From: Deltaproteobacteria bacterium
GTDB taxonomy: Bacteria > Desulfobacterota > Syntrophorhabdia > Syntrophorhabdales > Syntrophorhabdaceae
DNA length: 54,167 nt
Assembly: GCA_029777945.1 (NCBI GenBank)
Contig: JAKORG010000037.1
Span: 1 to 54,167, forward strand
Reading direction: 5' to 3'
Part shown: positions 1 through 54,167 of the stretch, one piece after another
Position numbering within the stretch: the stretch's first letter is position 1
Layout: every line of letters starts with the position of its first letter
The notes under the pieces: generated by a model
The model's database searches: none
What the model saw: the letters and a program-made list of their open reading frames with translations, nothing else
What the model was told of the DNA's origin: nothing
Translations under genes and position numbers: made by a program

Positions 1-1
1 G

Positions 2-323
2 GTCGCAATCCCTTCTAAATGAGGTCAGGTTTCCAATATAAAAAAGCAACGGAATTACAAGCAGAGGTTTACAGTCGCAATCCCTTCTAAATGAGGTCAG
101 GTTTCCAATTTATGGGTTCATGTTTATCCTCCTTTATGTGGTATAGTCGCAATCCCTTCTAAATGAGGTCAGGTTTCCAATATACAAAATCACAGGTTAT
201 ATTGACGCAAAGGTAAAGTCGCAATCCCTTCTAAATGAGGTCAGGTTTCCAATCTCTCAAGGTTACAAACAGTGGGGATTGGGTTGAGTCGCAATCCCTT
301 CTAAATGAGGTCAGGTTTCCAAT
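2..323 (-). CRISPR. CRISPR array, leader-proximal end (5 repeats, 4 full spacers)
   Basis: Five identical 36-bp repeats lie at 2-37, 74-109, 146-181, 218-253 and 288-323. They are separated by unique spacers of 36, 36, 36 and 34 bp. On the minus strand each repeat begins ATTGGAAACC and ends GGGATTGCGAC, so the last eight bases (ATTGCGAC) would form the crRNA 5' tag left by Cas6. That end, the AT-rich flank on the right and the minus-strand cas genes all indicate minus-strand transcription with the leader at 324-462. The repeats have little internal symmetry, as expected for a Cas6 that binds unstructured RNA. The array starts at the left window edge and almost certainly continues beyond it. 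Confidence 0.98.
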
Positions 324-462
324 AGCTTGCTCTATTTTCCCTTTTAAATTCAATATATTGCAAATAGGGTTGTGCAACTTTTTCATTCATGAATGAGTTA
401 TTAAAAGACCTCATCTTATATTTAATTTTCAAAGAACAATTTTTAAAAACATTAACATAAAT
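324..462 (-). promoter_or_regulatory. CRISPR leader
   Basis: This is a 139-bp, strongly AT-rich non-coding stretch between the last repeat and the small gene at 463-678. It sits where transcription and spacer acquisition should start. It holds a perfect 14-bp palindrome, TCATTCATGAATGA, at 383-396 and a shorter symmetric element GTTG-TG-CAAC at 369-378. On the minus strand it reads GTTCTTTGAAAATT near 430. The leader role follows from position and repeat polarity; the palindromes could be protein-binding sites. Confidence 0.75.
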
Positions 463-678
463 TTATAATTTTTTGAAACTAAAATCTTCATTTTCTATCT
501 CATTATCTTTAAGCGCTTCATCTTCATCTGTCCAATACTTGCACCTTTTTTCTAAACCTTCTTCTACTTCATATTCTTCACAAGAATAAAGGGGTATACA
601 TGGCATATTTTTTAATCTGCACCATCTACCACCAGATGCATATATGGATAGACCAAAAATGTCAAAGAGATCATCCAT
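463..678 (-). CDS. Small cysteine-containing protein next to cas6, unknown function
   Basis: A 71-residue acidic protein that I do not recognise. Its ATG (678-676) follows the cas6 stop codon with no gap, so it is probably co-translated with cas6, and its stop lies at the edge of the CRISPR leader. The first half has four cysteines (C20, C27, C33, C46) in motifs such as GGRWCRL and LYSCEEY. This could be a small metal site, but the spacing matches no zinc ribbon I know. The C-terminal half is rich in Glu and Asp. There is no signal peptide or membrane segment. It may be an accessory protein for crRNA maturation or adaptation, or a decayed fragment. Position and coupling support a real gene; function is open. 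Confidence 0.55.
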   Translation of the reverse strand: MDDLFDIFGLSIYASGGRWCRLKNMPCIPLYSCEEYEVEEGLEKRCKYWTDEDEALKDNEIENEDFSFKKL

Positions 679-1650
679 TTAATTCTCTAAACTTTCTATA
701 TTTAAATTCTCTATCACATATTTACCAAGACCAAAGCTTGTGCCCTTTCCGATATGAAAAATTTCTCCTGCCTTAAGATAAGGCATAAAAGGTTTTATGT
801 TTCCTTCATATACTATATCGCCAATTAGACCACCCATCTTCATTTTTGCATGCTGTCGTGTAGAGTATCTCTCCCAGTCAAACCATCTTAGGTTATTTTT
901 GTGGATTTTCACATCCTCTGCCTCTTTTATTATAATTTTGTGGTCCCATGCAGGAGGGTTTTTTTCACAATGAAAGTAATAGAGCAGGCCTATTCTTCGA
1001 AGCAGATTTCTCATTAATATGTGAAACTCAAGATAAGATGTTAGTCTTCGATTGTATAATATACGGACAGGGGTATTTATGGTAAGTTTTAATCTGTTGT
1101 GATTTTTTGATTCTTGTGGTAGAAACTCATTTTTTTCAGGTATATCAAGTATATCTGGATTGGACGGCTTTATGGCATTTTCCTTTGCTGAATATATCTC
1201 TTTATTGTTATCAATAACAGTTTTTAGTCTATATTTACCCCTTCCCCTTCCTATGCCAATCTTTCCAAGCTCATCGAATGTATAAATAAAATAAGGGATA
1301 AAATCTATTGCCCTTCCTATAAGGATGAGATTGAATGTAATCCTTTCGCCAGGTCGATAGGTAGAGGTTTTTTCTTCTGGCGGCTCTATAACAAACGGAT
1401 GGGGTATCTTTTCGTATTTATTCATGTTCATTATGCCTGCATCATCCATCGGGTGTGTCTCATAGACATAGGCATAAATGCAACCTGGCTTAAGCATGCA
1501 CCCATTGCATTCCTTATTTCTAAATGGGCAAGTTATTCTTTTAAATACATTACCAAAACCACCTCTAAGGGTAGAGCCTTTATAGGCTGGCATGATAATT
1601 GGATCTATTGCCTCTGCCTCTAAAAGAAATTTTTTATATAAAATCTTCAT
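679..1650 (-). CDS. cas6: CRISPR pre-crRNA endoribonuclease Cas6
   Basis: A RAMP-superfamily ribonuclease of about 323 residues that cuts the repeat RNA and leaves the 8-nt crRNA tag. The N-terminus reads KILYKKFLLEAEA and is followed by PAYKGSTLRGGFGNVFKR, a hallmark of this Cas6 group. A cysteine cluster (CPFRNKECNGCMLKPGC, roughly residues 40-57) is also typical of it. The C-terminal glycine-rich loop HIGKGTSFGLGKY is the RAMP signature. I start it at the ATG at 1650 because AGGA lies about 9 nt upstream; an earlier in-frame start at 1692 would add 14 residues without a ribosome-binding site. It sits between the adaptation genes and the array. Confidence 0.93.
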   Translation of the reverse strand: MKILYKKFLLEAEAIDPIIMPAYKGSTLRGGFGNVFKRITCPFRNKECNGCMLKPGCIYAYVYETHPMDDAGIMNMNKYEKIPHPFVIEPPEEKTSTYRPGERITFNLILIGRAIDFIPYFIYTFDELGKIGIGRGRGKYRLKTVIDNNKEIYSAKENAIKPSNPDILDIPEKNEFLPQESKNHNRLKLTINTPVRILYNRRLTSYLEFHILMRNLLRRIGLLYYFHCEKNPPAWDHKIIIKEAEDVKIHKNNLRWFDWERYSTRQHAKMKMGGLIGDIVYEGNIKPFMPYLKAGEIFHIGKGTSFGLGKYVIENLNIESLEN

Positions 1651-1702
1651 AAATATTTTTCCTATAATATCAATATATAAAAAAAATGACAAGCAGTTTT
1701 GT

Positions 1703-1981
1703 TCACCTCAAAAATATCATAACCCCATCAGGGACCCTGTCTCCGCAACCCAATACAAATACCTTTATATCCTGAGGCAGCGGGTATATCCTTATATCGT
1801 CTTCTGACTCGTTTATTATATCATTTAAATCTAATTTTAATTGCTTTAATTCCTGCCAGGTGAGCTGACAGTGAAAAACAGAATACTGTATGTGGACGCC
1901 CTTCTCCTTTAAATATTTGTAAACCCTTGCAAGGCGTCTCTCATCGGCTATGTCGTAGCAGACAAGGTAATTTGACTTCAT
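1703..1981 (-). CDS. cas2: CRISPR-associated endoribonuclease/adaptation protein Cas2 (copy B)
   Basis: A 92-residue Cas2 with the ferredoxin-like N-terminus SNYLVCYDIADERRLARVYK. The metal-binding Asp follows the first strand at D10, and the conserved QYSVFHC segment follows the first helix. It partners Cas1 in the spacer integrase. It lies 15 bp downstream of the degenerate cas1 (1997-2857), and a second cas2 lies upstream at 3907-4188. The two Cas2 proteins differ clearly in sequence outside the core motif, so this is not a recent duplication. No key residue is missing. Confidence 0.93.
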   Translation of the reverse strand: MKSNYLVCYDIADERRLARVYKYLKEKGVHIQYSVFHCQLTWQELKQLKLDLNDIINESEDDIRIYPLPQDIKVFVLGCGDRVPDGVMIFLR

Positions 1982-1996
1982 AAGGATAAATCCACC

Positions 1997-2857
1997 CTAT
2001 GTTATCTTAATCTTTGTCTCAGGTAGTGAGCGAATGTATCGCATGATTTCAAAAAGACCATCTAACACATTGTCAATGAGCCTCTGGGTGAGCTTTTTCT
2101 TATTTTCAAACCTCTGCACCACATTTCTTAGGCCCTCTTCGGTGAGTCTTAAGCCAGTTGAGCTATGTATGAGATAATCATTTGCCTTATCTATCTTAAA
2201 AAACTGAACTGTTTGCATATCTGCCTCAGGCTCCATAGCATAGAAAATGTCGAGGGCCATACCAAAATTATACCTTCTGTTGTATATACCTATATGGGGG
2301 TCAAGGTTTGCCAAAAGTATGCTCCTTAATATCATCTCATTTAGATAATTAGATATAATGGAGTTTACACAGCTCCATCTCTTCTCAGATACAGAGACAT
2401 ATCTTTTTATAAAGTCAGAATAATCCATTTCCCTGAAACCATTGGTTCTGAATATAGCACCTACCTTTTTTGATAGTTTTGTTACCACCTTTAACTGAAT
2501 CTTTCTTCTCTCTGATATAAGCCACTGCCTGTATTTCTCCACCCTTTCCTCATGGACGAGGATAGATTTCTGCTCTTCATAGTGAGAGTTTAGGTTGTGA
2601 TTATAAGGGATAGTGAGTGCTATTTCATTGCCCTTTTTATTCAAGAATGTAACGGGGATATTGTTATCTGTAAAAAGGGTAATGGTGCCTGCATCAAGCC
2701 TTACATTCCCCATGATTATCACATGACCTATGAGCCTTGCAGGGATGCGCCAGCCTGCCTTACCATCCTCTTTTACCCATATGGAAGGCCCATCTCTTGT
2801 AACCACAAGGCCTTTTTTCTCATTCAGATAGAGTGTCCTGTTCAATAAATGCATCAT
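1997..2857 (-). CDS. cas1: Divergent Cas1 paralogue with degenerate active site (copy B)
   Basis: A 286-residue Cas1-family protein. The beta-rich N-terminal domain is recognisable (RTLYLNEKKGLVV, then HVIIMGNVRLDAGTI and NNIPVTFLN). The C-terminal helical domain keeps LDPHIG and ALDIFY. In canonical Cas1 the metal ligands are Glu, the His of G-F-x-H, and an Asp/Glu pair. Here the His position is N193 (GIYN); D203 is present, but the residue three positions later is Tyr rather than an acid. E174 may be the first Glu, though its spacing to LDP is one residue longer than in the neighbouring Cas1. The start overlaps the end of cas1 copy A by 38 bp and has AGGGA upstream. It may be a structural, inactive partner in a mixed integrase, or a decaying copy. 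Confidence 0.85.
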   Translation of the reverse strand: MMHLLNRTLYLNEKKGLVVTRDGPSIWVKEDGKAGWRIPARLIGHVIIMGNVRLDAGTITLFTDNNIPVTFLNKKGNEIALTIPYNHNLNSHYEEQKSILVHEERVEKYRQWLISERRKIQLKVVTKLSKKVGAIFRTNGFREMDYSDFIKRYVSVSEKRWSCVNSIISNYLNEMILRSILLANLDPHIGIYNRRYNFGMALDIFYAMEPEADMQTVQFFKIDKANDYLIHSSTGLRLTEEGLRNVVQRFENKKKLTQRLIDNVLDGLFEIMRYIRSLPETKIKIT

Positions 2858-3854
2858 ACTCGTTCCCTAATATCGTTTTTGCAAGGGCCCTTACCTCATG
2901 GACAAATAATGGCCTTTTTGTTTTTGCCCACCCTTCATATAATGGATAAAACCTCTCTCTGCCTGTCTTTTTCAGGTAACATCCTGGTCTTTCTCTGTCC
3001 TTTGAAAAGTCTCTTACAGTGAAATGACGCTCTCTAAATATACCCCAAACGAATCTATCCACATCCTGCCTGAATAGCTCTACCATGTCACAGGCAAGGG
3101 ATTCCCTGCCATATTCAAACTGGTGATAAAACCCTATTGTTGGGTCAAGCCCGATTGTTTCTATTTCACGAACCATTTCATAATGCAAAAGTGTATAGCA
3201 CAACGAGAGCATGGCATTTACAGGGTCTTCAGGTGGCCTTCTGTTTCTGTTTTTAAAGTTCAAGGATTCCGGGAAGAGTGCAGTATAACCAGTAAAGTAA
3301 GCCGAGGCAGCGCTACCCTCATAACCCCTTAATGTCTCCATTAGAGTTTCAGGCTCTTTATTTAAATTCCCTATTAAACCATTCTTTATTCCTAACAGCT
3401 TCTCATTTATTTTGTCTATGGTTTGAATGGAAGATGTTAAAGGAAAACGCAAATCTGGACGATGGGCAAGCCCTTCATTTAAGAAATCAAGCTGGTTCTT
3501 TATCTTTTTCATTATAAGGTCTAAGGAAAATTCAAGGGGAAAGGATTGTCCAATCGGTCCATTTGATAAGGATTTTTCATACTGTTTTATCCTCAAAAGC
3601 CCATTGTTGTGGAGTCTGCCGTGCAGCATCCCACGAAACCTCATCCTTCTGCCGGATAAAAATACGACCGAAATATTCTTATCAGCAAGCCTGTTTAATA
3701 CAGATGCTTCTAAGGTTACATTTCCGACAATTATCACCCTTTTGAGTGGGGCTATCGGCACCATGCCCTCTCTTTTGTCTTGAGTGTAAAAGGCAAGGGC
3801 ATTATTATCAAGCCTTACACAAATATCTTTGCGGTCAATATAAAGTGTTCCCAT
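2820..3854 (-). CDS. cas1: CRISPR spacer integrase Cas1 (copy A, canonical)
   Basis: A 344-residue Cas1, the catalytic subunit that integrates spacers at the leader end. The C-terminal domain shows the full active site: E226 in LLHYEM, H244 in GLDPTIGFYH, and D256 and E259 in SLACDMVELFR. The RGYEGSAASAYF motif before it is also typical. The N-terminal domain carries KRVIIVGNVTLEA and ISVVFLSGRRMRFRG. It follows cas2 copy A by 52 bp and overlaps cas1 copy B by 38 bp, so the four adaptation genes look co-expressed. The 52-bp gap holds a degenerate word-like repeat (AGTAAATAGTAG). Confidence 0.96.
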   Translation of the reverse strand: MGTLYIDRKDICVRLDNNALAFYTQDKREGMVPIAPLKRVIIVGNVTLEASVLNRLADKNISVVFLSGRRMRFRGMLHGRLHNNGLLRIKQYEKSLSNGPIGQSFPLEFSLDLIMKKIKNQLDFLNEGLAHRPDLRFPLTSSIQTIDKINEKLLGIKNGLIGNLNKEPETLMETLRGYEGSAASAYFTGYTALFPESLNFKNRNRRPPEDPVNAMLSLCYTLLHYEMVREIETIGLDPTIGFYHQFEYGRESLACDMVELFRQDVDRFVWGIFRERHFTVRDFSKDRERPGCYLKKTGRERFYPLYEGWAKTKRPLFVHEVRALAKTILGNEYDAFIEQDTLSE

Positions 3855-3906
3855 AATAACACCTGTTAATAGTAAATAGTAGATGGTGAATGGATACTGT
3901 CCATTT

Positions 3907-4188
3907 TCATCCTATATAAAAATATGCAGGGTCATGGGGTTGAACAGCTATGCCAAGTGTGTGCGTCCTGCTTCGACCATCCATTGTGAATATGTGGATA
4001 CGGTCAAACTCTTCATTTATAATCTCCATTAAGGCCTCTTTTATATAGCCTAATTCCCCTTCGGTTAAAAAGCACTCGTATACAGATTTCTGGCCGCCTG
4101 TTGAATAACCTTTTAAGAAATCGTGCACTTTAGCAAGTCTTCTCTCATTAGATATGTCATAGGCTATAAGGTATAAGGTTCTGCTCAT
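3907..4188 (-). CDS. cas2: CRISPR-associated Cas2 (copy A)
   Basis: A 93-residue Cas2 with LYLIAYDISNERRLAKVHDFL at the N-terminus, carrying D10, and GGQKSVYEC after the first helix, both Cas2 signatures. It is the first gene of the adaptation group on the minus strand and lies just upstream of the canonical cas1, its natural partner. AGAAGGTGATTT gives a plausible ribosome-binding site before the ATG at 4188. The 75 bp upstream, to the end of the lipoprotein gene, show no clear terminator, so it may be transcribed from the lipoprotein promoter or from one I cannot place. Confidence 0.95.
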   Translation of the reverse strand: MSRTLYLIAYDISNERRLAKVHDFLKGYSTGGQKSVYECFLTEGELGYIKEALMEIINEEFDRIHIFTMDGRSRTHTLGIAVQPHDPAYFYIG

Positions 4189-4263
4189 AAATCACCTTCT
4201 ATAAAGAAAGCTGATAAGAAGAATCAGAATTAATATTTCCATCGTTCACCACTATTATGGTTT

Positions 4264-4647
4264 TTAGTTTTGAGGCAATACAGCTTTCTGCTGCGTCACC
4301 CTACATTTCATAATCATATGAGCCGGATTGGGCTGCAGGCTATATACAGCTCCTGTTCCATAATCGATAAGCCCACCGAGAATAATACCTGCTGCGGCGA
4401 TGGTTGGAAACACACTCAATGTCTCTGTATCGCATCCTTCCTTTTCAAATCTGAGATTAATGCTCTGATTGCGTTTAAGTGTAATCTGGCAAGGTGTGTA
4501 ACAGGTTTGACCATCAGATAATTTAACAAGCACACCATCGGGTTCAGATGTTATGCTCAACTGCTCTTCTGTGCCGCGAATCATGGTTGCACACCCGGTA
4601 GACAATAGAATTGATGCGATGATGAATAAACCTATGCATTTTTTCAT
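4264..4647 (-). CDS. Small lipoprotein with a PEGA-like segment
   Basis: A 127-residue predicted lipoprotein. The N-terminus is KKCIGLFIIASILL followed by the lipobox STGC, with Cys19 as the likely lipidation site. The mature part contains SITSEPDGVLVKLSDG...TPCQITLKR...EGCDTETL, which resembles a PEGA carbohydrate- or surface-associated fold. A hydrophobic stretch, TIAAAGIILGGLIDYGTGAVY, follows. AGGAGG lies at a good distance from the ATG at 4647. It interrupts the CRISPR locus between csx3 and cas2 and has a hairpin repeat 73-95 bp upstream of its start. I see no family link to CRISPR; it may be a passenger gene. Confidence 0.75.
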   Translation of the reverse strand: MKKCIGLFIIASILLSTGCATMIRGTEEQLSITSEPDGVLVKLSDGQTCYTPCQITLKRNQSINLRFEKEGCDTETLSVFPTIAAAGIILGGLIDYGTGAVYSLQPNPAHMIMKCRVTQQKAVLPQN

Positions 4648-4716
4648 GCTGACCTCCTTTTTTTAGTTTAATTTTCATAAACTAATTTTAATTCGTGGAG
4701 GTTGATTTATTCATCA

Positions 4717-4745
4717 AAAGAAACATTTCTGAAACGTTTCTGTTT
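4717..4745. repeat. Hairpin-forming tandem palindrome, copy 1
   Basis: Two tandem palindromes, GAAACATTTC and GAAACGTTTC, spaced by CT. A 23-nt segment of the minus strand can fold into a ten-pair stem (one G-U pair) with loop CAG, followed by TTTTGATG. It starts about 8 bp after the csx3 stop. An almost identical copy with the A and G swapped is at 15400-15428. It could be an AT-rich intrinsic terminator, an operator, or a dispersed repeat. Confidence 0.6.
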
Positions 4746-4752
4746 AGTAATT

Positions 4753-4992
4753 TTAATCAGGGCTATGGTCGAAAATTACAACATCCCCTGTAACAGGGGA
4801 GCGGTATATGAGCCTGCGAGCCTTGCCGTGGAGCGCATGGGCAATTTTGAGATATAGCCACACCGGTCCTGCACCGGTCAAAACCACATCATTTCCCTCT
4901 CCAGCAAGGGTTAGGGCTTTAGCAACATATGTATCAATCTCTTTTATCTTTGCAGTTGTGCTAAATAGTTCTGAAATATCGATAATCTTCAT
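4753..4992 (-). CDS. csx3: Csx3/Crn3-like cyclic oligoadenylate phosphodiesterase
   Basis: A 79-residue protein resembling Csx3, a ring nuclease-like enzyme that degrades cyclic tetra-adenylate in type III systems. The recognisable core is VVLTGAGPVWLYLKIAHALH (residues 36-55), then a strand and GDVVIFDHSPD at the C-terminus. Csx3 proteins share the G-x-GP-[IV]-WLY-x3-[AL]-H segment and a late His. Candidate functional residues are H52, H55, D75 and H76. It is shorter than most Csx3 proteins. The start codon overlaps the csx2 stop by one base (TAATG), so translation is coupled to the effector whose signal it would remove. The family call rests on the motif only. Confidence 0.72.
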   Translation of the reverse strand: MKIIDISELFSTTAKIKEIDTYVAKALTLAGEGNDVVLTGAGPVWLYLKIAHALHGKARRLIYRSPVTGDVVIFDHSPD

Positions 4993-6140
4993 TACATACC
5001 CTTTCCTAAAACATTTTCTGCTTCTTGAATTACATCTTTTACCCTTTTTTCAATTCTATGGGGCGTTGTTTCATGACCTTTTATCTTCATGAATGCGTGG
5101 CCTACATCATTTCTTAACTCTCTTACCTTATTCCATAATTTAAAGATGGGATCATTCGACTTTGTGCAGCTTTCATTTAGCCTCATTGCAATTCCTTCAC
5201 GTTTATCAATATCGTATATGTCAATGTCATCTTTTTCGCATAAAAAAGTAATGATTGACTCCCTGAGCACAAGAAGTGATTGGGTTAAACGATTGTTTTC
5301 AGCATACCATCGGGCAACGGAAAGGTGAGATTTCCATAGAGTTTCTTTTTCAAATTGGCCTGTAAAATCCCTTAACCTTTGAAGTAATAATCCTAAAGGC
5401 TTTACAAATTTATTAGATTCGTCCTCCATTTCCTTTTTTTCAATTATACCTGATAACTCCCTGGCTTCAGGAGCAAGAAGGGGTGTGTAAGTAAGATGAA
5501 GTATCTTTGAAATCTTGTCTAATTTTTTGTAAAAACCACCTAAAACTTTGGGTGTTTTCGATAAACCCTCTTTGAATGCTTTATTATAAACACTGCCAAC
5601 CTTTGACGCCAAAGCATCTGTCTCGCCGTATTTTATAAAGGCATTAACTACATCAATCCAATCGAGCATATCGATAAAGGGAGACATATCCACAATAGGT
5701 GTCTTTTCTTGACCTTGTTCATAACTTCCATAAAACAAATAAGATAGAGTTGCAGTGGGCTCTATATACTGGAATAAACGAACAAAGATGGTAACGAATA
5801 AAGGTAATACCCTGAATCCATGAGTAAAATCGAATATTACCTGAGAATTTTTTATATCGATTTTATCCTTTATTATGTCGAATATCTCCCAGAACTCTTT
5901 TTCATCCCTGCCGTAAGGGATATAGACAGGTGTATATGACAAATTTTCAAGCAAATTCCAGCTTGATTCTTTTGTGCCTATTACGTATGTCCTATCAATG
6001 GGAGTAAAATGTTTATAGATTGCCATGAAGGCAAGTTTTTCAAGGTATTCAGTATTGTCTATCACATATGTTGTTTCTCCGTAGTTTGCCCTGCCCAGAA
6101 ATGCTATTAATACTTTTTGTTTTTTATTCAGTTTATCCAT
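4992..6140 (-). CDS. csx2: CARF-HEPN ribonuclease, Csx2/TM1812 family (Csx1-like)
   Basis: A 382-residue type III ancillary effector. The N-terminal CARF domain opens with KVLIAFLGRANYGETTYVID and later has VIFDFTHGFRVLPL, both signatures of the TM1812 group of Csx1-like proteins. The C-terminal HEPN domain carries RELRNDVGHAF with the R-x4-H pair R343 and H348, the catalytic motif of these ribonucleases. By family knowledge, cyclic oligoadenylate made by Cas10 binds the CARF dimer and switches on non-specific RNA cleavage. It overlaps card1 by 13 bp upstream and csx3 by 1 bp downstream, so effector and off-switch should be made together. Confidence 0.93.
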   Translation of the reverse strand: MDKLNKKQKVLIAFLGRANYGETTYVIDNTEYLEKLAFMAIYKHFTPIDRTYVIGTKESSWNLLENLSYTPVYIPYGRDEKEFWEIFDIIKDKIDIKNSQVIFDFTHGFRVLPLFVTIFVRLFQYIEPTATLSYLFYGSYEQGQEKTPIVDMSPFIDMLDWIDVVNAFIKYGETDALASKVGSVYNKAFKEGLSKTPKVLGGFYKKLDKISKILHLTYTPLLAPEARELSGIIEKKEMEDESNKFVKPLGLLLQRLRDFTGQFEKETLWKSHLSVARWYAENNRLTQSLLVLRESIITFLCEKDDIDIYDIDKREGIAMRLNESCTKSNDPIFKLWNKVRELRNDVGHAFMKIKGHETTPHRIEKRVKDVIQEAENVLGKGM

Positions 6141-7261
6141 TTAGCTATCCTGCTTTTAAGATTTTTTAGGTCTGAGCTATCGCAGAATGCCAGCCTATTC
6201 GCAGAAAGACGCATTTTCTGAGCATCTGTTAGCTTCTGGTATGAAACAAGCATCCCTTTTCCATATATGCCTCCTGCAGCATCACGAAGATTTTCTAATT
6301 TGTATATAGGTTCGTTGTTAAAAATTCCTCTATCTGCTCCTTCGAAACGCTTTGTTTTGCATTCTATAAGAAATAATCGATTATTATATGTGAATACCAC
6401 ATCGTATTCGTTCATTGGTAATCTTGAACTGATATTGTCTAATTTGACTTCTACACCCATACGCACATCTGTAACAGGAAGGGTGCCTACAGTATAAAAT
6501 ACATATTCCTCCAGCCATCCTCCAGAGGCAAATTCCACATTTTTAAGGTCTGGGAAACTGATTAGCCCATTATTATATTTTAGTATTTTGTGACTTTCAA
6601 AAATATCAATAAGCTGTCTGAAACTTTGTTTTTCATAATCTCTCTGTTCTATCTTTTTCTCATAATGAAATGTTTTTTCTTTTCTTAACGTTGCAACATA
6701 ACTATTAAAGATTTTAATTGCATCCTGATAGGTTTCACAGATTTTTACGAGCTCTTTTATTAAAGGAAGGTGTTCTTTGAGCTCAGTATCTGTTACTGTT
6801 CGTTCCTGTAATATAATCTGTCCATATGCATTCAAATATGTTGGCACTTTCAATACACCTTTAAAATTTATTTGTTGCTGTTTGGGCGATAGTGTTTGAA
6901 TCCATTTATCCTGTGTATCAACATAGATGATTTTTTTTCCAAATTCTCTGAAGACCTCAAAGGCAGCAAAGGCCATAATCTTTGTGCCGCCTGTGGCGTT
7001 TAAGATTATTTCGCTATCTCTATTTTCGGTAAGGATTTTCATGCAGGTATCCCGTGCAGCATCGAGGTCGTATGGCGCAACTGGCACACGTTCAACCTTT
7101 ATACCCCAGCCCTTTATTACCTTTTCGAGCCTGTCAGCCTGAATCTTCATATCAGGGCTTACAAGGAGTATCACTCTATCAGGCCGGAGTTCCTCCATGC
7201 GCAGAGGGATTAGATTCGGTATAGGTTGGGCAGAGACAAGACAGACATGGATACGGGTCAT
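6128..7261 (-). CDS. card1: Card1/Can2-type CARF nuclease (DUF1887)
   Basis: A 377-residue protein with an N-terminal CARF domain and a C-terminal PD-(D/E)xK nuclease. The CARF loop is ILNATGGTKIMAFAA (residues 86-100). The nuclease residues are E251/E252 in GGWLEEYVF, D287 in NEYDVVF and E300-C-K302 in LFLIECKTK. This layout matches Card1/Can2 enzymes, which nick or degrade nucleic acid when cyclic tetra-adenylate binds. All catalytic positions are intact. It starts 21 bp after csm5 and overlaps csx2 by 13 bp, so it belongs to the csm transcript. DNA versus RNA preference cannot be read from sequence. Confidence 0.94.
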   Translation of the reverse strand: MTRIHVCLVSAQPIPNLIPLRMEELRPDRVILLVSPDMKIQADRLEKVIKGWGIKVERVPVAPYDLDAARDTCMKILTENRDSEIILNATGGTKIMAFAAFEVFREFGKKIIYVDTQDKWIQTLSPKQQQINFKGVLKVPTYLNAYGQIILQERTVTDTELKEHLPLIKELVKICETYQDAIKIFNSYVATLRKEKTFHYEKKIEQRDYEKQSFRQLIDIFESHKILKYNNGLISFPDLKNVEFASGGWLEEYVFYTVGTLPVTDVRMGVEVKLDNISSRLPMNEYDVVFTYNNRLFLIECKTKRFEGADRGIFNNEPIYKLENLRDAAGGIYGKGMLVSYQKLTDAQKMRLSANRLAFCDSSDLKNLKSRIAKWIN

Positions 7262-7282
7262 TATTTCATACCCAAAAATAGT

Positions 7283-8806
7283 TTAATTTTCATCAATCCT
7301 CACAATCTTAAATGCATTACCCAATGGTTCAACAATGATATTCGCTTTTATACCTTTTCTCTTTTCAAATAGAGTTTTGTGGTATCTCTCGGGGACAATG
7401 GATTTGTCATCACCTATTTTTAGTTCAGCCTTTTTATTCTCATAGCTGGCAATCAATGTCTTATTGCCAGGTGAATAAGTAACGTATGCCCCAGGCCAGG
7501 TAATGGGTTGGGGAGACTGTTTAGGAGGAATTTTTCTGTCTTCTTCCTCTAATTGTGCTATTGCTTCTAATTGAATCATATTTTGTGCTTGTTCTTTTTT
7601 TGTAGATACGGGCATTTTATTTTCAAAAAATATTGGGTTTCCTTTTTCGTAAGGCATAATTTTAAGTGCATTCCAGCCAAGAGGAATGTAAGAATCTTCT
7701 CTTATCCATATACGTCTTGATTTGGGTGCTTCATCGTTACCCCTGTTTAACCCAGCATAATTACGAATCTTTTTTCTCAAATCATCAGATAATAAGGTGA
7801 AGATAGTTGTTGCCATCATGCCTGAACCAAAACCCATTCGAAAGTTTGGTATTAATGTTTTAAAATCATAAAATTTTACCTTACTTTGATTTGAAAAAAA
7901 CGATTTTTCAGCCTTTATAACATCGTTTGTCCATTCTTCAATATTTTTCATAATTTCTTCTAAGTTCTTTGGCAACTTTATATCAGAATTTGAATTACTG
8001 AATTCAGTAAGTAATCTTCTGTCCCATGTCATTTGAAATCTAAACGATACATTTTCAGGAATACATTCAACCCATATGGTGGTTGGCTTTCCAGTGTTAT
8101 CTTTTTTTAACTGCCAACCATTTTTTTCTTTCTTCAATACGTTAACGGGGATTATTATAGGCTCAAAATGTTTCTCAGGGTAGGCATCAGTGATGTGAAG
8201 CATCTTTAGCCAGTCAGTATGTGGAGACCCTTTTTTATCATCTATAAGAAAAGATTGTAACCATTCTTCGTTTCCCCACTCGAACATCCTCTTTTTATTT
8301 TTCTTATTCCTTATATCTTGCTCAATTCTTTTTTCAATTTGTGTGGAAAATTGGGTAGGGTCTTTTTCCTTTAAATTTTTAAGAATACAGTAAAGAATTG
8401 CAGTCCTTATAACACCCTTTATTGAAGTTCCTGGTATGTATATATTTCCCATACCATCTCTCATAAAAGGTTTATAATCCTGCATCTGTAATGGGTCAGT
8501 GTCTAATTTGGCACGTCTTCCGCCGCTCAAGTTTAAAAGATAATTATTATCCACTTGCACTTTTTGTTTTTGTAAAAAATCCAAAATCCTGAAACGATGA
8601 CCTTCTCTTTCAAATTCAATAACAAATTTGTCAATTAAATTTAATTTTGCAAGAAATTTTGAAAGCATTTCTTCAGATATATGATAGACATAGCCATTCT
8701 TGATAATGTACTCAAAAGGGGTTAATTTTTGTTCAACACCACCAATATGAATGGGAGTTAATGTGCTTAAAACGCCAACTCTTGCCTCAAATACCTCATC
8801 TAACAT
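7283..8806 (-). CDS. csm5: Type III-A effector subunit Csm5
   Basis: A 507-residue RAMP protein that caps the crRNA 3' end of the Csm complex and takes part in crRNA trimming. The N-terminus has VLSTLTPIHIGGVEQKLTP and about 110 residues later NIYIPGTSIKGVIRTAIL, the conserved Csm5 segment. A glycine-rich loop, RMGFGSGMMAT, lies in the middle. It is longer than many Csm5 proteins (about 350-420), with extra charged sequence in the C-terminal third, including KIPPKQSPQPITW and a final beta-rich part. It lies 3 bp after csm4. Confidence 0.92.
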   Translation of the reverse strand: MLDEVFEARVGVLSTLTPIHIGGVEQKLTPFEYIIKNGYVYHISEEMLSKFLAKLNLIDKFVIEFEREGHRFRILDFLQKQKVQVDNNYLLNLSGGRRAKLDTDPLQMQDYKPFMRDGMGNIYIPGTSIKGVIRTAILYCILKNLKEKDPTQFSTQIEKRIEQDIRNKKNKKRMFEWGNEEWLQSFLIDDKKGSPHTDWLKMLHITDAYPEKHFEPIIIPVNVLKKEKNGWQLKKDNTGKPTTIWVECIPENVSFRFQMTWDRRLLTEFSNSNSDIKLPKNLEEIMKNIEEWTNDVIKAEKSFFSNQSKVKFYDFKTLIPNFRMGFGSGMMATTIFTLLSDDLRKKIRNYAGLNRGNDEAPKSRRIWIREDSYIPLGWNALKIMPYEKGNPIFFENKMPVSTKKEQAQNMIQLEAIAQLEEEDRKIPPKQSPQPITWPGAYVTYSPGNKTLIASYENKKAELKIGDDKSIVPERYHKTLFEKRKGIKANIIVEPLGNAFKIVRIDEN

Positions 8807-8809
8807 AGC

Positions 8810-9793
8810 TTATCCTCCAAATGGAGCTGTAAAGGCATAGCCATATCTAAATACCTTGTGGTTTAAAGCATTATAAGGGCCATTATTGGGACTTACATCA
8901 ATAAGACAGCCTATGGGACGCCAGTTAACTACAGAACCTTCAACAAAAAACCCCACAGATTTCCTTTTCAAAGGTAAAGCATTTCTTCCTGACGTAATCC
9001 AGCCTTTTTTTCTTACCGTTTCATATGCGACTATACCTTCTTTAAGAAAACTTATCTCACTTGAGGAAGGGTGATAAAGTGATAACAAAACAAATTGTGA
9101 TAAGTTTGTTTTGAATATTTTATCAAATACATTTTCGATTTTTTTAAAATCTATCACTTTAAACATACCTGATCCATATGTCTTCTCTCCTCCAAGCCCA
9201 ATTTCTCCTAAGTTAATCAAAATATTCTGAAATAATTCAACTGTATTGGAATCCTTAAAGGCCACAAATCCATAAAGGCCAGCATTCTTTTTAAAATATA
9301 CATAACCACAATGATATAGGTTGCTATTTTGAGTTGCCCTATCCAGAGATACCCTTGGCCTAACCTCAATTGTATACGCATTCTTATAGTTTTCGAGGTT
9401 ACTTTTCATTATTTCTAAATCGTTTTCATCCAACTCATCTCCCGATATCCACTTTAAAAACATTTTATCTGAAAGCCATATAATCTTTTTCAATTCCTTT
9501 CCAAGCTCTCTTTTCAATTCTTCCTTTAACTGACCATCAAAAAGTGGGCGTGGTAAATAAAATGTGTCTCCGCTATAAAGAAAAAGAGAGCTTATTATAA
9601 AAGGTGGGCTTTCGATAAAGTCTTTTAATAATGTATTTGTTTTCTCTTGCCCATATAGAATATTTACAGTATTTATAAGGGCTGAAAAAAGAGTATCAGA
9701 GCTTACTCTTTCAGTAACATTTTCAAGCTCTATACCTGTGTCACCAAAATGGGTAGGGCCTTTAAATTTCAACCTGTAAATGTATATATCCAT
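8810..9793 (-). CDS. csm4: Type III-A effector subunit Csm4
   Basis: A 327-residue RAMP subunit that holds the crRNA 5' tag and joins Cas10 to the Csm3 backbone. The N-terminus is IYRLKFKGPTHFGDTGIELEN, followed by SSDTLFSALINTV, both typical of Csm4. The glycine loop GEIGLGGEKTYGSGMFKV lies near residue 195-212. The C-terminus ends RYGYAFTAPFGG, close to the usual Csm4 end. Spacing is 8 bp after csm3 and 3 bp before csm5, so translation is likely coupled. Confidence 0.94.
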   Translation of the reverse strand: MDIYIYRLKFKGPTHFGDTGIELENVTERVSSDTLFSALINTVNILYGQEKTNTLLKDFIESPPFIISSLFLYSGDTFYLPRPLFDGQLKEELKRELGKELKKIIWLSDKMFLKWISGDELDENDLEIMKSNLENYKNAYTIEVRPRVSLDRATQNSNLYHCGYVYFKKNAGLYGFVAFKDSNTVELFQNILINLGEIGLGGEKTYGSGMFKVIDFKKIENVFDKIFKTNLSQFVLLSLYHPSSSEISFLKEGIVAYETVRKKGWITSGRNALPLKRKSVGFFVEGSVVNWRPIGCLIDVSPNNGPYNALNHKVFRYGYAFTAPFGG

Positions 9794-9801
9794 TTCTACC
9801 T

Positions 9802-10614
9802 CTACATTTTACTTGTATTAAAAAGGCTATTTATTCTCATAATCTCAGTTTCATCAAGAGACTTGCAAACGACATGCCCCGCTATTTTGCTTTTATCCTT
9901 TATATAATCTATAGACATTGCTTCGATTTTCTCTATTTTAAAAGATATCTTTCCATAACCCCTTGAACCATGACCGCCTAATGCATCCAATTCCAATAGC
10001 TCAAAGGCAAGCTTTAAGTTTTTTAGGTCGGTCTCTAAATGTTCTGGGTTTTCAATATTATAAATAACTTCAAGTTTAAACTCTGCACCCCTGGGAACCC
10101 TTTCAATCTGTCTCGGGTTTGCAGCAGAAGTAACCCTGTCTATGGCATTTTCGAACTTCCATTCTGTATACTGAAGGCCAGTATCAATATCGGAGAGTCT
10201 TTCCACGCTTTCGGGAGTAAGATAAAGGTCCCGAACAATAAGTCTTGATGGGAAGTTGTCACTTCCTTCTGCTCTGCCTGCAGTTGAGCCAAATAAACGG
10301 CACAATTTACAATTTATTGCTTCATTACTGTTGTCACACACATGAATCTTTACAGGATTTTTGTCTGTGCCTATATTTCTTTTGTTAATTAAATTAGGTT
10401 CTGATGGTGATAATGCCTTTTCCAACAATGTTCTCAACTTGCCCTTAAAAGATGAACCAGGAATATATGGTTCTCTTGTTACAGGATCCCGCACAACCGG
10501 TGCATCAATTGCCCCTATCTCCATGTTTTCTTTAGAAGCCCCGATGTGAAGCCCTGTTTCACATATGACGAAACCATCTATAACTGTTTTGCCTAAAAGC
10601 ATTCTGTTTTCCAT
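9802..10614 (-). CDS. csm3: Type III-A backbone and target-RNA nuclease Csm3
   Basis: A 270-residue RAMP protein, the repeated backbone subunit that cuts target RNA every 6 nt. The N-terminus is LLGKTVIDGFVICETGLHIG, followed by GAIDAPVVRDP, where the Asp before APVV matches the catalytic Asp of Csm3. Then comes PYIPGSSFKGKLRTLLE, and the glycine loop LGGHGSRGYGKISF lies near the C-terminus. A cysteine pair in CKLCRLFG is also common. I place the start at the ATG at 10614 because a perfect AGGAGG stands a few bases upstream. A start at 10653 would overlap csm2 and add 13 residues. Confidence 0.96.
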   Translation of the reverse strand: MENRMLLGKTVIDGFVICETGLHIGASKENMEIGAIDAPVVRDPVTREPYIPGSSFKGKLRTLLEKALSPSEPNLINKRNIGTDKNPVKIHVCDNSNEAINCKLCRLFGSTAGRAEGSDNFPSRLIVRDLYLTPESVERLSDIDTGLQYTEWKFENAIDRVTSAANPRQIERVPRGAEFKLEVIYNIENPEHLETDLKNLKLAFELLELDALGGHGSRGYGKISFKIEKIEAMSIDYIKDKSKIAGHVVCKSLDETEIMRINSLFNTSKM

Positions 10615-10636
10615 AAATCCCCCTCCTAAATTATTA

Positions 10637-11086
10637 TTAATCTGCTCCACCATAAAATTTATGATATGCTACAATAGCCTCTATAAATGAAAGTAATTTT
10701 TTAAAGTCAGCATAACTTTTGCCAGCTCCTGCAATTGCAGGTTGAAGTACTTCCATTAATGGCCTAACTGATTGATTTCTACCTGCAGCGTATGCTAATT
10801 TAGGCTTCAAAAGCACAACCTGATCTTCTAAAAAATCTTTACCTTTATTAAACTGTACATCAAGCTTTCTGATTCCGTCTAAAAACCTTCTTATCTGAGT
10901 TGTTTTAAGGCCTGTATCTTTAAGGTGCTTACCCAACTTTTCTGCTACATCCACTAAAGAGTTTGCTGGAAGTTTTGAAAGGCCATCAGATTGAAACTTG
11001 CTAATCTCTTCTCTCAAATTCTTAACAAGGGCATTTGCATCCCCTTCCGAAGAACCTTTCTTCTTATGATAAAAATTACCGTTCAT
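10637..11086 (-). CDS. csm2: Type III-A small subunit Csm2
   Basis: A 149-residue, mostly helical protein, the small subunit that lines the crRNA-target duplex. Diagnostic segments are TTQIRRFLDGIRKLD, VVLLKPKLAYAAGR and the C-terminal FKKLLSFIEAIVAYHKFYGG. The start overlaps the end of cas10 by 11 bp, and csm3 follows after 22 bp. Length and motifs are normal for Csm2; the first 20 residues are basic and likely disordered. Confidence 0.94.
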   Translation of the reverse strand: MNGNFYHKKKGSSEGDANALVKNLREEISKFQSDGLSKLPANSLVDVAEKLGKHLKDTGLKTTQIRRFLDGIRKLDVQFNKGKDFLEDQVVLLKPKLAYAAGRNQSVRPLMEVLQPAIAGAGKSYADFKKLLSFIEAIVAYHKFYGGAD

Positions 11087-13541
11087 CCTCTTTACCTCCT
11101 TTCCTCATAAGCATTAAAATTATCAGAGTAGCTAACTCTGTAATCTTCCATTCCTTTTCATTTGAGTTCATAATGGCATCATTGAATTGCATCTTTATTT
11201 CTGGTTCATGGGTCCCAATGCGTGCCCTCGATAACAAATAGGCAGCCTTCGGCAACACCAATACTCCATCTTCATTAAACCTTCTTGCAAGGGCAAGTAA
11301 TCTATAGAAGAAAGTCTTTGGCAATTTCTTTTCATCAATCCTGAAATATTTTTCTCCCTGAATAAGAAACTTTTCAAAAATAAATACTCTCTCCTTTAGT
11401 CTTTCCACATCAGGCCATCTCAGTGGCTTTCCTTTAAAAAAGGTTATGGCATTTTTTCTGGCCTTTGTCTCATTCTCCTCCTTAAAGTTCTTTGCTTCTT
11501 TTTCAGCGTTATCTGCCTCCCTTGCATACAGATAAATAGGATATTTATTGTGGTTTATTGAGATTCCACCTGATATTGTAATGAATGGATTACCCGTGTA
11601 TTTTTCAAAATAATTCCTTATATCAATCCCTGCTTCCATTACATCAAGCCAGTGGCCAACTATAAATAGGTCGTCACCTCCTGAATAAACTATGGAAAGC
11701 ATCCTATCGTTGTAGGTAGCTCTATCTGCAATATTGGCGTGAACAACAACACTGTTTTTATAATTACTGCTTACAATCATATTCAGATAGAATTTAAAAA
11801 AATCATTTAGCGCCCTGGATATGGATGCCATCCTTGAAAAGGTTCGATGTTCAAGAGGGACTGCTTGTGAAAATATCTTTCCCAAACTATCCACATCCAT
11901 CCTCAAAACTGCAAGCCTATTAATCCCAAAAACATCAGAGGCATCTGAAAGTTCTTTCAAATCTCTGTGCTGGTAGATACCAATAGGCAGAAATATAGAG
12001 CTAGGGTGATAATATTTTTCTACATCAAGGCTATTTATGATGTATACCTTTTTTGCAAGCCTGTCCATATCGGGGTTTCGCTTAGATAAAACATAGTATG
12101 AATTTCCAATGATAAGTGTTTTTTCACTCACTTCATTGTAATCTTTTTCATCAAAGCTATAGATGACATAGTCTTTCGATTTGGAAGCTTCTTTTAAAGC
12201 ATTTCCCAGCTCATATTGAATACTACAGGGTCTACACACATGTTCATATATCTGTTCGCTTCCACTAAAAACAGGTTCAAGAGGGAGATCCTCTCTGAAA
12301 CATACCTCACAATATCTTGTTAAACAATCATTATGGGGCATTGAAGAAGTAATAATATCTTCGAGTCTTTCATTCCACTTTTTCTTTTTTGACTCTTCCA
12401 GTTTTTTTGAAAGTTCTGGCCATAAATCTTGGGAGTTTTGAAAGGCATCTGGATGAAACTCAACTGTCTCTAAGTTCAAAAAAAGACTACCGCTAAATTG
12501 TTTAAATAAAAGGTCATTTATCTCCTTCTTTACATTTTCAATGGTTACCTTTGCTTCAGCAGTATTATAAGAAAGTATATAAAAAGACCCGCCACCGGAA
12601 AATATGATATTGCATCTTGTGAGTTTAAGACGTTCTATAATCTCTGAAACGATATGCTCAATCAAAAATTCTACATAAAATGATCTTCCTTTTAAAGATT
12701 TTAATGCACCCTTTGAAGTTATTGTATAAATAAACTTTTGAATTCCCGAAATATCTCCACCTATTAAAAGATAAGGTCTTTTATCTTTGGGCACATTTAA
12801 TATTTCATCCTTTAAAAGTTCATTTTTAATCCATTTTGCTGAAAATTCTTTACTGTAGTAGTGATACATACAGCCTGCTATTGCTGCCGTTAATTTAAGA
12901 TGGTCAAAAAGGGAAAGATCAGGGTGCTTATCTTTTATTTCCTCTTTCTTTAAACCATCGTAAATCCTCATGGTTATAGAAGGGATATTTTTAAGATGTT
13001 TTTCAATAAGCATCAGCAAAAAATTAATAGAACTTTTATTTTCAGGTATATGAGAGTTTAGATCTTCTTCAAATTCAGAAAGTATTTGTTCATAGTCTTT
13101 TCTTGAACATGATGGTTCTTCAGTAAGCGTAAAAGGAATGCCATCTGACTTAAGGGGAAGATAAGTAATGAGCGGCTTTTTATTTGTATCTAAAGGATTA
13201 TTTACTCTGCTAAATGGAGAGGCCATAGCAATCTCTGAATGCCATTTACCTTCTTCGAGTTTCTCCTTATCTTTCCTTTCTTTAGATGCGAGATTGTCTG
13301 ACTGATACCAAATAAGACCCAGGTTATTGTTTAATGCATAGTCATCGTCCTTTGTATAATGATGGGCAATAGCGGCAAGCTTTGCTGGATGCTTTTGAAA
13401 ATGCGTTTCCAGCCATTCGTATCCCCACTCTGTATGTTTTTTTGATGTTGGATTATTGTTCGCCCTCTGGACAACCTTTCCTATATCGTGCAATAATGCC
13501 CCTAAGACCACAGTTTCAAATTCTTGTTCATTAAATGACAT
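11076..13541 (-). CDS. cas10: Cas10/Csm1, HD nuclease and cyclic oligoadenylate synthase
   Basis: An 821-residue large subunit of the type III-A complex. The N-terminal HD domain shows VVLGALLHDIGKVVQR, with the HD pair near residues 18-19, and AIAHHYTKDD further on. The first palm-like domain has IGGDISGIQKFIY and FSGGGSFYIL. A zinc-ribbon region carries CEVCFRE and CRPC. The second palm domain has the synthase motif YSGGDDLFIVG. Both catalytic sites are intact, so ssDNA cleavage and cyclic oligoadenylate synthesis are expected on target RNA binding. It is the first gene of the csm operon, with AAGGGGGTTTAG before the ATG. The upstream 75 bp hold an inserted repeat. Confidence 0.97.
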   Translation of the reverse strand: MSFNEQEFETVVLGALLHDIGKVVQRANNNPTSKKHTEWGYEWLETHFQKHPAKLAAIAHHYTKDDDYALNNNLGLIWYQSDNLASKERKDKEKLEEGKWHSEIAMASPFSRVNNPLDTNKKPLITYLPLKSDGIPFTLTEEPSCSRKDYEQILSEFEEDLNSHIPENKSSINFLLMLIEKHLKNIPSITMRIYDGLKKEEIKDKHPDLSLFDHLKLTAAIAGCMYHYYSKEFSAKWIKNELLKDEILNVPKDKRPYLLIGGDISGIQKFIYTITSKGALKSLKGRSFYVEFLIEHIVSEIIERLKLTRCNIIFSGGGSFYILSYNTAEAKVTIENVKKEINDLLFKQFSGSLFLNLETVEFHPDAFQNSQDLWPELSKKLEESKKKKWNERLEDIITSSMPHNDCLTRYCEVCFREDLPLEPVFSGSEQIYEHVCRPCSIQYELGNALKEASKSKDYVIYSFDEKDYNEVSEKTLIIGNSYYVLSKRNPDMDRLAKKVYIINSLDVEKYYHPSSIFLPIGIYQHRDLKELSDASDVFGINRLAVLRMDVDSLGKIFSQAVPLEHRTFSRMASISRALNDFFKFYLNMIVSSNYKNSVVVHANIADRATYNDRMLSIVYSGGDDLFIVGHWLDVMEAGIDIRNYFEKYTGNPFITISGGISINHNKYPIYLYAREADNAEKEAKNFKEENETKARKNAITFFKGKPLRWPDVERLKERVFIFEKFLIQGEKYFRIDEKKLPKTFFYRLLALARRFNEDGVLVLPKAAYLLSRARIGTHEPEIKMQFNDAIMNSNEKEWKITELATLIILMLMRKGGKEDER

Positions 13542-13561
13542 CTAAACCCCCTTTAGATTTA

Positions 13562-13614
13562 AGAAGACAGAACACAGACCGTTCCGCTTTGCGGAACTGA
13601 CAGAAGACAGACTG
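13562..13614. repeat. Left inverted terminal repeat with hairpin
   Basis: Contains AGACAGA-like 7-bp units, ACAGACC at 13574-13580, a perfect 7-bp stem hairpin GTTCCGC-TTT-GCGGAAC at 13581-13597, then TGACAGA at 13598-13604 and AGACAGA. On the opposite strand the same ACAGACC...TGACAGA core recurs at 14026-14046. The segment ends two bases before the stop of the four-helix-bundle gene. Confidence 0.8.
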
Positions 13615-13615
13615 T

Positions 13616-14005
13616 TCATTTTATATACCTCTCTTTTATTATGTTGCTTGATTCCAGGCTCTTAGAAAAACCTGTTATCATTGCTGCAATTTCATCGGCT
13701 TCTATAGCTAATTTTTCAAATTCTGTTTCACTCAAATATTTTAATTTAAGAGCTATCTCAAGGCAGGCCATTAGTTCATACGCCGACCGCAAAGATATCT
13801 CGAGAAATCTTTTGAATTCTCTTTCCGAAGAATTGCCACTTCCTTCTGCAATATTAAGCGCTATTGATATGGCTGCTCTCCGAATCTGGCTTGTTAATCC
13901 ATGCACTTCTTCTTTTGGGAAGGACCCTGTGGTTTTATAGATTTCTGTAGAATATTCTATGGCCCTTTTATAAACTTTTAGATTTCTGAAATTATGCCTC
14001 ATCAT
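13616..14005 (-). CDS. Four-helix-bundle protein (23S rRNA IVS / S23 family)
   Basis: A 129-residue protein of the family named after ORFs in 23S rRNA intervening sequences; related bundles include the Avd proteins of diversity-generating retroelements. Signatures are NFRNLKVYKRAIEYSTEIY, FPKEEVHGLTSQIRRAAISI, NIAEGSGN and FKRFLEISLRSAYEL. The biochemical role is unknown; Avd proteins bind nucleic acid. Two ATGs in tandem (14005 and 14002) are preceded by GAGGGCAG repeat units, so the flanking short tandem repeat itself serves as the ribosome-binding site. It is not inside rRNA here but between cas10 and a DUF2130 gene. Confidence 0.93.
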   Translation of the reverse strand: MMRHNFRNLKVYKRAIEYSTEIYKTTGSFPKEEVHGLTSQIRRAAISIALNIAEGSGNSSEREFKRFLEISLRSAYELMACLEIALKLKYLSETEFEKLAIEADEIAAMITGFSKSLESSNIIKERYIK

Positions 14006-14063
14006 CTGCCCTCTGCCCTCTGCCCTCTGTCAGCGAAGCGGTCTGTCTTCTGTCTTCTGTCCC
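14006..14063. repeat. Right inverted terminal repeat of 7-bp units
   Basis: On the plus strand three CTGCCCT-type 7-bp units are followed by TCTGTCA (14026-14032), the spacer GCGAAGC (14033-14039), GGTCTGT (14040-14046) and two more CTTCTGT units. The reverse complement gives ACAGACC-spacer-TGACAGA, matching the left end in order and polarity. The stop of the DUF2130 gene (14030-14032) falls inside the core. Confidence 0.8.
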
Positions 14064-15340
14064 TCATTCCCCTTTAGGGCCTTAAGTTCTAATGCCTTTA
14101 GCTCCGGGAGTGTGCTACCAATAATCCCCTGCAGGCTCCCATACATACGGCTCGTGTTCCGCACCACCTTCTCAATCTGCTTTTCCCTTTTTGCCCATAT
14201 CTTCTCCATTGCCCTTTTTTCAGCGTCGAGGTCATTTTTCATTGAGACAAATGCTTCAACAATACCTTCTATCTGCTGGCGGAATTCAGGACCTGATAGA
14301 TATTCATAGAGCATCTCCATCTTGCCTGACTTTCCCTCTATGGCAGTCTTTACCTTTGCCACCTCAATAAGCACCATTCTTAATGCCATTGCAAGGGAAG
14401 TGGCAAGGGTATAGTCTGTAACCCATACACTGTTTATCTGTCCTATTCCTGTGATATCTTTTGGCATTGTTACTGATACGATTACTGCAATGTCTGCCTT
14501 TGCATTCCTCTGATCTTCCTTTAGTTTTTCAATCCAGGAGTCGCTCCAAGCCTTTGTCCTTTTCGATTCCCATATGATTGTGCCGCATTGCTGACCATAG
14601 GGTATGCAAACCCTCTGAATAACATCTGCACCCCTCATGCCTTTAGGAACAGGTATCACCTCATCGTGGGGGAAATTTTTTTTTAATAACCCTTCAAGTT
14701 CAATCTCCAATACCTCGCCTTGCATTTGCTGGGAGCCCTGTTCTGCCTTACGCTTTAACTCTTCTATCTGGGTTTTCATTGCCTCTATGAGCTTATCCTT
14801 TTCAAGGTCCTTTAATCTGTGCTGTTCTGAAATCCTCTTCTCTATATCCTCTTTCAGTTTCTCCCTTTCAGCATCGAGTTTTCGAGCAACCTCGAGCTCC
14901 AAATTCTGTTTCTCCTCTTCGAGTCTTCTCTTTTCCTTACGGAGTGTGAGCTCAAGGTCTTTAAACTCCTTTATCTTGTTTGCCTTCTCGGCAAGTTCAT
15001 CCTTTAGCGTTTTTATCTCCAGCGCCGATTCTTCGGCTACCCTTTTTCTTATGGAATCTTCTATTTTTTTCTTTTCCTGCTCGAGACGTGTGTGTAAATC
15101 CTTCTCGAGCCTTTCCTGCATTTTTGCAATCTCCTTTGCCTGCTCCTCTTTTAGCCTCTGCAATTCCTTTTCTTTTTTGATAATGTCATCTTCCTTTGAT
15201 TTGAGCTCCAATTCCTTTTTGTTAAACTCATCCCTTAATTCCTGTTGAATCTTTTCTTTTATCTGGTGGGTGAGTGCCTCATCGAGTGGAATCTCACGCT
15301 TACAATAAGGACATATGATTTTTGTGATGGTCTCATTCAT
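14030..15340 (-). CDS. DUF2130 coiled-coil protein with nuclease-like core
   Basis: A 436-residue protein. An N-terminal zinc-ribbon-like segment, KIICPYCKREIPLDEAL, is followed by about 180 residues of charged coiled coil. The DUF2130 domain then shows GMRGADVIQRV, IIWESKRTKAWSDSWI and KLKEDQRNAKADIAVIV. The GAD...ESK arrangement looks like a PD-(D/E)xK site (Asp, then Glu-x-Lys), so a nucleic-acid-cleaving role is plausible but unproven. I start at the ATG at 15340, preceded by AGAGG; a GTG at 15361 lacks a ribosome-binding site. The last residues, GQKTEDRPLR, are encoded by the adjacent inverted repeat, so the native C-terminus was probably altered. Confidence 0.88.
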   Translation of the reverse strand: MNETITKIICPYCKREIPLDEALTHQIKEKIQQELRDEFNKKELELKSKEDDIIKKEKELQRLKEEQAKEIAKMQERLEKDLHTRLEQEKKKIEDSIRKRVAEESALEIKTLKDELAEKANKIKEFKDLELTLRKEKRRLEEEKQNLELEVARKLDAEREKLKEDIEKRISEQHRLKDLEKDKLIEAMKTQIEELKRKAEQGSQQMQGEVLEIELEGLLKKNFPHDEVIPVPKGMRGADVIQRVCIPYGQQCGTIIWESKRTKAWSDSWIEKLKEDQRNAKADIAVIVSVTMPKDITGIGQINSVWVTDYTLATSLAMALRMVLIEVAKVKTAIEGKSGKMEMLYEYLSGPEFRQQIEGIVEAFVSMKNDLDAEKRAMEKIWAKREKQIEKVVRNTSRMYGSLQGIIGSTLPELKALELKALKGNEGQKTEDRPLR

Positions 15341-15399
15341 AATATTTTTCCTCTTTTTCACGCATATTATTATCCTACTTTATCTGTCCATAAGCCATT

Positions 15400-15428
15400 A
15401 AAGAAACGTTTCTGAAACATTTCTGTTT
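15400..15428. repeat. Hairpin-forming tandem palindrome, copy 2
   Basis: Tandem GAAACGTTTC and GAAACATTTC with the same CT spacer and flanks (AAA before, TGTTT after) as the copy at 4717-4745. The minus strand folds into a ten-pair stem with loop CAG, followed by TTTAATGG. It lies 63-85 bp upstream of the DUF2130 ATG and about 80 bp past the stop of the CARF gene. Confidence 0.6.
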
Positions 15429-15507
15429 TTTTAGCTCTCCTACTGGCATTTAAAAACAGACTCAAATCTATCACCAATCCTTTATCAAAGATGAAGTCTG
15501 TCATCTA

Positions 15508-16677
15508 TTATCTGCCCTCTATCTTTATCTTAGCCTTTTCAACCCTTATACCATATAAACTCTCACCGTAACGTTTCATACACGATATTTTGCATAAGGG
15601 TTTTAATGCCTCATCCTCTAAGTGCTCATTTATTGACTTGTTTATTTTACTTATGTTCTGCCTTATGAGTTCAACGGACATACCGTCCTTCCATTTCCTT
15701 ATAAACTCCTCTGTGCGCATGGGGCTATTCTTATAGACTATGCTATGGTCAAGAGCCATTTCCTCCACGTATTGCCTTGAAGTTAGACCGCTTTTTATTG
15801 TTACAAAGCAATCAGTGCACTGTTCACAGTAATTTCTTTCAGGATGTTGACAGTGGTTCAGCTTCTGTTTCAAAAAGATATTGTAAAAAACGATAAGATA
15901 TGGAAGCATATTTATAATATTTGAGCCTATCTTAATGTAACGCTCAGACAGATTTATGATGAGTTCAGGCTGAACTATTGCCGTATCTATTGTGCGCTGA
16001 CCTTCAAGGACAAGTTCACGGAAGTCCTCTTTCTGAAATGATATCTTTCCGCTGAGCCTTATAAACGGTAGCTCTGCAAGGTCTATCACTGCATCATCTG
16101 TGTTTAGTGTAATAGGTCTGCCATCTGGCCCTTTCCCTTCAATGACCCTATTCTTTTTTGGTTTATAGAAAAACTCAGGGTTTGATTCGAATTTAGGGGT
16201 GACAAGGACATGGTATAGCCTGTCTTGAGGTCGACCGAATAATTGGAGCGCTGCACCAAGATAGAAACTCATGGTTTTTCTGCCACCTGCTATAGAGCAG
16301 TGAAGTCTCACTGATGGATCCTTTGCCTTTTCCCTGATAAGAGAAGTAATAATATTACCTATGAGTTCATTTTCTTGTTCGTTCCTTATATCATCAATCT
16401 CGTTATTATATTTATCTTTTGGTATAACAAAAGACTCCTCTGTAATACGTATCTCCGGGATACCCAGTTCAGAATACATTTCTTTGAGTATTCCGTTATC
16501 GATGAGGGATGTTTTTATAATATTTTTTCCTATCAAGGTTGTTATGATGAAAATTTCGTGGGGATAAATGGGTGGCTTTTTCTGTGATAAGGCATAGATT
16601 GTCTCTGTGATTATCTGAGGGGTTGTTCCAGCAACAAAAATAAAAAGCTCTTTATAGGCTTCTTTGATCTTTACCAT
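15508..16677 (-). CDS. CARF-domain CRISPR-associated protein, NE0113-like family
   Basis: A 389-residue protein with an N-terminal CARF Rossmann fold: FIFVAGTTPQIITETIYAL (residues 12-30), EIFIITTLIG, and the ligand-loop motif CSIAGGRKTMSFYLGAAL (127-144). This matches the NE0113-type CARF proteins of type III loci, some relatives of which act as ring nucleases. A later cysteine group (C276, C284, C287, C290) could bind zinc. I see no HEPN R-x4-6-H or PD-(D/E)xK motif, so degradation or sensing of cyclic oligoadenylate is more likely than a toxic effector role. A perfect TATAAT lies at 16687-16692, only about 10 bp before the ATG. The last codons fall in a CTGCCCTCT-type repeat. Confidence 0.85.
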   Translation of the reverse strand: MVKIKEAYKELFIFVAGTTPQIITETIYALSQKKPPIYPHEIFIITTLIGKNIIKTSLIDNGILKEMYSELGIPEIRITEESFVIPKDKYNNEIDDIRNEQENELIGNIITSLIREKAKDPSVRLHCSIAGGRKTMSFYLGAALQLFGRPQDRLYHVLVTPKFESNPEFFYKPKKNRVIEGKGPDGRPITLNTDDAVIDLAELPFIRLSGKISFQKEDFRELVLEGQRTIDTAIVQPELIINLSERYIKIGSNIINMLPYLIVFYNIFLKQKLNHCQHPERNYCEQCTDCFVTIKSGLTSRQYVEEMALDHSIVYKNSPMRTEEFIRKWKDGMSVELIRQNISKINKSINEHLEDEALKPLCKISCMKRYGESLYGIRVEKAKIKIEGR

Positions 16678-16870
16678 TATAATTTGATTATATTGTTTAT
16701 CTTCAACTCTTAATCAAATCAATGCGCAATAAGAGCTATCGCCTTTAAAAAAAATTACCTATTACCTAAATATTTTTTATTATTGCCTCCCCTTGAGTTG
16801 CTTTGATTGTATATTCCAATGTTAACTTTTTTATTTTTAAAATACAAATATTTTTTTAAAAAATTTATGT
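16678..16870. other. Non-coding AT-rich gap
   Basis: Together with the repeat that follows, this forms a 313-bp stretch without a gene. It contains a consensus TATAAT on the minus strand at 16687-16692, a probable promoter element for the CARF gene, with TTGATT-like hexamers further upstream at non-ideal spacing. The rest is homopolymer-rich, and I see no RNA gene or terminator. Confidence 0.5.
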
Positions 16871-16960
16871 GTCCTGTCTCGTTAGTCTCGTTTATCTCGT
16901 TTATCTGGTTTATCTCGTTTATGGCGTTTATGGAGTTTGTTGCGTTTATGGCGTTAATAA
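16871..16960. repeat. Degenerate 9-bp tandem repeat, left end of second unit
   Basis: About nine consecutive units of a 9-bp word close to TCGTTTATC, drifting to GCGTTTATG towards the right and ending GCGTTAATAA. An inverted relative lies at 17203-17247. The two read inward in the same order, including a distinctive GxGTTTGT unit in each, so they form inverted flanks around a four-helix-bundle remnant. Confidence 0.8.
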
Positions 16961-16990
16961 TGTTCTATGTTCGAGGTTCAACATTCGATG

Positions 16991-17323
16991 TTATTTCTTT
17001 CTATTTGTTTTTTTTAAATTCCGAATGAAGCCATTAATGAGATTAGTTAATTTAAAACATCTTTCAAGTATTTTGTTAAAAACTTTTTCATCGATATAAT
17101 TTATATCTAATGCAGTGTAACTTAAGCTTTTTACCTCAGAGACAGAACCTCTTGCAATTACTAAAAATTGCTGGTCTGTCAGGCTGTAATCTTTCTTGAA
17201 CTCGTTAACGCTACAAACCCTATAAACGCTATTAACGCTATAAACAAGTTGTCGTGGTTGATTATCCTCGAATTTATCTATTTTCTTTTTAAACTCCTTT
17301 GTAAATAATGCCTCTGAAATCAT
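16991..17323 (-). pseudogene. Truncated four-helix-bundle gene fused to repeat sequence
   Basis: The open frame encodes 110 residues, but only the last 60 or so look like the S23/IVS four-helix family: QFLVIARGSVSEVKSLSYT followed by YIDEKVFNKILERC and LINGFIRNLKK. The segment SLTDQ just before QFL resembles the GLTDQ of helix two, so the stretch between them in intact relatives, including the AEG motif, seems deleted. Residues 27-42 (VYSVNSVYRVCSVNEF) are encoded by the 9-bp inverted repeat at 17203-17247, and the first 26 residues come from outside it. This is best read as a decayed copy whose frame was opened by repeat sequence. Confidence 0.65.
17203..17247. repeat. Degenerate 9-bp tandem repeat, right end of second unit
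   Basis: Five units of a 9-bp word on the minus strand (TTGTTTATA, GCGTTAATA, GCGTTTATA, GGGTTTGTA, GCGTTAACG). They resemble 16871-16960 in inverted orientation. The repeat is read through as protein in the overlapping frame. Confidence 0.75.
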
Positions 17324-17388
17324 ATTTATGGTGAACCTCAGATATTAGTGTATTAAGTTTTAAATCATTCTGCCGATAAAAGAATAAG

Positions 17389-18357
17389 ATGAAGGTAGAT
17401 ACATCTGTAATAAAATTATCCTCAAATTATAATGCCTCATACAGAGAAAAAAATACCCGTATCACAATAACAAGGCCTGTTATGCAGGATACAGTGGATG
17501 TATCGCAATTAGCTATGGTTAACCTGAAGGCTTCAGATACAAAACAGGCTTCTGAAATAGAAAAGGACTATATGACAGAAAAGCAGAGGATTGCCCGTTT
17601 TCTCATAGAACTAATTTTCGGCGTAAAGTTAAACAAAATTATAGTTAACAAAACACAGGAAGAAACTGCCAAAAATCAGAATAACAACAGCTCACAACAA
17701 TATGAAATCATAAATATAGATTTTGAAGAGAAATTTGAAAAAGAGGATGTTGATTTTACAGCAGAAGGTATGGTTAAGACCTCAGATGGCAGATTATATA
17801 ATTTCAATCTGTCCATAAAACTAAACCGCAGCCTCTATGAATCAAATGTATCAATAAACAGGCAGCTACAGGGTAAAGACCCTATTGTCTTAAATTTGTC
17901 TGGTATATTTAAAGGCTTATCTGAAAAGACTATAGATTTTGATATAGATGGAGATGGAATTACTGAAAAAATACATTTTGTTTCAGAAGGTAGCGGTTTC
18001 CTTGTAATAGATAAAAACAACAATGGAAAAATAGATGACGGCAAGGAGGTTATTGGAGCAACTTCGGGCAATGGCATAAAGGAACTGAAAGATTACGACA
18101 GTGATGGCAATGGATGGATAGATGAAGGCGACCCCATATTTTTGAATCTTTCTGTCTGGGAAGAAGACCCATTAGGCAATAGTATTATAACTCCTTTAAA
18201 GGAAAAAGGCATTGGTGCAATCTCCCTTGCATCCGCCGTAATTCCATTTCAGATTAAAAATACAAAAGGCAACTACGGAGAGATACTGGAAACAGGTGTC
18301 TTTCTCAATGAAGATGGTAAGGCTTCTGCCTTTCATAGAATAAATCTCTTTGTTTAA
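17389..18357 (+). CDS. EF-hand/dockerin-like calcium-binding protein, function unknown
   Basis: A 322-residue protein with no signal peptide or membrane segment that I can see. The first third is polar and Asn/Gln-rich. From about residue 184 come three Asp-rich loops: DIDGDGITEK, DKNNNGKIDDGKEV and DYDSDGNGWIDEGD. A VGAISL-like C-terminal part (KGIGAISLAS) follows. The combination GSGFLVIDKNNNGKIDDGKE...GNGWIDEGDP is common in large secreted or VCBS-type proteins of Gram-negatives, where the loops bind calcium. Here it stands alone as the first plus-strand gene after the CRISPR region. Partners and export route are not visible. Confidence 0.8.
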   Translation: MKVDTSVIKLSSNYNASYREKNTRITITRPVMQDTVDVSQLAMVNLKASDTKQASEIEKDYMTEKQRIARFLIELIFGVKLNKIIVNKTQEETAKNQNNNSSQQYEIINIDFEEKFEKEDVDFTAEGMVKTSDGRLYNFNLSIKLNRSLYESNVSINRQLQGKDPIVLNLSGIFKGLSEKTIDFDIDGDGITEKIHFVSEGSGFLVIDKNNNGKIDDGKEVIGATSGNGIKELKDYDSDGNGWIDEGDPIFLNLSVWEEDPLGNSIITPLKEKGIGAISLASAVIPFQIKNTKGNYGEILETGVFLNEDGKASAFHRINLFV

Positions 18358-18451
18358 CTCCGTAACCTGGAGACTCTTCATTTAACCCCATTTAACTTAT
18401 TGAATATAATGATTTTTAATGCGGTTTTGATTGGTAAATACGCAAATAGAT

Positions 18452-19159
18452 TTAAATCTTATATTCCTTTATTTCAAAACCCTTATGAGTTTCGTATTCT
18501 AAATAAGAATGGTATCTGTATAAATCGCCCGTATTTAAATACAATTTTTTATCACGGTCTTTTTCAAATTCTACTTTGTCTGGCATATGGGTATGGGCAA
18601 GGATCACAACATCATATCCATCATCGAGTTTTGCCTTTCCGTATGCCCTGAATTTCTCTTTAATCTCTTCTCTGTATGGCTTTTTCTTATCTGATATTAG
18701 TAAACTCGACAGCATGGCTATCTTCCATGTTAATCTTGGACCCAATGTCTCCATAATTGAATATACAAAATTTGATTTTAAAAAACCCAATGGATTATTT
18801 TTTATAAATTCGTTTCCATGGGTTAAAAAGACCTTTTTCCCATCAATTTCTATTGAAAGCTGTCTTGCACAATCTATCCCTGCATGTTCTTTAAGCACAT
18901 TTCCTATCTGAAACTCGTGATTTCCCTCCAGAAAAAATACCTTTTTCCCTTTTTCCGTTAATTCTTTGAGAGAATTTATTACTTCAAGATACCACGGATA
19001 AATATAATTTTTATAACCATAAAAGAATTCAAAGAGGTCGCCTAAAATAAAGATAAGTTCTGCTTGAAAACAGATTTCTCTGATAAAGGTAGTAACTACA
19101 CGTGTCTTATTCTTATCTTCTCTTTCAAGGTGCACATCGGAGAAAAAAATTGCCCTCAT
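18452..19159 (-). CDS. lpxH: LpxH-like UDP-2,3-diacylglucosamine hydrolase / metallophosphoesterase
   Basis: A 235-residue calcineurin-type phosphoesterase with metal-binding motifs SDVHL (7-11), LGDLFEFF (D41), EGNHE (79-82), FLTHGNEF and AHTHMP near the C-terminus. Length and the LFEFF segment fit the LpxH family, which removes UMP from UDP-diacylglucosamine in lipid A synthesis at the membrane surface. It lies 5 bp after rfbB on the same strand, in a block of envelope genes ending with lptD, which supports an LPS role. Other YbbF-like phosphoesterases cannot be excluded. Confidence 0.8.
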   Translation of the reverse strand: MRAIFFSDVHLEREDKNKTRVVTTFIREICFQAELIFILGDLFEFFYGYKNYIYPWYLEVINSLKELTEKGKKVFFLEGNHEFQIGNVLKEHAGIDCARQLSIEIDGKKVFLTHGNEFIKNNPLGFLKSNFVYSIMETLGPRLTWKIAMLSSLLISDKKKPYREEIKEKFRAYGKAKLDDGYDVVILAHTHMPDKVEFEKDRDKKLYLNTGDLYRYHSYLEYETHKGFEIKEYKI

Positions 19160-19164
19160 TAAAA

Positions 19165-20181
19165 TTATCTGTTTTTATACATCTTCTCATAATATTCTAA
19201 ATATGCACCGCTTTTTATCCGCTCCCACCATGTCCTGTTTTCTATATACCATTTAACAGTATCTTCCATGCCCTTCTTAAAATCTTTTTTTATAACAAAA
19301 CCGAGTTCTTTTTTTATCTTTGTGCAATCAATGGCATATCTTCTATCATGTCCAGGCCTGTCTTTAACGAACTTGATAAGACTGTGTGGTTTTCCGAGTA
19401 TATCAAGGATAAGCCTTACAATCTCTATATTGGTTCTTTCATTTTCGCCACCAATATTATACACATTACCTGGTTTTCCCTTATGAAAAACAAGGTCTAT
19501 AGCCTCACAGTGGTCTTCTACGTGTATCCAGTCCCTTATGTTCAGCCCATCACCGTAAACAGGCAATTCCATATCGGCAAGGGCATTGGTAATCATAAGG
19601 GGAATCAATTTCTCTGGAAACTGATAGGGGCCGTAATTATTTGAACACCTTGTAATCACAGCAGGAATGCCAAAGGTATGCTGGTATGCAAGGACAAGCA
19701 AATCTGCCGATGCCTTTGATGCAGAATAAGGACTGTTTGGAGAAAGAGGTGTATCTTCTTTAAACTTCCCTTCAGGGCCTAAAGAGCCGTAGACCTCGTC
19801 TGTGGAAATCTGAACAAAAACTTCTATCCCCTTTCTCTTTACTATGTCGAGGATGTTGAATGTGCCATTAATATTTGTCTTAATAAACGCATCGGCATCC
19901 ATAATACTTCTATCTACATGGGATTCGGCAGCAAAGTTTATTACACCGTAAATCTCGTTTTCTTCAAAGACCTTGTCTATCTCATTTTTATTTCCAATAT
20001 CTGCCTTTATAAATCTATATCTCTCATCCTTTTCAATGTCCTTTAAATTTTCAAGATTACCGGCATATGTGAGCTTATCAAGATTGATAATGTTATAAGG
20101 ATATTTTTTGAGCATATACCTTATAAAATTGCTGCCTATAAAACCGCATCCTCCTGTTACAAGAATGGTTTTTTTATCCAT
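19165..20181 (-). CDS. rfbB: dTDP-glucose 4,6-dehydratase
   Basis: A 338-residue extended short-chain dehydrogenase that converts dTDP-glucose to dTDP-4-keto-6-deoxyglucose for deoxysugar synthesis. The N-terminal NAD site is VTGGCGFIGSNFIRYML. The active site has STDEVYG and SPYSASKASADLLV with the Tyr-x3-Lys pair. NNYGPYQFPEKLIPLMI and GDGLNIRDWIHVEDHC are RmlB signatures. It overlaps the cupin gene upstream by 8 bp, and with rfbA it forms a short nucleotide-sugar operon. No rfbD reductase is in the window. Confidence 0.97.
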   Translation of the reverse strand: MDKKTILVTGGCGFIGSNFIRYMLKKYPYNIINLDKLTYAGNLENLKDIEKDERYRFIKADIGNKNEIDKVFEENEIYGVINFAAESHVDRSIMDADAFIKTNINGTFNILDIVKRKGIEVFVQISTDEVYGSLGPEGKFKEDTPLSPNSPYSASKASADLLVLAYQHTFGIPAVITRCSNNYGPYQFPEKLIPLMITNALADMELPVYGDGLNIRDWIHVEDHCEAIDLVFHKGKPGNVYNIGGENERTNIEIVRLILDILGKPHSLIKFVKDRPGHDRRYAIDCTKIKKELGFVIKKDFKKGMEDTVKWYIENRTWWERIKSGAYLEYYEKMYKNR

Positions 20182-20629
20182 CTTTTCTCTCCCAATTATA
20201 TGGAATGTTATTCACGTGGGGGTCTTGTCTAAATTCATCGGGTGTCTCCCTGTTGTAGGGTTCTGTAGGAATATTTATAACAAGGGCCTCTTCTTCGCTT
20301 ATACATTTCCAACCGTGCCAGACCATTTTAGGCACCTTTACAAGCAAAGGTCTATAATCACCTATAAAAAACTCATTTATCTCGCCTTTTGTAGGTGAAT
20401 CATCCCTGTCATCGTAGAGAACGAGTTTTAGCATACCTTTTACACAGACAATAAAATCATCCTGAAGCTTATGATAATGCCATGCCTTAACAACATGGGG
20501 ATAGGTTGTTGTCATATAGACCTGACCAAACTTTATAAATTCTTCGTCATCACACCTTAATATTTCCATTAACCTGCCCCTTTCATCAGGTATCAGCCTT
20601 AATTGCTTTACACTGACATCCTTAATCAT
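20174..20629 (-). CDS. rfbC: RfbC-like dTDP-sugar epimerase/isomerase (cupin)
   Basis: A 151-residue cupin between rfbA and rfbB. It begins VKQLRLIPDERGRLMEILR and contains KAWHYHKLQDDFIVCVKG and VPKMVWHGWKCIS, typical of the dTDP-4-dehydrorhamnose 3,5-epimerase fold. It is shorter than classical RmlC (about 180) and ends with a wwNip-like tail (NIPYNWERKDG). It may act on dTDP-4-keto-6-deoxyglucose made by its neighbour. Rhamnose itself would also need RfbD, which is not here, so a different deoxysugar is possible. Confidence 0.8.
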   Translation of the reverse strand: MIKDVSVKQLRLIPDERGRLMEILRCDDEEFIKFGQVYMTTTYPHVVKAWHYHKLQDDFIVCVKGMLKLVLYDDRDDSPTKGEINEFFIGDYRPLLVKVPKMVWHGWKCISEEEALVINIPTEPYNRETPDEFRQDPHVNNIPYNWERKDG

Positions 20630-20644
20630 CTTTTTCTCCTTGAC

Positions 20645-21376
20645 CTAATCAATGTTATTTGCCCCGGTCTGTGCCACAAGAATATTTGCCCTTAAAAGGG
20701 ATTCAAAAGTTCCTGCATCGGTCCACCAGCCTTTAAGCATCTCCCATGTCATGGTCCCTTCTTTAACATAGAAATTGTTTACATCTGTAATCTCAAGTTC
20801 TCCCCTTGCAGAGGGTTTAAGGGTCTTTATAATGTCGAACACCCTTTCGTCGTACATATAAATTCCAATTACCGCAAGGTTACTCTTTGGTTTTTTAGGC
20901 TTCTCTTCTATGCCTATTAATTTTCCATTTACTATCTCTGCAACACCAAACCTCTCAGGATCAGGCACTTCTTTTAACATGATCTTCGCACCCTTTTTCT
21001 GCTTTTTAAAATCATTAACAGCCTTTATAATGTTCTTCTCTATTATATTGTCTCCGAGAACTACACATATGGGTTCTCCATCTGCAAAATATTCAGCAAG
21101 GGAAAGGGCTGCAGCTATTCCGCCCTCACCCTCCTGATAGGTATAATTGATATGCTTAAGTCCAAACTCTTTTCCGTTTCCTATGAGCCTTAAAAAATCG
21201 CCTGCATGATTTCCCCCTATTACAATCATTATATCCGTAATCCCTGCATTTATGAGCGTTTCAATAGGGTAGTATATCATGGGCTTTTCGTATATAGGCA
21301 AAAGGTGCTTGTTTGTAATCTTTGTCAGGGGAAACAGTCTCGTGCCGAGTCCACCGGCAAGAACAATACCTTTCAT
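20645..21376 (-). CDS. rfbA: Glucose-1-phosphate thymidylyltransferase (short type)
   Basis: A 243-residue nucleotidyltransferase that makes dTDP-glucose. The N-terminus is the signature MKGIVLAGGLGTRLFPLTK, followed by KHLLPIYEKPMIYYPIETL, with VVLGDNIIE as the metal-binding segment and ITDVNNFYVKEG and WTDAGTFESLL near the end. It lacks the C-terminal extension of the roughly 290-residue RmlA type, as in shorter homologues. It lies 11 bp after lptD and 15 bp before the cupin gene. Confidence 0.94.
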   Translation of the reverse strand: MKGIVLAGGLGTRLFPLTKITNKHLLPIYEKPMIYYPIETLINAGITDIMIVIGGNHAGDFLRLIGNGKEFGLKHINYTYQEGEGGIAAALSLAEYFADGEPICVVLGDNIIEKNIIKAVNDFKKQKKGAKIMLKEVPDPERFGVAEIVNGKLIGIEEKPKKPKSNLAVIGIYMYDERVFDIIKTLKPSARGELEITDVNNFYVKEGTMTWEMLKGWWTDAGTFESLLRANILVAQTGANNID

Positions 21377-21387
21377 ATCTAAACCTC

Positions 21388-23430
21388 CTATCTCATCTTT
21401 GTGATTCCTGCCAAGTCAAAGGCAAACCTGAAGCTTGTATCCCTTGGCCTTTTTGTCTGGGTTAATGTTAGGGTAACAGCCCAGCAACTGGGGTGATAAA
21501 CAATCTGATATAGAGTGTCTATCCACATCCCATCTTTTATAGAATACCTTATTTGATATCTTCCGTCTATAACTTTGTATGTTGCACCTAAATCTGCAAA
21601 CAATTGATCGTCGAGATGTTTTGTATACGTATGAGAAAGGTTTATGTTAAAAACATCTGGACGTCTGTAACTTAAGGTATTGCTTATCTTTTTAAAGGCC
21701 TCTCCATATACGTTTAATACATTTTCATGGACAAAGGATAAGTCGTTGTTCGTTGAAAATGTGAATCTTGTCTTCGTGTCGGAAAATCTTTTCCCTGATC
21801 CTTCGTATAAGTTAGACGGTTGCAAGGTGCCTGAAAGGCCGTAAGTCTGTTCTATTTGCAATAATGATACCTCTCTGTTTGTGCCTCTAATGAATTCGGT
21901 AAGGTAATGGTTCAGTGAATACGTAACAGCATTAATCTTTAGTATCCTGTCATATGGGTCTATATACGGTAAATCCCTGAAAGATGAATTCGGTATAAAT
22001 ATATATTTTATCTCAGGCTTAATCAGGCTTTGATAACCTGATGTTCTGTCCCTGTAGTAGTCCTTAACAAGCTGGACATTCGTATTACCTTCAATCTTAA
22101 ATGTCTGGCGTCTTTTTGTTGACTTAGAATCATCAATTGCATTCTGGATTAGATAATCCGTCTCATACATCTTTCCGCTGAAGAGAAAATTTATACCGTT
22201 TAAGGAATAAGGAAACTGAATCTTTGGCTCAAGGGAAAGCCTCGAATATCTGTCTCCTGTCTCCCTGTAAAAATTTGTAAAGTTAGAATACAAGTCAAAA
22301 AAGAATAAATCCTTAATAAAGGGAAAGGATTCAGTAAAAAACGTTATGTTCGGGGAATACTTAAATGTTCCATCATTGTCTTTGATGAGGAGGTTTTTAA
22401 AATACGCAAGTTCATATGTAAGTAAGGAATTATTGAAGGGTTTTTGAAAAAATACAGTGGATTTTAACTGACTCTCACTTCTTTCACCTATCTTTGTAGA
22501 CAAGTCTTTAAGATAATCAATATCTGAAACATGGTCAATATCCATCTTTACTTTCACGTTCCAGGGAAAATCCTGCTCGTGCAACCCTTTTATCCTGTAT
22601 CTCCCATGGTTATAACCTTTGTCGTCTAATATTGCCCCATACCAGGTGCCCTTTAAATCCTCTGTAAGGTGGTATCTGAATTCGGTGCCGAAATTAAAAC
22701 CCCTCTGCTCAATATAATCCAGTGACAGTGTAGCATCCTTATCCTTTGCAATGGCCCAGAAAAAAGAATTCTTTACAACCATTCCGTCCTTTGACGATGC
22801 AGAAAACATAGGCATTAAAAAACCAGACTGTCTTTCAGTCTTAACGGGAAAAATGCCATAAGGCAAGAAGAATACAGGCTTATTCAGTATATAAAATATC
22901 GTGCCCTTTGTCTTTGCATATCCTTCAATGGTTATATCCACATCCTTTGCATAGAACTTCCACTCGGGCAATTTTGGGTCACATGTTGTAAACTCACAAC
23001 CCCTTATCCTGTATGTAGCATCCCCTGTCTTTTCTATCTGTTCACCGTAGATATGAAAATTACCCTTTTTTATAAAAATCTTTCCTTTATTTATAACCCC
23101 TGTCTTTTCAAATATATTAATACGCAGGCCATCACATTGAAGCAAATCCCCGTCTTCCTGAAAGGTGACATTTCCCGTAGCCTCTATTTCCCCTATATTT
23201 TCATTGTATATTATAAAATCAGCCTTGATTAATCTGTTTCCCTCTATTAATTCAACATCTTCTTTTGCAGTATATATACCCTTTTCCTTATTGTATTCGA
23301 GAAAACGGGCAGTTATCTCTATTGGTTTATCAAAGGCTGTTTTAAAGTCTATTCTTTTTGCCTCTCCAGTTTTAAAGAAAAGGACAAATAAAAGCATCAA
23401 AAAAATGAATATCCGACTAAAAAACCTCAT
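21388..23430 (-). CDS. lptD: LPS-assembly outer membrane protein LptD
   Basis: A 680-residue protein that inserts LPS into the outer leaflet together with LptE. A hydrophobic signal sequence (FIFLMLLFVLFFKTGEA) is followed by the periplasmic OstA/LptA-like beta-jellyroll, with repeated strands such as EATGNVTFQEDGDLLQCDG. The motif GCEFTTCD...PEWKFYAKDV is conserved at the junction. The remainder is a beta-barrel of alternating aromatic strands ending FRFAFDLAGITKMR. It overlaps folC by 14 bp. Its presence is strong evidence for a diderm LPS-bearing cell. Confidence 0.93.
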   Translation of the reverse strand: MRFFSRIFIFLMLLFVLFFKTGEAKRIDFKTAFDKPIEITARFLEYNKEKGIYTAKEDVELIEGNRLIKADFIIYNENIGEIEATGNVTFQEDGDLLQCDGLRINIFEKTGVINKGKIFIKKGNFHIYGEQIEKTGDATYRIRGCEFTTCDPKLPEWKFYAKDVDITIEGYAKTKGTIFYILNKPVFFLPYGIFPVKTERQSGFLMPMFSASSKDGMVVKNSFFWAIAKDKDATLSLDYIEQRGFNFGTEFRYHLTEDLKGTWYGAILDDKGYNHGRYRIKGLHEQDFPWNVKVKMDIDHVSDIDYLKDLSTKIGERSESQLKSTVFFQKPFNNSLLTYELAYFKNLLIKDNDGTFKYSPNITFFTESFPFIKDLFFFDLYSNFTNFYRETGDRYSRLSLEPKIQFPYSLNGINFLFSGKMYETDYLIQNAIDDSKSTKRRQTFKIEGNTNVQLVKDYYRDRTSGYQSLIKPEIKYIFIPNSSFRDLPYIDPYDRILKINAVTYSLNHYLTEFIRGTNREVSLLQIEQTYGLSGTLQPSNLYEGSGKRFSDTKTRFTFSTNNDLSFVHENVLNVYGEAFKKISNTLSYRRPDVFNINLSHTYTKHLDDQLFADLGATYKVIDGRYQIRYSIKDGMWIDTLYQIVYHPSCWAVTLTLTQTKRPRDTSFRFAFDLAGITKMR

Positions 23431-24685
23431 CTATCAGTTTCTTTGCCTCTCCTACGATATATAAAGAACCTGTAATTAAAATAACATCATCATCTTTTAC
23501 AATATTTTTTGACTTTTTTAATGCATCGAGAACATTTTCAGTAATATAACATGTATCGGCAAAATTGGCCAATTCATAAGGAGAAAGTGCCCTTTTTGTA
23601 TTGGCCTTTGTAAAAATCACCTCATTTGCTATAGGTATTATCTCTTTTAAGATACTTTCATAATCTTTATCTGCCATAATGCCAAAGATGAGAATAGTTT
23701 TTCTATTTTTATAATGATCCTTCATAAATGTTACCAGTGCCTTTACTGCATGAAGGTTATGGGCACCGTCTAAAATTATTTCAGGCCTTCCTTTTATTAT
23801 TTCAAGCCTCCCTGGCCATTCGGTGCGGGCAAGACCACTATATACAGCATCTCTATGAATATTTAATCCCTTTTCTTTTAGTATCAATGTTGCGCATACT
23901 GCCAGTGATGCATTGAAAAGTTGGTGGTCCCCTTTTAAATTTACAAAAACATCTTCGTAGACTTTATTATCCATATAAGAAAAATCCAATGTTTGTTCCT
24001 TTGTTTTTTTAAAAGAGAATTCGTAATCTTTACGGAAAAGAGGAGTTGCAAGCTCCATAGCCTTTTTCTTTATAACATTTAATGCAATACCCTGGGCACC
24101 TGTAATAACGGGTATACCTTTTTTTATAATACCAGCCTTCTCTTTTGCAATCTCTTCAAGGCTGCTACCGAGATAATCGACATGGTCCTTCTCCACATTG
24201 GTTATTATACTTAATACAGGTGTTATAACATTTGTAGAATCAAGCCTTCCACCAAGACCTACCTCAATTACGGCAATATCTACCTTTTTTCTGTAAAAAT
24301 ATTCAAAGGCCATAGCTGTTGTAAAGTCAAAATAACTAAATCTTTTATCTATGCCTTGGCCTTCAATATGCCCTTTTATATAATCTCCAATCTCCCATAC
24401 TTCGCTATTGCTTATTTCTTTATCATTTACGACAATCCTTTCGTTGAATCTTATAAGATGAGGCGATGTATATTTACCCACCTTATAACCTGCATCTTTT
24501 AGAATTGAAGAAAGCATGGCCGCCACAGAACCCTTTCCGTTCGTTCCGGTAATATGGATAAAACGTAAACCTTCATGGGGATTGCCGATGGCATTTAGTA
24601 TTGACCTTATGTTATCAAGACCAAAAATAATACCTGCACTTTCAAGGCCGGACAGATATTCCATTATTGAGGAATATCTTTTCAT
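23417..24685 (-). CDS. folC: Folylpolyglutamate synthase / dihydrofolate synthase
   Basis: A 422-residue Mur-ligase-family enzyme that adds glutamate to folates, possibly to dihydropteroate as well. The ATP site is HITGTNGKGSVAAML (about residues 44-58). KYTSPHLIRFNERI and VEVGLGGRLDSTNVI are family signatures, and ILDGAHNLHAVKAL opens the C-terminal domain. The ATG overlaps the accD stop by 4 bp, and the end overlaps the lptD start. The accD-folC pairing is widespread in proteobacteria. Confidence 0.96.
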   Translation of the reverse strand: MKRYSSIMEYLSGLESAGIIFGLDNIRSILNAIGNPHEGLRFIHITGTNGKGSVAAMLSSILKDAGYKVGKYTSPHLIRFNERIVVNDKEISNSEVWEIGDYIKGHIEGQGIDKRFSYFDFTTAMAFEYFYRKKVDIAVIEVGLGGRLDSTNVITPVLSIITNVEKDHVDYLGSSLEEIAKEKAGIIKKGIPVITGAQGIALNVIKKKAMELATPLFRKDYEFSFKKTKEQTLDFSYMDNKVYEDVFVNLKGDHQLFNASLAVCATLILKEKGLNIHRDAVYSGLARTEWPGRLEIIKGRPEIILDGAHNLHAVKALVTFMKDHYKNRKTILIFGIMADKDYESILKEIIPIANEVIFTKANTKRALSPYELANFADTCYITENVLDALKKSKNIVKDDDVILITGSLYIVGEAKKLIDEVF

Positions 24686-25548
24686 AGAAGGATAAGCTTG
24701 ATGAGGGTTGCAAGTTGCCTTTTGAGTTCCTTTCTGCTAACTATCATATCTATCATGCCGTGCTCTAACAAATATTCGGCCCTCTGAAAACCCTGGGGAA
24801 GCTCTTCTTTTATAGTCTCCTTAATCACCCTTGGACCGGCAAAACCTATCATTGCCTTTGGCTCTGCAATGATGATGTCCCCAAGCATACCCATGCTCGC
24901 AGTAACCCCGCCTAAGGTAGGGTCTGTGAGCACAGAGATGTAAGGTATTTTTGCTGATTTTAACCTGTATATGGCACCTGATACCTTTGACATTTGCATA
25001 AGAGACATAATACCTTCCTGCATCCTTGCTCCACCTGAGGCACAGAAAATAATTACAGGGAGGCCTCTTTCTGCTCCAGCTTCCAGTGTCCTCGTAATCT
25101 TTTCTCCAACTACAGAGCCGAGACTGCCGCCCATAAAAGAAAAATCAAATATAGCAGTCAATACATCTATCCCGTAAATTTTACCCTGTCCGCACACAAT
25201 GGCATCCAATCTCTTTACCTGTTCCTGGGTCTCTTCCAATCTTGTTTTATAAGATTTTGTATCCTTGAACTTTAGAAAATCTACAGGTTCAATATTATCG
25301 AAAAGCTCAGTAAAGGAGCCTTCATCGAATGTAAGTTTTATCCTGTTCTCTACAGATATGGGAAAATGATATTCGCATTTAAGACAGATGTGTTGATTTC
25401 TTTCAACCTCTTTTTTATACAAGAGCTCCTGACAGGAACTGCACTTAATCCATAAAGATTCTTCCTTTTCAGCCTTTTCCATTTCCTTTTTTATATCTAT
25501 CTCTTTGTGGGGCTTTTTTTCTTTATCTTTCTTACCGAAAAATATCAT
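24682..25548 (-). CDS. accD: Acetyl-CoA carboxylase carboxyltransferase beta subunit
   Basis: A 288-residue subunit that transfers the carboxyl group from biotin to acetyl-CoA in the first step of fatty-acid synthesis. An N-terminal zinc ribbon has WIKCSSC and HICLKCEYHFP. The crotonase-like core carries FMGGSLGSVVGEKI, IFCASGGARMQEG and LTDPTLGGVTASMGMLGD, then GFAGPRVIKETI. The alpha subunit is not in the window. It is transcribed away from the alpha/beta hydrolase gene that starts 49 bp to the right. Confidence 0.97.
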   Translation of the reverse strand: MIFFGKKDKEKKPHKEIDIKKEMEKAEKEESLWIKCSSCQELLYKKEVERNQHICLKCEYHFPISVENRIKLTFDEGSFTELFDNIEPVDFLKFKDTKSYKTRLEETQEQVKRLDAIVCGQGKIYGIDVLTAIFDFSFMGGSLGSVVGEKITRTLEAGAERGLPVIIFCASGGARMQEGIMSLMQMSKVSGAIYRLKSAKIPYISVLTDPTLGGVTASMGMLGDIIIAEPKAMIGFAGPRVIKETIKEELPQGFQRAEYLLEHGMIDMIVSRKELKRQLATLIKLILL

Positions 25549-25596
25549 AACTTACCTCTTGATTTTTGGCTGAAAAACTACCAAAATAAAGAAGCC

Positions 25597-26205
25597 ATGT
25601 CAACAAAAAGGGTATATATAGGTTCACAACTAAAGCTCGATGCCATATTAAACGAGCAAGATGGCAAAAAAGGGGTTGTGATATGCCACCCCCATCCTTT
25701 ATACGGTGGTAGTATGCACAATAATGTAATCAATGCCATGGAAAAGGGATTTTATGAAAGAGGATTTACCACCTTAAAGTTCAATTTTAGAGGGGTTGGA
25801 AGAAGTGAAGGCACATACGACGAAGGTATAGGCGAAATAGAAGATGTCATGGGTGCTGTAAATTTTCTTAGAGAGAACTTAAAAGACAACGCAAGTATTG
25901 TCCTTTCAGGATATTCTTTTGGCGCCTGGGTTTCAATAAGGGCAGCCCTTAAATTAGAAGACGTTGAATCCATTTTTATTGTCGCTTATCCTTTTTCTGT
26001 TTATGATTCGTCACCCCTTAAACAATTTAAAGGAAAGATGTGGTTCATTGCAGGAAAATACGATGAGATTGCCCCTGTGGAACCTCTCTTGAACCTTTAT
26101 AAAGAACTGTCTTTAACAGAAAAGAGTTTAAAGATAATAGAATCAGACCATTTCTTTTTAGGCAAAGAAGACGAAATTACCCAGTTCATAAAAGAGGCAT
26201 TCTAA
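25597..26205 (+). CDS. Alpha/beta hydrolase, dienelactone-hydrolase-like
   Basis: A 202-residue serine hydrolase. KGVVICHPHPLYGGSMHNNV near the N-terminus is typical of a widespread small hydrolase group. The nucleophile elbow is LSGYSFGAWVS, the acid lies probably in GKYDEIAPV, and the catalytic His in ESDHFFLG. The substrate is unknown. I start it at the ATG at 25597; an ATG at 25507 would overlap accD and add 30 residues that do not belong to the fold. Confidence 0.9.
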   Translation: MSTKRVYIGSQLKLDAILNEQDGKKGVVICHPHPLYGGSMHNNVINAMEKGFYERGFTTLKFNFRGVGRSEGTYDEGIGEIEDVMGAVNFLRENLKDNASIVLSGYSFGAWVSIRAALKLEDVESIFIVAYPFSVYDSSPLKQFKGKMWFIAGKYDEIAPVEPLLNLYKELSLTEKSLKIIESDHFFLGKEDEITQFIKEAF

Positions 26206-26224
26206 AATAAATTCACCTTAAAAC

Positions 26225-26253
26225 TTGCATGAATATCCCATTTGTGTTAATTT
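26225..26253 (+). promoter_or_regulatory. Possible sigma-70 promoter of ileS
   Basis: TTGCAT at 26225-26230 and TAATTT at 26248-26253 are separated by 17 bp, just downstream of the hydrolase stop. The hexamers match the consensus only in part. It would yield a transcript covering ileS, lspA and the two genes after them. Confidence 0.35.
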
Positions 26254-26258
26254 TTTTA

Positions 26259-26280
26259 GGCCTTTTTTAATTAAAAGGCC
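26259..26280 (+). other. Hairpin in the ileS 5' untranslated region
   Basis: A perfect 8-bp stem GGCCTTTT/AAAAGGCC with loop TTAATT ends 25 bp before the ileS ATG. There is a T-run before it but none after it, so it is not an intrinsic terminator of the plus strand. It may be a small regulatory or stability hairpin; it does not look like a T-box. Confidence 0.45.
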
Positions 26281-26305
26281 AATAGCTTATAAAAAGGAAA
26301 ACGCC

Positions 26306-29062
26306 ATGGACTATAAAGACACACTTAATTTACCAAAGACACCCTTTCCCATGAAAGGTAACCTTCCCATAAAAGAAAGGGAGATGCTAAAATTCTGGGA
26401 CGATATCAACCTTTACGAAAAACTCGTAGAAAATAAAACATATACAAAAAAATTTATCCTCCATGACGGTCCACCTTATGCCAATGGCAACATCCATTTA
26501 GGGACTGCATTGAATAAGATTCTAAAGGATATCATCGTAAAGTCTAAATTCATGTCTGGATACAAGGCAGATTACATTCCAGGCTGGGATTGCCATGGAC
26601 TCCCCATAGAACACCAGATAGAAAAGGAAATGAAGACAAAAAACCTCACCCAGTCTAAACTGGAAAAAAGGCGTCAATGCAGGGCATACGCAGAAAGATT
26701 CATAAATATCCAGAGAGAGGAATTTAAAAGGCTCGGAGTAATAGGTAAATGGAAAGACCCTTATATCACCATGGATTTTAATTATCAAGCCACAATTATC
26801 GAGGAGATGCAAAAATTCTTTGAAAGGGGAGAGATATACAGGAAAAAGAAACCTGTCCTATGGTGTATAAACTGCTTGACAGCCCTTGCAGAGGCAGAGA
26901 TTGAATACGATACAAAAAAATCAGACGCAATATATGTAAAATTTCCATACACAAAGGAAAAAAAAGGTATTTTCGATAATTATCCTGAAAAACCTATATT
27001 TATGCTTATATGGACTACAACGCCGTGGACACTCCCTGCCAATCTTGCCATTGCAATAAATCCAACATTCACCTATGTTGCCTTGGAAACAGATAAAGAA
27101 ATATATATTGTTTTAAAACAACTCGTAGAAGAGGTTACAAAAAAGGCAAAGATAAATAATTACAGGATAATAGAGGAGTTATCCCCTGAAAGACTTAAGG
27201 GTATCTTTTTTAAACATCCATTTATAGACAGGGATTCTATAATCGTTTTTGCCGATTATGTAGCCGATGATACAGGCACAGGCGCGGTCCACATTGCACC
27301 AGGACACGGAGAAGAAGACTATGAGACAGGGCTTGAATATGGCCTTGATGTATATTCCCCTGTAGATAATGATGGCAAATTTACAGAGGATGTAGAATTA
27401 TTTAAGGGTATGAATGTATTCGAAAGCAACAGGCATATTGTGGAAATACTAAAATCTAAGGGATTGCTTCTTTATAATGAACAGATAGAACATTCATATC
27501 CCCACTGCTGGAGATGTAAAAAACCTGTTATATTCAGGGCCACAGAACAGTGGTTTATATCCCTTGATAACAAAGGTTTAAGAAAAAAGGCCCTCGAAGA
27601 AATCGACAGGGTGAAATGGATCCCATCCTGGGGAAGGGACAGGATATACAATATGCTCCTTGTTAGACCTGATTGGTGTATTTCCCGTCAGAGGGTATGG
27701 GGCATACCAATCACCATTTTTTATTGTAAAAAATGCAGAGAACCTTTCTGGAATTCAGATTCTTTTAAAAATGTTATAGAGGCAGTAAAAAAATACGGCG
27801 CTGATATCTGGTTCGAAAAAGAGGCCTCTTATTTTTTACCAGAACAGGCAAGATGCAGTAAGTGTGGAAACGATGTTTTTATCAAAGAAGAGGATATACT
27901 CGATGTCTGGTTTGATTCAGGTGTGAGCTGGTCTGCTGTTTGCAAGAAAAGAAAAGAACTCAGTTTCCCTGTAGATATGTATCTCGAAGGCAGTGATCAG
28001 CACAGGGGCTGGTTCCATAGCTCATTATTGACATCCGTTGCCAATGAAGGGGTAGCGCCTTATAAGTCTGTATTAACACACGGTTTTGTAGTTGACGGTT
28101 CAGGTAGAAAGATGTCAAAATCCCTTGGCAATATCATATCTCCCGAAGAGATTATAGAAAAATACGGTGCAGAGATCTTAAGGCTCTGGGTTACATACGA
28201 GGATTACAGGGATGATATAAAGATATCGAAAGACATAATAAACAGACTCGTTGAAACATATAGAAGAATAAGAAATACTTTTAGATTCCTCCACGCTAAT
28301 ATAAATGACTTTGATCCTGTAAAAGATAGTGTGCCATATGATAAAATGTCATACCTTGACAGATGGATGCTCTCAAGGTTAAACAGATTAATAGATAAGG
28401 TAACAAAGGCATATGAAGAATACACCTTTCATATAATTTATCACAGTATCCACAACTTCTGCGCAGTGGATTTAAGTGCCCTTTACCTTGATATTATAAA
28501 AGACAGGATATATGTTGAAAAAAAGGATGCCCTAAAGAGAAGGGCTTCTCAAACCGTTATCTACGAAACTCTTTTATCCCTTGTAAAGATCATATCTCCT
28601 ATCCTCTCTACCACTTCAGAAGAGATGTGGCAATATATAAAAGGCAGGGACGACAAGGAAAGCATCTTTCTCTGCGATTTCCCGGAAGTCAAAAAAGAGC
28701 TTATAGATTTGGCCCTTGAAGAAGAATGGGAAAAGATATGGAAGATAAGGGAGATTGTAAATAAAAAGATAGAAGAAAAGAGATCAGAAAAGATAATAGG
28801 CCACTCCCTCGATGCAAATATAATGATTCAGGCAAACGATGAGGATTACCGCATTCTAAAAAAATTAGAAAACGAGATAAAGGACATATTTATTGTATCG
28901 CAGGTATCTATTAATAAACATACAGAAACCGTAATCACTGTATCAAAAGCAGAGGGAAAAAAGTGTCAGAGGTGCTGGCAATACTCCACAGATTTAACAC
29001 CTACTGATGCAAAATTTCCAGAAGTGTGTAAAAGATGCGAAGATATCTTATCTTCACTATAG
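26306..29062 (+). CDS. ileS: Isoleucyl-tRNA synthetase
   Basis: A 918-residue class I synthetase. The HIGH-type motif lies in GPPYANGNIHLGTALNK near residue 60, and KMSKSLGNIISPEEI lies near residue 600. PGWDCHGLPIEHQIEK and the editing-domain TTTPWTLPANLAI are characteristic of IleRS. A C-terminal zinc site, CQRCWQYST...CKRCE, closes the protein. I start at the ATG at 26306 (DYKDTLNLPKTPFPMKGNL), with AAGGAAA upstream; the frame is open earlier but codes for nothing family-like. The 3' end overlaps lspA by 28 bp. Confidence 0.98.
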   Translation: MDYKDTLNLPKTPFPMKGNLPIKEREMLKFWDDINLYEKLVENKTYTKKFILHDGPPYANGNIHLGTALNKILKDIIVKSKFMSGYKADYIPGWDCHGLPIEHQIEKEMKTKNLTQSKLEKRRQCRAYAERFINIQREEFKRLGVIGKWKDPYITMDFNYQATIIEEMQKFFERGEIYRKKKPVLWCINCLTALAEAEIEYDTKKSDAIYVKFPYTKEKKGIFDNYPEKPIFMLIWTTTPWTLPANLAIAINPTFTYVALETDKEIYIVLKQLVEEVTKKAKINNYRIIEELSPERLKGIFFKHPFIDRDSIIVFADYVADDTGTGAVHIAPGHGEEDYETGLEYGLDVYSPVDNDGKFTEDVELFKGMNVFESNRHIVEILKSKGLLLYNEQIEHSYPHCWRCKKPVIFRATEQWFISLDNKGLRKKALEEIDRVKWIPSWGRDRIYNMLLVRPDWCISRQRVWGIPITIFYCKKCREPFWNSDSFKNVIEAVKKYGADIWFEKEASYFLPEQARCSKCGNDVFIKEEDILDVWFDSGVSWSAVCKKRKELSFPVDMYLEGSDQHRGWFHSSLLTSVANEGVAPYKSVLTHGFVVDGSGRKMSKSLGNIISPEEIIEKYGAEILRLWVTYEDYRDDIKISKDIINRLVETYRRIRNTFRFLHANINDFDPVKDSVPYDKMSYLDRWMLSRLNRLIDKVTKAYEEYTFHIIYHSIHNFCAVDLSALYLDIIKDRIYVEKKDALKRRASQTVIYETLLSLVKIISPILSTTSEEMWQYIKGRDDKESIFLCDFPEVKKELIDLALEEEWEKIWKIREIVNKKIEEKRSEKIIGHSLDANIMIQANDEDYRILKKLENEIKDIFIVSQVSINKHTETVITVSKAEGKKCQRCWQYSTDLTPTDAKFPEVCKRCEDILSSL

Positions 29063-29511
29063 TGCCCTTTGTGTTCTTTCTCGATAGATGGACAAAGATT
29101 GTAATCTTCGATAGGATACCTTATCTTGAAGATATAAAGATTACATCCTTTTTTTCTATTGTCCATGTAAGAAATTACGGCGGTGCCTTTAGCCTCTTGT
29201 CCCAGCATCAACTGGCAAAATATGTTTTTACATTTTTTCCACTGGCCATTTCCCTTGTCCTTGTCTACATCTTAATAAGATACACCATGACCTTCTTTAA
29301 AACAATGTCTCTGCTCCTTATCCTTTCTGGGGCTATTGGTAATCTATACGATAGATTCTCCTACGGTTATGTAATTGACTTTCTTGACTTTTACTATAAA
29401 AATTATCACTGGCCTGCATTTAATGTTGCAGATATTTCCATTTCCATAGGTGCGGGTATGTTGCTTTTTGGTGAATTAAAAGAACATTTTATAAAAAAAG
29501 AAAAATTGTAA
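29035..29511 (+). CDS. lspA: Lipoprotein signal peptidase
   Basis: A 158-residue membrane aspartyl protease that cleaves the signal peptide of lipidated prolipoproteins in the inner membrane. Four hydrophobic segments are visible. Conserved parts are FFLDRWTKIVIF, VRNYGGAFSLLS, the first active-site region GNLYDRFSYGYVIDFLDFY and the second, FNVADISISIGAG. It starts inside the end of ileS, a common ileS-lspA coupling. The two lipoproteins in this window are likely substrates. Confidence 0.96.
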   Translation: MRRYLIFTIVPFVFFLDRWTKIVIFDRIPYLEDIKITSFFSIVHVRNYGGAFSLLSQHQLAKYVFTFFPLAISLVLVYILIRYTMTFFKTMSLLLILSGAIGNLYDRFSYGYVIDFLDFYYKNYHWPAFNVADISISIGAGMLLFGELKEHFIKKEKL

Positions 29512-29514
29512 AAA

Positions 29515-29748
29515 ATGCAAGACGACATCCTGGAAGAAGAAAAAAAGTTAAGAAAACTGAGATTCATTGTGGACTTTGCCTTAAGTTATATAAAATCACA
29601 GAATATCAGCCACGATCATGCAATAATGATCGTTGAGGGTGTGAAAAAGAAAGCAATGGAACTATTTCCAGGAAAAGAAGAGGCCTTTGATATTATATAT
29701 GCACCGAGATTCAAGAGGGTGCTGAACGAAAAATTTAAAAGGTCTTAA
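29515..29748 (+). CDS. Conserved-looking small helical protein, unknown function
   Basis: A 77-residue charged protein that starts 3 bp after the lspA stop. It is probably all-helical: an N-terminal acidic-basic helix, then RFIVDFALSYIKSQNISHDHAIMIVEGVKKKAMELFPGK split by SHDH, and a basic tail. No known motif was recognised. Its tight place in the ileS-lspA transcript suggests a real gene; the role is unknown. Confidence 0.65.
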   Translation: MQDDILEEEKKLRKLRFIVDFALSYIKSQNISHDHAIMIVEGVKKKAMELFPGKEEAFDIIYAPRFKRVLNEKFKRS

Positions 29749-29806
29749 ATAAATTTTTTAAAAACAGATTACCCTTTTAAAATTGACTGAAGAGAGGGAA
29801 CTGAGA

Positions 29807-31183
29807 TTGAAAAACGACATAATAAAAAAACTTAAAGTATATAATCAGAACCACATCATAGAGCATATAAATAGACTAAACGAAAAAGAAAAGGATGTAT
29901 TTTTAAATAACCTTACTTACCTCGATATCGACCTCGTGTTCAAACTGTATAGTAATTTTAAAAACCAGAACAAAGAAAAAGGAGATTTTTATATAACCCC
30001 TGCCCATGTGATAACTTTGCCAAAAACAGAGGATGAGTTGGCATTTAGAGATAAGGCAAAAAGAGCAGGTGAAAAAACCATAAGGGAGAATAAAGTGGCT
30101 GTGCTTATAGTGGCAGGGGGGCAAGGCACAAGACTCGGTTTTGAAGGACCAAAAGGGACATTTAAGATCTCCCCTGTTAAGGGAAAGTCTTTTTTTCAAT
30201 TGTTTTCAGAGCAATTAATAGCCCTTTCTAAAAAGTATAGTGCAAGGATTCCCCTTATTATTATGACCAGCGAAGAAAATGATTATGACACGCGCAACTT
30301 TTTTTATGAAAACGATTATTTCGGTCTTGAAAAAGATAGGATTTTGTTCTTCAAACAGGGGATGCTACCGAGCCTCACCCTATCAGGGGACCTCATCTTA
30401 AAAGGAAAATATGAACTGGCAACAAACCCCGATGGCCACGGTGGTTCATTAAAGGCAATCCACGAATCAGGGATTTTAGAAAAACTCATTTCCCTGGGGT
30501 ATTCAGAGCTATTTTACTGTCAGATTGATAACCCCCTTGTCAAGATTTTAGACCCTGTATTTTTAGGATATCATATTCTTACAGGCTCTGAGGTTTCCAC
30601 AAAGGTTGTAAGAAGAAGAAACATAGAAGAAAAGGTCGGCGTTTATATAAATCTCAATGGAAAAGATGCTATCATAGAATACAGTGATATGGATAAAGCC
30701 TATATGGAGGCAGTGGATGAAGAGGGAAAAATCGTTTACTGGGCAGGGAATACTGCTATACATGCATTCTCCCTTAATTTTATAAAAAGGTTAAACGATC
30801 ACGGTTTTGCCCTTCCCTATCACAGGGCAAAGAAAAAATTAGAAATAGAGATAATGAATAGCATAAACGAAACAGATGTATTAAAATTCGAAACATTTGT
30901 ATTTGATGCCATTCCATTTGCAAAAAAGGCATGTGCCGTTGAGGTATTAAGGGAAGAAGAGTTTTCTCCTGTAAAAAATAAAGAAGGAGTTGATTCCCCT
31001 GAAACAGCACAGAAAGATATGATTTTAATGTTCAAAAAATGGCTCGAATCAGCAGGGGCAAGGGTTAATCCTGATATAAAAATAGAAATTAGCCCAATCT
31101 ATGCCCTCGATTGCCAGGATTTTGTAAAAAGATTCAAAGGCATAGGTGTAATTATTGATAAAGATATTTATTTTGGAGATTGA
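29807..31183 (+). CDS. UDPGP-family UDP-sugar pyrophosphorylase
   Basis: About 458 residues, resembling the eukaryotic-type UDP-N-acetylglucosamine/UDP-glucose pyrophosphorylases rather than bacterial GalU or GlmU. The nucleotide-binding motif is VLIVAGGQGTRLGFEGPKGTF. Other signatures are IIMTSEENDYDTRNFF, NPDGHGGSLKAIHESG, FYCQIDNPLVKILDP and VGVYINLNGKDAIIEYSD. It should form UDP-GlcNAc or UDP-Glc from UTP and the sugar phosphate; substrate choice is open. There is no ATG near the start. I choose the TTG at 29807 because AGAGAGGGA stands about 9 nt upstream; a TTG at 29783 lacks one. Confidence 0.85.
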   Translation: MKNDIIKKLKVYNQNHIIEHINRLNEKEKDVFLNNLTYLDIDLVFKLYSNFKNQNKEKGDFYITPAHVITLPKTEDELAFRDKAKRAGEKTIRENKVAVLIVAGGQGTRLGFEGPKGTFKISPVKGKSFFQLFSEQLIALSKKYSARIPLIIMTSEENDYDTRNFFYENDYFGLEKDRILFFKQGMLPSLTLSGDLILKGKYELATNPDGHGGSLKAIHESGILEKLISLGYSELFYCQIDNPLVKILDPVFLGYHILTGSEVSTKVVRRRNIEEKVGVYINLNGKDAIIEYSDMDKAYMEAVDEEGKIVYWAGNTAIHAFSLNFIKRLNDHGFALPYHRAKKKLEIEIMNSINETDVLKFETFVFDAIPFAKKACAVEVLREEEFSPVKNKEGVDSPETAQKDMILMFKKWLESAGARVNPDIKIEISPIYALDCQDFVKRFKGIGVIIDKDIYFGD

Positions 31184-31204
31184 ATTTATATAACTTATAA
31201 AACC

Positions 31205-32644
31205 TTATTCCACTACATGCACCTTTATAAAATTCGTCTTTGCCGTAGAGACTACAGGGTGACCTGCCACAATAATGATCCTTTCACCTTTATTGGCAAG
31301 CCCGTTTTTTAGTATAAATCCATTCACCTCTTTAATCATATCGTCTGTATTTGTAAAATTTTTAACAACATGAGGTATAACACCATGATATATGGACATC
31401 TGGCGCACAACGGATTCATTTGGTGAAAATGCAATTATGGGTATGGGTGGTCTGAATTTTGATATCAATTTGGCTGTAAAGCCTGTTCTTGAAAATGCAA
31501 TTATGAACTTTGCACCAGTTTCCCGGGCCATTATGGCTACCCCCCGTGCAATGGCCTTCTCTACTGAAGAAGAACCTTCGTTAGATTGCTCTATCATTCT
31601 ATAGATAAAATTTTCGGACATCAGCCTTGTCTTTTCTGTAAATCTTACAATTGTATCCATCATCTTTACGGTCTCAACTGGATGTCTTCCTACAGATGTT
31701 TCTGCTGAAAGCATAAGTGCATCTGTTCCGTCTATTACTGCATTTGCCACATCCGTTGCTTCTGCCCTTGTAGGCCTTAAATGCAGTGTCATAGATTCGA
31801 GCATCTGCGTTGCTGTAATTACTATCTTCATGGCATTGTTTGCCTTTTTTATTAACATCTTCTGAATAACTGGCACCTCTTCGATGGGCATTTCAACGCC
31901 GAGATCACCCCTTGCCACCATGATTCCCTCTGCCTCATCCAAAATATTATCTATATCTTTTATGGCCTCCTCTTTTTCTATCTTGGCAATTACAGGGATT
32001 GCCTTTCCATGTTCATTCATATATTTTTTAACCTTTAGTATATCCTCTGCGCTTCTTACAAAGGATATTGCCACAAAATCTACCCCGCACTCCATTCCGA
32101 ACTTAAGATCCGCCATATCTTTATCTGTAAAAGAACCGACCCTGACCTTCATATGGGGAAGGTTTATACCTTTTTTATCCTTTAAAATGCCTGGCTCTAC
32201 AACTGTGGCAATAAGTCCATCATTTGTCTTCTCAATTACATGGAGCTGAATAAGACCGTCGTCTATTAAAATCCTATCGTTTATTGAGGCATCCTCTATA
32301 AGCCATGGATAGGTTATATAGAGTGTTCCGTCACTACATTCCCCATCACCTACCATTATCTTTATCCTCTGGCCTTTTTTAAGGGGTATCCCCCCTTCTT
32401 TTACCTTGCCTACCCTGATTTTTATGCCCTGAAGGTCTTGCAATACGGCAATGTGTTTGTTAAGCCTTTTTGATGTGAGCCTTATGTAATCTATGACCTC
32501 TTTGTGAAACCCATAATCTCCATGGGAAAAATTAAGCCTCGCCACATCCATCCCTGCTTCTATAAGCTCTTTAATCTTCTTTTTAGAGCCTGTTGCAGGA
32601 CCTATTGTGCAGACTATCTTTGCCTTTCTCAAGGATGTTTCCAT
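31205..32644 (-). CDS. pyk: Pyruvate kinase
   Basis: A 479-residue glycolytic enzyme making ATP and pyruvate from phosphoenolpyruvate. The N-terminus RKAKIVCTIGPATGSKKKI is typical. The K+/Mg2+ and active-site segments are ARLNFSHGDYGFH, IPVIAKIEKEEAIKDID, EGIMVARGDLGVEMP and ITATQMLESM, then DALMLSAETSVGRHPVETVKMM. The C-terminal domain with RTGFTAKLISKFRP is complete. It faces the UDPGP gene across a 21-bp gap that shows no terminator. Confidence 0.97.
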   Translation of the reverse strand: METSLRKAKIVCTIGPATGSKKKIKELIEAGMDVARLNFSHGDYGFHKEVIDYIRLTSKRLNKHIAVLQDLQGIKIRVGKVKEGGIPLKKGQRIKIMVGDGECSDGTLYITYPWLIEDASINDRILIDDGLIQLHVIEKTNDGLIATVVEPGILKDKKGINLPHMKVRVGSFTDKDMADLKFGMECGVDFVAISFVRSAEDILKVKKYMNEHGKAIPVIAKIEKEEAIKDIDNILDEAEGIMVARGDLGVEMPIEEVPVIQKMLIKKANNAMKIVITATQMLESMTLHLRPTRAEATDVANAVIDGTDALMLSAETSVGRHPVETVKMMDTIVRFTEKTRLMSENFIYRMIEQSNEGSSSVEKAIARGVAIMARETGAKFIIAFSRTGFTAKLISKFRPPIPIIAFSPNESVVRQMSIYHGVIPHVVKNFTNTDDMIKEVNGFILKNGLANKGERIIIVAGHPVVSTAKTNFIKVHVVE

Positions 32645-32676
32645 TTGCCCCCTTTTTTATAAAAAAATTAATAACC

Positions 32677-32967
32677 CTACTTTTTTAAAAAAAACTTTAT
32701 GTCCCTGAAAATATCGTCTTTGATGGCAATACAGAGCTTTTCAATGATATCTTGTTTAATATATTTTATCTGGGCAAGCCATAGAGGGTCATCTACTGAA
32801 ACATATAGAACCTTTTCTTTTATCTTAACAGGTTTTGCATGACCTGAGAGTTTTGTCCCAACAATATCGTTCCATACTGAAAAAACCTTATAGGCATCTA
32901 TATCACCGTCAATTCTGTATTTTTTTATAACCCTATCTATAACCTCATGTATGGGTGTAAAAGGCAT
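32677..32967 (-). CDS. DUF721/DciA-like protein
   Basis: A 96-residue protein with the DUF721 core VFSVWNDIVGTKLSGHAKPVKIKEKVLYVSVDDPLWLAQIKYIK (read as consecutive segments). Family members include DciA, which loads the replicative helicase DnaB in bacteria lacking DnaC, as well as RNA-binding relatives. The ATG lies 1 bp after the metG stop, so the two are co-translated. Length fits the short form. A replication role is family inference only. Confidence 0.8.
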   Translation of the reverse strand: MPFTPIHEVIDRVIKKYRIDGDIDAYKVFSVWNDIVGTKLSGHAKPVKIKEKVLYVSVDDPLWLAQIKYIKQDIIEKLCIAIKDDIFRDIKFFLKK

Positions 32968-32968
32968 T

Positions 32969-34498
32969 TTATCCCTCTATCCTCGGAAAAATAGGGCTAA
33001 TCTTTGTTATCTCAGATATATCTTCTGTATAATAAAAATCTTCTTCCCCTTCGAGTAAAGCCTTCTCAATGGGTCTTTTTATACCTATTGCTTCCCATAT
33101 TTTTTGGGATTTGACAGGCATAAATGGATAAAAAAGTAGGGCAGAAATTCTCAGGCCATTCCACAAATTGAACATAACAGTAGAAAGCCTCTTGTCTTTT
33201 TCTTTGTTTAGCCTCCAAGGTGCCTCTGAATCTATATACTTGTTCATAATAGAGATTATATCAAATGCATTTTGAAGCGCCTTATAATAGGAAAAGGTAT
33301 CCATTGATTTTTTGTATTCATCAACGAATCTTCTTATTGCTGTTTCAAAATTTTCATCGATTCCGTTTTTCTTTTCCGGTCTTTCTATTTTACCTTTTTG
33401 AAATTTATTCACCATTGTAACAGCTCTACTTACAAGATTTCCGAAATCGTTGGCAAGATCACCATTTATCCTACCTACAATGGCATTTTTTGAAAAGTCA
33501 CCATCCAGTCCAAACGGGACCTCCCTGAAAAGAAAGAACCTGAATTCATCTACTCCATATGTATTCACCACCTCATTGGGGTCTATCACATTACCCAATG
33601 ATTTTGACATTTTCTGACCTTCTATTGTCCACCAGCCATGGGCAAATATATGCCTTGGTGGTTCAATACCCATGGACATTAAAAAGCATGGCCAATATAC
33701 TCCATGGAACCTCAATATATCTTTTCCTATCAAGTGCATATCGCAGGGCCAGAACGCCTGAAAATGTTCATCGTCTTCAAGATAGCCTATACCTGTAAGA
33801 TAGTTTGTTAATGCATCAAACCATACATACACAACATGCTTATCGTTCATGGGAACTTTTATACCCCATTGAAAACTCGTTCTACTCACGCTAAGATCTC
33901 TCAGGCCTCCCCTTACAAAACTTATAACCTCATTGTATCTTATTTCAGGCATGATAAAGTCTTTATGGGATTCTATATATTCTAAGAGTTTCTCTGTATA
34001 ACCTGAGAGTCTAAAAAAATAGCTTTCTTCCTTTAATCTCTCAGGTTGCCTTAAACAATCTGGACACTTTCCATCTACTAACTGAAATTCTGTAAAATAA
34101 CTTTCACAGGGGACACAATACCAGTCTTCATATTCACCGAGATAAATATCTCCTTTTTCAAATACCTTTTTGAATATATACTGAACCACCTTTTTGTGCC
34201 TTTCTTCTGTTGTCCTTATAAAGCCTGTATTGGATATGTTCAGCTTTTTCCATAAATCTATAAAACCATAAACCATTCTGTCTGCAAGTTCTTGAGGTGC
34301 TATCCCCTGTTTTGATGCCGCCTGCTCCACCTTTTGGCCGTGCTCATCAGTTCCTGTTAAAAAAAATACATCATAGCCACCTATTCTCTTGTATCGTGCC
34401 ATGATATCTGCGGCAATGGTCGTGTATGCATGGCCGATATGTGGGACATCGTTTATATAATATATGGGGGTCGTGATATAATATCTCTTCTTAATCAT
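32969..34498 (-). CDS. metG: Methionyl-tRNA synthetase
   Basis: A 509-residue class I enzyme. The HIGH motif is in YYINDVPHIGHAYTTIAAD at the N-terminus. A connective-peptide zinc knuckle follows (WYCVPCES...CPDC), and GQKMSKSLGNVIDP is the KMSKS loop near residue 300. It ends soon after the anticodon domain and lacks the C-terminal tRNA-binding EMAP-like extension found in longer MetRS, a common short form. It is followed by the DUF721 gene after 1 bp. Confidence 0.97.
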   Translation of the reverse strand: MIKKRYYITTPIYYINDVPHIGHAYTTIAADIMARYKRIGGYDVFFLTGTDEHGQKVEQAASKQGIAPQELADRMVYGFIDLWKKLNISNTGFIRTTEERHKKVVQYIFKKVFEKGDIYLGEYEDWYCVPCESYFTEFQLVDGKCPDCLRQPERLKEESYFFRLSGYTEKLLEYIESHKDFIMPEIRYNEVISFVRGGLRDLSVSRTSFQWGIKVPMNDKHVVYVWFDALTNYLTGIGYLEDDEHFQAFWPCDMHLIGKDILRFHGVYWPCFLMSMGIEPPRHIFAHGWWTIEGQKMSKSLGNVIDPNEVVNTYGVDEFRFFLFREVPFGLDGDFSKNAIVGRINGDLANDFGNLVSRAVTMVNKFQKGKIERPEKKNGIDENFETAIRRFVDEYKKSMDTFSYYKALQNAFDIISIMNKYIDSEAPWRLNKEKDKRLSTVMFNLWNGLRISALLFYPFMPVKSQKIWEAIGIKRPIEKALLEGEEDFYYTEDISEITKISPIFPRIEG

Positions 34499-34549
34499 CT
34501 TTTCACTCCATAAAACTTTTTTACTTTAAATCTAAAGGTGCGAACTCAC

Positions 34550-35335
34550 TCAATCAACGGATTTTATATCTTTCAATGTTACATTTACAAGGTTTCCGTC
34601 TTCGAGTTCCACGGTAAAGGTAGAACTCAAGGGATTGTGTTTGACAACCTTTCCCTCACCCTGTTCGAGGATTACCTTTTTACCTATCTTTGGAAACTCC
34701 TTTTTATATTCCATATACATATCGTATTCATATGCGAGACAGCACATGAGCCTTCCGCATATTCCTGAAATTTTGGCAGGATTTAAAGCAAGGCCCTGTT
34801 CTTTTACCATTTTAATAGAAACGACTGAAAAGTTGTTCAAAAATCTCTTGCAGCAACAAATATTGCCGCAATTACCGAGCCCACCTATGATCTTTGCCTC
34901 ATCTCTGACCCCAATCTGCCTTAATTCTATCCTTGTTTTAAATTCTTTGGCAAGCTCCTTTACAAGTTCCCTGAAGTCTACCCTGTTTTCCGAGACAAAG
35001 TAAAAAAGAAGTTTTGAGGCACCAAAAAAATACTCTGCTGATAGTAGTTTCATAGGTAGGTTTAGTTCTTCAATCTTTTGTTTACATATTTTAAAGGCAT
35101 TTTCCTCCTTTTCCTTGAGTTTGAAGTATTCCTCCACCTCTTCTTTTTTGGGAATGCCTGCTACCTTCTTTAAACCCTCCTTTACATTTTCTTCAGGCTC
35201 TGTAATTATAATACCAAGACAAGTGCCCTTTTCAAGCTCACACAAAACATAATCTCCCTTTTTTGCCTCTTCTGGCACCTCCATCTCGAAGACACATCCA
35301 TAGCAATCGTTTATCTTTACATAAGCGCTTTTCAT
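34550..35335 (-). CDS. ricT: PSP1-domain protein, RicT/YaaT family
   Basis: A 261-residue protein of the PSP1 family. In Bacillus, RicT (YaaT) works with RicA and RicF in mRNA maturation and carries an Fe-S cluster. Conserved parts here are LSAEYFFGASKLLFYFVSE, IELRQIGVRDEAKIIGGLG with CGNICCCKRFL, and NPAKISGICGRLMCCLAYE. These cysteines could hold a cluster. The start is the ATG at 35335, one base after the holB stop (TAATATG). The tmk-holB-ricT-metG order is conserved in many bacteria. Confidence 0.92.
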   Translation of the reverse strand: MKSAYVKINDCYGCVFEMEVPEEAKKGDYVLCELEKGTCLGIIITEPEENVKEGLKKVAGIPKKEEVEEYFKLKEKEENAFKICKQKIEELNLPMKLLSAEYFFGASKLLFYFVSENRVDFRELVKELAKEFKTRIELRQIGVRDEAKIIGGLGNCGNICCCKRFLNNFSVVSIKMVKEQGLALNPAKISGICGRLMCCLAYEYDMYMEYKKEFPKIGKKVILEQGEGKVVKHNPLSSTFTVELEDGNLVNVTLKDIKSVD

Positions 35336-35336
35336 A

Positions 35337-36395
35337 TTACCCCATAATATTATACAAAAGGTTCTCAAACATAAGCCACTTGTTGATATTATACTTCATT
35401 ATCACGGCAGTTTCCTTTATTTTTTTAATCGATGCCTCTATCCACTCAAGATTATAAACAGAATTTTCTATGACCTCTGCAAAATCTTTATTTATTACGC
35501 AACTGGCATTGTCCATTTTTTTTATCATAAACATATCTCTGAAGAGGGACAATAAAAAACCAATAAAAATGGAGCATTCCCTGTTTCCTTTTGCTATGTG
35601 TTCGGAAACAAGGGTTATAAGGACATGGCTTTTCTTTTTTCCCAGTATAAGCTCTCCCAATATCCTCCTTATCTCAAGGTTTTTATCTTCAAGCCAGAAT
35701 ATACCATTGCCTATACTGCCCTGAGAAATGGACGAGATTAAATCTGCCCTTTTTTCCTCAACTTCCAAGGTATTCATAAAATATCCTTTTATTAAATCCT
35801 GCGGTAAGGGATTAAATAAAACCTTTACACATCTCGACTTAATCGTCACTGGCACATCACCTTCTCTTGAGGTTATAAGAAAAAACATATTGTAGTCAGG
35901 GGGTTCTTCAAGGGTTTTTAGGAATGCATTGGCGGCATCATTGGTTAAATTCTCTATGTTATCAATAATTATTATCCTTTTTTTTCCTTCATGGGGATGT
36001 CTTATTACCTCTTCATTTATGCCTTTTATCTTTTTCTCCTCATTTCCCCTTATAAAATCTATGCTAATGGATGAGACTTCTTTTATCTGCTCACCATTTT
36101 CCTTTAAATTTTTTTTACCATGTAAGCTTGTAGCCCATTCCAAATATTGGTGATCGAGGACTAAAAGGTCGGGGTGTGTTAATTTCTTCACCTTCATACA
36201 GGATCTGCAAAAACCGCAGTCTTCACCGGTTTGACACAGAAGCTTACGGGCTATAGAAATGGCAAATGTTTTCTTTCCTATACCCTCCAATCCTGAAAAG
36301 AGAAAGGCGTGGGGTACCCTTTCCTTTTTAAGAATAGAAGATATCAGGGCCTTTTGCCTCTCATGACCCATTATGTCTTTAAAGACCCCGTGCAT
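35337..36395 (-). CDS. holB: DNA polymerase III delta' subunit
   Basis: A 352-residue clamp-loader subunit. HAFLFSGLEGIGKKTFAISIAR is the Walker A region and IIIIDNIENLTNDAANAFLKTLEEP the Walker B/sensor region. A zinc module reads CGFCRSCMKVKKLTHPD. The typical arginine-finger part ITSREGDVPVTIKSRCVKV follows. It overlaps tmk by 17 bp and precedes ricT by 1 bp. A lysine/glutamate-rich insert (KKNLKENGEQ) follows the zinc module. Confidence 0.94.
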   Translation of the reverse strand: MHGVFKDIMGHERQKALISSILKKERVPHAFLFSGLEGIGKKTFAISIARKLLCQTGEDCGFCRSCMKVKKLTHPDLLVLDHQYLEWATSLHGKKNLKENGEQIKEVSSISIDFIRGNEEKKIKGINEEVIRHPHEGKKRIIIIDNIENLTNDAANAFLKTLEEPPDYNMFFLITSREGDVPVTIKSRCVKVLFNPLPQDLIKGYFMNTLEVEEKRADLISSISQGSIGNGIFWLEDKNLEIRRILGELILGKKKSHVLITLVSEHIAKGNRECSIFIGFLLSLFRDMFMIKKMDNASCVINKDFAEVIENSVYNLEWIEASIKKIKETAVIMKYNINKWLMFENLLYNIMG

Positions 36396-37002
36396 TTATT
36401 AAGCTATCCACCCTATCTTTTATGATTTTATGTATCTTTTCAACGGATTCGCTGCCATCCAATACAAGAAACCGTTCTCTGTGTTCTTGGGAGAGTTTAA
36501 GATAGGCGTCTCTTATCTTTTTGTGAAAAGAAAAACCCTCCTTTTCAAACCTATCCATATGTCCTGTATTGTTCATTCTGCGGGCAAGGCCATCTATTAC
36601 GTCATAGTCGATGAGTATTGTTAAATCCGGTGTAATCCCTTCTGTCACAAAATTATTAATAAATTTTATAGTTTTTAAATCTATCCCTCTACCATAACCC
36701 TGATAGGCATAAGTAGCATCAAAAAACCTGTCACAGAGCACTATCTTTTTATCCTTTATAGCAGGGATAATAACATCTTTCACATGTTGAGCCCTTATGG
36801 CCATTATTAAAAGCAGCTCTGTTTTAGGGGCAATGTGTCTATCTTTGTTTAAAAGCAGATCCCGCAGAAATTCTCCGATTTCTGTTCCACCTGGTTCCCT
36901 TGTCTTTATAACATCATAGCCTTTACTTTTTAGATATTCGTACAGGAGGTTTATCTGTGTTGTCTTTCCACTTCCCTCTATACCCTCAAAGGTTATAAAC
37001 AT
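36379..37002 (-). CDS. tmk: Thymidylate kinase
   Basis: A 207-residue enzyme that phosphorylates dTMP to dTDP. The P-loop is FITFEGIEGSGKTTQINLL, the dTMP-binding motif is KTREPGGTEIGE, and VLCDRFFDATYAYQGYGRG is the DR[YF] region. The LID segment ARRMNNTGHMDRFEKEG is short and contains one Arg pair. It lies 5 bp after efp and overlaps holB. Confidence 0.96.
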   Translation of the reverse strand: MFITFEGIEGSGKTTQINLLYEYLKSKGYDVIKTREPGGTEIGEFLRDLLLNKDRHIAPKTELLLIMAIRAQHVKDVIIPAIKDKKIVLCDRFFDATYAYQGYGRGIDLKTIKFINNFVTEGITPDLTILIDYDVIDGLARRMNNTGHMDRFEKEGFSFHKKIRDAYLKLSQEHRERFLVLDGSESVEKIHKIIKDRVDSLINARGL

Positions 37003-37007
37003 GATAT

Positions 37008-37574
37008 CTATTTATTAACCCTCTCTACATACTCTCCTGTCCTTGTATCTATCTTCACTGTATCTCCTTCTTCTACAAAAAGTGGCACCTGAATAGTAAA
37101 ACCTGTTTCAAGGACTGCAGGCTTGGTGGCATTCTGGGCCGTATCTCCTCTGACCCCTGGCTCTGTCTTAACTATCTTTAAATCAACAAAATTTTGTATT
37201 TCAGCACCGATAGGTTCTCCATTATGAAAAAGGACTGCTATGGTCATACCCTCTTTCAGATAATTTTTTGCATCACCAAGATTTTTTTCTTCTATGAACA
37301 ACTGCTCGTAATTATTAACATCCATAAAATAGAACTTATCTTCTTCTTTATACAGATACTGCATTTCTTTTTCTTCAACATCGGGCTCTTCGAATTTTTC
37401 TCCAGACCTGAATGTCTTATCAAGGACATTGCCTGTTATCAAGCTCTTTACCCTTGTCTTTACAAAAGCCGCACCCTTTCCTGGTTTTACATGTTGAAAA
37501 TCAACGATCACAAAAGGTTCTTTGTCCAAAAGTATTCTCAGCCCTTTTCTGAATTCCTGTGTAGAAACAATCAT
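37008..37574 (-). CDS. efp: Translation elongation factor P
   Basis: A 188-residue protein that relieves ribosome stalling at polyproline. The KOW-like N-terminal domain carries FQHVKPGKGAAFVKTRVK, where K33 is the tip lysine that some bacteria modify. The two OB domains follow, with GDTAQNATKPAVLETG and the C-terminal VKIDTRTGEYVERV. Three ATGs in a row follow AGGAGG directly. I take the third (37574), which gives a 6-nt spacer; the first (37580) adds two Met. No modifying enzyme is in the window. Confidence 0.96.
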   Translation of the reverse strand: MIVSTQEFRKGLRILLDKEPFVIVDFQHVKPGKGAAFVKTRVKSLITGNVLDKTFRSGEKFEEPDVEEKEMQYLYKEEDKFYFMDVNNYEQLFIEEKNLGDAKNYLKEGMTIAVLFHNGEPIGAEIQNFVDLKIVKTEPGVRGDTAQNATKPAVLETGFTIQVPLFVEEGDTVKIDTRTGEYVERVNK

Positions 37575-37610
37575 CATCATCCTCCTAAATATCTTTTTTT
37601 CTTTATTTTT

Positions 37611-38684
37611 CTAAATCGTTACAGTGAGCATATCCTTTCTTATCTTGGTTAACACCTTTACATCAGTAGCACCTATAAATACCATATCCTCAAGCCTCAC
37701 GCCTCCAATATGAGGGATATAAATCCCCGGCTCAATGGTAATTACCATGTTTTCTTCCAATATCCCTGCAGATGTTGTATTTATTGACGGTGTCTCATGA
37801 ACTGCTATCCCTATTCCGTGACCTGTGCCGTGCCCAAAATACACACCATAGCCTGCCTTTTCGATGTATCCCCTGACTATCATATCGAGTTCTTTTATGG
37901 GCATACCAGGCTTTGCCTTTTCAATACCCAGTGCCCTTGCATCGTTTACCACATTATAAATCTCGTTTATCTTTCCATTTACCTCACCAAGCAAAATTGT
38001 GCACGTTTCATCGCTACAGTATCCATCTTTTTGCACACCAAAATCAATGATTACCGGCTCGCCGGCTGAGAGTTTTTTTTCCGTTGGCTTTGCATGGGGC
38101 AGGGCTGTCCGCTCCCCTGATGCAACTATTGTATCAAAGGAGGGTTTATCTGCACCGAGCCTCTCCATGGTGTAATCAAGGGTTCGTGCTATTTCTTTTT
38201 CTGTTTTACCAGGTCTTATCTCTTCGAATATTTCTTTGAAGGCGTTTGTGGCAATCTCTATTGCCTCAAGCATTAATTTTATCTCCTCTGCATCTTTGCA
38301 CTTTCTTATGTCTTCTATCTCCTCATTTAAGGGTAAAAACTCTATATCCTTTAGTGAATTCCTTAACCTTTCATACATATTATAGGTAATATGTGCACCG
38401 TCAAAACCCAATCTCTTTATCTCAAGCATCATACACAGTTCCCACAGCACATCCTTGTCTTTTTTTATTTCGTATACCTGGACATCGTTGACAGTCTCCT
38501 TTGCATATGTGATATAGCGAAAGTCTGTAAGCAAGAATACCTCACCCTTTGAAATAAGAAGTGTCGCCTCTGAGCCCCTAAAACCGGTTAAATAAAAGAT
38601 ATTATCCATACCTTTTATAATACAACCGTCAAGGCCCATATTATCCATTATGTTTTTAACCTTTTCTCTTCTCTTATTTAACAC
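37611..38684 (-). CDS. Xaa-Pro aminopeptidase (M24 family)
   Basis: A 357-residue metallopeptidase that removes N-terminal residues before proline. An N-terminal creatinase-like domain (FYLTGFRGSEATLLIS) precedes the pita-bread catalytic domain. Metal ligands are visible in PVIIDFGVQKDGYCSDETC, VYFGHGTGHGIGIAVHE, MVITIEPGIYIPHIGG and VRLEDMVFI. Its position next to efp is a frequent arrangement. All metal-binding residues appear present. Confidence 0.95.
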   Translation of the reverse strand: MLNKRREKVKNIMDNMGLDGCIIKGMDNIFYLTGFRGSEATLLISKGEVFLLTDFRYITYAKETVNDVQVYEIKKDKDVLWELCMMLEIKRLGFDGAHITYNMYERLRNSLKDIEFLPLNEEIEDIRKCKDAEEIKLMLEAIEIATNAFKEIFEEIRPGKTEKEIARTLDYTMERLGADKPSFDTIVASGERTALPHAKPTEKKLSAGEPVIIDFGVQKDGYCSDETCTILLGEVNGKINEIYNVVNDARALGIEKAKPGMPIKELDMIVRGYIEKAGYGVYFGHGTGHGIGIAVHETPSINTTSAGILEENMVITIEPGIYIPHIGGVRLEDMVFIGATDVKVLTKIRKDMLTVTI

Positions 38685-38688
38685 AGAA

Positions 38689-38910
38689 TCACCATATCTT
38701 TTTTGTCATTATCTTTTTAAAGATTGTGGGTTTCTGTTTCTCCTTTAATTCCTTTTTAAGGGCAGCACACCTCTTTCTATAAAAATCATTATCAGGCTCA
38801 TTTTTTGAAAGTTTTTCATATATCTCTATTGCCTTTTCTAAATAACCTTGCTGGAGATATATATCTGCAAGGGTTGCTGTAATTATCCTTCTTTCGTTTT
38901 TGTCCACCAT
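38689..38910 (-). CDS. Small TPR-like protein
   Basis: A 73-residue protein. IITATLADIYLQQGYLEKAIEIYEKLSKNEPDN fits one tetratricopeptide repeat (A-x-x-Y-L-x-x-G...A-x-x-x-Y-x-x-L), followed by a basic helix and tail. It ends 4 bp before the peptidase gene and is probably co-expressed with it. The ATG at 38910 is preferred over a TTG at 38913. The role is unknown; a single TPR suggests protein interaction. Confidence 0.7.
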   Translation of the reverse strand: MVDKNERRIITATLADIYLQQGYLEKAIEIYEKLSKNEPDNDFYRKRCAALKKELKEKQKPTIFKKIMTKKIW

Positions 38911-38965
38911 CAATAAGTTTTAAAATGATATAAAATGTAAATCAAGAAAAATTGAAAATACTCTG

Positions 38966-39685
38966 CTAAAAGACATCTATCCTATAAAATATTTTGTAGT
39001 TTATGCTGGCTATGTATATCCCATCTGGCTTTATTCTCCTTATAAGATTTTTTGCAATATGGAATACTATATTTTTTTCTATGCACAGGTCATATTTGTT
39101 CAAAATCACTGAGAAGATTTTATTTTCCACACCCTTTAAGAGTCCGTCAGATGAAAAAAACCTTAAAAATATCTCAGGGCTTATAAATTCATCACCTGAG
39201 ATGCCCGTTTTCTGAGAAAAGATTTGCCATCGAAACACACTATCTTTTATCTTTTTATATAAGGCATCAAGACCTGTTAGGATAAAAACCTTTTCTGTAA
39301 AATTGGGTATTACAGGCTCATATACTTCAGGGTATTTCAAAGGCTTTCTTTTTGCACCATCTGCCTCTATTAAAACAACATCAAATTCTTTAGCAATCTC
39401 TTTTATCTCATCTTCGTTAAGTGCCGTAAGTTTTCCCTCTTCTAATGATTTACCTATAAATATCGGATTTTTGTCTTTAAACCCTATCCCTTTTTGTTCC
39501 AACAAAATAAATGGCTTTTCAGCATATATCTTCGTAGTTGTGGTAATGGCTACTCTTTTACCAGTGCTTGCTATATGTGAAGCAAGGAATTTTATAAATG
39601 AGGTTTTTCCACCTGCACCGATAAAAGAGATAAATTTTAGGCCTTCTATATCATCTATAAGATCAACCCTTCTGTATATCCACAT
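38966..39685 (-). CDS. yqeC: YqeC-like selenium/molybdenum hydroxylase accessory protein
   Basis: A 239-residue P-loop protein. FISFIGAGGKTSFIKFLASH is the nucleotide-binding loop, followed by RVAITTTTKIYAEK, EFDVVLIEADGAKRKPLKYPEVYEPVIP and FSVILNKYDL, all characteristic of YqeC. Family members occur with selenium-dependent molybdenum hydroxylases. No such hydroxylase is in the window, so the pathway is inferred. The gene stands alone, with gaps of 23 bp upstream and 55 bp downstream. Confidence 0.85.
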   Translation of the reverse strand: MWIYRRVDLIDDIEGLKFISFIGAGGKTSFIKFLASHIASTGKRVAITTTTKIYAEKPFILLEQKGIGFKDKNPIFIGKSLEEGKLTALNEDEIKEIAKEFDVVLIEADGAKRKPLKYPEVYEPVIPNFTEKVFILTGLDALYKKIKDSVFRWQIFSQKTGISGDEFISPEIFLRFFSSDGLLKGVENKIFSVILNKYDLCIEKNIVFHIAKNLIRRIKPDGIYIASINYKIFYRIDVF

Positions 39686-39708
39686 GATGTTTTAATCACT
39701 GCAAAAAA

Positions 39709-40170
39709 TCATTTGAGCTCTACCTCTTTTCTTTGAAGTGGACTTTTATCAGTAGGTCCAACCCATATTTCTACCTCTGTATTAATAAATGTTCCCTTCG
39801 ACATTTTTATATTGCATGTTTTATCTTCTTTTACAAAATTCAATATCACATCTTTATACCTGTAACTATTTACAAACCTCCAACCGTTTTTTGGCAAATA
39901 TATCCTGAAATAATTTTCCAGTGACTGCATATCCACGTTTCCATCAAATACCATTATCCCTGCCTTAACATTTGGCGTTTCAAAGACAAAGCTTTTTTCA
40001 CTTATATATGTCAATTCTTTAGGCACAGGCACATCGGGAAAACCGTAAAATACCTGATTTACCGTCTCGCTTTTCTGTGTCTGTTTGGTGTCCTGTGTTG
40101 TTTTATTAAACCATGTACATCCTGAAAAAACAAAAATTGCAAGACATAAAACAATACATAATTTTTTCAT
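39709..40170 (-). CDS. Predicted lipoprotein, DUF-type
   Basis: A 153-residue protein with signal KKLCIVLCLAIFV and lipobox VFSGC, so Cys18 is the likely lipid anchor. After a Thr/Gln-rich linker comes a folded part with FPDVPVPKELTYISEKSFVFETPNVKAGIMVFDGNV and FRIYLPKNGWRFVNSY, a combination common in uncharacterised outer-membrane lipoproteins of anaerobic proteobacteria. Its ATG overlaps the folE2 stop by 4 bp. No function can be assigned. Confidence 0.85.
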   Translation of the reverse strand: MKKLCIVLCLAIFVFSGCTWFNKTTQDTKQTQKSETVNQVFYGFPDVPVPKELTYISEKSFVFETPNVKAGIMVFDGNVDMQSLENYFRIYLPKNGWRFVNSYRYKDVILNFVKEDKTCNIKMSKGTFINTEVEIWVGPTDKSPLQRKEVELK

Positions 40171-40958
40171 AACTGCCCTCCTTTATTTTCTATTTCAAGA
40201 TATGCATAGGCACTGTGGTTATGTATACTCTCAAAGTTTTCTGCCTCTATGGAAAACCATTTTATATTCTCATCTTTTGAAAGTCTTTCAGCAATATCTC
40301 TAACAACATCTTCTACAAATTTGGGATTTTCATAAGCCCTCTCTGTGATGAATTTTTCATCCTCTCTTTTTAAAAGAGAATAAATTTCTGTGCTTGCCGA
40401 ATCTTCTACAATGTCTATAAGGTCTTCTATCCAGAAAAATTTTTTAAATTTCACACACACCTTAACTATACCTCTCTGGTTATGGGCTCCGTAAGCACTT
40501 ATCTCTTTAGAACAAGGGCAAAGGGTATTAATAGGGACACTCACATAGACTTTAAATTCCTTCATCTCTCCAGGGCTATCCATGGAACCGCATACACCAC
40601 ACTGATATTCCATATAGCTGGGTTTTTTTGTAACAGGTGCCTCTTTTTTTACAAAATACGGAAATCTTATGTCAAGGTGGGCTGATTCTGCATCAAGTAA
40701 TTCCAGCATTTCCTTTAAAATTTTGGGAAAGTTCTTCATGTTTATCATGCTCTGGTTTTTATGGAGTATTTCCACGAATCTGCTCATATGGGTTGCCTTG
40801 TTTTCTTGACTTAGGCTCACATACATGTCTATGGTGGCAATGGTATGTTGATATCCATTCTCTTTATCGAGCACAACTATGGGATAGGTAATGTTCTTTA
40901 CGCCAACCTTATCTATTTTAATGTTTCTTGGATCACGCATATTTTGTATATCTTTCAT
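40167..40958 (-). CDS. folE2: GTP cyclohydrolase FolE2 (type IB)
   Basis: A 263-residue enzyme that converts GTP to dihydroneopterin triphosphate, feeding folate and queuosine synthesis. Typical segments are KIDKVGVKNITYPIVVLD near the N-terminus, THMSRFVEIL, the substrate/metal region STEIYSLLKREDEKFITERAYENPKFVEDVVRDIAERL (in consecutive parts) and NHSAYAYLE at the end. YQCGVCGSMDSPGE and CPCSKEISAYGAHNQRG supply the active-site Cys and His. It lies 9 bp after queD, which uses its product. Confidence 0.95.
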   Translation of the reverse strand: MKDIQNMRDPRNIKIDKVGVKNITYPIVVLDKENGYQHTIATIDMYVSLSQENKATHMSRFVEILHKNQSMINMKNFPKILKEMLELLDAESAHLDIRFPYFVKKEAPVTKKPSYMEYQCGVCGSMDSPGEMKEFKVYVSVPINTLCPCSKEISAYGAHNQRGIVKVCVKFKKFFWIEDLIDIVEDSASTEIYSLLKREDEKFITERAYENPKFVEDVVRDIAERLSKDENIKWFSIEAENFESIHNHSAYAYLEIENKGGQL

Positions 40959-40967
40959 GGATTTCCC

Positions 40968-41336
40968 TTACTCCCTGTATGATGCATAGGCGCTTTCAGA
41001 TTCCCAGACCCTTACCTCATGAAGCCTGATGTTTAAATTATCTATTAATTTTTTCAATCCATTATAAATATAGACTGCAATATATTCGGAAGAACATGCC
41101 CTTTTTTTAAAAAATTCAATCTCGTTTAAGTATTTGTGATCTAATGAACTCAGTATGTCTTTAAGGAGGTTTTTTAACACCTTAAAATTAATGAGCATGC
41201 CCCCTGGACCAAGTTTATCTCCCTCAAAAAGGACCTCCACCTTGAAATTGTGGCCATGTAATTCTTCGCATTTGCCATGATATTCTTCTATTCTGTGGGC
41301 TGCAGAAAAGGTGTCGGTAATATAAAGGGTAAACAT
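40968..41336 (-). CDS. queD: 6-carboxytetrahydropterin synthase QueD
   Basis: A 122-residue enzyme that converts dihydroneopterin triphosphate to 6-carboxytetrahydropterin for queuosine (preQ0) synthesis. FSAAHRIEEYHGKCEELHGHNFKVEV holds the zinc His residues and the catalytic Cys. LDHKYLNEIEFF carries the Asp-His pair and VRVWESESAYASYRE the Glu. It pairs with folE2 downstream. No ribosome-binding site precedes the ATG. A promoter (41343-41371) ends only about 6 bp before it, which suggests a leaderless transcript. Confidence 0.96.
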   Translation of the reverse strand: MFTLYITDTFSAAHRIEEYHGKCEELHGHNFKVEVLFEGDKLGPGGMLINFKVLKNLLKDILSSLDHKYLNEIEFFKKRACSSEYIAVYIYNGLKKLIDNLNIRLHEVRVWESESAYASYRE

Positions 41337-41342
41337 TAATTT

Positions 41343-41371
41343 AATTTACATTCAGAATAAATCAATGTCAA
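41343..41371 (-). promoter_or_regulatory. Sigma-70-like promoter of queD-folE2
   Basis: On the minus strand, TTGACA (41371-41366) and TAAATT (41348-41343) are separated by exactly 17 bp. The expected start point falls on or next to the queD ATG at 41336. Confidence 0.6.
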
Positions 41372-41413
41372 AAAATAAAAAAGCCTGAACCAAAACCCTG
41401 GGAAAGAAACACC

Positions 41414-42061
41414 TTAAGATGATTTTTTAACTGCCTTTTTTATAACTACATACCCGTTTGCAGGGCCTGGGATAGCACCCCTTATCATGAGTATGTTTGT
41501 ATCACCTCTTACCTCGACAACCTTCAGATTCTGCACTGTGACCTTCTCGTTGCCCATATGACCGGGCATCTTCTTACCTTTCATGGTTCTACCTGAGGTC
41601 ATGTTCTGGCCTATAGAGCCACCATGCCTGAAATATTCGTGGGTTCCACGGGATGCAGGTGAACCCTTAAAACCATGACGCTTTACCACACCTGCAAAAC
41701 CTTTACCTTTTGATATTCCTGTTACATCTACATATTCTCCTATTTGGAAAATATCTACTGAAATCTGAGAACCTATTTCGTTCGATTCGAGTTCTTCCTC
41801 TGTTACCCTGAATTCTTTTATAAACTTCAATGGTGTGATATTTGCCTTTTTAAAATGCCCTGTCATTGGTTTATTTACATTTTTAACCTTTTTAATCTCA
41901 TCAAAACCAAATTGTATGGCATTGTAACCATCAGTCTTTTCAGTCTTCTTTTGGATAACAAAGCATGGTCCTGCCTGTATCACAGTAACGGGGACTATGT
42001 TCCCATTCTCGTCGAATACCTGGGTCATCCCAAGTTTTTTTCCAAGTAAACCTATTCCCAT
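41414..42061 (-). CDS. rplC: 50S ribosomal protein L3
   Basis: A complete 215-residue L3. The start GLLGKKLGMTQVFDENG is diagnostic, and KGKGFAGVVKRHGFKGSPASRGTHEYFRHGGSIGQ and KKMPGHMGNEKVTVQNL form the central loop that reaches the peptidyl-transferase centre. In most bacteria L3 lies between S10 and L4 in a ribosomal operon. Here it is flanked by an MFS transporter and queD, with its own promoter (42092-42120) and a strong GGGAGGTG ribosome-binding site. Whether another copy exists elsewhere cannot be told. Confidence 0.97.
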   Translation of the reverse strand: MGIGLLGKKLGMTQVFDENGNIVPVTVIQAGPCFVIQKKTEKTDGYNAIQFGFDEIKKVKNVNKPMTGHFKKANITPLKFIKEFRVTEEELESNEIGSQISVDIFQIGEYVDVTGISKGKGFAGVVKRHGFKGSPASRGTHEYFRHGGSIGQNMTSGRTMKGKKMPGHMGNEKVTVQNLKVVEVRGDTNILMIRGAIPGPANGYVVIKKAVKKSS

Positions 42062-42091
42062 GTTAGCACCTCCCGTTGGTAAAATGCTATA

Positions 42092-42120
42092 ATAATAGAG
42101 GAAAAAGAGATTAAAGTCAA
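42092..42120 (-). promoter_or_regulatory. Sigma-70-like promoter of rplC
   Basis: On the minus strand, TTGACT (42120-42115) and TATTAT (42097-42092) are separated by 17 bp, about 30 bp before the L3 start codon. Both hexamers are close to consensus, so rplC should be transcribed on its own. Confidence 0.7.
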
Positions 42121-42162
42121 GTATTTAAAAGATAATAGCCTTTAAAAAACTAAATTATCACG

Positions 42163-43326
42163 CTATTCGATCTCTTTTATATGGAAAAGGAGGGTGCTCG
42201 ATAACATAACCAATACACCAAGGATAACTATACCAAGGCCAAAGCTGAATAGATCACCGGAGATGCCTAAAAAATACGGGATCAACCCCCCTCCAAATAA
42301 CATACTCAATGCAAGGATACTACCCGTTGCAAGGCTTCTTATATCACGCTCGAATATCCTTGCAATTGCCACAAGTCCAATTGGAAAAAAACCTGTAACA
42401 AAGATGGCTTGAAAAAAAAGGATAAATGCTATGTATTTAGCACCTACTATTCCCAGAAGTATCGTAAATATACTCGTAATAAACACCATGATAAAAATCA
42501 CACGCCTTAAATTAAATTTATCAACAATAAAACCACAGGCCACCGCTATCCCGATGGAACCGAGCCTTGATATAGCAAGGATTGTATTTGCAAAACCTAT
42601 ATCCATCTTCAGTTCTTTTGTAAGATATAAGGGTATAATAGAGTATATACCTAAATTAGCACCAGCAGAAAACACCCACAATAATGATAGAAGCCATAGA
42701 GCACGCTTTTTTATAATTTCCTTAAACATTGCCTTTGAAGGATTACTGATTTTCACCTCTTTACTTACATAATAAAAGATGCCCGCACATAAAATAAAAA
42801 AAACCCCATATACCATGAACATATCTCTCCATTTAAAAAAATGGAGGAGGAAAATAGAAATAAGGGGTGTTGCAAAGATTGCTATAGATGCCCCTGTATC
42901 ATGGATAGAAATAGCCTTGCCCCATTGTTTTTCACTATAATATTCGGTAATTAAAGGTATTGCCGCAGGTAAATATATTCCCACAGAAAAACCAAGTAAA
43001 AATGAAAATAGATAGAGTAATGAAAAGCTATAAACAAAGGGTATCAGAAAGTTTACAAGGCTCAGTAAAAGAAGGGATATTGTAATAGACTTCTTATAAC
43101 CCACCCTACCGGAAAAAAGGCCTGAAACAAATACACCTATACCATAACCAGCAGACAAAAATATGAATATACTACTTGCCTTTCCGTGACTAACAGAAAA
43201 CTCATCTTCTACAAGGGGTAAGATAGGAGAAAAGGCAATCCTGATAGAAAAATTAATAAACCATAAGAACCAAAGAAATAAAAGAAAAACCAGTCCCTTC
43301 CCTTTTAAGGTCTCATATTTTTCCAT
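42163..43326 (-). CDS. Major facilitator superfamily transporter
   Basis: A 387-residue inner-membrane protein with about 12 hydrophobic segments. GLFSGRVGYKKS between segments two and three matches the MFS loop motif (G-x-x-x-D/G-R-x-G-x-[KR]). A second-half counterpart reads GFIVDKFNLRRVIF. The N-terminus KGLVFLLFLWFLWFINFSIRIAFSPILPL resembles the oxalate/formate or sugar-phosphate antiporter groups, but the substrate is unknown. It is a single-gene unit; no close promoter is obvious. Confidence 0.92.
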   Translation of the reverse strand: MEKYETLKGKGLVFLLFLWFLWFINFSIRIAFSPILPLVEDEFSVSHGKASSIFIFLSAGYGIGVFVSGLFSGRVGYKKSITISLLLLSLVNFLIPFVYSFSLLYLFSFLLGFSVGIYLPAAIPLITEYYSEKQWGKAISIHDTGASIAIFATPLISIFLLHFFKWRDMFMVYGVFFILCAGIFYYVSKEVKISNPSKAMFKEIIKKRALWLLSLLWVFSAGANLGIYSIIPLYLTKELKMDIGFANTILAISRLGSIGIAVACGFIVDKFNLRRVIFIMVFITSIFTILLGIVGAKYIAFILFFQAIFVTGFFPIGLVAIARIFERDIRSLATGSILALSMLFGGGLIPYFLGISGDLFSFGLGIVILGVLVMLSSTLLFHIKEIE

Positions 43327-43399
43327 TGTTTTCTCTGATTATAAAATTTTTTCCATATTCTTTCAATGTTTCCCTTATTTACTCAGATAACATTAAACA

Positions 43400-44278
43400 T
43401 TAGCCATTAAAGGCGGGTATTAAGACCCTAAAATTAGAACCTTTACCTTCTTCACTTTCCACCTCTATTTTACCTCCATTTGCCTCTATAAGCCTTTTAC
43501 ACAAAGAAAGACCGAGTCCTGTGCCCTCTCCCTTCTCCTTTGTGGTAAAAAAAGGGTCAAAGATTTTATCAATTATCTCTTTTTTAATACCTTTACCATT
43601 GTCAGCAACGGATATAAAAACATAATCCCCTTCTTTTCCTGTGGTAATTTTTATTTCACCCCCTTGTGGCATTGCCTGAGCTGCATTCATTATTAAATTT
43701 ACAAGAATCTGTTGTATGTGTATGCTATCTACTTTTACATAAGGCAAATCTTCTGCCTTTATTATGTTCAACGTAATGTTTTTAAATCTCGTTAGATGGT
43801 GTTCCATAAAAAGCACCGTATCATTAACAATATCGTTTATAGCTACAGATTCATACTTGGGCTCATCCATTCTCGAAAAATTTAAGAGTTTTGATAATAC
43901 ACCGGATAATCTACCTGCCTCTCTTTCTATTATCTTTGAATATTTTGTTACTGCACCCAGATCTTTTGTATTTTGAATCCTTTTTGCAAAACCTTCGATA
44001 GTTATAAGGGGATTTTTTATCTCATGGGCAATGGAGCCTGCGAGTTCACCGATGGTAGATAGTTTATTTACCTTTATAAGCTCATCTTCTATTCTTTTTA
44101 TCTTCTCGTTTCTTACTTTTAATTCAATGAATTTATCATTTAAGGTTTCGTATACACGATTGAGTTCTTCAATATGGGCAGCAAGGAGCTTGCTCTTTGC
44201 ATCTGCGAGGTTTTTTAAATCTTCGAGCTCTATTTCTAATTCTCTAACCCTTTTTTTGAGGTCTTCGTAGTTTTCCAT
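43400..44278 (-). CDS. Soluble sensor histidine kinase
   Basis: A 292-residue kinase without membrane segments. An N-terminal coiled coil (about residues 1-70) leads to the HisKA domain with GELAGSIAHEIKNPLITIEG, which contains the phosphorylated His. The HATPase has the N-box QILVNLIMNAAQAMPQGG, DNGKGI, FDPFFTTKEKGEGTGLGLSL and the C-terminal GSNFRVLIP. There is no PAS or GAF sensor domain. The V4R gene ends 8 bp upstream and might supply the input. No response regulator is in the window. The ATG at 44278 is preferred to a TTG at 44290. Confidence 0.93.
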   Translation of the reverse strand: MENYEDLKKRVRELEIELEDLKNLADAKSKLLAAHIEELNRVYETLNDKFIELKVRNEKIKRIEDELIKVNKLSTIGELAGSIAHEIKNPLITIEGFAKRIQNTKDLGAVTKYSKIIEREAGRLSGVLSKLLNFSRMDEPKYESVAINDIVNDTVLFMEHHLTRFKNITLNIIKAEDLPYVKVDSIHIQQILVNLIMNAAQAMPQGGEIKITTGKEGDYVFISVADNGKGIKKEIIDKIFDPFFTTKEKGEGTGLGLSLCKRLIEANGGKIEVESEEGKGSNFRVLIPAFNG

Positions 44279-44286
44279 TTTAAATT

Positions 44287-44736
44287 TCAATAAAGTAGGA
44301 CATGGAACTCACAATAATTAAATCCTGTGGACCAACTTTTTTTCTGGGTAGACTTTGCCTTTTTTTTGTAGACCCTTTCAAAAAGCCCTGCAATTATACC
44401 ACTTTCCATATCGCAAAACATTTCCCCTGTATAAGGAAAACCTGCACACGTAATGCATTCATAGAGTTTAACCACAATGTGGTCTTCATCTATTAATTCT
44501 ATCTCAGGAATACCGATTTTTAGTTCAACGATCTTATTTTTAAAATCTTCGAGGCTAACTGCGCCTATCATATTCCCTACTTTTTTACCTATCATGTAAA
44601 GGGCAGCGCCAGAACTCTCTCCCAGTATTTCCCTCATGCCTATTATCCTTAATATTCTAAACAACTCCAGGGGCACTTGATTCCCTAATTCAGGTCTTAC
44701 TATCTGCTTTACTTCATCTATTTTATATTCTCTCAT
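44287..44736 (-). CDS. V4R-domain small-molecule sensor protein
   Basis: A 149-residue protein of the V4R (4-vinyl-reductase) domain. GESSGAALYMIGKKVGNMIG and the cysteine region VKLYECITCAGFPYTGEMFCDMESGIIAGLFERV are typical. The late FNYCEFHVLLY supplies another conserved Cys. V4R domains bind small hydrophobic ligands or metals and often sit at the N-terminus of regulators. The ATG at 44736 has GGAG upstream and overlaps the suhB stop by 4 bp (ATGA). It is followed directly by a histidine kinase that lacks its own sensor domain. Confidence 0.85.
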   Translation of the reverse strand: MREYKIDEVKQIVRPELGNQVPLELFRILRIIGMREILGESSGAALYMIGKKVGNMIGAVSLEDFKNKIVELKIGIPEIELIDEDHIVVKLYECITCAGFPYTGEMFCDMESGIIAGLFERVYKKKAKSTQKKSWSTGFNYCEFHVLLY

Positions 44737-45527
44737 TGCTCGCTCCAATTACTTTTATTTTTCTGTAAAACATGAAGCATATCTTTATGTATCAAGCCAT
44801 TTGAGGCAACTATTTCATCTTTATAAATATCGAACTTATTTCCTTTAAAATCTGTTATAATACCTCCTGCCTCCTCGACTATAATTGAGCCTGCTGCCAT
44901 ATCCCAGGGCTTCAGCTTTAATTCCCAGAATCCGTCAAATCTCCCGCAGGCAAGATAACACATATTCAGTGCCGCTGAACCGTCCCTTCTTATAGCCTGG
45001 GCCTCATAGATAAAGGAGATAAAATTTTCTATATTGTTCCTTTTGCTTGTTGGCAGGTCATAGGGAAAACCTGTAGAAAGCAAAGCCTGTTTTAGATTAT
45101 CAATTTTTGACACGAATATTCTCTTTTTATTCAGATATGCACCTTCTTTTTTCTTTGCATAGAATAACTCTTTAAAAATAGGGTTATAGACAACACCCAA
45201 TGTTATGAAACCATTTTCTTCATAGGCAATGGATGTACAAAAAAAGGGGTATCCGTGGGCGTAATTTGTTGTTCCGTCTAAGGGATCCACGATCCATCTT
45301 TTTTTATCTCCTCCAAAATAGTTTTTCTTTTCTTCGCTTATAATCTCATCATCGGGAAAATTATCCTTTATCAAACTTATTATCCTTTCCTGGCATGCCA
45401 AATCTACATCTGTAACGAGGTCTATAGTGCCTTTATGCCTAATACCGATCTTTTTTCCAAAATATTTCCTCTGTATTTTTCCTGATTCTAAAACGCAATG
45501 AATTGTAAATTTGAGTATCTCATCCAT
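44733..45527 (-). CDS. suhB: Inositol monophosphatase family protein
   Basis: A 264-residue Mg-dependent phosphatase. Metal-site motifs are IISEEKKN, RWIVDPLDGTTNYAHGYPFF and ELKLKPWDMAAGSIIVEEAGG, the complete FIG/IMPase signature. It may act on inositol-1-phosphate or related sugar phosphates; in E. coli SuhB also affects rRNA antitermination. It is first in a group with the V4R protein and the histidine kinase and overlaps the former by 4 bp. Confidence 0.94.
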   Translation of the reverse strand: MDEILKFTIHCVLESGKIQRKYFGKKIGIRHKGTIDLVTDVDLACQERIISLIKDNFPDDEIISEEKKNYFGGDKKRWIVDPLDGTTNYAHGYPFFCTSIAYEENGFITLGVVYNPIFKELFYAKKKEGAYLNKKRIFVSKIDNLKQALLSTGFPYDLPTSKRNNIENFISFIYEAQAIRRDGSAALNMCYLACGRFDGFWELKLKPWDMAAGSIIVEEAGGIITDFKGNKFDIYKDEIVASNGLIHKDMLHVLQKNKSNWSEQ

Positions 45528-45573
45528 ATTTCAAGCCCCTTTTTCAAAGAACAACTAATTTTTTGTTTTGATT

Positions 45574-46602
45574 CTACACATCCTTTTTGTCTATTAAATA
45601 TTTTAAGGTCTTCACAAAATATGCATTATACTTGTGTTTCTGAATAGGAAACCTGATAAATGACCCTTCTTGTGTCTCATAAACATCGACAATGACATTT
45701 CTTTTTTTTAACCCATCTTTGAGTTCTCCATCATCTAAGCCTACTTTTAATAACAAAAAATTACAGCCCGTGTCTATAACATTTATAGCCTCGTAAGATT
45801 TCAACCTTTCTACAATGTATGCCTTCTCGTTTTTTATAAATTCTATCGTCCTTTTTTTATAGCGTTTGTCCTTTAATGCAGTTTTTGAAGCTATATATGC
45901 AATATAAGGCACAGAATAATAATCGCACTCAAAACTATTCTTTATATAAGAAATAACATCCTTGCCTCCTATTAAATAACCGAAAGGCATACCTGCCAAA
46001 CCGTAAAATGTGGAAAAGGTCCTTAATATCAAAATATAATTTGAGGAGACAATCTTATTTATTTCAGATGCTGTGTCTATATAGTCCAAAAGCGATTCAT
46101 CGATGATAATCATTTTTTTCTTTTCATTGGAAAGCCAAACGAGTTCATCCCATTTATCTTTATCAATTATTTTTCCTGTTATGTTATGAGGATTCGGTAA
46201 GATTATTAATTCGCCTTCATCACAGGTTTTTTTTAGCTCCTCCAGATCGTAGACCTTATCGAAAAAAAAACCAGTAGAAAATGGTATTATTTCAAATCCT
46301 AATCTCTCAGCCAATATTTTGTACCTATTATGGATAGGTAGAGGAATCAACACCTGTTTTGCCTTTACTATTTTGAATATCTTCTTTAGAAGATCTGTGG
46401 AACCATGACTTATAAAGATTTGCCCTTCTGTTATATTGTATGTCTTTTTAAGGTAATCCAAAAATTGTTTATAGGCCAAATCATTGTATGAACTTAAATA
46501 TTTTATGGCCTTTCTAATGCGGTTTTTTACCTTTGGTGCTACTCCCAAAGGGTTTATATCATGGATAAAATTATACATCTTATGGGCGGATGATGTTTTC
46601 AT
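45574..46602 (-). CDS. Class I/II aminotransferase-like protein lacking the PLP lysine
   Basis: A 342-residue fold-type I protein similar to histidinol-phosphate aminotransferase and threonine-phosphate decarboxylase. ISHGSTDLLKKIF, LIILPNPHNITGKI and IIIDESLLDYID mark the large domain. The segment that normally reads R-x-x-S-K-x-[FY]-x-L-A-G-L-R-x-G-Y is here RTFSTFYGLAGMPFGY: the Schiff-base Lys is Thr (about residue 198) and the phosphate-binding Arg is Pro. The protein is otherwise full length with FIRFPIQK at the end. It may not catalyse PLP chemistry. I use the ATG at 46602; an upstream TTG lies inside a terminator. Confidence 0.82.
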   Translation of the reverse strand: MKTSSAHKMYNFIHDINPLGVAPKVKNRIRKAIKYLSSYNDLAYKQFLDYLKKTYNITEGQIFISHGSTDLLKKIFKIVKAKQVLIPLPIHNRYKILAERLGFEIIPFSTGFFFDKVYDLEELKKTCDEGELIILPNPHNITGKIIDKDKWDELVWLSNEKKKMIIIDESLLDYIDTASEINKIVSSNYILILRTFSTFYGLAGMPFGYLIGGKDVISYIKNSFECDYYSVPYIAYIASKTALKDKRYKKRTIEFIKNEKAYIVERLKSYEAINVIDTGCNFLLLKVGLDDGELKDGLKKRNVIVDVYETQEGSFIRFPIQKHKYNAYFVKTLKYLIDKKDV

Positions 46603-46617
46603 TTTCGTTTTAAATAT

Positions 46618-46654
46618 ACAAAAAAAGCGGGGGATAAACAACCCCCGCTTTTTA
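46618..46654. terminator. Rho-independent terminator after the CoA ligase gene
   Basis: The stem AAGCGGGGG/CCCCCGCTT (one bulged base possible) with loop ATAAACAA, flanked by A-run and T-run, works on either strand. It lies just beyond the stop of the minus-strand CoA ligase (46674) and before the aminotransferase-like gene. Confidence 0.85.
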
Positions 46655-46673
46655 ATAACCGCCTTAAAAAGGA

Positions 46674-48284
46674 TTATACGTTTTCACTCCATTTACCGTA
46701 TTTCTCTCTTAAAATCCTGTGGAGGATCTTTCCGGCACCGCTTCTTGGCATCTCTTCGTCCTTTATAAAGATTACTTTTCTTGGAATCTTATAACCTGCA
46801 ATCTTGCCCCTGCAGAATTCAGCGATCTCTTCAGGTGTTGCAGTCTGGCCCTCATGGAGCACAACCACTGCGGTTACCTGTTCACCCCATTTTTCATGGG
46901 GAGTTCCAATAACAGCCACATCTTTTACCTTCGGGTGCCCACCTACCACATTCTCAACCTCTGAAGGATAAACATTCTCACCACCGGAGATAATCATATT
47001 GGCTTTTCTATCTACGAGGTAATAGTAACCCTCTTCATCTCTATATGCCATGTCACCGGCACTGAAATATTCGCCTTTCATTGCTGCAGCGGTCTTCTCA
47101 GGCTCTTTCCAGTATTCTTCAAAAAGCATGGGGCTTCTTGAATAGAGTTCGCCCACTACATTGGGCTGTGTAATAAGGTTACCATCTTCATCATATAGTC
47201 TGATGATATCAGTTCCTATAACCTCACGGCCAATGGAACCGAGTTTTGTTAACTGTTCGTGTGGTTTCAAGACTGTCACAATGCCTGCCTCTGTTGAACC
47301 GTATGCTTCATAAAGCTCTGAGTTGGGGAACATCTTGAGGATACCAAGCTTTGTATCTCTCCTTGCCGGTGCAGAGGAGATTAATAGTTTTTTAATGGAT
47401 GTAAGGTCGTATTTATTTTTTACCTCATCCGGTAATGCAAGCATCATGATATAGTGCGTTGGAACCAGAGAGGTAAAGGTAATCTTGTGGTCTGAGAAGG
47501 TCTTGAGAAGGTCTTCAGGGTTAAAGCTTACCATGTTATAAGCCATGACAGTGCCACCTACCCAGGTATTTACGAATGAATAGAAAAGTGAATTCACGTG
47601 GCAGCACGGCATAACGAGAAGGGTAATATCGTCAAAATTGAACTGATGGTCGAAAATCATGATAAAATACTGGGCAAATAAAGATGCATGTGTTTTTACA
47701 ACACCCTTTGGCCTACCTGTTGTTCCACCTGTATACATGATAACCCATGGGTCATCGGCATCTACAACTGTCTCGGGTTCCTCAGCGCTTGCTGCAGCCA
47801 GGGCATCCTCATATGAGATATATCCATCATAATGGGGATTGCCTATTTCAGCAAAAGAAACATATTTTTCCACAGTTGGTATGTTTTTCTTCATGCCGTT
47901 GACCATTTCGATCCATGGATATTCCTTGCCGTCTCTCGGGCTTGTTCCTCCCTGAACAATAAAAACCTTTGCCTCGCAGTGATTTATAATGTATTCCATC
48001 TCAGGTGGTGCAAGTCTGAACATAATGGGAACACAAATAAAACCACCTTTTGCAGCAGCTGCATATATTTCCATCCATTCAACACAGTTGTACGCCAAAA
48101 CTGCAAACCTATCCCCCTTTTTCATCCCCATATTTGCGAGGGCATTTGCAAGCCTACAAGACCTTTCATTCCACTGCTTGAAGGTATATTCCTTATAAAG
48201 GTCCTTTGCACCGATCTTGTTCGGCCACTTAAATGCATTTACCCTCAAAACATCTTTTGCTGTCATCCAACGCCCGTTTTTCAT
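46674..48284 (-). CDS. Acyl-CoA synthetase / AMP-dependent ligase
   Basis: A 536-residue ANL-superfamily enzyme that activates a carboxylic acid with ATP and CoA. The P-loop-like motif is VIMYTGGTTGRPKGVVKTHAS (read in two parts). YEAYGSTEAG is motif A5, and GEYFSAGDMAYRDEEGYYYLVDRKANMIISGG spans the hinge. The C-terminal catalytic Lys lies in PRSGAGKILHRILR. It resembles medium/long-chain fatty acid or aryl-CoA ligases; the substrate is unknown. It follows glcF by 53 bp and ends at a strong terminator, so glcD-glcF-ligase may be one transcript. Confidence 0.94.
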   Translation of the reverse strand: MKNGRWMTAKDVLRVNAFKWPNKIGAKDLYKEYTFKQWNERSCRLANALANMGMKKGDRFAVLAYNCVEWMEIYAAAAKGGFICVPIMFRLAPPEMEYIINHCEAKVFIVQGGTSPRDGKEYPWIEMVNGMKKNIPTVEKYVSFAEIGNPHYDGYISYEDALAAASAEEPETVVDADDPWVIMYTGGTTGRPKGVVKTHASLFAQYFIMIFDHQFNFDDITLLVMPCCHVNSLFYSFVNTWVGGTVMAYNMVSFNPEDLLKTFSDHKITFTSLVPTHYIMMLALPDEVKNKYDLTSIKKLLISSAPARRDTKLGILKMFPNSELYEAYGSTEAGIVTVLKPHEQLTKLGSIGREVIGTDIIRLYDEDGNLITQPNVVGELYSRSPMLFEEYWKEPEKTAAAMKGEYFSAGDMAYRDEEGYYYLVDRKANMIISGGENVYPSEVENVVGGHPKVKDVAVIGTPHEKWGEQVTAVVVLHEGQTATPEEIAEFCRGKIAGYKIPRKVIFIKDEEMPRSGAGKILHRILREKYGKWSENV

Positions 48285-48337
48285 ACTTACCTCCCTACAT
48301 GTTTTATTAATTTTTAATTGGTGTTATGTGCATGCTG

Positions 48338-49606
48338 TTACTCTACCAGCTCGAGAAAATGATAAACCTTCTGGGGCATCTTATTCTGTAAGATATTGTC
48401 TATCAAGTTTATCATACATCCCGGGCAGGCAGTAACAACTATATCTGCCCCTGTTGCATTTATACCTGCCATCTTTTTGGCAGCAATCTTTTTCGTTAAA
48501 TCATAATGGTAAACGCTGAAAGAGCCACCCATACCGCAACATAAATCAGTATTGGGCATCTCTACGTATTTAAGTCCCTTTAAGCCTTTGAGGATAGCCC
48601 TTGGCTGTGCCTGAATATTCTGGTATCTCACCAAGTGACAGGGGTCATGCCAGGTTGCAGTTTTACCTTCAAACTCTTTTTTGAGTTTCAATTCCTCTGG
48701 CTTAACCTTCATCACATCTATGATGAACTCAGTGCTGTCTTTAATCTTTTTCTTAAATTCTTCATACCTTTTCTGCTGGTCTTCATTGTCGGGAAGATAT
48801 TTTTCGTAATCTTTAAGGGTCGAGCTACATGTTGCACAACCAGTAACAATCATATCTACGTCTTTAAATGCCTCTATATTTTTCTCTGCAAGCATCCTCC
48901 CTGTTTCAAAATCTCCGCTGAAATAAATTGCAGCGCCACAACATGATTGCTCCTGGGGAACCACAACCTCTATACCCCTCTTTGTCATAAAATCTATCAT
49001 TTTAAGTCCCAGTTCAGGGTATACAAAGTCTGTGGCACAACCCATAAAAAACCCTACCCTCATAACAGGTGCCTTACCATCCTGGGGTTTGTATACTGGT
49101 TTTACCATATCCCTTAAAAAGGTCTTTGCAATTTCAGGGATATTTCTACCTTGGCCAAGGGCCTTTAGGAAATCGGGCAGATGCCTTATTTTTCCTTCTG
49201 TTTTAGGCAGTAGCCACTGAAATGCCTTTGCAAGTCTTACATAATTTCCAAATGCCTTCCTGTTTGCCATTACCTTTCTGAAAGCAAAGTTCTTGACAAA
49301 GCCAAGCCCTTTGTTTTTTACCATCTGAGCCCTGGCACCTACAACAACTCTATCTATTTGAGTTTTAGCAGGACAGTTCACAACACAGCGCTTACATAAA
49401 AGACACTTCCCTATAATTTTCCCCAATTCATCGGTAAATTTCTGCTCACCCTTTAGTGCAAGCTTTACAAGGTAGTTTTTCCCCCTTGCCACAGATGTCT
49501 CAACCCTCTCTTCCTGATAAACCGGACAAAAGAAGCTACAAAAACCGCATTTCATACATTGGTCAGCAAATTGTTCTATTTTTTTAAGCTCTTTTAAGTC
49601 TTCCAT
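48338..49606 (-). CDS. glcF: Fe-S oxidoreductase, GlcF/LutA-like (CCG domains)
   Basis: A 422-residue protein with two N-terminal 4Fe-4S motifs (QCMKCGFCSFFCPVY near residue 17; KCLLCKRCVVNCPAK near residue 68). Two cysteine-rich CCG domains follow: FFMGCATDFVYPELG...SCCGAAIYFSGD, then TWHDPCHLVRYQNI...LCCGMGGSF...ACPGCMINLID. It would pass electrons from the FAD subunit upstream (20-bp gap) to a quinone or heterodisulfide-reductase-type acceptor. It could be the glycolate or D-lactate dehydrogenase partner. Confidence 0.92.
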   Translation of the reverse strand: MEDLKELKKIEQFADQCMKCGFCSFFCPVYQEERVETSVARGKNYLVKLALKGEQKFTDELGKIIGKCLLCKRCVVNCPAKTQIDRVVVGARAQMVKNKGLGFVKNFAFRKVMANRKAFGNYVRLAKAFQWLLPKTEGKIRHLPDFLKALGQGRNIPEIAKTFLRDMVKPVYKPQDGKAPVMRVGFFMGCATDFVYPELGLKMIDFMTKRGIEVVVPQEQSCCGAAIYFSGDFETGRMLAEKNIEAFKDVDMIVTGCATCSSTLKDYEKYLPDNEDQQKRYEEFKKKIKDSTEFIIDVMKVKPEELKLKKEFEGKTATWHDPCHLVRYQNIQAQPRAILKGLKGLKYVEMPNTDLCCGMGGSFSVYHYDLTKKIAAKKMAGINATGADIVVTACPGCMINLIDNILQNKMPQKVYHFLELVE

Positions 49607-49625
49607 AGCGCAAGCTCCTTTTTAA

Positions 49626-51005
49626 CTATTCCCAAATCTTACCAGGGTTCATTATGTTATTGGGGTCAAAGAGCGCCTTAATCTTCTTCATCAAATCAAT
49701 AACCACAGGGTCAAGCTGTCTCTTTAAAAACTTCTGCTTCTCAAGTCCTATACCATGTTCACCAGAGAGCACGCCACCTAATGCGACAGCCTCTTCTATA
49801 ATCTCATCCATTGCCTTCACTGACCTGCTATAGTGTTCCTCATTATTTATATCTGTGAGTATAGCCGGGTGAAGATTACCATCACCGGCATGACCGAGAA
49901 CAACTATTTCAATATTATATTTTTTTGCAAGCTCTTTACACTTATTTATTAAGTCAGGTATCTTTCTCCTTGGCACAGTTACGTCTTCAGCAAAAACAGT
50001 CTTTGCCTTACCAAATACTGCTGCAAAACCAGCCCTCCTTGCAAGCCAGTATTTATTTGCCTCATCCATGTCCTTTGCAATTCTTACATCTATAGCACCG
50101 TATTTTTTAACAATATCCACAATCTTTTCCGTCTCTTTTTCAACAGCTTCAGGGATTCCATCACATTCAAAAAGTAAAACTGCATCTGCATCCTTTGGCA
50201 GACCCATAGGCATCATCTCTTCAATTCTATTTATAACCCAGTTATCGAGAAGCTCAATTTTGTCTGGAATAACGCCGTTTTCGAGGACTCTGAAGACGCT
50301 CTCCCCTGCCTTTGCCACATCTGCATATACTGCCATTGTGGTCTTTCTTGCCGGTGGCAAAGGATTGAGCTTTAATTCTGCCTTTGTAATAACACCGAGT
50401 GTTCCCTCTGAACTAATAAATATATGCAAAAGGTCATAACCTACTACATTTTTCAATGTTCTACCGCCAAGATTTACGATTTCACCTGTTGGTAGAACCA
50501 CCTCAAGACCGAGCACATACTGTTTGGTAACACCGTATTTAACGCATGCAGGGCCACCTGCATTTTCTGCAATAATCCCGCCTATTGTGGCACCGAGAAA
50601 ACTCTGAGGGTCAGGAGGAAAGAAAAGCCCATCTTTTGCAAGGGCAATATTTAAATCCTGTAAAACAACGCCTGGTTCAACGGTTGCTGTTAGATTTTCT
50701 TTATCAATTTTAAGAATCTTATTCATCTTGGTTGTGCAAAGGACAATCCCGCCTAACCACGGGACAGACCCTCCGCTTACATTTGTACCCCCGCCCCTTG
50801 GGGTAACAGGAATTTTTTCTTTATTTGCCAGTTTCATAATCTCAGACACCTGCTGGGTTGTTGTAGGGAATACGACTACGTCAGGTTCACGAATCCAGCT
50901 TGTAGTTCCGTCATACGAGTATGCTTTAAGCGCCTCAGGTGTGGTTAAAACGTTTTCCTTACCTACAATCCTTTCAAGCTCATTTTTTATAGATTCCTTT
51001 AACAT
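49626..51005 (-). CDS. glcD: FAD-linked oxidase, GlcD/D-lactate dehydrogenase type
   Basis: A 459-residue flavoprotein oxidising an alpha-hydroxy acid such as glycolate or D-lactate. The PP-loop FAD domain carries VTPRGGGTNVSGGSVPWLGG, PPDPQSFLGATIGGIIAENAGG and GYDLLHIFISSEGTLGVIT. The C-terminal cap has IVVLGHAGDGNLHPAI and LSGEHGIGLEKQKFL. Together with glcF it forms a two-subunit dehydrogenase. A consensus promoter sits 30-60 bp upstream and AGGGGGTATGA precedes the ATG. Substrate cannot be read from sequence. Confidence 0.95.
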   Translation of the reverse strand: MLKESIKNELERIVGKENVLTTPEALKAYSYDGTTSWIREPDVVVFPTTTQQVSEIMKLANKEKIPVTPRGGGTNVSGGSVPWLGGIVLCTTKMNKILKIDKENLTATVEPGVVLQDLNIALAKDGLFFPPDPQSFLGATIGGIIAENAGGPACVKYGVTKQYVLGLEVVLPTGEIVNLGGRTLKNVVGYDLLHIFISSEGTLGVITKAELKLNPLPPARKTTMAVYADVAKAGESVFRVLENGVIPDKIELLDNWVINRIEEMMPMGLPKDADAVLLFECDGIPEAVEKETEKIVDIVKKYGAIDVRIAKDMDEANKYWLARRAGFAAVFGKAKTVFAEDVTVPRRKIPDLINKCKELAKKYNIEIVVLGHAGDGNLHPAILTDINNEEHYSRSVKAMDEIIEEAVALGGVLSGEHGIGLEKQKFLKRQLDPVVIDLMKKIKALFDPNNIMNPGKIWE

Positions 51006-51037
51006 TCATACCCCCTGCTTTAAATTTTTTGTTATTC

Positions 51038-51067
51038 AAAGTATCCTTTTTTTGCACCATTTGTCAA
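51038..51067 (-). promoter_or_regulatory. Sigma-70-like promoter of glcD-glcF-CoA ligase
   Basis: A perfect TTGACA (51067-51062) and TACTTT (51043-51038) are separated by 18 bp on the minus strand. The predicted 5' leader to the glcD ATG is about 26 nt. The remaining 160 bp to the next plus-strand gene show no RNA or repeat that I can recognise. Confidence 0.6.
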
Positions 51068-51227
51068 GAAAATATAGAATGTTACGCATGAAAAAGGCTT
51101 AAACAAAGGGGTCTAAAAAAACTGCAAGCGTTTGTCATAATGAACAGCTAACACTGGAATATGTATACAAAATTTTTTTTACTAATCTTCAAATTTACGA
51201 GAAAAGTATGGTCTTAATAAAAAAATC

Positions 51228-52406
51228 ATGATAGAATATAACATGCTTATCGTTGTTAGTGACCTCCACTTCACTGATAGAACGGCTACAAACAACCTTT
51301 CACCCAGGGCATTTAAACATTTTTTAGATTTTATAAAAAGGGGTATGCGTAAAAATACAGAGGAAATTATCATTGTCTTTGCAGGAGATACATTTGACCT
51401 ATTAAGAACAGACTACTGGATGACTGTGGAAGATAAAGAAAAGCCCTGGGGCATGGATATGGGTTACGAAGATAGAAAATATAAACATATAAAAAATATT
51501 TTTGAAAAGACCTTAGAGGCCAATGCAGAAAGCCTTGAGATATTAAACAAGGCAAATGAATTTTTCTCACCCATTCCTGTAAAGTGGGTAACAATCCTCG
51601 GAAACCACGACAGGATGATTGGTAATTATAATGAACTAATACTAACCTTGTCCCATATTTTTGAGGATAATCAAATAGAAAAAGAAGGATACAAAAACGA
51701 ACATTACGGGGTCACAATAAGACATGGCCATGAATACGATGAATATAATTTTGAACCACAGATGATACCCATAGGCGATATAAATACTGTAGAGCTTTTT
51801 GTAAGGCTACCTTACGAGATAAAAAGGAAATTCCCTGAATTGGAAGATGAATTAAAATCCATAGAAGACATAAGACCTCAATGGAGAATCTTTGATTATC
51901 TGTTGGCTACATATCAAGAAAAGGATATCAGAACACACATCGAAAAGGTTGTAGATGAGGTTATTGACCGTTTTTTTAATATCCCTTATGTTAAGCACTG
52001 GATAAAACACCACGACACCCTTCAGCCCTTTGACATAGCGGATAAACTCAAATATATGCTCCATATATCGAAAATCATATCTATCCGTTGGGCTGAAAGG
52101 TTTTTAAAACTCTTTTCCTATTTTGAAATAAACGAACCAAAATACGAAGAAATGGCAGGTTCTTTTGATACACTATACACTGTTTTTGGCCATACGCATA
52201 ATGAAAAGATATCCTTTATCTCAATAAAAGACGGACTTCATCATTATTATATAAACACAGGCACATGGAGGGAAAGAATCATAGCCTCAAAGTCAGGCCT
52301 ATTTTCACGGTATAAATCCATGACCTATGCCGTATTTTATAAAATAGATGAAAGAAACACCGATTTTCCTTCCTTTGAACTATGGAATGGTGCACTCAGG
52401 GAGTAA
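51228..52406 (+). CDS. Metallophosphoesterase, large calcineurin-like
   Basis: A 392-residue protein with the full metallophosphoesterase set: VVSDLHFTDRT, IVFAGDTFDLLRTDYW, VTILGNHDRMIG, IRHGHEYDEYNFEP and VFGHTHNEKI. A helical insert of about 150 residues between the fourth and fifth motifs includes EDIRPQWRIFDYLLATYQ. Substrate unknown; similar proteins are annotated only as phosphoesterases. Starts at 51228 or 51243 (MLIVVSDLHF) are both possible because neither has a clear ribosome-binding site. The AEC transporter gene follows after 32 bp. Confidence 0.88.
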   Translation: MIEYNMLIVVSDLHFTDRTATNNLSPRAFKHFLDFIKRGMRKNTEEIIIVFAGDTFDLLRTDYWMTVEDKEKPWGMDMGYEDRKYKHIKNIFEKTLEANAESLEILNKANEFFSPIPVKWVTILGNHDRMIGNYNELILTLSHIFEDNQIEKEGYKNEHYGVTIRHGHEYDEYNFEPQMIPIGDINTVELFVRLPYEIKRKFPELEDELKSIEDIRPQWRIFDYLLATYQEKDIRTHIEKVVDEVIDRFFNIPYVKHWIKHHDTLQPFDIADKLKYMLHISKIISIRWAERFLKLFSYFEINEPKYEEMAGSFDTLYTVFGHTHNEKISFISIKDGLHHYYINTGTWRERIIASKSGLFSRYKSMTYAVFYKIDERNTDFPSFELWNGALRE

Positions 52407-52438
52407 ATAACATTTAGAAAAAAGGGGGCAAAGATAGC

Positions 52439-53350
52439 ATGGCAATAATAGAGACAATAGTTCCCATATTTCTCATAATCATTTTCGGCTACACCATTCA
52501 CAAGAAAGGTATCATAAACGACAGATTCATTTCAGAGGCAAACAGGTTTGTGTATTTATTTCCATTGCCCCTCCTCATATTCACAGGCATAATAAAATCG
52601 GATATAAAGTCTTTATTTTTTTCCCATATACTTGCAGTCATTATACCTACCTTTGCCTTGATGGTATTATCTTTCTTTATAGGATATGGCCTTAAATTAA
52701 AATCAGGCACACTGGGAACTTTTATCCAGACAACATTTCACGGAAACGTTTCTTACATAGGTCTTGCAGTGCTTTTTTATCTTCTCGGTGAGAATGGATT
52801 GAAACAGGGAAGCATTCTGATAGGCATAATGATTCTTTTAAACAATGGTATGGCAATTGCGATTCTTTCTTTATTTTCCCATCACGAAAAAAATATGGCA
52901 AAGTCCATTATATCCATAATAAAAACGCCTGTTATCATCGCCACATTTCTCGGTTTGATCTTTATTTATGCGGGGATACCTATTCCCAACTTTCTTTTCA
53001 AGGCAATGGTTATCCTCTCTAATATTGCTCTTCCCATGGCACTAATCATGATAGGTGCTTCCATAGGTGCTAAAAACATAAAAAAGACATTTAAGTATTC
53101 CTTAAGCTCTGCCCTGTTAAAGCTAATTGTATTGCCCGGTTTTGCTGCCTTTTATTTTAGAATGCTCAACATTGCCTTCAAAGATATATTGTATGTTTTT
53201 ATTTTGCTTGCAACGCCTACTGCTACAACTTCCTATATAATGGCATACGAGATAGGCGGGGATCCAGAACTTGCATCCAATGCCGTGGCATTATCGACTA
53301 TTCTGTCACCCTTTGCCTTTATCTTCTGGGCCAATATCGCCATGTTATAA
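52439..53350 (+). CDS. AEC-family permease (auxin efflux carrier type)
   Basis: A 303-residue inner-membrane protein with about ten hydrophobic segments. FLIIIFGYTIHKKGIINDRFISEANRF near the N-terminus and the central ALPMALIMIGASIGAK are AEC signatures. The C-terminal TPTATTSYIMAYEIGGDPELASN is also conserved. Bacterial members are often carriers of malate, lactate or other organic acids, but the substrate here is unknown. AAGGGGGCAAAG gives a good ribosome-binding site. A bidirectional terminator follows the stop. Confidence 0.93.
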   Translation: MAIIETIVPIFLIIIFGYTIHKKGIINDRFISEANRFVYLFPLPLLIFTGIIKSDIKSLFFSHILAVIIPTFALMVLSFFIGYGLKLKSGTLGTFIQTTFHGNVSYIGLAVLFYLLGENGLKQGSILIGIMILLNNGMAIAILSLFSHHEKNMAKSIISIIKTPVIIATFLGLIFIYAGIPIPNFLFKAMVILSNIALPMALIMIGASIGAKNIKKTFKYSLSSALLKLIVLPGFAAFYFRMLNIAFKDILYVFILLATPTATTSYIMAYEIGGDPELASNAVALSTILSPFAFIFWANIAML

Positions 53351-53361
53351 TGCTAAAAATT

Positions 53362-53388
53362 AAAAAGGCGGGTTAAACCCGCCTTTTT
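53362..53388. terminator. Bidirectional rho-independent terminator
   Basis: AAAAAGGCGGGT, loop TAA, ACCCGCCTTTTT: a perfect stem with U-runs on both strands between the convergent AEC permease and GltA-like genes. Confidence 0.92.

Positions 53389-54167
<779 letters not shown>

What the first reader, a model, noticed from the sequence alone, without database searches (positions are those of the whole stretch)
1703..4188. Doubled adaptation module: cas2-cas1-cas1-cas2, one Cas1 with a broken active site
Cas1 copy A has E226, H244, D256 and E259. Cas1 copy B keeps the fold segments LDPHIG and ALDIFY but has Asn in place of the catalytic His and Tyr at the second acidic position. The two genes overlap by 38 bp, and each has an adjacent, intact, clearly different Cas2. 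Copy B has an undamaged reading frame, so it is likely maintained. A mixed integrase with one catalytic and one structural Cas1 is possible and could set spacer orientation.
Basis: partly seen in the sequence, partly recalled or inferred. Interest (0 to 1): 0.68.

Follow-up and report, generated by a model that had tools for sequence, protein, structure and literature searches.

The report
Paired live and dead Cas1 integrases
Next to a bacterial CRISPR memory array sits a four-gene spacer-capture unit in which one copy of the key integrase, Cas1, has lost its active-site residues yet has been kept for a very long time beside its working twin and a second Cas2, which suggests a mixed machine that splits the catalytic and scaffold jobs between two proteins.

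Summary
On the minus strand of a type III-A CRISPR locus lie cas2A-cas1A-cas1B-cas2B, between effector genes and cas6 plus the array. Cas1A has a full active site (E179, not E226; H244, D256, E259). Cas1B has a complete Cas1 fold (AlphaFold2 pLDDT 84.6; Z 26 to a solved Cas1), but all three metal ligands together occur in 0 of 51 relatives. The module is no local accident: 47 of 51 loci (Syntrophorhabdaceae, Nitrospirota, others) keep all four genes in this order, and Cas1A and Cas1B each look like one clade. Cas1B is under purifying selection in the one pair with readable dS. These are the only cas1 genes found in this genome, whose array has 40 near-identical repeats. Best explanation (inferred, ~0.6): a mixed integrase, Cas1A catalytic and Cas1B structural, on Cas2A and Cas2B. 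That it sets spacer orientation is not specifically supported: the pyrimidine bias of 631 spacers also appears in two arrays without Cas1B. A PADLOC profile labelled 'Cas1, diverged variant, second in the loci' matches distant Cas1B best, so curators had seen a second Cas1; nine literature searches found no description of the module.

The parts
3907..4188 (-). cas2A, 93 aa, first gene of the module
   Evidence: Pfam CRISPR_Cas2 61.8 bits; AYD Asp kept in 48 of 48; GGQKSVYECFL motif
2820..3854 (-). cas1A, 344 aa, Cas1 with all active-site residues (E179, H244, D256, E259)
   Evidence: Pfam 244.4 bits; residues kept in 49-50 of 50
1997..2857 (-). cas1B, 286 aa, Cas1 fold without the metal-ligand set (N139, N193, Y206; D203 kept)
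   Evidence: Pfam 58.7 bits; AF2 pLDDT 84.6, pTM 0.81; VIA Z 26.0 to 4wj0; 0 of 51 relatives have all three ligands
1703..1981 (-). cas2B, 92 aa, last gene of the module
   Evidence: Pfam CRISPR_Cas2 76.6 bits; CYD Asp kept in 49 of 49 readable rows
2820..2857 (-). 38-bp overlap of the end of cas1A with the start of cas1B
   Evidence: the ORFs overlap in 43 of 50 loci with both genes, by exactly 26 nt in 12, using longest-ORF starts
679..1692 (-). cas6, crRNA endoribonuclease, downstream of the module
   Evidence: PADLOC Cas6 360 bits
324..678 (-). leader region between cas6 and the array (inferred)
   Evidence: the far end of the array carries the degenerate terminal repeat
2..323 (-). CRISPR array: 5 repeats of 36 nt here, 35 more on contig C45
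   Evidence: 39 of 40 repeats identical, 38 distinct spacers of 31-39 nt
4753..4992 (-). csx3-like gene
   Evidence: Pfam Cas_csx3 31.2 bits
4992..6140 (-). Csx1-type CARF-HEPN effector
   Evidence: PADLOC 252 bits
6128..7261 (-). Card1-like CARF-nuclease
   Evidence: Pfam Card1_endonuc 91.5 bits
7283..13541 (-). type III-A effector genes csm5, csm4, csm3, csm2, cas10/csm1
   Evidence: Cas10/Csm1 585.9 bits, Csm3 248.1 bits; Csm4, Csm5; csm2 by position and size only
15508..16677 (-). NE0113-type CARF protein
   Evidence: NCBIfam TIGR02584 214.6 bits

Best explanation
The four genes encode one mixed CRISPR integrase. In known integrases four identical Cas1 subunits sit on a Cas2 dimer, and only two of the four carry out the joining reactions; the other two form the walls of the DNA channel. 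Here these two jobs have been divided between two genes: Cas1A fills the two catalytic positions and Cas1B the two structural ones, most simply as A-B pairs at both ends of a Cas2A-Cas2B scaffold. Both ends need a Cas1A, because a complex with A-A at one end and B-B at the other could not complete two-ended insertion, and the array shows complete repeat duplication. Shown: the conserved gene set and order, loss of the metal ligands in Cas1B, its whole Cas1 fold (predicted), its maintenance and its shared history with Cas1A. Inferred: the physical complex, its stoichiometry, and that Cas1B binds DNA as the structural subunit.
For: Order Cas2A-Cas1A-Cas1B-Cas2B on one strand in 47 of 51 loci. 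From the other side, of 44 genomes with a Cas1A match at E <= 1e-60 (30 of 245, 14 of 395), 41 have Cas1B beside it, including all 33 above 400 bits. All three metal ligands: 0 of 51 Cas1B, gapped rows included; Cas1A residues 49-50 of 50. The R.RRPP.DP active-site loop is in 49 of 50 Cas1A and 0 of 51 Cas1B. Full-length Cas1 fold: pLDDT 84.6, Z 26.0, rmsd 2.8 over 267 residues to 4wj0. Purifying selection: window against G002 codon-position identities 0.75/0.86/0.46; L063-L064 dN/dS 0.08 (NG86) or 0.17 (YN00). Tree: 50 Cas1A plus one row form a clade (SH-aLRT 99), 48 Cas1B lie on one side of a branch (99); distance correlation r 0.90, 0 of 999 permutations. The two cas1 are the only ones found in this genome, with 40 repeats, 39 identical. 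Active and inactive Cas1 positions in homomeric integrases: PMC12259127 passage.
Against: No direct evidence of a complex. G608 (L184) keeps Cas2A, Cas1A and Cas2B with a 14-repeat array but has no Cas1B, so Cas1B can be lost. Co-inheritance in one operon would give the same tree correlation without contact. Cas1B evolves about twice as fast as Cas1A. Cas1B is broken in 3 of 51 loci (L052, L071, L136). Cas2A is not found in L135 and L138.
Confidence: 0.6

Rival explanations
1. Two separate complexes: Cas1A-Cas2A is the ordinary integrase, and Cas1B-Cas2B is a distinct non-catalytic DNA-binding complex that captures, protects or hands over prespacers, or restrains uptake.
For: Each Cas1 is adjacent to its own Cas2 type; in L057 and L058 about 3.4 kb separates cas2A-cas1A from cas1B-cas2B, so the pairs can be split as pairs. 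The remnant L136 keeps only the Cas1B-Cas2B pair.
Against: G608 has no Cas1B but both Cas2 in their clades, which suggests that Cas2B also serves Cas1A. The cas1A and cas1B ORFs overlap in 43 of 50 loci.
Confidence: 0.22
2. Cas1B is still an enzyme with a rearranged active site, using conserved residues such as E143, H188 and D203 (or E251) in place of the usual ligands.
For: H188 (LDPH) is His in 45 of 51, D203 is Asp or Glu in 50 of 51, E143 is Glu in 36 of 51, E251 is Glu in 49 of 49 readable rows.
Against: E143 and the usual His position vary; His at the H188 position also occurs in proteins with a normal site (1 of 50 Cas1A; the casposase 6opm). The usual R.RRPP.DP loop is missing in 51 of 51. 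I had no model coordinates, so proximity of these residues is untested.
Confidence: 0.1
3. Cas1B is a decaying duplicate without function.
For: Fast evolution; broken in 3 of 51 loci; absent in G608.
Against: Intact in most loci across more than one phylum, purifying selection, conserved motifs RDGPS, LDPH and E251, single-clade history with Cas1A.
Confidence: 0.05

Closest known systems
Homomeric Cas1-Cas2 integrases (Cas1 dimers on either side of a Cas2 dimer)
   Same: Cas1 and Cas2 families, locus with array, and the idea of active and inactive Cas1 positions in one complex (PMC12259127 and PMC6895254, passages seen)
   Different: Two Cas1 genes and two Cas2 genes; one Cas1 without the metal-ligand set in all 51 relatives examined
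PADLOC PDLC01185, 'Cas1, diverged variant, second in the loci'
   Same: A diverged second Cas1; best profile for the distant Cas1B of L060 and L138 (59.8 and 49.8 bits)
   Different: Only 21.2 bits and last of 19 hits for the window protein; only a label, with no mechanism, active-site statement or second Cas2 that I saw
Cas4-Cas1-Cas2 systems (Cas4 sets spacer orientation; PMC9048733 passage)
   Same: An extra subunit can make the integrase asymmetric
   Different: No cas4 among the window genes profiled; asymmetry here would come from paralogues
RT-Cas1 adaptation modules of type III
   Same: Type III context
   Different: No reverse transcriptase among the window genes profiled

Membership tests
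Cas1 (PF01867 / TIGR00287), copy B | Profile match above Pfam gathering score | tested here: met
   58.7 against 22.3 bits
Cas1 (PF01867 / TIGR00287), copy B | NCBIfam equivalog cut-off for the Cas1 endonuclease | tested here: not met
   53.6 against 71.7 bits
Cas1 (PF01867 / TIGR00287), copy B | Two-domain Cas1 fold | tested here: met
   Z 26.0 to 4wj0, model residues 6-277
Cas1 (PF01867 / TIGR00287), copy B | Glu, His and Asp/Glu metal ligands | tested here: not met
   0 of 51 have all three; mapped by sequence and motif spacing, not by superposition. So copy B is a Cas1 homologue, not filed as a catalytic Cas1
Cas1, copy A | Profile, cut-off and all catalytic residues | tested here: met
   189.5 against 71.7 bits; residues in 49-50 of 50
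Cas2 (PF09827), both copies | Profile above cut-off and conserved N-terminal Asp | tested here: met
   61.8 and 76.6 against 23.8 bits; Asp in 48 of 48 and 49 of 49 readable rows
Type III-A CRISPR-Cas | Cas10/Csm1 with csm2-csm5 gene set | tested here: met
   Csm1 585.9 bits, Csm3 248.1, Csm4 179.5, Csm5 117.4; csm2 by position and size only
PDLC01185 second diverged Cas1 | Best match among Cas1 profiles | tested here: inconclusive
   Matches all 13 members of A5 but weakly; best hit only for L060 and L138 of six further members scanned; no curated cut-off
Heteromeric Cas1-Cas2 integrase | Physical complex of A and B subunits | not testable with these tools
   No complex prediction or biochemistry available

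The most novel reading that the evidence does not exclude
A natural heteromeric CRISPR integrase, Cas1A-Cas1B on Cas2A-Cas2B, in which the catalytic and structural Cas1 positions of the classic homomeric complex have been divided between two genes, a division old enough to span more than one phylum of bacteria with type III systems.
Probability: 0.55. Interest if true: 0.82.

Novelty: new variant of a known kind. Interest (0 to 1): 0.66.

Why it matters
In well-studied CRISPR integrases the same Cas1 protein fills both catalytic and structural positions, so the roles cannot be separated by mutation without hitting both. A system in which nature has put the two roles on two genes would let each be changed on its own. 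It would also give a way to study how type III systems, which need no PAM and here have no cas4 that I identified, make uptake accurate and possibly directional. It cautions annotation pipelines too: two cas1 hits do not mean two active Cas1.

Tried and rejected
E226 as the catalytic Glu: rejected, since E179 carries the conserved motif. Chance or a local duplication: rejected by 47 of 51 loci with the four genes in order.

Spacer orientation as the special role of Cas1B: spacers are 43.4% purine on the crRNA strand (631 spacers, 30 of 34 arrays below 50%; arrays of 29 of the other 50 loci plus the window's array were used), but the arrays of L185 (26 spacers, 44.0%) and L184 (13 spacers, 43.0%), without Cas1B, show the same. 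An open-frame test gave no signal (p 0.41); the same test on the window's own 38 spacers gave none either (p 0.88). Targets: the 35-repeat part of the array had no match in the phage collection; the module itself had none in the plasmid collection, and Cas1B none in the viral contigs.

Profile-profile alignment of Cas1B to Cas1A aligned LDPHIG and LDIFY well but did not place the Glu; I used the HMMER alignment to 4xtk and the G140-Y146 spacing, which equals G180-Y186 in Cas1A. The Cas1A model is weaker (pLDDT 74.6) and was used only for the order of helices. dS is saturated for most pairs, and for Cas1B only L063-L064 gave usable values. Long branches (L060, L137, L138, L139 Cas1B) make the deepest part of the tree unsure. 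PDLC01185 as a profile of the window's own branch: not shown.

Literature: nine searches of the open library found no description of this module in the listings. Read as 'find' passages only: PMC8616872, PMC5513706, PMC12669027, PMC3150331, PMC9755687, PMC9048733, PMC6895254, PMC12259127. Closed-access papers and supplements were not seen. The roles of the metal ligands in Cas1 are recalled, not read.

Full report
What is there. A type III-A CRISPR locus runs on the minus strand: an NE0113-type CARF protein, cas10/csm1, csm2 to csm5, a Card1-like nuclease, a Csx1-type effector, a csx3-like gene, a small PEGA-type gene, then cas2A-cas1A-cas1B-cas2B, cas6 and the array. The array starts at the contig end with 5 repeats and has 35 more on contig C45; 39 of 40 repeats are identical and the one changed repeat lies at the far end, so the leader is on the cas6 side. 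The 38 complete spacers are all different and 31-39 nt long. The Pfam Cas1 search of the genome (97.45% complete) found only these two cas1 genes. So this module is the likely builder of the array; a cas1 in the missing part of the assembly is not excluded.

Active sites. Cas1A has E179, H244, D256 and E259, kept in 50, 49, 49 and 49 of 50 relatives. In Cas1B the Glu position (N139) is Lys in 11, Glu in 9 and otherwise varied; the His position (N193) is His in 23, Asn in 14, Tyr in 5, Asp in 4; the first acid D203 is kept as Asp or Glu in 50 of 51; the second acid (Y206) is acidic in 1 of 49. No Cas1B has all three ligands (0 of 51, gapped rows included). The R.RRPP.DP loop is present in 49 of 50 Cas1A and 0 of 51 Cas1B. 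New conserved features appear in Cas1B: RDGPS (21-25), H188 in LDPH (45 of 51) and E251 (49 of 49 readable).

Fold. AlphaFold2 with 13 sequences gave pLDDT 84.6 and pTM 0.81 for Cas1B. Foldseek and VIA-align matched it along nearly its whole length to Cas1 structures: Z 26.0, rmsd 2.8 over 267 residues to Pyrococcus horikoshii Cas1.

Conservation of the module. Collecting Cas1B homologues gave 51 distinct loci, the window included. In 47 the four genes lie on one strand in the order Cas2A-Cas1A-Cas1B-Cas2B; two of these, L057 and L058, have about 3.4 kb between cas1A and cas1B. The other four are L135 and L138 (no Cas2A found), L059 (Cas1A gene broken, contig end) and L136 (truncated Cas1B with Cas2B only). 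This set was chosen by Cas1B, so I also searched with Cas1A: 30 of 245 genomes of one phylum and 14 of 395 of the window's phylum match at E <= 1e-60, and 41 of these 44 have Cas1B beside Cas1A, including all 33 above 400 bits. The three without it are G608, which has Cas2A-Cas1A-Cas2B; G497, with one Cas1 and one Cas2 at a contig end; and G175, with one Cas1 and two Cas2. Named carriers include Syntrophorhabdaceae, several Nitrospirota and a MAG named Deferribacteres.

History and selection. In a quick maximum-likelihood tree of 128 Cas1, the 50 Cas1A and the G608 Cas1 form a clade (SH-aLRT 99) and the 48 Cas1B lie on one side of a branch (99); deep long branches are unsure. Pairwise distances of Cas1A and Cas1B correlate (r 0.90, 0 of 999 permutations as high), as expected for one inherited operon; Cas1B changes about twice as fast. 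Both Cas2 of G608 fall in the A and B Cas2 clades (99 and 96) and its Cas1 lies inside the Cas1A clade, so it probably lost Cas1B and kept both Cas2. Window against G002 Cas1B: codon-position identities 0.75, 0.86, 0.46; the pair L063-L064 gives dN/dS of 0.08 or 0.17 by two methods, against 0.08 by both for Cas1A. Cas1B is broken in three loci: a TAG codon in L052, truncation in L071 and in L136.

Arrays. Thirty-three arrays in 29 module loci all lie on the module strand, and most repeats share the pattern GACCT...AAGGGATTG.GAC. Spacers are pyrimidine-rich on the crRNA strand: 43.4% purine in 631 spacers, 30 of 34 arrays below 50%. That fits crRNAs antisense to purine-rich messages (a recalled rule), but it also appears in the two arrays without Cas1B, and an open-frame test shows nothing. 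It therefore says nothing special about Cas1B.

How it most likely works. In homomeric integrases the active Cas1 subunits sit at the two ends and the inactive ones form the walls of the repeat channel (PMC12259127, passage); a non-catalytic Cas1 contacts the repeat in a type II system (PMC6895254, passage). The simplest reading is that these two roles are here held by two proteins, in A-B pairs. That Cas1B binds Cas1A is inferred. The main alternative, two separate complexes, is open.

What is known. A PADLOC profile carries the label 'Cas1, diverged variant, second in the loci'. It is the best match for the distant Cas1B of L060 and L138 (59.8 and 49.8 bits) but weak for the window protein (21.2 bits). 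Curators had therefore noticed a second diverged Cas1. I found no paper describing its lost site, the paired Cas2 or a mixed integrase in nine searches of the open library; closed papers were not seen.

Noticed in passing
window 4717-4745 and 15400-15428: Two 93% identical copies of a near-palindrome, each upstream of a minus-strand gene in this locus (starts 4647 and 15361): a candidate shared operator.
   Followed up: no
window 13562-14058: A gene for a 23S rRNA-intervening-sequence type protein (13616-14005, PF05635) inside the CRISPR locus is flanked by 27-nt inverted repeats, 89% complementary (13562-13588 and 14032-14058); looks like an inserted element.
   Followed up: partly
window 4264-4647: A gene with a weak PEGA-domain match lies between csx3 and cas2A; G002 has a longer, weakly similar gene at the same place (19 bits).
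   Followed up: partly
window 4753-4992 and relatives: A csx3-like gene recurs beside the module in many of the loci whose flanks were read.
   Followed up: partly
L184 3946-6817: Module without Cas1B: cas2A-cas1A-cas2B with a 14-repeat array of a similar repeat type; a natural control for what Cas1B adds.
   Followed up: yes
L186 3708-5259: One cas1 with an intact-looking site followed by two different cas2 genes, outside the Cas1A clade.
   Followed up: partly
L057 and L058: An NE0113 gene and other sequence (about 3.4 kb) lie between the cas2A-cas1A pair and the cas1B-cas2B pair.
   Followed up: no
L028 415-1295: The cas6 gene of this relative is split into two ORFs beside an intact module.
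   Followed up: no

What the first reader, a model, noticed from the sequence alone, without database searches (positions are those of the whole stretch)
13562..14063. Four-helix-bundle gene packaged between short-tandem-repeat inverted ends
The gene at 13616-14005 is enclosed by two inverted copies of the same composite repeat: 7-bp AGACAGA units, ACAGACC, a short spacer or a perfect GTTCCGC/GCGGAAC hairpin, TGACAGA, more 7-bp units. Nothing else is inside. The unit separates cas10 from a DUF2130 gene. S23/IVS four-helix proteins are known as passengers in 23S rRNA insertions and as relatives of Avd, but I know of no established description of them as cargo of a tandem-repeat-ended unit. This may be a minimal mobile or REP-type element whose only protein is the helix bundle.
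Basis: partly seen in the sequence, partly recalled or inferred. Interest (0 to 1): 0.78.

Follow-up and report, generated by a model that had tools for sequence, protein, structure and literature searches.

The report
Mobile element built around helix-bundle gene
A small four-helix-bundle gene sitting between two mirror-image arrays of 7-bp repeats in a CRISPR operon is one copy of a very widespread, apparently mobile bacterial element that also leaves shrunken gene-less copies, and that links the old unexplained "intervening sequences" of ribosomal RNA genes to a genome-wide family with no recognisable transposase.

Summary
The S23/IVP (PF05635) gene at 13616-14005 lies between inverted arms of 7-bp repeats (score 39; 0 of 3000 shuffles reach it). 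It is also general. In 88 elements of the window's order and 84 loci from many phyla, the two flanks of one S23 gene match each other in inverted orientation in 49-55% (score >=34), against 1-2% for flanks paired between elements, 0.4-1.3% for control places and 0 of 27 for a control family. Units are 7-9 bp, specific to each element, and turn over in concert. Near-identical elements sit at unrelated sites in different genera. Relatives show empty sites, replaced elements, and multicopy gene-less derivatives that share one internal deletion at many places. In the window, the DUF2130-cas10 junction lacks S23 in three relatives. Elements insert in the transcriptional sense (56:3 and 55:8), and so do gene-less derivatives (11:0). 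S23 is under purifying selection and folds like the pentameric XCC0516 and the DGR protein Avd. Best reading: a minimal mobile element whose only protein is S23, of the same kind as the 23S-rRNA IVS (Coxiella has GACAGAT heptamers) but mostly outside rRNA, working in a RAYT/REP-like manner without a Y1 transposase. The catalytic step is unknown.

The parts
13616..14005 (-). S23/IVP four-helix-bundle gene (129 aa), the only gene of the element
   Evidence: PF05635 E 2e-36, TIGR02436 E 5e-35; model pLDDT 97, four helices; fold match XCC0516 2gsc TM 0.95, Avd 4dwl TM 0.8
13562..13580 (+). Left arm, outer 7-bp units (AGAAGACAGAACACAGACC), downstream of the gene
   Evidence: inverted match to 14032-14058
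13581..13597 (+). Perfect hairpin GTTCCGC-TTT-GCGGAAC inside the left arm
   Evidence: sequence
13598..13617 (+). Left arm, inner 7-bp units (TGACAGAAGACAGACTGTTC), reaching the stop codon of the gene
   Evidence: 14-nt perfect inverted match to 14041-14054
14005..14033 (+). Right arm, inner array (TCTGCCC)x3.6 plus CTGTCAG; on the gene strand it supplies the GAGGG ribosome-binding-like sequence
   Evidence: TRF; sequence
14034..14061 (+). Right arm, CGAAGCG linker and outer array (TCTGTCT)x2.9; its reverse complement codes the end of the DUF2130 ORF
   Evidence: TRF
14030..15361 (-). DUF2130 gene, upstream neighbour in the cas operon; native stop position coincides with the element edge
   Evidence: PF09903; relatives end KALKGE*
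11076..13541 (-). cas10/csm1, downstream neighbour
   Evidence: Pfam Cas10_palm2, Csm1_B, HD
16991..17323 (-). Second, degraded S23 gene with a 9-bp-repeat family of its own; part of its ORF is coded by 9-bp repeats at 17207-17245
   Evidence: PF05635 E 5e-10, positions 51-106 only; TRF
16877..16955 (+). 9-bp array (TCTCGTTTA) flanking the degraded S23; same unit at about 15 sites in this genome, including the other S23 gene (C63)
   Evidence: TRF; genome pattern search, 44 hits, reversed-pattern control 0
3854..3907 (-). cas2-cas1 junction: no S23 but heptamer-like remnant; a relative (G033) has a complete S23 element exactly here

Best explanation
The unit at 13562-14061 is one copy of a minimal mobile element. 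Its only protein is an S23 four-helix-bundle protein. Its ends are two inverted arrays of 7-9-bp repeats whose unit sequence is particular to that element. Copies land in operons, next to the stop codon of one gene and before the next gene, almost always in the sense of transcription and without a visible target duplication. Full copies give rise to gene-less derivatives that keep the ends and multiply, and to dispersed arrays of the same unit. Most likely working (inferred): the S23 ring binds the cognate arrays, holds the two ends together as single strand or transcript, and hands them to a host or still unrecognised enzyme that copies or inserts them, with S23 and its repeats evolving as a matched pair, as RAYT transposases and REPs do. 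The 23S-rRNA intervening sequences of Leptospira and Coxiella would be copies that landed in rRNA. Shown: arms, matched arms, dispersal, derivatives, sense bias, selection on S23. Inferred: that S23 binds the arrays and is needed for movement. Unknown: the catalyst.
For: Arms: 49% of 88 elements in the order have own flanks matching in inverted orientation at score >=34, against 1.5% between elements and 0.4% of 252 control ORFs. In 84 loci from many phyla 55% reach >=34 and 70% reach >=30, against 1.7%/2.6% between elements and 1.3%/1.9% at displaced positions. Tandem repeats in 50-59% of flanks against 3-10%. MNT control genes 0 of 27 and 0 of 54 flanks. Arm sequences of two elements are alike only above about 70-80% protein identity, yet arms match within an element, so units turn over in concert. 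Mobility: elements 90-94% identical at unrelated sites in different genera. Empty sites at several loci and at the window's own junction. Two gene-less derivative families, each with its own internal deletion, at about 20 sites in five genomes. Dispersed cognate arrays: GTATATM x3 12-61 hits in the four genomes with that S23, 1, 1 and 9 in congeners without, 0 in others and in controls; own genome 9-bp unit 44 hits; AGTGAAY arrays follow S23 copy number (rho 0.64, p 2e-6) and are absent from all 11 S23-less genomes. Sense orientation 56:3, 55:8, and 11:0 for gene-less derivatives. dN/dS 0.05-0.28. Fold like Avd.
Against: The window's own AGACAGA-type unit occurs nowhere else in its genome, so this copy shows no dispersal there. 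No catalytic residues are recognised in S23. About a third to a half of S23 genes show no scored arms (older copies, or another kind). S23 copy number also follows Y1-transposase number (rho 0.57). No binding or movement was observed. Exact ends and target duplications could not be read at the divergence of the empty sites. Genomes are species representatives, many of them MAGs.
Confidence: 0.68

Rival explanations
1. RNA-level intervening sequence: the arms exist to form a stem in the transcript that RNase III cuts, as in 23S rRNA IVS, releasing the S23 message from the operon. Spread is through RNA by a reverse transcriptase.
For: [quoted passage not shown] Strong sense bias even for gene-less derivatives. 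Fold of Avd, partner of the DGR reverse transcriptase.
Against: Arm mismatches are not enriched for G.U pairs on the transcript (100 G.U against 140 A.C), so there is no sign of selection on an RNA stem. No reverse transcriptase was found in genomes with 10-16 S23 genes (G004, G027, G033), and RT number is unrelated to S23 or array number.
Confidence: 0.15
2. Passenger: the arrays and inverted arms are their own family, moved by a Y1 (IS200/RAYT-like) transposase or by host repair, and S23 is cargo that does not act on them.
For: S23 number follows Y1_Tnp number (rho 0.57); gene-less copies multiply; hairpins occur in some arms (window 13581-13597).
Against: S23 is under purifying selection. 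No other gene was noticed between such arms as a recurrent cargo (not exhaustive). Arrays follow S23 number better than Y1 number (0.64 against 0.32), and G023 has 43 array hits, 8 S23 and no Y1_Tnp.
Confidence: 0.17
3. Resident CRISPR accessory gene: S23 is a functional part of the type III-A operon and the repeats are regulatory.
For: S23 genes also lie inside cas operons on three cyanobacterial plasmids and between cas2 and cas1 in G033. '23S rRNA IVP' is listed among CRISPR-linked proteins (PMC10910872).
Against: The same junction lacks S23 in G021, G033 and G041. Most S23 elements lie elsewhere (e.g. the gmd-fcl-like junction, ribonucleotide reductase genes). Arms are the same there.
Confidence: 0.06
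4. Chance or slippage: unrelated microsatellites that happen to be inverted.
For: 7-bp arrays are common in some bacteria (PMC4679880).
Against: 0 of 3000 shuffles; matched arms in half to two thirds of elements against 1-2% in controls.
Confidence: 0.01

Closest known systems
23S rRNA intervening sequences (IVS) encoding S23p (Leptospira, Coxiella burnetii; PMC4990558)
   Same: S23 ORF as the only gene, terminal inverted repeats, sense to the host transcript, about 430-500 bp; in Coxiella even the same heptamer (GACAGAT/GACAGAA) before the start codon.
   Different: Not in rRNA but between protein genes; arms are arrays whose unit changes from element to element; multicopy, with gene-less derivatives and dispersed arrays; RNase III excision untested.
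RAYT (TnpA-REP) with REP/REPIN sequences
   Same: One protein gene between inverted repeats, many gene-less copies of the same repeat in the same genome, repeat and protein varying together between lineages, intergenic placement.
   Different: The protein is a four-helix bundle, not a Y1/HUH transposase; units are 7-9-bp tandem arrays, not GTAG-tagged palindromes.
DGR accessory protein Avd / bAvd
   Same: Fold (TM 0.8 to 4dwl and to the DGR complexes 8ub7/8ube) and weak sequence match (bAvd E 2e-4).
   Different: No reverse transcriptase next door or anywhere found in this genome.
Heptameric short tandem repeats of cyanobacteria and Beggiatoaceae (STRR, TAACTGA)
   Same: 7-bp direct-repeat arrays in intergenic regions.
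   Different: Not described there as paired inverted ends of an S23 gene (one search finds no mention of S23 in the TAACTGA paper).

Membership tests
S23-encoding IVS element | S23/IVP open reading frame | tested here: met
   PF05635 E 2e-36
S23-encoding IVS element | terminal inverted repeats around the ORF | tested here: met
   27 nt 89% plus 14 nt 100%; 0/3000 shuffles
S23-encoding IVS element | inserted in helix 9, 25 or 45 of a 23S rRNA gene | tested here: not met
   lies between DUF2130 and cas10; no Rfam family in 12500-17600
S23-encoding IVS element | excised from the transcript by RNase III | not testable with these tools
   needs RNA; G.U test gives no support
RAYT/REP system | Y1 (HUH) transposase encoded by the element | tested here: not met
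   only gene is PF05635; single Y1 hit elsewhere in the genome
RAYT/REP system | many gene-less copies of the flanking repeat in the same genome | tested here: inconclusive
   met for other S23 elements incl. the 9-bp family of this genome, not met for the window copy's own unit
Insertion sequence (DDE or serine/tyrosine recombinase) | recombinase gene inside the element | tested here: not met
   no recombinase inside
Insertion sequence (DDE or serine/tyrosine recombinase) | target-site duplication | tested here: inconclusive
   none visible at empty sites or at derivative copies, but divergence is high
MITE-like non-autonomous derivatives (of the element class) | same internal deletion at many unrelated sites | tested here: met
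   two deletion types in G004, G022, G024, G026, G027
Diversity-generating retroelement | Avd-like protein with a reverse transcriptase and template/variable repeats | tested here: not met
   Avd fold yes, no RVT_1 in the genome; TR/VR not searched
CRISPR-Cas accessory gene | conserved at this place in related cas operons | tested here: not met
   absent from the same junction in G021, G033, G041

The most novel reading that the evidence does not exclude
A categorically new class of mobile element, present in many bacterial phyla, in which an Avd-like four-helix-bundle protein without any known recombinase chemistry drives the spread of its own 7-9-bp repeat arrays. Protein and arrays are matched pairs, and insertion follows the transcribed sense strand at stop codons. 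The rRNA intervening sequences and many 'heptamer repeats' of bacterial genomes are its debris.
Probability: 0.42. Interest if true: 0.92.

Novelty: new variant of a known kind. Interest (0 to 1): 0.8.

Why it matters
S23/IVP ('four helix bundle protein') genes are annotated widely in bacteria without any function. Finding that they sit inside matched inverted repeat arms, move, shrink to gene-less copies and seed repeat arrays gives the family a role. It offers an origin for rRNA intervening sequences that has been open since the 1990s, and for much of the heptamer-repeat content of bacterial genomes. It raises a directly testable question: how does a protein with no recombinase fold move DNA? 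It also warns that S23 genes inside CRISPR operons may be insertions rather than new CRISPR parts, and gives a reason why an Avd-like protein could have been recruited by retroelements.

Tried and rejected
(1) Reverse transcriptase as partner: absent from genomes with 10-16 S23 genes; no correlation. (2) RNA stem selection: G.U mismatches are not favoured, slightly the reverse. (3) One universal end motif: AAAGRC is enriched upstream in the order set (35 of 88, against 10 for its complement) but not in the diverse set (8 against 5 of 84), so dropped. (4) Target-site duplication: none visible at empty sites or at derivative copies, but divergence is high. (5) CRISPR accessory function as main reading: junction empty in three relatives. 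(6) Known RNA families: none. (7) Phages: no S23 match. (10) Two-flank DNA searches were meant to show clean empty sites; they found the gene-less derivatives instead.

Full report
WHAT IS THERE. The S23/IVP gene (13616-14005, minus strand, 129 aa; PF05635 E 2e-36, TIGR02436 E 5e-35) is enclosed by two inverted composite arms built of 7-bp units. On the gene strand the upstream arm reads GGGACAGAAGACAGAAGACAGACCGCTTCGCTGACAGAGGGCAGAGGGCAGAGGGCAGATGATG. The downstream arm, read from outside, is AGAAGACAGAACACAGACC-[GTTCCGC TTT GCGGAAC]-TGACAGAAGACAGAC. The flanks match each other with score 39; 3000 dinucleotide shuffles give at most 30 and 213 other placements in the window at most 29.

IT IS A GENERAL FEATURE OF THE FAMILY. 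All 46 held genomes of the window's order were searched for PF05635; 35 have it, up to 16 per genome. In 250-bp flanks of about 100 of these genes, tandem repeats (period 5-14, TRF score >=40) occur in 50% of upstream and 59% of downstream flanks, against 3% and 10% of control ORFs in the same loci. Periods are 7, then 8 and 9. The upstream flank matches the reverse complement of the downstream flank of the same gene at score >=34 in 49% of 88 elements, against 1.5% when flanks of different elements are paired and 0.4% of 252 control ORFs. A control family of small genes in the same genomes (MNT, PF01909) gives 0 of 27, and 0 of 54 flanks with repeats. In 84 loci mostly from other phyla (Bacteroidota, Cyanobacteria, Bipolaricaulota, Cloacimonadota, Desulfobacterota, Clostridia, Planctomycetota and others) the figure is 55% at >=34 and 70% at >=30, against 1.7% and 2.6% between elements and 1.3% and 1.9% at displaced positions.

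THE ARMS CHANGE TOGETHER. Unit sequences differ from element to element (AGTGAAT, GTATATC, GGGGTCG, GAACCGTTG, AGACAGA ...). Arms of two elements resemble each other only when the proteins are above roughly 70-80% identical (median U-U score 102 at >=90%, 45 at 80-90%, 25 at 70-80%, background 15 below 60%). So both arms of one element turn over in concert. The upstream arm is poor in C on the coding strand (11% C, 33% G).

IT MOVES. (a) Elements 90-94% identical in DNA lie at unrelated sites in different genera: L047 (G026), L055 (G004), L063 (G023); also L054/L055 and L110/L113. (b) Empty sites: one junction that by its protein sequences looks like gmd-fcl carries four different S23 elements (27-41% aa identity, different repeats) in four genera and none in G035 (L095:9950-10250). 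Further empty sites are at L095:1050-1330 and L095:7000-7300, and at the cas2-cas1 junction of the window (3854-3907) where G033 carries an element. (c) Replacement: at one site four congeners carry a GTATATC element and the fifth (L124, G037) an unrelated one (42% aa) between flanks about 85% identical. (d) At one site the element is flipped relative to its flanks (L077 against L082/L094). (e) The window's own junction DUF2130-cas10 has no S23 in G021, G033 and G041. G041 has other heptamer arrays there, G033 a short junction without arrays. The window copy begins just behind the equivalent of the native DUF2130 stop codon.

GENE-LESS DERIVATIVES AND DISPERSED ARRAYS. Searching relatives with the AGTGAAT element finds many sites that keep both ends and the first codons of S23 but share one internal deletion: G027 (at least seven sites), G026 (three), G004, G024. 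A second deletion type recurs at five sites in G022. The same junction at unrelated sites means the deleted form itself multiplied. Short arms-only units next to full elements with the same unit are seen too (L071:1030-1160, L073, L085:400-545, L077). GTATATM x3 occurs 12-61 times in each of the four genomes with the GTATATC S23 element, 1, 1 and 9 times in three congeners without it, and never in two other genera or in the reversed-pattern control. In the window's genome the 9-bp unit of the other S23 genes occurs 44 times at about 15 sites, control 0, but the window copy's own unit occurs only here. AGTGAAY arrays follow S23 copy number over 46 genomes (rho 0.64, p 2e-6) and are absent from all 11 S23-less genomes (Fisher p 0.02). 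These correlations are not corrected for phylogeny.

ORIENTATION. Between two codirectional genes the element points with them in 56 of 59 cases in the order (p 1e-13) and 55 of 63 in the diverse set (p 1e-9). Gene-less derivatives behave the same: 11 of 11 (10 of 10 without the weakest match, L345). So the bias is not there only to express S23; it belongs to insertion itself, or to selection on the arms. Many copies start at the stop codon of the upstream gene (e.g. ..GATGA|AGGCAGTGAATAG).

THE PROTEIN. dN/dS between copies is 0.05-0.28, so the protein is under selection. The model (pLDDT 97, four helices) matches XCC0516 (2gsc, TM 0.95), BT_0352 (2rld, 0.82-0.86) and the DGR protein Avd (4dwl, TM about 0.8; also DGR complexes 8ub7, 8ube). 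Q36, S43, N47, E50 and E73 are invariant in 27 members. No recombinase or transposase is in the element.

WHAT DRIVES IT. A reverse transcriptase in the same genome is not needed (G004 with 16 S23 genes, G027 with 14, G033 with 10 have none detected). A Y1 transposase is not strictly needed (G023: 8 S23 genes, none found), though numbers of the two correlate (rho 0.57). Arm mismatches are not enriched in G.U pairs, which speaks against selection on an RNA stem. I therefore propose that S23 binds its cognate arrays and brings the ends together, with the catalytic step supplied from outside or not yet recognised. This last part is inference.

RELATION TO KNOWN THINGS. The Coxiella 23S-rRNA IVS has the S23 ORF, terminal inverted repeats (28-bp stem) and GACAGAT/GACAGAA heptamers before the start codon (PMC4990558): the same layout and nearly the same unit as here. 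IVS were suspected to be mobile (cited there to Burgin 1990 and to Ralph and McClelland 1993). Searches of the open-access library found no description of S23 genes as genome-wide elements with inverted tandem-repeat arms; most subscription papers and preprints are not covered. PF05635 was noted as Avd-like (PMC10053308) and as CRISPR-linked (PMC10910872). The CRISPR link is seen here too, but the empty junctions suggest insertion.

VERDICT. Observation confirmed, interpretation supported and enlarged: a new, widespread, non-rRNA form of the IVS element, behaving like a RAYT/REP pair without a Y1 transposase. My confidence is about 0.9 that it is a mobile element class and about 0.5 that S23 itself is needed for movement.

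Noticed in passing
window 16877-17323: A second S23 gene in the window is degraded; part of its reading frame (VYSVNSVYRVCSVN) is coded by 9-bp repeats, so arrays can invade and become coding sequence.
   Followed up: partly
L051 (start of the gene downstream), window 14030-14061 (DUF2130 end), L058/L056: Neighbouring genes take their first or last residues from the repeat arrays, i.e. the element edits the ends of host proteins.
   Followed up: partly
window 4720-4741 and 15403-15424: Two near-identical 22-bp sites AGAAAYGTTTCAGAAAYGTTTC, expected 0 by chance, each in a gap between CRISPR-locus genes: a possible operator of the type III locus.
   Followed up: partly
window 1-325 and 1703-4188: CRISPR array end (repeats GTCGCAATCCCTTCTAAATGAGGTCAGGTTTCCAAT) next to two cas1-like and two cas2-like genes: a doubled adaptation module.
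   Followed up: no
L205, L211, L212 (cyanobacterial plasmids); L080 (G033): S23 genes repeatedly inside cas operons (cas6-S23-cas4, cas10-S23-cmr3, cas2-S23-cas1); CRISPR operons may be favoured landing places.
   Followed up: partly
L077 against L082/L094: Same site, but the S23 element is inverted relative to its flanks: either inversion between the arms or independent insertion.
   Followed up: no
L068, L089, L318: Hairpins such as CCCGCATTAAGCGGG interrupt some arrays, like the GTTCCGC hairpin of the window; they may be other small repeats nested in the arms.
   Followed up: no
L063, downstream flank (query 1281-1660): A gene family next to L063 has dozens of dispersed copies in G022, G026 and G027; its nature was not examined.
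   Followed up: no
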